Below, one piece after another: positions 1 to 14,656 of a stretch of 14,656 bases of DNA (positions are counted from its first letter, which is position 1; the number at the start of each line of letters is the position of its first letter). Source of the DNA: Physocladia obscura (Eukaryota > Chytridiomycota > Chytridiomycetes > Chytridiales > Chytriomycetaceae); contig JADGJH010000768.1 in NCBI GenBank assembly GCA_027596945.1, positions 1 to 14,656 of the forward strand, in the 5' to 3' direction. The position numbers were made by a program, and so were the translations under genes. The notes under the pieces were generated by a model. It saw only the letters and a list, made by a program, of their open reading frames with translations, ran no database searches and had not been told where the DNA came from.

Positions 1-894
1 TCTTCTCTCTCCTCTAAAGTTTTTATCATCGAAAGTATGGACTAGTTTTTAAAATGTCTATTGATATTTTTATTTTTATTTTATTTAAGATTGAAATTGC
101 AAAGAGTGGATGAATGAGTAAACCGTCAATCGAAACAAGTAATATATTGAATTCATGAAACCTCTAAGTTACAAATACATTCATATAGAAGATGACTTTT
201 CTCATTGGCTTTGCTTTGGGCGTCTACTGTATTTTGTCATTGACCAATTTTTTCTGAAATTTTTTCGGAAAACGCAATTTTAATAACCCATCGAGGTCTT
301 TTTGTTTTCTTGGCGTTTTTTTGTTCCCAAGAGTTTTGATAGTGATTTGTAATCAAGTTGTGTACGTGGAAGACGAAAGGTTATTACATTATCTTTGAAA
401 ATCCAAATTGATTGAAAAGCACAAATACAAATATTAATCTCTCCGTAATTGTACAAATGAGACATGGTTTCTTTTTTTTCTTTGCGACAGCTGGTAATTG
501 TTATACCTGTATTTAAAAAACGAAATCCTTTATGAATTCATTTCATGTATGTGTGATAGTGTCTTTTGGATCTCGGGGAATGAAATCAGTCACAAGCTCA
601 AAATGAAAATTTTCTGTTTTTTCTGTTTTGCCTCTTTTTGTTCCCGCCACCTTGCCACTTTTTCGATTTTTTTTTTTTCCATGCTGTTTTTAGTGAGACT
701 ATAGGCTCATAAGTATGAATCAGAAGCGATAATAAAATATCCGATTTGCACTGCAGCAGCGGGTTTGCATGCAACGCTGGTACAGGAAAAGATTGATGGA
801 AGATCTGTGTAACGCCACCCTGAAGAGAATTTTTTCGGATAACCCATAAATAGGAAAAGATTTCGCTCCGGAAGGAAATTTCAGAAAGAGACAA
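1..894. other. 5' intergenic region upstream of the OPT gene
   Basis: I see no convincing gene here. Short open frames on both strands are low-complexity or are shadows of the downstream exon. Visible promoter-like elements are a CCAAT pentamer at 243-247, an ATTGG (reverse CCAAT) near 204, a TATA-like cataaata at 845-852 about 45 bases before the start codon, and poly-T tracts near 470 and 665. Its function is inferred only from its position in front of the transporter gene. Confidence 0.5.
389..842. promoter_or_regulatory. Candidate GATA-factor sites upstream of the OPT gene
   Basis: GATAA cores occur at 389-393 (reverse strand), 728-732 and 838-842. Fungal peptide transporters are often controlled by nitrogen status through GATA factors, so the placement is suggestive. 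The motif is short and the DNA AT-rich, so chance occurrence is quite possible. Confidence 0.2.
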
Positions 895-3287
895 ATGCCA
901 GACGAATCAGCCGGTATTGCCTTCCCGAACAATGTGTCGTTCCAGCCGACAATTGACGAGACCAAGTTTGCGGAGACAGGCGACGAGGAGAAGAAAGTCG
1001 ATGTCGAGGGCGTCGATGCTGAGGACATTGCGGCGCTGGAGGCCGAGCGGCTGAACCACCTTGAGGACCAGGTCGATGACTTTGGCGTTGAGATGGTCAC
1101 CAAGATTGTATCACTCGAGGACGACTCTAGTTTGCCTGTCTTCACGTTTCGATACTTCCTGATTGCTTCCCTCCTCTCTGCCTTCTCCGGTACCCTCGGC
1201 CAGATCTACTACTTTAAGCCACAAGTTCTGACCATCTCTGTTTTCTTCCTCGTGCTCTTCTCTTATGTAAGAACTTCCTCCCATGTTAATCATAATTGAA
1301 TTCGACTGACTCTACTTGAATTCCACAGTTCGTTGGCAAGTTCCTCGAAAAGGTTCTGCCATCTGGCACCTTCCTCAACCCCAGCAAGTTCAACAAGAAG
1401 GAACATGCCCTTATCGTAATCACAGCAAACACTGCTGGAACCGCCGCGCTTGCAAACGAGCTCATTGCCTCCATGTACCTGTTCTACGACACTGTTATTC
1501 CCACCTGGACTGGAATACTTCTCGTCCTCTCTTCGCAGACTCTGGGTTATGGTTTCGCTGGCTTCTTCCGCGAAACTCTTGTCTATCCGCGTGCAACTTA
1601 TTACCCAAGCACATTGGCACAGGTCTCTGTGTATGAGAATCTACACAACGGTGACGGTATTTCTAAGAAGATGGCAAGATACTTTTTCATCGTGGCGGGT
1701 ATTTGTTTCTGCTATGAGTGGTTACCTCAGTACATTGCTCCGTCTCTCATCGGTTTTTCCATCATTTGTCTTGCAACCCAGCACCTTAAAAGTGATGTTG
1801 TTGCTAAGATTTTCGGTGGGGCATCGGCTAACGAAGGACTTGGTCTGTTTTCGATTTGCTTTGATTGGAACAACTTGACAGGTTACACTCCGATGTTGCT
1901 TCCATGGAGTACTATTCTGAACATGAGTCTCGGAGTTTTTGTTTGCTGCATCTTCCAGCCGTACTTGTGGTACTCTAACACTTTTGATGCTCAGTCTTAC
2001 CCGTGGATGGCACAAGGTATCTATGCAGTTGGAGGAGCCCCGTACAACCAAACTGCTGTGTTGGATTCCAATTATAACGTTAATTTGACTGCCGTTGAAG
2101 TTGTTGGTTTGCCCGGTTTGGCTGCATCTTATGCTCTCTTTCTGATTGGTGCTAATTTGGCACTCACTGCCGGTTTTGTCCACATTGGTCTCTACTTTGG
2201 TCCCGAAATTGTTGCCGGACTCAAGAACACATTTTCCAAGAAAGGAGAATCAACCAACGATGACCCATACTTCCTTATCATGGCAAAATACCCTGAAGCT
2301 CCATTGTGGTGGTACATCACTATTCTGGTCATCACCTTCGCTGTCGGTATGTTTGTGACGCAATACACCAACTCTGGCCTTGAATGGTACATGTTCATCG
2401 TTGCACTTCTTTTGGCGTTCATTTTTGTCTTCATCTCGGGTTTCATTTCTTCCACAACTGGATGGTTTGTCTCAAACGGTGTTTCCAACCTTGTGCAAAT
2501 GCTTGGAGGATTCTTGCGACCTGGAAACCCCGTCGCAAACATGTACTTCACCTTGTTTGGGTCAAACGCTGTCTCGCAGGCAACAAATATGCTTGCTGAC
2601 TTAAAAATGGGTCAATACATGAAAATTCCTCCTCGCGCAACTTTCTTTGCCCAACTCTATGGCTCGATCCTTGGTGCATTCTTCTCCTACTTTATCACTA
2701 TTTCTATTATCACCAACAACGCCGATGTGCTTAAAACAGTGATTGGAAGTACGCAATGGAACGGTGCCCAGGCCCAGTCGTACAATGGAAACGCCGTCAC
2801 ATGGGGAGGCTTCGCGAAGCAAATGTATGGGCCAGGTGGACCATACCAATGGGTGTTGTTCTCCTTCCTTCTCGGGTTCGTCTTGCCGCTGCCAGCTTAC
2901 TTTGCGCACCGCTTGTTCCCGAAAGTTGGATTCAATCTGCTTAACTTTGCTGTCCTGCCGTGGTTCTTCGGTTGCCTATGCACGGGAATTAACTCGTCCA
3001 TCTTCGGCACGCTTGTTATTGGTACTTTCACGCAGTTTTATTTGCGTAAGTACAGACCTGCGTTCTTCAACAAATATCAGTACATTACATCAGCGGCGTT
3101 GGATGCCGGTAACCAGTGGTGCGCGTTTCTGGTTACGTTGATTGTTGGTGGTGCGATTGCAACTCCAATTCCGTTCCCTTTCTGGACTTTGAATCCAAAT
3201 ATTGAGACTGGTATTTGGTACTGGGATGGTTGTTACAACCTAGGCAATGATGCGGCGTCCAACTTTACGCTTGGTGCTGGCTATTAG
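895..3287 (+). CDS. Oligopeptide transporter, OPT family (peptide-transporter clade)
   Basis: This is a polytopic proton-coupled oligopeptide importer of the OPT superfamily (Isp4/Opt1 type). It probably sits in the plasma membrane and takes up small peptides, possibly glutathione. Exons 895-1266 and 1329-3287 join in phase 0 to give 776 aa, a normal length for the family. Residues 1-80 form an acidic cytosolic tail; the first membrane segment starts near residue 86. Family signatures are visible: NPSKFNKKEH (about 141-150, the NPGPFN-KEH motif), KIPPRATF (about 556-563) and KYQYITSAALDAG (about 706-718). Many hydrophobic helices lie between them. The ATG at 895 is the first in frame and precedes the acidic tail. 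The gene converges with the chitin synthase. Substrate cannot be told from sequence. The family call is secure. Confidence 0.96.
1267..1328 (+). other. Intron 1 of the OPT gene
   Basis: The intron is 62 nt, with donor GTAAGA, a CTGAC branch-like motif at 1306-1310 and acceptor CACAG. It is phase 0. Reading through it introduces stops, while removing it joins the first membrane segments to the NPSKFNKKEH motif, so it is well supported. Confidence 0.92.
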
Positions 3288-3336
3288 AAGATCGTTTTCT
3301 TGAGTGAAATGAGAAGGAAGTGTTTCGTTTTGTAAC

Positions 3337-3342
3337 ATTAAA
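3337..3342 (+). terminator. Candidate poly(A) signal of the OPT gene
   Basis: ATTAAA lies 50 bases after the transporter stop codon. It is a common variant hexamer, and no other good hexamer is closer. Confidence 0.4.
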
Positions 3343-3779
3343 GTTTCTTCCAAATGTTGACTCAATATTTTATACTGCAAAGTTTTTATAAATTAATTGT
3401 TTCGTCTTCACAAACCGTAGTATATCATTTTAGTTTGTACGAAAACTTCACTGAAAACCAGAGTATGCTGCTAGGCCAAAAGCTTGTTGCCCAGTCAAAA
3501 CAGAATAACACAATATTCTTACAAAATTGAATTGGCTCAGAATGAAAATAATAGTGAGATATTTTTGGTTTTGGAGAATTGCGTTCAAAATACGTGTACG
3601 TTTACGAAGATTAAATACATTTAGAAAACACTGTGGATTCAAGTTGTCAATAAATAGAGAGTATTTTATTGCTGTGCGATCTGTTTCAACGTAAAACACA
3701 GCATACGATCTTGGGAAGCAGCCAAGGTGCTGAGCCTCTTCGCAGAGTTTGTGCCATGGAAATCCTTTGAAAGCCCAAC

Positions 3780-3785
3780 TTTATT
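3780..3785 (-). terminator. Candidate poly(A) signal of the chitin synthase gene
   Basis: AATAAA on the minus strand lies about 125 bases after the predicted TGA at 3911-3909. It is the nearest canonical hexamer downstream. Confidence 0.35.
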
Positions 3786-3908
3786 GAGATCTCTTCTATA
3801 ATAAAACAACCCCGTTATCTGTTGTCCCTGCAGGACACAACACTTTGCAAAATTTAATAAGCAGGAAATATTTAATAAACACTAAAAAATATATATAATG
3901 ATGAGTAT

Positions 3909-6900
3909 TCAAACAAAACGAGTCCCAATGTCATGTGCACTACGTAGAGAATACTTGTTGAAAAATCTATCATGGTTAATGGAAGAAGGAGCAGTAGTAT
4001 TCCAAGAATCCCATCTACATAAAAAAAGTATTAATTTACGATCTTCTTAAAAAAAAGCAATAAAAATAAACACTCAACGATTTCAAAATCACGCTACTTG
4101 GATCAAATTTAATACTTTCGCATTCACCGTGCTCGTCATGATCGCGCCCCTTTGTTTCCCCATCGACCATCCGAGTCTGTCCCCATGAAAAATCATCAAA
4201 ATGCCAAAACGCATAAAGAGGAAGAACAAAATTCCACACTGGTAGCGCAAATATATAAACGCCGAGCCACCACAAATATGCAGCTTTATGTCGAGGGTTT
4301 GTCAGAACAACCAGGAAGCCAGGTAGTCCAAGGACAAAAACTAGAAGGAGCATAGGAATCATTTGGACTTGCGATGTAATTACAGTTTGGATAAGAAGAA
4401 ATATTGTAAATGATATAGCTGCTGGGAGAACGAGGGTTCCAATAAGTTCCACCTGTTTTTTAAAGTTATTTTCTGCGAAATGAAAAAAAAGAAAAAATTG
4501 CACCGGAGTTAACTTACAAAAACGACGAACTGCATACTGAAGCAAAATATCCCGCACAAATCTTGCACCAACAACAGCTCCATCAAATTATGTATTGTGG
4601 AATTAATCCACCGCCTTCGTTGGCTCAACAACACGCCAAACTCATCTGGCACAACGGTATGGCAAATTGCTTGCGGTACAAACATCATTTTGCGGCGAGG
4701 AAAATTTCGCAACATCAATGTGGACAAGAAACGGTCTTCGCCAAGAAGTAATAAATTTTTTTTGTGCAATGTTTCGACAACATTTTCAGAATACTCTTGT
4801 ACGATATCTGGATTCACAAGAAGTGGGACAAATCGACCAGTTAAATCTTTTTGAATTTTTATACGATACATACAGAAGCATCCTGTTATATATATTATAT
4901 ATATATATATATATGTTTTTGATAATTGAGTTTTTTCAAGTATAAATCTCCAAAATTTTACCTGGTAGGCAAGTGACTCCTCCAAAAATGCTTTCAAAAG
5001 CTTTTCCAAGATGGTGCGACGAAAAATACTCAAATACTTGGATGGCCGTGACCCAACTCGTCCATTTGTTTCGAATTCTTGTTTCGCCACACAGGCCCAT
5101 AATATTTCGATCGTTTATCATTACTTGAATCATAAATTTCAATGCGTCTGCATGGACATCGGTATCAGCATCAACCATGAGAACATATTCAAATTGCGAA
5201 GGATGTACTTTCATGAGATGCATAATACGGAATTGAATCTCGTAATCAAGACGCGTCATCCGGTCATCAAACAAGCAACGAGACAAACAGTTCATTAAGA
5301 TCAACTGAGAATCACGTTTTCCCTGTTGAAAATAAAATTATTTAAATTAAACGTACGAAACGAACTAATAATACGAAACTCGATTTCCCGGCTTTGCAGA
5401 ATCACGCTCTTCGGGTGCCCCACATTTGACAACAACAACAACAGGAACATCATGCCCTGAATGTACGTATCTTCCTGAATAAACGTATCCCATATTTCTT
5501 TGTTTTACGCCATCTGCAATTGCAACATACGCTGCTGGTTGTGGATACGGCAATCGTGTTTCAATCTCGATTAATCCCAATACAATATCCGGGGTGCTTT
5601 TTCGGTTTCCAGCGCCAGTTACTATTCCATCGGCGACGACAAAAAGTAGTTTTCGGTCATCAGGATATGTTGTCGCCGCGAGTGAATCCATTGTCGCACG
5701 GATGCTGGGTTCACTCTCACTGTAGCAGGTTACCAGCATTATTGTGTATGGATGCGGATGCGGATATGGTGAAACGTGATGTACATGATGACGTGTTGGT
5801 TTTGATTTTATGAGTCGCGGCGCGACAATCCAGTAAAAGTAAACTGCCATAAAAAATTTCGTAAAAACAAGAGCAAGAATAACGAGGAGTGATATGCTTT
5901 GAATGACTGTCGAAGTAATACATCCTGGCGGCGTAGAAGCTAAAAAACCAATTATTGCGCGTTCTTGAAGGCAGAAAGCAGGCGCCAGAAGGTTTGTAGA
6001 GTCGCTGTAAACTGGTAATGTAATATCAAGCCCAGCTGATCGTTGCAGGAGATTCGTAAATGGTAGGGTGATTGCGGGAATTTCAGTAATATTGAGAACA
6101 ACATTATTGAAAACCGTGATCTGTTTTCCTGAATGAGAAGAATAAGCTGAGATGTCAGCCCATGAAAATGTGACACGTTGGCGAGGAATAAATTCAAGCC
6201 AATCTACAGAGGCACAAAATTCTGAATTGCCAATTGCTATATTCTCCGGAGTTACGATATCAGCAATTGTTTTCAAGCAATCCCACGATGCTGACGAGTA
6301 AGGGAGGCAATGCGAAGATGGTGTAAAAAATAAGGACATTGAATTTCCAGTGAAATTTGCTACAGAAATAGTAATATCGGCTCTGGTTTGCAACACTTTT
6401 GTGACAAGTGACGAGTTGTACAGAAAGCCGTTGATCAAAATTTGTCCATCCATAGAATTTGAAGGGGAAAAATTTAAAGATGAGTCGTTAAAATATGGTG
6501 CTGTTTCTTCACTGAGTGCTGGGCAAAGCACATGTACTAGGCCAAATGTTAAGAAACCCACAATGAAACAAAGAAGGAAAATAACAAAACACAGAGCAAC
6601 CTGATATTGATGTCAAAAAAAAAAATTCAAAATCAAAATCAAAAATCAAAATTTCACAAACCTTTTCTCTCCATGCCTGTTGCGCAACAACGTTTTTTTT
6701 TCCGAGAATTTGTAGAAATCCATTTAAAACACAGCAAGTTAGTGCTTTCGAAAATAATGCCCATATGTTCAAAACTGATGCTTTCTGCTTCGGTTTTGGT
6801 TGCGGAACTTGTGGTATTTCAATGTACGAAGATTGTAAGATATAAGCATCTGAAAATCTAGTTGCTCCTGTACAGTCAAATCTTAAGAATTTACATTGCA

Positions 6901-7322
6901 GCTGAAACAAGGCGGGAAACATCGCAATTTGATGTACCTATTCTAGCAGCAGGTGGATCAGCGGATGGACTTCGTAGCATGGGTTTTGGCCGTCGTGCGA
7001 CAGTTGAAAGTCGATTGTTGTTTCTATTCAATGTATTTCGCATGGTTCCTGAATCAATTGCACCGAGCCTCTCTGCATACAAAGAATTCCTCATTACACT
7101 GTTACGGGATAACACAGAAAGCGCAGAAAAGCGTGTCGGGGAAGATCGAACTACGATATTTTGGTTTTGCGCTGGCCATTCGGTTGAATCTGATAATGGA
7201 TCTGTTCCAGAGCTTGAATTGCATGTCGTGCCAGAGGGATCCGACGACGCGTTGATGACATTAGTAACGAATGAAAGTGGTGAACGAAAACGCATCGGGA
7301 CATTGCTGGACATGGATGACAT
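3909..7322 (-). CDS. Chitin synthase, division 2, class IV-like (seven exons)
   Basis: This is a processive GT2 membrane enzyme that polymerises UDP-GlcNAc into cell-wall chitin. Predicted exons, in transcript order: 7322-6938, 6867-6662, 6600-5380, 5322-4962, 4882-4518, 4452-4079, 4014-3909. All phases agree and give 1005 aa. Residues 1-160 are Ser/Arg/Asn-rich and probably disordered. QAWREK (192-197) leads into a membrane helix (198-220), as in class IV enzymes. A luminal part with several N-glycosylation sequons follows, then a helix near 425-457. Catalytic motifs are VTCYSE (about 487-492), DADTD (655-659), EDR (773-775) and QRRRW (812-816), with three C-terminal helices (about 850-930). 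All catalytic signatures are present, so it looks functional. The least certain parts are the first intron's acceptor and the last intron's donor. Confidence 0.95.
4015..4078 (-). other. Chitin synthase intron 6 (weak donor)
   Basis: The intron is 64 nt, phase 2, with donor GTTGAG and acceptor TGTAG. It yields a 35-residue hydrophilic tail starting SWDSWNTT, comparable to the Lys-x-Trp-x-x-Trp tails of this family. The alternative donor GTGTTT at 4073 would instead give a hydrophobic tail. Reading through would end the protein at 4036. This is the least certain junction of the gene. Confidence 0.55.
4453..4517 (-). other. Chitin synthase intron 5
   Basis: The intron is 65 nt, phase 0, with the perfect donor GTAAGT. 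The acceptor AAACAG at 4453 restores [14 protein letters not shown]. The stronger-looking upstream acceptor TTTCGCAG would shift frame and is not used in this model. Confidence 0.88.
4883..4961 (-). other. Chitin synthase intron 4, containing a TA microsatellite
   Basis: The intron is 79 nt, phase 1, with donor GTAAAA and acceptor AACAG. It rebuilds the Gly of TCLPGCFCMYR. It is the longest intron of the gene because of a TA-repeat tract near its acceptor. Confidence 0.92.
4887..4914. repeat. TA dinucleotide microsatellite
   Basis: This is an almost pure TA tract of about 28 bases with one interruption, directly beside the intron 4 acceptor of the chitin synthase gene. Such tracts vary in length by slippage. 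Confidence 0.85.
5323..5379 (-). other. Chitin synthase intron 3
   Basis: The intron is 57 nt, phase 0, with donor GTTTCG and acceptor CAACAG. Removal restores the conserved string SAKPGNRGKRDSQ across the junction. Confidence 0.93.
6601..6661 (-). other. Chitin synthase intron 2
   Basis: The intron is 61 nt, phase 0, with donor GTTTGT, a TTGAC branch-like motif and acceptor ATCAG. Removal joins QAWREK to [10 protein letters not shown], a junction typical of class IV chitin synthases. Confidence 0.9.
6868..6937 (-). other. Chitin synthase intron 1 (two possible acceptors)
   Basis: Donor GTACAT follows the codon fragment at 6938. The acceptor TGTACAG ends at 6868 (70 nt), rebuilding a Gly codon. 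A second acceptor, TTTTCAG ending at 6850 (88 nt), also keeps frame and would remove six residues. This intron links a disordered 128-residue N-terminal exon to the conserved body. Without it the gene would start at the internal ATG at 6922, which also leaves a conserved C-terminal body. Confidence 0.65.
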
Positions 7323-7746
7323 GAATATCTGACGCGTTTTGTTTTGTTTGTTCAAATTGGTTTTTGGACGGGAAGGGCAATGTAAATTTTACGAAGTGGG
7401 CAACTATAGAAAGAAACTATCTAGAATTGAAAACTTATTTGGCGCAGTTTTGGCCGAATCTTGGACAAACTTTCTCAGTGGTTTGCTTTTTTCATGCAAA
7501 TATCATTTTTTGCTTCACACTCAAAATACACCACAGACTACAGACGACGATTTCTCTTGTATCGGAAATAAGAAAAGATAAATGTTTTTGCCTGTTGTTG
7601 TTTTTGTTCCTTCGAATTATATTCTGAAAATTAGAAACAATTCGATATTACAGTAAATTGTTCAATTACTCACTTTCTCAGAATTCTTTGGAGATTATCT
7701 TTTCCCGTGTTGATTGACCATAATAAATTAGTTCAAATATTGTACA
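7323..7746. other. Divergent intergenic region, chitin synthase promoter side
   Basis: About 420 bases lie between the chitin synthase start (-) and the ATG of the orphan fragment (+). Short open frames here are AT-rich with no domain. Its size and position suit a shared divergent promoter, but no strong core elements are visible beyond those listed. Confidence 0.45.
7332..7360 (-). promoter_or_regulatory. ACGCGT box and CCAAT box before the chitin synthase start
   Basis: ACGCGT (7332-7337) has the sequence of the yeast MCB element bound by the G1/S factor MBF. It lies 9 bases before the predicted ATG, probably inside the 5' UTR. A CCAAT pentamer on the minus strand lies at 7360-7356. Another ACGCGT occurs inside the coding region, so the regulatory reading is weak. 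Confidence 0.2.
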
Positions 7747-7902
7747 ATGGGAATATTAGCTGAAGAATTAAAAACGGCCATCGCAAAAACAAACATTCAA
7801 CGAACCAGCGCAACGAGCACAACCCCGTCAAAATCCAGTTACGAAAATTCAGATAAACATAAATTAGTCGTGGCCATGCTTGTAATACGGCAACCAAACT
7901 GA
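7747..7902 (+). pseudogene. Orphan 5' coding fragment, unknown protein (51 codons)
   Basis: An ATG at 7747 opens a frame starting MGILAEELKTAIAKTN that runs 51 codons to TGA at 7900-7902. The composition is protein-like: an amphipathic start, a Ser/Thr/Pro stretch, then a helical segment near KHKLVVAMLV. It is clearly less AT-rich than what follows. I do not recognise the family. A donor-like GTAATA follows AML, but no convincing second exon was found. It is divergent from the chitin synthase at a promoter-sized distance and sits just before the transposon relics. A gene cut off after its first exon by rearrangement is the most economical reading; a genuine microprotein or a chance frame are alternatives. 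Confidence 0.35.
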
Positions 7903-8081
7903 AGCTGCCAATTGTGAAAGTCAGAGTCGTTTTTCTGTTCCTGACTCAGTTGGAACTTCCAGTTAAATTTAACAAAATAAAGAGCTAATGAATGCATCAT
8001 AATAATTAGTAGAAAAGGTTTGACAATAAATGTAGTGATAACATAATTGCATAAACGACATGAAAGACTCCTAATACACAC

Positions 8082-8793
8082 AACTTACCATTTTTCAAAA
8101 TCACCTCAGTAAGGCCACCAGAATTCAATGGCAACACTAGAACTAAGCCAGCACAAAACTCAAAACATCATCGATGATTACTTACTTAGATGCAAAGAAC
8201 AAGCCCAACTATATGGATTTCTTGCTGACAGTGCCAAGCCAACTCAGCCGCACTGTGCAGCCTCAATTACTACAGGACTCACAGAACATGCTCGTACATG
8301 CTGGAGACATCTACCAGAAGACCAGCATGGGAACATGACTTGGAAAAATTATCAAACCTGGATTTGTTCAAATTTTGGATCCCAATTAACCCTAACACAA
8401 GCCATTGAAGGCATGGATTCTCTTAAACAGACAAGATCTGCAACATTATATTCACAGGAATTTAACAATCTCTTATCTGCAATCTGCTCCAGAAGTATTA
8501 ATCTTGAAGACAGATACCTTTGCGTTAAGTACCTTCAGGGTCTTAAGCTGCACCTTTGCAACATGCATGAATTATTTAACATCAAAGATGATCTAAACAA
8601 ACTTCAAATGGAAGCCTGATGCCTAGACAATTTTTATTGATGAAAAACAAAAGGGAGGCCTACTCCACAGCAAAACGGCACAAAACAAAATTTTCCCTCA
8701 CAAAAATTTCCAACCCCAAATTTTCACAATTACCACAACAACGAACCACAACTAATGGATCTGGGATTAGAAATTGTACATCAAGATAGGTAA
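8082..8793 (+). pseudogene. Degenerate Ty3-type retrotransposon gag
   Basis: This is a capsid-type Gag of the Retrotrans_gag family. The N-terminal motif RPPEFNGNTRTKPA is read in one frame (8112 on). A frameshift near 8150-8165 moves to the frame of NIIDDYLLRCKEQAQLYGF, and the capsid core (TWKNYQTWICSNFG, TLYSQEFNNLLSAI, LQGLKLHL) follows. In-frame stops at 8617, 8638 and 8641 break it, but the same frame then continues through an Asn/Pro/Gln-rich linker and MDLGLEI to a stop at 8791. There is no zinc knuckle, protease, reverse transcriptase or integrase, and no LTR was identified. The longest intact piece is 8128-8619 (163 codons). It is a dead fragment of an old insertion. Confidence 0.82.
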
Positions 8794-8927
8794 GATTGCC
8801 AGGCATGCCTTCAGTATTGTGAGAATTTGCCTTTTTAAATTGTCCATATTTTTTCAAGGGTGTTTGCCTGGAGAAAGTTTCACAATTAACATGTGTTCTA
8901 TTCATAGTTGCAAAAAAGAAAGAAAAA

Positions 8928-9200
8928 ATGGTAAAGAAAAGTACAAGAACAGGTTCCTCTGTGGATAACAATGACACCAACAAGAAGAAGGTAAAAAGAC
9001 AAAGCATATATGGACAGGCAAGCAAGTTGAATTTATAATTTACTTGTTGAATAGAACAAGTAAATAATGGCAAACAGTCTGGAAACTCATACAAGAAAGA
9101 GGGATGGCAGGTGGTGCTTGATAAGTTCAACATCAAGTGGCCATTAGCTCAAATTGATATACAACAGTTAAAGTCAAAACATAATGGTGAAATAGCATAG
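8928..9200 (+). pseudogene. Degenerate Myb/SANT-like DNA-binding domain ORF
   Basis: From ATG 8928 a Lys-rich start (MVKKSTRTGSS) leads into the domain, but two compensating frameshifts are needed. WTGKQVEFIIYLLN is read in a second frame from 9011. The first frame resumes with NNGKQSGNSYKKEGW (about 9063 on), then VVLDKFNIKW and QLKSKHNGEIA, ending at TAG 9198-9200. The pattern W-T, then KKEGW, then LDKFN, then QLKSK fits the Myb_DNA-bind_3 type domain found in plant and fungal proteins, many linked to Harbinger-like elements. Staying in one frame gives stops between the two halves. It is probably a transposon-associated relic. It lies just downstream of the gag relic, with no shared open frame. 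Confidence 0.6.
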
Positions 9201-10474
9201 TATGTACAACTCTTTTTTTTATTGGCTCCTGTTGATTTCATAGTATTATTAAAAGTTATCAGATGACACTTTTGTTGAATTTCAGTTGTCAGAGGGTTTG
9301 ATATTTGTTTTATTTCTTTGAAAAATGATTTAGCATTTTGAAAAATAATAAAAAATAATAAAACTACTTTTATTTATTCTTTATTTATTTTAATTTGATT
9401 AAAAATAAAAATGATAAAGATCCTTTATTTATCTATTATTTTAATATATTACTTGTTTTGTAATTTTTCACCACAGAGACTATGAACTTCAATACCCGTG
9501 CATTCTGCAAGGACAATTTGACTTGTCATGAATGATTTAAAATTGCTGACTCTGTGATCAGTTTTGTGTGAGCAGCATAAAGTTGTGTTTTATTGTGGTG
9601 GTTAATTTCAATCTAATCTTCTTTTTTTTTTATCCAGACGGCTTGATATATAATCTTATATATTATTTCAATTGCATGATCCTTGCATACACAATCATAA
9701 ATGGAGATTGTAATAATTGCAGTAAGTTTCAGCTATGTGAAAATTGCAAAATATCCTGCAAAAATATTATGGATAAGTTGTAAGGGCTGAACAGAATTTT
9801 TTTTCTTTCTCCAATAATTAAGTTTGAAGTTGTATTGTTTGAAGTGAAACACAATCAAGTGAACATCATTAAAGATATTTTTTTTTTAAAGTCAATATTA
9901 ATGCTTCAAATTTTTTTTGTTGTTGCAGGTTTGAATGCCAACTCAGTGTATATTATAGATTACTACCATTTTTTATATTACGCAGTCTGCCAAATTCAAT
10001 CAAAAGTAAACAAAAACTTAAAAAGACTGTTTTTTGAGATTATTCCAAGTTTGTGAACAATTGCAGTGCTTTTTGATTGTTTCAGAGTCAATTGAATTGA
10101 GTGGCTTAATAAAATTTTGGTGAAGTTTTTTCTTACTATAATTTATTCAAATGTTCAAAACTTGGCAATTGAGATTCTAAATAGCTCCTAAATAGATTCC
10201 AATGATAATTTTCAGAATCCAAATGAAAATCTTTTTAATAATAACCCTAATGTCAAAAAACAAAACAAAACATTTTTGCAACACTTTCGGTAAAATTTAT
10301 CAAATATAATAATAAAAGTAAAATACATTTTGATAATTTCGGACTGTTGTTAAATTTGTGTGGAGTATCTGCGTGTGTTTATTCATTTGATGAATTTCGC
10401 AATAACTCTGCGGTGGAATTATCTCTTGCATGATCTTGAATTCTAGAGTTTTTAAAGAATCATAGTTCAAACAT
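9201..10474. other. AT-rich gene-poor stretch
   Basis: Most of 9220-9460 is simple A/T-rich sequence with TTTATT and AATAAA runs. Two short open frames (9568-9783 with a small Cys cluster, and 9835-10056) are low-complexity and probably chance. Splice-like motifs are present: a pyrimidine tract plus ATCCAG ending at 9638, GTAAGT at 9721, and TTGTTGTTGCAG ending near 9928. I could not connect them into a credible protein. Confidence 0.5.
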
Positions 10475-10930
10475 TCAATATATGCCACTGTAACGTGTGG
10501 TGAGAGCCATGTGGCAGAAGGCAACAGCTCTGTCGAAGTGCTTGAGGGCGGCACATACAATTGCGGCGTAACAAGCGTAGAGCACAACGTCGCTCGGGGC
10601 CATGAGGGCGTGGTCGACGTACGACGGATAGGGCCAGCGCGTAAGCCTTGGCAGCAAAGTTGACCAATCAAATGAAGGCAGAAATAGCAGTGCTGGCGGA
10701 GTCTCCTACTTTGAGTGCTCGCCTGGCACGGCGTCTTTGCGCGCTGCGACGCAAACGACAAAGCCTTGAGTCCCGTTACCTCCTGTGCATGCAGTCGGAG
10801 CACCTTGGGCAGGGCCTTGGCAGCAAAGGGGCTGTGAGGAAGTGTGCGTGATCAGACGTACACCCGTGCTGCGCCACACAAGTGTTTCACCACCAGCGCC
10901 GCCAGTGGATCCGTCTACGCCTTTTGGGCA
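10475..10930 (-). pseudogene. GC-rich coding relic resembling COP9 signalosome subunit 3
   Basis: On the minus strand the clearest piece (about 10621-10475) reads YPSYVDHALMAPSDV, then LYACYAAIVCAAL, then KHFDRAVAFCHMALTT, ending in a TGA. A tyrosine-rich helix, an AALKHFDRA helix and a final MALTT resemble the helical-repeat region of CSN3, where FERALYFYEQAITTP occupies the same place. Upstream, in another frame, FAAKAYALAL resembles the preceding AKCYKAALP helix. Several frame changes and a stop separate the pieces, so it is not functional as it stands. The block is much richer in GC than its surroundings and ends close to the kinase gene. The family assignment is tentative, from remembered motifs. 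Confidence 0.4.
10645..10828. repeat. 15-bp direct repeat inside the GC-rich relic
   Basis: GCCTTGGCAGCAAAG occurs at 10645-10659 and again at 10814-10828, with a spacing of 169 bases. On the minus strand each copy encodes FAAKA. It may mark a partial internal duplication in the relic, or two similar helices of the original protein. Confidence 0.6.
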
Positions 10931-11019
10931 TAGAATGAGTGGCACACGTTGTTTTGAACGCATTTTCTCAAATTGGAATTTGTCAACGAAAACAAAACGA
11001 AACGAGAACAGGTATTGCT

Positions 11020-13091
11020 ATGCAGGCACATTTGATCGAGCGAGCAAAAAACTTATCCACCGGTCTTTTAGAAACAATGACCACTTTTGGATCACTTTCG
11101 TCTGCACGATTGCCCCAAACTTCAGCAGAGCCGCCTATAGCAATCCCAGTTATCTCACACACACTACTCCAAATTGATGCAACTGAAAAGCTTGGATCTG
11201 GCGGATTTGGCCAAGTGGTTGGCGGAATGTATGGCCAGAACCGAGTTGCCATCAAAACGCTTCTGGAAGGCTCACTCAATGGGCTGCAGAAGAAGGAGAT
11301 TCTGCGCGAGGGAACAATCTGGCACAATCTCAAGCACCCAAACATTGTAACCTTGTGGGGTATTTCGTATGGTGCAGATGGTGCATCAAACCCATGTCTT
11401 GTCATGGAGAGAATGGCCACCAGTTTGGATAATTATATCTACAGTGATGATCCACCACTATTCAAAAACCGGGTTCAATTTTGCGCTCAAATAACCGCTG
11501 CCCTAGCTTACATGCACAGCCTAACACCACCAGTCATTCATGCTGATCTCAAACCCAACAATATTCTCATTGGTATTTATTTCTGCACTTAGTCTTTTAA
11601 TTATCTGTTGTTTGTTAAAATTAACACTTTTATTAGATGCAACTGGACAGGCAAAAATAACTGATTTTGGCCTTGCACGCCTGCAGAATCTCACTCGCGC
11701 TTATGGAAGTATCATGAGAGATGTTCCACAAAAACATGGTGCTATACTTTTTGCTCCTCCTGAAGCTTTTGCACGCCAATACATTGCCACCATTGCTCAT
11801 GACACATACTGCTTTGCAATGACAATGTTTGAAATTTTGTTCCGTGAGCCACCATTTTTCCATGAGAATCCAGAAGCAATCAAGGATTGGGTCATTGCTG
11901 GGGAACGACCATACAGACCAACAACATCTGATGCTGAAGAAGTTCCTGATGCATGCTGGGAATTGATAAATGAATGCTGGAACCAAGATCCAAAAGTCCG
12001 GCCCAGAATGGATGATGTTTTCCAGAGGATTTCTGTTTTGTTAGAATCTCTACCAACAATTCAGGTGACTCAAAAAACCCCTTTTTTATTTTTATTTTCC
12101 AATGTAACCAAATCAGCAAATATTGACCTACCCATAACCACAGCCAAACCCACAGCAATTTAACCCATTGAGCAAAATTTTAAATCAGCATTTCAAAAAA
12201 CCTTTTTTTGGGTTGCCACAAAGGACACTTAAGGACCATAGTGAAAGAGTAACTGCAGTTGCCATCAGTACAGATGGGCAGTTTGTTGTGTCTGGATCTG
12301 TTGATGAGACTGTGAAAATCTGGGATGCACAAACTGGTGCACTGCAAAGAACACTTAAGGGCCACAATGATCAGGTGCACGCAGCTGCCATCAGCACAGA
12401 TGGGCAGTTTATTGTGTCTGGATCTGTAGACAAGACTGTAAAAATCTGGGATGCACACAGTGGTGCACTGCAAAGAGCACTTGAGGGCCACAGTTCTGGG
12501 GTGCATGCAGTTGCCATTAGCATAGATGGGCAGTTTGTTGTATCTGGATCTTCAGACAATACTGTGAAAATCTGGGATACACAGACTGGCACACTACAAC
12601 AAACACTTGAGGGCCACTGGGATTGGGTGACTGCAGTTGCCATTAGCATAAATGGGCAGTTTGTTGTGTCTGGATCTGGGGACAAGACTGTGAAAATGTG
12701 GGATATACAGACTGGTGCACTGCAAAGAACACTTATGGGCCACAGGAATTTGGTGCATGCAGTTTCTATAAGCAGAGATGGGCAGTTTGTTGTATCTGGA
12801 TCATGGGACAAGACTGTGAAAATCTGGGATGCACAGACAGGTATACTGCAAAGAATTTTTGAGGGCCACAGTAGGGAAGTGAATGCAGTTGCCATCAGTG
12901 CAGATGGGCAGTTTGTTGTGTCTGGATCAATAGACAATACTGTAAAAATCTGGGAGGCACAAACTGGCACACTACAAAGAACCTTTGAGGGCCACAGCAG
13001 ATTAGTGAGTGCAGTTGCAATCAGCACAGATGGGCAGTTTGTTGTTTCTGGATCTTGGGACACAACTGTGATTATTTGGGCCAGAGAATAA
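11020..13091 (+). CDS. TKL-type protein kinase fused to seven high-identity WD40 repeats
   Basis: This is a predicted intracellular signalling receptor or kinase. Exons 11020-11572, 11637-12064 and 12144-13091 join in frame to give 642 aa. Kinase signatures: GSGGFG (59-64), VAIK with Lys79, a likely helix-C Glu97, HADLKPNN (174-181), DFG (194-196), APPE (224-227), Asp240 in the F helix, and CWNQDPKVRPR ending at Arg306/Arg308. These indicate an active TKL-type kinase, with HAD instead of HRD (non-RD). A short linker (328-353) leads to seven WD40 repeats of 42 residues (354-642), enough for one closed propeller. The repeats are nearly identical except at a few binding-face positions. ATG 11020 is the first in frame after a stop at 10936. 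No membrane segment is seen. The partner is unknown. Confidence 0.92.
11573..11636 (+). other. Intron 1 of the kinase-WD40 gene
   Basis: The intron is 64 nt, phase 1, with donor GTATTT, a TTAAC branch-like motif and acceptor TATTAG. Removal rebuilds NNILIDATGQAKITDFG, the normal spacing between the catalytic loop and DFG. Confidence 0.93.
12065..12143 (+). other. Intron 2 of the kinase-WD40 gene (three in-frame acceptors)
   Basis: Donor GTGACT follows the last kinase helix. The acceptor ACCACAG ends at 12143. Two later acceptors, ending at 12155 and 12188, are also phase 0 and would shorten the linker by 4 or 15 residues without touching the domains. All three fuse kinase and propeller. Without splicing the kinase would end at the TAA at 12161, leaving the WD40 frame separate. 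Confidence 0.75.
12222..13088 (+). repeat. Seven tandem 126-bp WD40 repeat units
   Basis: The units start at 12222, 12348, 12474, 12600, 12726, 12852 and 12978. The first six are exactly 126 bp; the last is 111 bp and ends at the stop. The core gatgggcagtttgttgt recurs with few changes. In protein terms the frame DGQFVVSGS-D-TVKIWD is constant. Differences cluster at unit positions 7, 8, 9, 11, 17, 27 and 29. Confidence 0.97.
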
Positions 13092-13092
13092 A
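13087..13092 (+). terminator. AATAAA overlapping the kinase-WD40 stop codon
   Basis: AATAAA spans the TAA stop at 13089-13091. A second AATAAA lies at 13327-13332, in a more usual place about 235 bases downstream. Either could serve as a poly(A) signal, and the DNA is AT-rich, so neither is firm. Confidence 0.25.
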
Positions 13093-13621
13093 CTGAGAAT
13101 GTTATTATTCTATTATTTTCTTTATCCATCAATTATTTATTTGCTTACTGGAAATTGCAGTGTGGCGTTCAAAGAAAGCAGCAGATTGGGGATTTAAAAA
13201 GAGGTGGGAATTCACTTACAATTTAAATTGCAGCCAAATCTCCACAAACCACAAAACTAACAAGTTATTCAGTAATTTCATTAATTTTTGTTGAAGTTCC
13301 TGTGACTCTGTGGTGAGAGTTAATGGAATAAAACAAGTAATGCAAAGAAAAGTAATAAATAAATAAAAGTTATTTTATTATTATTATTTTGGTTCAAATT
13401 AAATAAATTAAAAAATGAAATAAATAGTTTTTATTATTTTTTTATTATTTTTAAAAAATTGCCCAGTAAAAGGAAAAAAATAAACCATTGCAAAAATGTA
13501 CTGCTATGATTCAAAATGGGCTGTGCGACATCAACGTGTCATCCACAGGAGGCAACACTGATGCATGCAGCACAGGGCATACATCAAGCATGAGTTTGGC
13601 TGTTCACGGTGAGTTTTATCA

Positions 13622-13677
13622 TTGTTTTTTAAATAAAAATCTAATTAATTGAGATTTATTATTTAAAACAAAAACAA
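13622..13677. repeat. Imperfect AT-rich inverted repeat
   Basis: The left arm ttgttttttaaataaaaatc pairs imperfectly with the right arm ending aacaaaaacaa, around a centre of ctaattaattgag. The arms differ in length, so any hairpin has bulges. Confidence 0.45.
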
Positions 13678-13940
13678 ATAAAAATGGCCATGTGAGGTCA
13701 ACATTTACCCACAAAGATTAACGCCGATGCGCACAGTGTGCAGACATCCGTCAGACAACTGAGCCACTGTGGCTTTTGTCTGTCTGTCCTTATTTAAAAT
13801 AAAAAAATATAAATTTTATAAAAAACTGATCAAAAAGAGAACAAAACAGCTGCGACGTATCAGCATTTGGCTGCTGGCAGCTGCGCTGATGTGCACAGCA
13901 TGCAGCAATTTATCAGGAGATGGAGCCAGCTGCGTTTTCA

Positions 13941-13990
13941 TTTTGTTTTTATTTTAAGTAAATTTTAGCTTTATTAAAATAAAAACACAA
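13941..13990. repeat. AT-rich inverted repeat, 17-base arms
   Basis: The arms at 13941-13957 and 13974-13990 are complementary with one mismatch, around a 16-base loop. This could form a hairpin in DNA or RNA. It lies between two GC-richer blocks. Confidence 0.6.
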
Positions 13991-14298
13991 TAAAGCTGAG
14001 TGTGACAGCTGCCAGGCACACACCCAGTTTGTCATCAACAGACCACATCCATAGTTCCCAAAAGCTGTGTTTTGAAATCTGTACCTTTGAAAATAAAAAC
14101 AAAAAGGAACCTTAATAAAAGATAGCTCCAATCACTCATCTGGACCATCTTGCACAAGGGCATGGCTTGCGTAGTAGACCAAGGTAGAGCTGGAGTGATC
14201 CTAGCTGGCACAGCGTCATTGGCAATGTTTAGCAGAAATGAAAATTTTTCTTTTGTTACAACCAGTCACCCTACAATATAATCTCAGAGTATGGCTGA

Positions 14299-14496
14299 TC
14301 ACCATCTATTCCAATCAACATTCCTACAACGCAAAAAATGGTGTCAGCAACATTAAATAAAAACTCCAGCAGCATTAACCCAGATTCAAACACCATTCTT
14401 TTCTGGTCTCCTGATGACTTTCTTAAGCCTACAGCCACCAGTGGCAAGAACAAGCAAATTGAAGCAGCCCAGTCCCATCAGTTCTTGGCCCAATAG
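14299..14496 (+). pseudogene. Coding-like remnant, unknown protein
   Basis: This frame is open from after the TGA at 14296 to TAG at 14494-14496, with an internal ATG at 14338. It reads IPINIPTTQKMVSATLNKN and later NTILFWSPDDFLKPTATSGK. The composition is protein-like (Ser/Thr/Pro with ordinary codons), not AT-driven. After the stop the frame continues KYISDHDRKSLIGIVINKV to another stop. I do not recognise a family. It may be a broken exon or transposon remnant continuing beyond the window. Confidence 0.25.
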
Positions 14497-14656
14497 TTCA
14501 AGTACATCAGTGACCATGACAGAAAGAGCCTAATTGGCATTGTGATAAACAAAGTTGTTTTTCCAATATAGACTTGAAACAGCTACATTGTAAAACACTG
14601 ACAATGACAACAACGTGCTGAACAAACTAACCATATATGTTCAATGCTGACTGCAT

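What the first reader, a model, noticed from the sequence alone, without database searches (positions are those of the whole stretch)
12222..13088. WD40 repeats with HET-E-like hypervariable binding-face positions
Aligning the seven 42-residue units by eye shows a nearly fixed framework. Variation is concentrated at unit position 7 (S,N,S,W,R,S,S), 8 (E,D,S,D,N,R,R), 9 (R,Q,G,W,L,E,L), 11 (T,H,H,T,H,N,S), 27 (V,V,S,G,W,I,W) and 29 (E,K,N,K,K,N,T). Position 17 (T,T,I,I,R,A,T) also varies, which I would not have expected from that set. With an offset of three, these are the positions I recall as positively selected in HET-E/HET-D/HET-R repeats of Podospora (10, 11, 12, 14, 30, 32, 39). That pattern arises from repeat shuffling plus diversifying selection in non-self recognition. 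Here it sits on a kinase rather than a NACHT protein.
Basis: partly seen in the sequence, partly recalled or inferred. Interest (0 to 1): 0.88.

Follow-up and report, generated by a model that had tools for sequence, protein, structure and literature searches.

The report
Kinase sharing WD40 repeats with NLRs
In the chytrid fungus Physocladia obscura, a predicted protein kinase gene carries seven closely similar WD40 repeats whose framework cannot be told apart from that of repeats in some NLR-type (NACHT-WD40-like) genes of the same species, so the kinase likely uses an exchangeable sensor to detect its target.

Summary
Seven 42-aa WD40 units (12228-13088) have a near-fixed framework. The seven positions published for Podospora het-d/het-e are among the ten most variable, six of them in the top seven; position 15 is the extra one.

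The pattern is not diagnostic: the same positions are enriched in 219 of 228 WD40 arrays of search-hit proteins, bacterial ones included.

Against framework dS, omega at the published codons is 3.1-9.8 in the window, and 0 of 100 null simulations reach the observed LRT in each of four settings. Given their own synonymous rate, beta/alpha there is about 1: fast turnover, but dN>dS is not shown.

The new point is the setting. The array sits on a kinase, and its framework is indistinguishable from repeats of a partial NLR-type protein of the same species (P0121) and, in DNA, of NLR-side fragments. It is farther from intact NACHT-WD40 arrays (C146 0.69, C916 0.61) and from Siphonaria kinase-WD40 repeats (0.63). 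Contig C348 joins the kinase 5' half directly to an NLR-type linker and repeats.

Best reading: a predicted receptor-like kinase fed from an NLR repeat pool. Target, activity and isolate variation are untested.

The parts
11020..11572 (+). predicted exon 1: N-terminus and kinase N-lobe to the catalytic loop (GSGGFGQV, VAIK, HADLKPNN)
   Evidence: ORF and Pfam Pkinase / PK_Tyr_Ser-Thr; GT donor after 11572; 79% protein identity to C348
11573..11636 (+). predicted intron 1
   Evidence: GT...AG; joins the two kinase halves in frame
11637..12064 (+). predicted exon 2: kinase C-lobe (DFG, APPE)
   Evidence: Pfam kinase match; 59% to own-genome C432, 73% to the C460 tail
12065..12143 (+). predicted intron 2 (an acceptor at 12188 is also possible)
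   Evidence: exon start 12144 keeps the frame and gives 642 aa with a PQQFNP linker like that in C460; exon start 12189 gives 627 aa
12144..13091 (+). predicted exon 3: linker plus the WD40 domain, ends TAA
12228..13088 (+). seven 42-aa WD40 units (the last truncated); the most variable codons are unit positions 5,6,7,9,25,27 and 15, with 34 of the published set less so
   Evidence: tandem repeat period 126 at 12254-13055; predicted single 7-bladed propeller, pLDDT 94.6, pTM 0.91, best PDB fold matches 7-bladed 7big and PkwA 5yzv

Best explanation
The window encodes a predicted three-exon protein kinase ending in seven WD40 repeats whose framework cannot be told apart from repeats of some NLR-type (NACHT-WD40-like) genes of the same species, and it likely works as an intracellular receptor kinase in which the variable top face of the propeller would bind a target and switch the kinase on. 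Shown: the sequence, the position pattern, the matching repeat framework, and a kinase-to-NLR-type junction in a paralogous contig (C348). Predicted: splicing, the 7-bladed propeller and kinase activity (K, HAD and DFG motifs present by eye). Inferred: repeats pass between kinase and NLR loci by unequal recombination or gene conversion, which homogenises the framework while the binding-face codons turn over several times faster; the ligand and the kinase output are unknown.
For: Kinase plus WD40 in one predicted gene. Own-genome NACHT hits on seven contigs, with NACHT and WD40 in one open frame in C146 and C916. Protein framework identity (published positions left out, Siphonaria units corrected): window-window 0.82, window-P0121 0.81, P0121-P0121 0.79, window-Siphonaria kinases 0.63; within minus between is -0.007 (p=0.84) against P0121 and 0.155 (0 of 1000 permutations) against Siphonaria P0139. 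P0121 is a partial P. obscura protein that lacks the NACHT core but aligns with C146 and C916 downstream of it. DNA framework identity: kinase-type units 0.876 among themselves, 0.887 to five NLR-side units (p=0.71); for 8 of 9 kinase-type units the best match, or joint best in one case, is an NLR-side unit. C348: an 81% match to window exon 1 ends where 65-82% matches to NLR-type linker and WD40 DNA begin, within about 40 bases. Two Siphonaria sp. JEL0065 proteins have the same architecture and enrichment at the same positions. Turnover at the published codons is raised 3-10 fold over framework dS in the window and the close-repeat sets. Positions 5-7, 25 and 27 lie in d-a and b-c loops, 9 at the start of strand a.
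Against: The variable-face pattern is found in 219 of 228 WD40 arrays, so it does not by itself point to a receptor. Site-specific dN/dS is about 1. The single-ORF NLR arrays C146 and C916 show omega 0.5-1.2 at the same codons, not above 1 with support. Window framework identity is only 0.69 to C146 and 0.61 to C916, the latter no nearer than Siphonaria (0.63); the close match is to P0121 (partial, apparently not in the held assembly) and to fragments C348, C589 and C198. C348 and C460 look rearranged and may be pseudogenes or misassemblies. One genome only; no isolate, expression or ligand data.
Confidence: 0.48

Rival explanations
1. Ordinary repetitive WD40 kinase: the array arose by recent internal duplication and serves as a fixed scaffold or docking domain; surface positions vary because only they are free of structural constraint.
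For: The same positions are the variable ones in 219 of 228 arrays. Site-specific dN/dS is about 1. Kinase-WD40 fusions are reported as frequent in Cyanobacteria and Planctomycetes (PMC5587647 passages) and PkwA's WD40 domain is a near fold match.
Against: Free positions should run at the framework's synonymous rate; instead the window's published codons run higher for synonymous change too (LRT(alpha=1) 4.3-6.4), while synonymous change at neighbouring codons is hardly raised (34 of 146 against 81 of 408 same-residue pairs). It does not explain why the framework matches P0121 and NLR-side fragments and not Siphonaria kinase repeats.
Confidence: 0.3
2. One-time capture: a Sel1-type kinase lost its repeats and took a WD40 block from an NLR gene once, recently; there is no continuing exchange.
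For: Outside C348, six of the seven best database kinases carry Sel1 repeats; the framework is still 81% like P0121.
Against: Best matches show no collinear order with P0121 units, by eye; three kinase-linked loci (window, C348, C460) have different rearrangements; variable pairs such as EN (7,9) or WK (25,27) occur in both classes in different combinations (few, not tested against chance).
Confidence: 0.25
3. It is a HET-E-like allorecognition gene that controls fusion incompatibility between strains.
For: Same WD40 unit length and variable positions as het-d/het-e.
Against: No NACHT or HET match among the families shown for this gene and no NACHT hit on this contig; the pattern is not specific; no strain data; heterokaryon fusion is not an established feature of chytrids (recalled).
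Confidence: 0.08
4. Codon-precise hypermutation: a directed process diversifies the face codons, raising synonymous and non-synonymous change alike.
For: For the four strongest codons the equal-rates model fits as well as the free model (2dlnL 0.07) and better than pure selection by 6.3; 43 of 100 equal-rates simulations but 1 of 100 selection simulations are as extreme (by the other statistic 46 and 3 of 100).
Against: It rests on four synonymous pairs (codons 7, 9 and 25); codon-by-codon precision with quiet neighbours is hard for any mutator I know of, and no such machinery was looked for.
Confidence: 0.07

Closest known systems
Podospora anserina HNWD/NWD genes (het-d, het-e, het-r)
   Same: 42-aa WD40 units, the same variable positions (7,9,25,27 and 5,6,34), repeats alike across loci
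   Different: kinase instead of HET-NACHT; 71% mean unit identity; one 7-bladed propeller rather than about 11 repeats; dN>dS not established; no allele or cell-death data
Physocladia NLR-type genes (P0121/HK100_004146 partial; NACHT-WD40 ORFs C146, C916)
   Same: WD40 framework (P0121 81% to the window; C146 69%, C916 61%)
   Different: NACHT-type domain (NPHP3_N shown for C916; P0121 is cut before it) and a different linker; no kinase
Siphonaria sp. JEL0065 kinase-WD40 proteins (P0139, P0145)
   Same: kinase plus seven WD40 repeats, enrichment at the same variable positions
   Different: repeat framework 63% like the window; kinase 39-40% identical and not its nearest by path in the kinase tree (unresolved)
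Chytrid kinases with Sel1 repeats (P0002, P0003, P0001)
   Same: closest kinase domains outside C348 (42-52%)
   Different: Sel1 instead of WD40 repeats
Bacterial WD40 kinases (PkwA type; highly repetitive WD40 class of Hu et al. 2017)
   Same: kinase plus repetitive WD40; variable hotspot sites
   Different: window kinase has chytrid nearest relatives; sharing with NLR loci was not examined in bacteria

Membership tests
HNWD/NWD (HET-E type NLR) | NACHT domain in the same protein | tested here: not met
   the two kinase exons match only kinase families; the WD40 exon has 57 matches of which the 25 shown are all WD40-type; none of the seven own-genome NACHT hits lies on the window contig
HNWD/NWD (HET-E type NLR) | HET effector domain (HNWD subset) | tested here: not met
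   no HET match among the families shown for the three exons (32 of 57 WD40-exon matches not shown); not searched in the wider genome
HNWD/NWD (HET-E type NLR) | 42-aa WD40 units variable at 7, 9, 25, 27 | tested here: met
   but generic, 219 of 228 arrays
HNWD/NWD (HET-E type NLR) | positive selection (dN>dS) at those codons | tested here: inconclusive
   omega 3.1-9.8 against framework dS, about 1 against their own dS
HNWD/NWD (HET-E type NLR) | repeat exchange between loci | tested here: inconclusive
   framework indistinguishable between kinase-type and NLR-side units and a C348 junction; exchange itself not observed
HNWD/NWD (HET-E type NLR) | repeat-number polymorphism among isolates; incompatibility function | not testable with these tools
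   one assembly only
High internal conservation (Dyrka 2014: 85% over 100 aa) | 85% internal identity | tested here: not met
   mean unit identity 0.71; threshold from PMC4986451 passages
Highly repetitive WD40 (Hu 2017) | internal identity at least 0.7 | tested here: met
   0.71, marginal, by my own mean pairwise measure; threshold from PMC5587647 passages
Kinase-WD40 proteins (PkwA type) | kinase and WD40 propeller in one protein | tested here: met
   splicing predicted
Kinase-WD40 proteins (PkwA type) | bacterial PkwA-like kinase lineage | tested here: not met
   the seven best kinase hits are chytrid proteins (list of 120 of 6266); no PkwA row in the kinase tree

The most novel reading that the evidence does not exclude
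In chytrids a single genomic pool of WD40 cassettes arms two receptor classes, NLRs and kinases: repeats move between them by recombination, and the binding-face codons turn over as a codon-precise hypervariable set while everything around them is homogenised.
Probability: 0.33. Interest if true: 0.78.

Novelty: new variant of a known kind. Interest (0 to 1): 0.5.

Why it matters
Repeat sharing and diversification of fungal WD40 sensors have been described inside NLR families. A kinase drawing on the same repeats would mean that the sensor, not the NLR, is the unit that evolves, and that a receptor-kinase branch of this system exists in early-diverging fungi, where few NLRs are reported. Eight paper searches listed no title or abstract opening that describes this; they cover open-licence papers only, and nine of the listed papers were looked into, by passages. 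It also gives a caution: the HET-E-like position pattern alone is not evidence of non-self recognition.

Tried and rejected
(first codon fit) did not converge (negative LRTs) and is superseded. One search used a non-WD40 linker piece as the first unit of each Siphonaria array, which made the window-Siphonaria identity too low (0.55-0.57); searches use seven true units each and give 0.63. Per-site FEL found no published position with beta>alpha at p<0.1 in the window (only position 15, p 0.076); in the 13-unit pool position 34 (p 0.038) and 15 (p 0.087). The third protein search (Siphonaria WD40 region) was flooded by long cyanobacterial and other arrays, and no Siphonaria NLR was named among the 120 listed, so sharing in Siphonaria is untested. 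The kinase tree (14 rows) left the window kinase unresolved; shared or separate origin of the Physocladia and Siphonaria fusions is open. A regional mutation hotspot is not supported (neighbouring codons nearly quiet). The species-name paper search found one paper, on ataxin-2, not read. The control draws on hits of my own WD40 searches (best 120 of each) with units registered by a profile of the window's repeats, so it is not a random sample, and it includes P0121 and may include the two Siphonaria proteins. Units with gaps, edges or N were dropped (listed); C863 and the second C589 unit were also left out of the 13-unit pool, and the second C589 unit was used only in part.

Full report
WHAT IS THERE. 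The + strand 11020-13091 carries a predicted three-exon gene: exon 1 11020-11572, exon 2 11637-12064, exon 3 12144-13091, giving 642 aa (an alternative exon 3 start at 12189 gives 627 aa). Exons 1 and 2 match Pkinase and PK_Tyr_Ser-Thr; exon 3 matches WD40 with seven stretches. The kinase keeps VAIK, HADLKPNN and DFG by eye. The held assembly seems to lack some contigs: HK100_004146 (P0121, on a 7081-base contig) has a longest own-genome match of 59% (C146) and shorter pieces up to 80%.

THE OBSERVATION. Seven units with mean identity 0.71. In LxGH numbering the most variable positions are 7, 6, 25, 9, 27, 15, 5, 38, 2, and 34 tied with 42. The published Podospora positions are 5, 6, 7, 9, 25, 27, 34 in this frame (PMC12222747 passage; 7, 9, 25, 27 strongest, PMC1805685 passages). 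In the predicted structure (AlphaFold2, three sequences, pLDDT 94.6, pTM 0.91) positions 5-7 lie in the d-a loop, 25 and 27 in the b-c loop and 9 at the start of strand a, the loops reported as the interaction platform (PMC1805685); 15 and 34 lie in the a-b and c-d loops. Best PDB fold matches are a designed 7-bladed propeller (7big) and the WD40 domain of bacterial PkwA (5yzv).

HOW SPECIAL IS THE PATTERN. I applied the same test to the 233 WD40-rich proteins listed by two of my searches: 228 had at least six gap-free units, and in 219 of those the seven positions were enriched for entropy (p<0.01). Overlap of the top seven with the published seven averages 5.07 in the 29 arrays with identity 0.7 or more; the window has 6. 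These include bacterial and cyanobacterial proteins. The sample is not random: it is made of relatives of these arrays, registered with a profile of the window's units. Hu et al. 2017 report the same tendency for highly repetitive WD40 proteins (PMC5587647 passages). So the pattern looks like the general signature of repetitive propellers and cannot by itself indicate non-self recognition.

SELECTION. With a codon model in which the synonymous rate is shared, omega at the published positions is 3.1-9.8 in the window (framework 0.26-0.48), LRT against 1 p 8e-5 to 4e-7 over three tree choices and two position sets; the 11 kinase-linked units and 13 close units give 3.2-9.9. Null simulations of the seven window units, with and without recombination between the halves, reached the observed LRT in 0 of 100 in each of four settings. 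With a separate synonymous rate at those codons beta/alpha is 0.60-1.84 over 18 fits, smallest p 0.09. For the four strongest codons, simulations under pure selection were as extreme as the data in 1 of 100, under equal rates in 43 of 100. Synonymous change at adjacent codons is hardly raised (34 of 146 same-residue pairs against 81 of 408). I conclude that these codons turn over several times faster than the framework's silent sites, and that dN>dS is not shown; with seven units the codons are near saturation. The longer NLR arrays C146 (12 units) and C916 (10) give omega 0.5-1.2 there, without support above 1.

RELATIVES IN THE GENOME. NACHT hits lie on seven contigs; C146, C916, C503 and C419 also have WD40 hits, and in C146 and C916 both are in one open frame (NPHP3_N shown for C916). 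DNA of the window array matches eight other contigs: C146, C348, C589, C460, C863, C916, C27 and C198. C460 has the kinase tail followed by WD40 units and then a run of N. C348 matches window exon 1 at 81% up to about the catalytic aspartate codon and then NLR-type linker DNA of C863, C198 and C589 at 75-82% (C146 72%, C916 65%): a kinase-NLR recombinant or a misassembly.

SHARED REPEATS. Framework identity (published positions left out): window-window 0.82, window-P0121 0.81, P0121-P0121 0.79, window-C348 0.83, window-C460 0.84, window-C146 0.69, window-C916 0.61, window-Siphonaria kinases 0.63. P0121 is partial: it begins downstream of the NACHT core and is called NLR-type because it aligns with C146 and C916. 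Label permutation (position 15 also left out): window versus P0121 -0.007 (p 0.84); versus C146 -0.018 (p 0.84; C146 is itself diverse, 0.62); versus C916 0.004 (p 0.34; 0.52); versus Siphonaria P0139 0.155 (0 of 1000). DNA: nine kinase-type units (window, C460) 0.876 among themselves, 0.887 to five NLR-side units (C348, C589, C198; 0.893 among themselves), p 0.71. Four-residue combinations at 7, 9, 25, 27 are distinct in 7 of 7 window units and 11 of 11 kinase-linked units, 30 of 33 NLR units; none is shared whole; two of ten (7,9) pairs and three of nine (25,27) pairs are shared, not tested against chance.

OUTSIDE THE GENOME. The seven best kinase hits are chytrid proteins, six with Sel1 repeats and one with a LIM domain. 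Two Siphonaria sp. JEL0065 proteins have kinase plus seven WD40 repeats with enrichment at the same positions (p 0.0002 and 0.0003), though position 27 is little variable there. The kinase tree does not settle whether the fusions are one event.

MECHANISM. I think most likely that this is an intracellular receptor-like kinase whose sensor is supplied from an NLR WD40 pool. The matching framework is shown; exchange, ligand binding and kinase switching are inferred. Literature: fungal NLR repeats are known to be shared and diversified (PMC1805685, PMC2873952); PKinase is listed among NLR N-terminal domains (PMC4986451) and was found in 12 Sordariales NLRs, nine of them C-terminal (PMC12258605); proteases fused directly to WD40/TPR/ANK repeats are described (PMC12881547); NLRs were not found in chytrids in PMC4986451 and start from one per species in Chytridiomycota in PMC12258605. 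PMC9815663 and PMC10197012 were also looked into. All papers were seen as passages only.

Noticed in passing
8128-8616 (+): Retrotransposon gag fragment (PF03732, E 1.9e-9) between the chitin synthase and the kinase gene.
   Followed up: no
4036-6561 (-) and C348 (L037 about 5671-7366, -): Chitin synthase 2-type gene in pieces; a 62% identical (DNA) chitin synthase also lies beside the kinase-NLR chimera on C348, in a different relative orientation.
   Followed up: partly
1473-3284 (+): OPT oligopeptide transporter ORF (E 1.4e-112).
   Followed up: no
L039:1-2219 (C460): A run of N begins inside the third WD40 unit; it may be an assembly gap at the repeats or a withheld stretch.
   Followed up: no
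own genome C752, C870, C503, C419, C581: Five further NACHT-hit contigs besides C146 and C916; C503 and C419 also have WD40 hits.
   Followed up: partly
window kinase, catalytic loop (HAD in place of HRD): The kinase is of the non-RD type, a feature recalled as frequent among plant immune receptor kinases; P0001 to P0006 also have HAD, P0007 has HRD and the Siphonaria WD40 kinases HKD.
   Followed up: no
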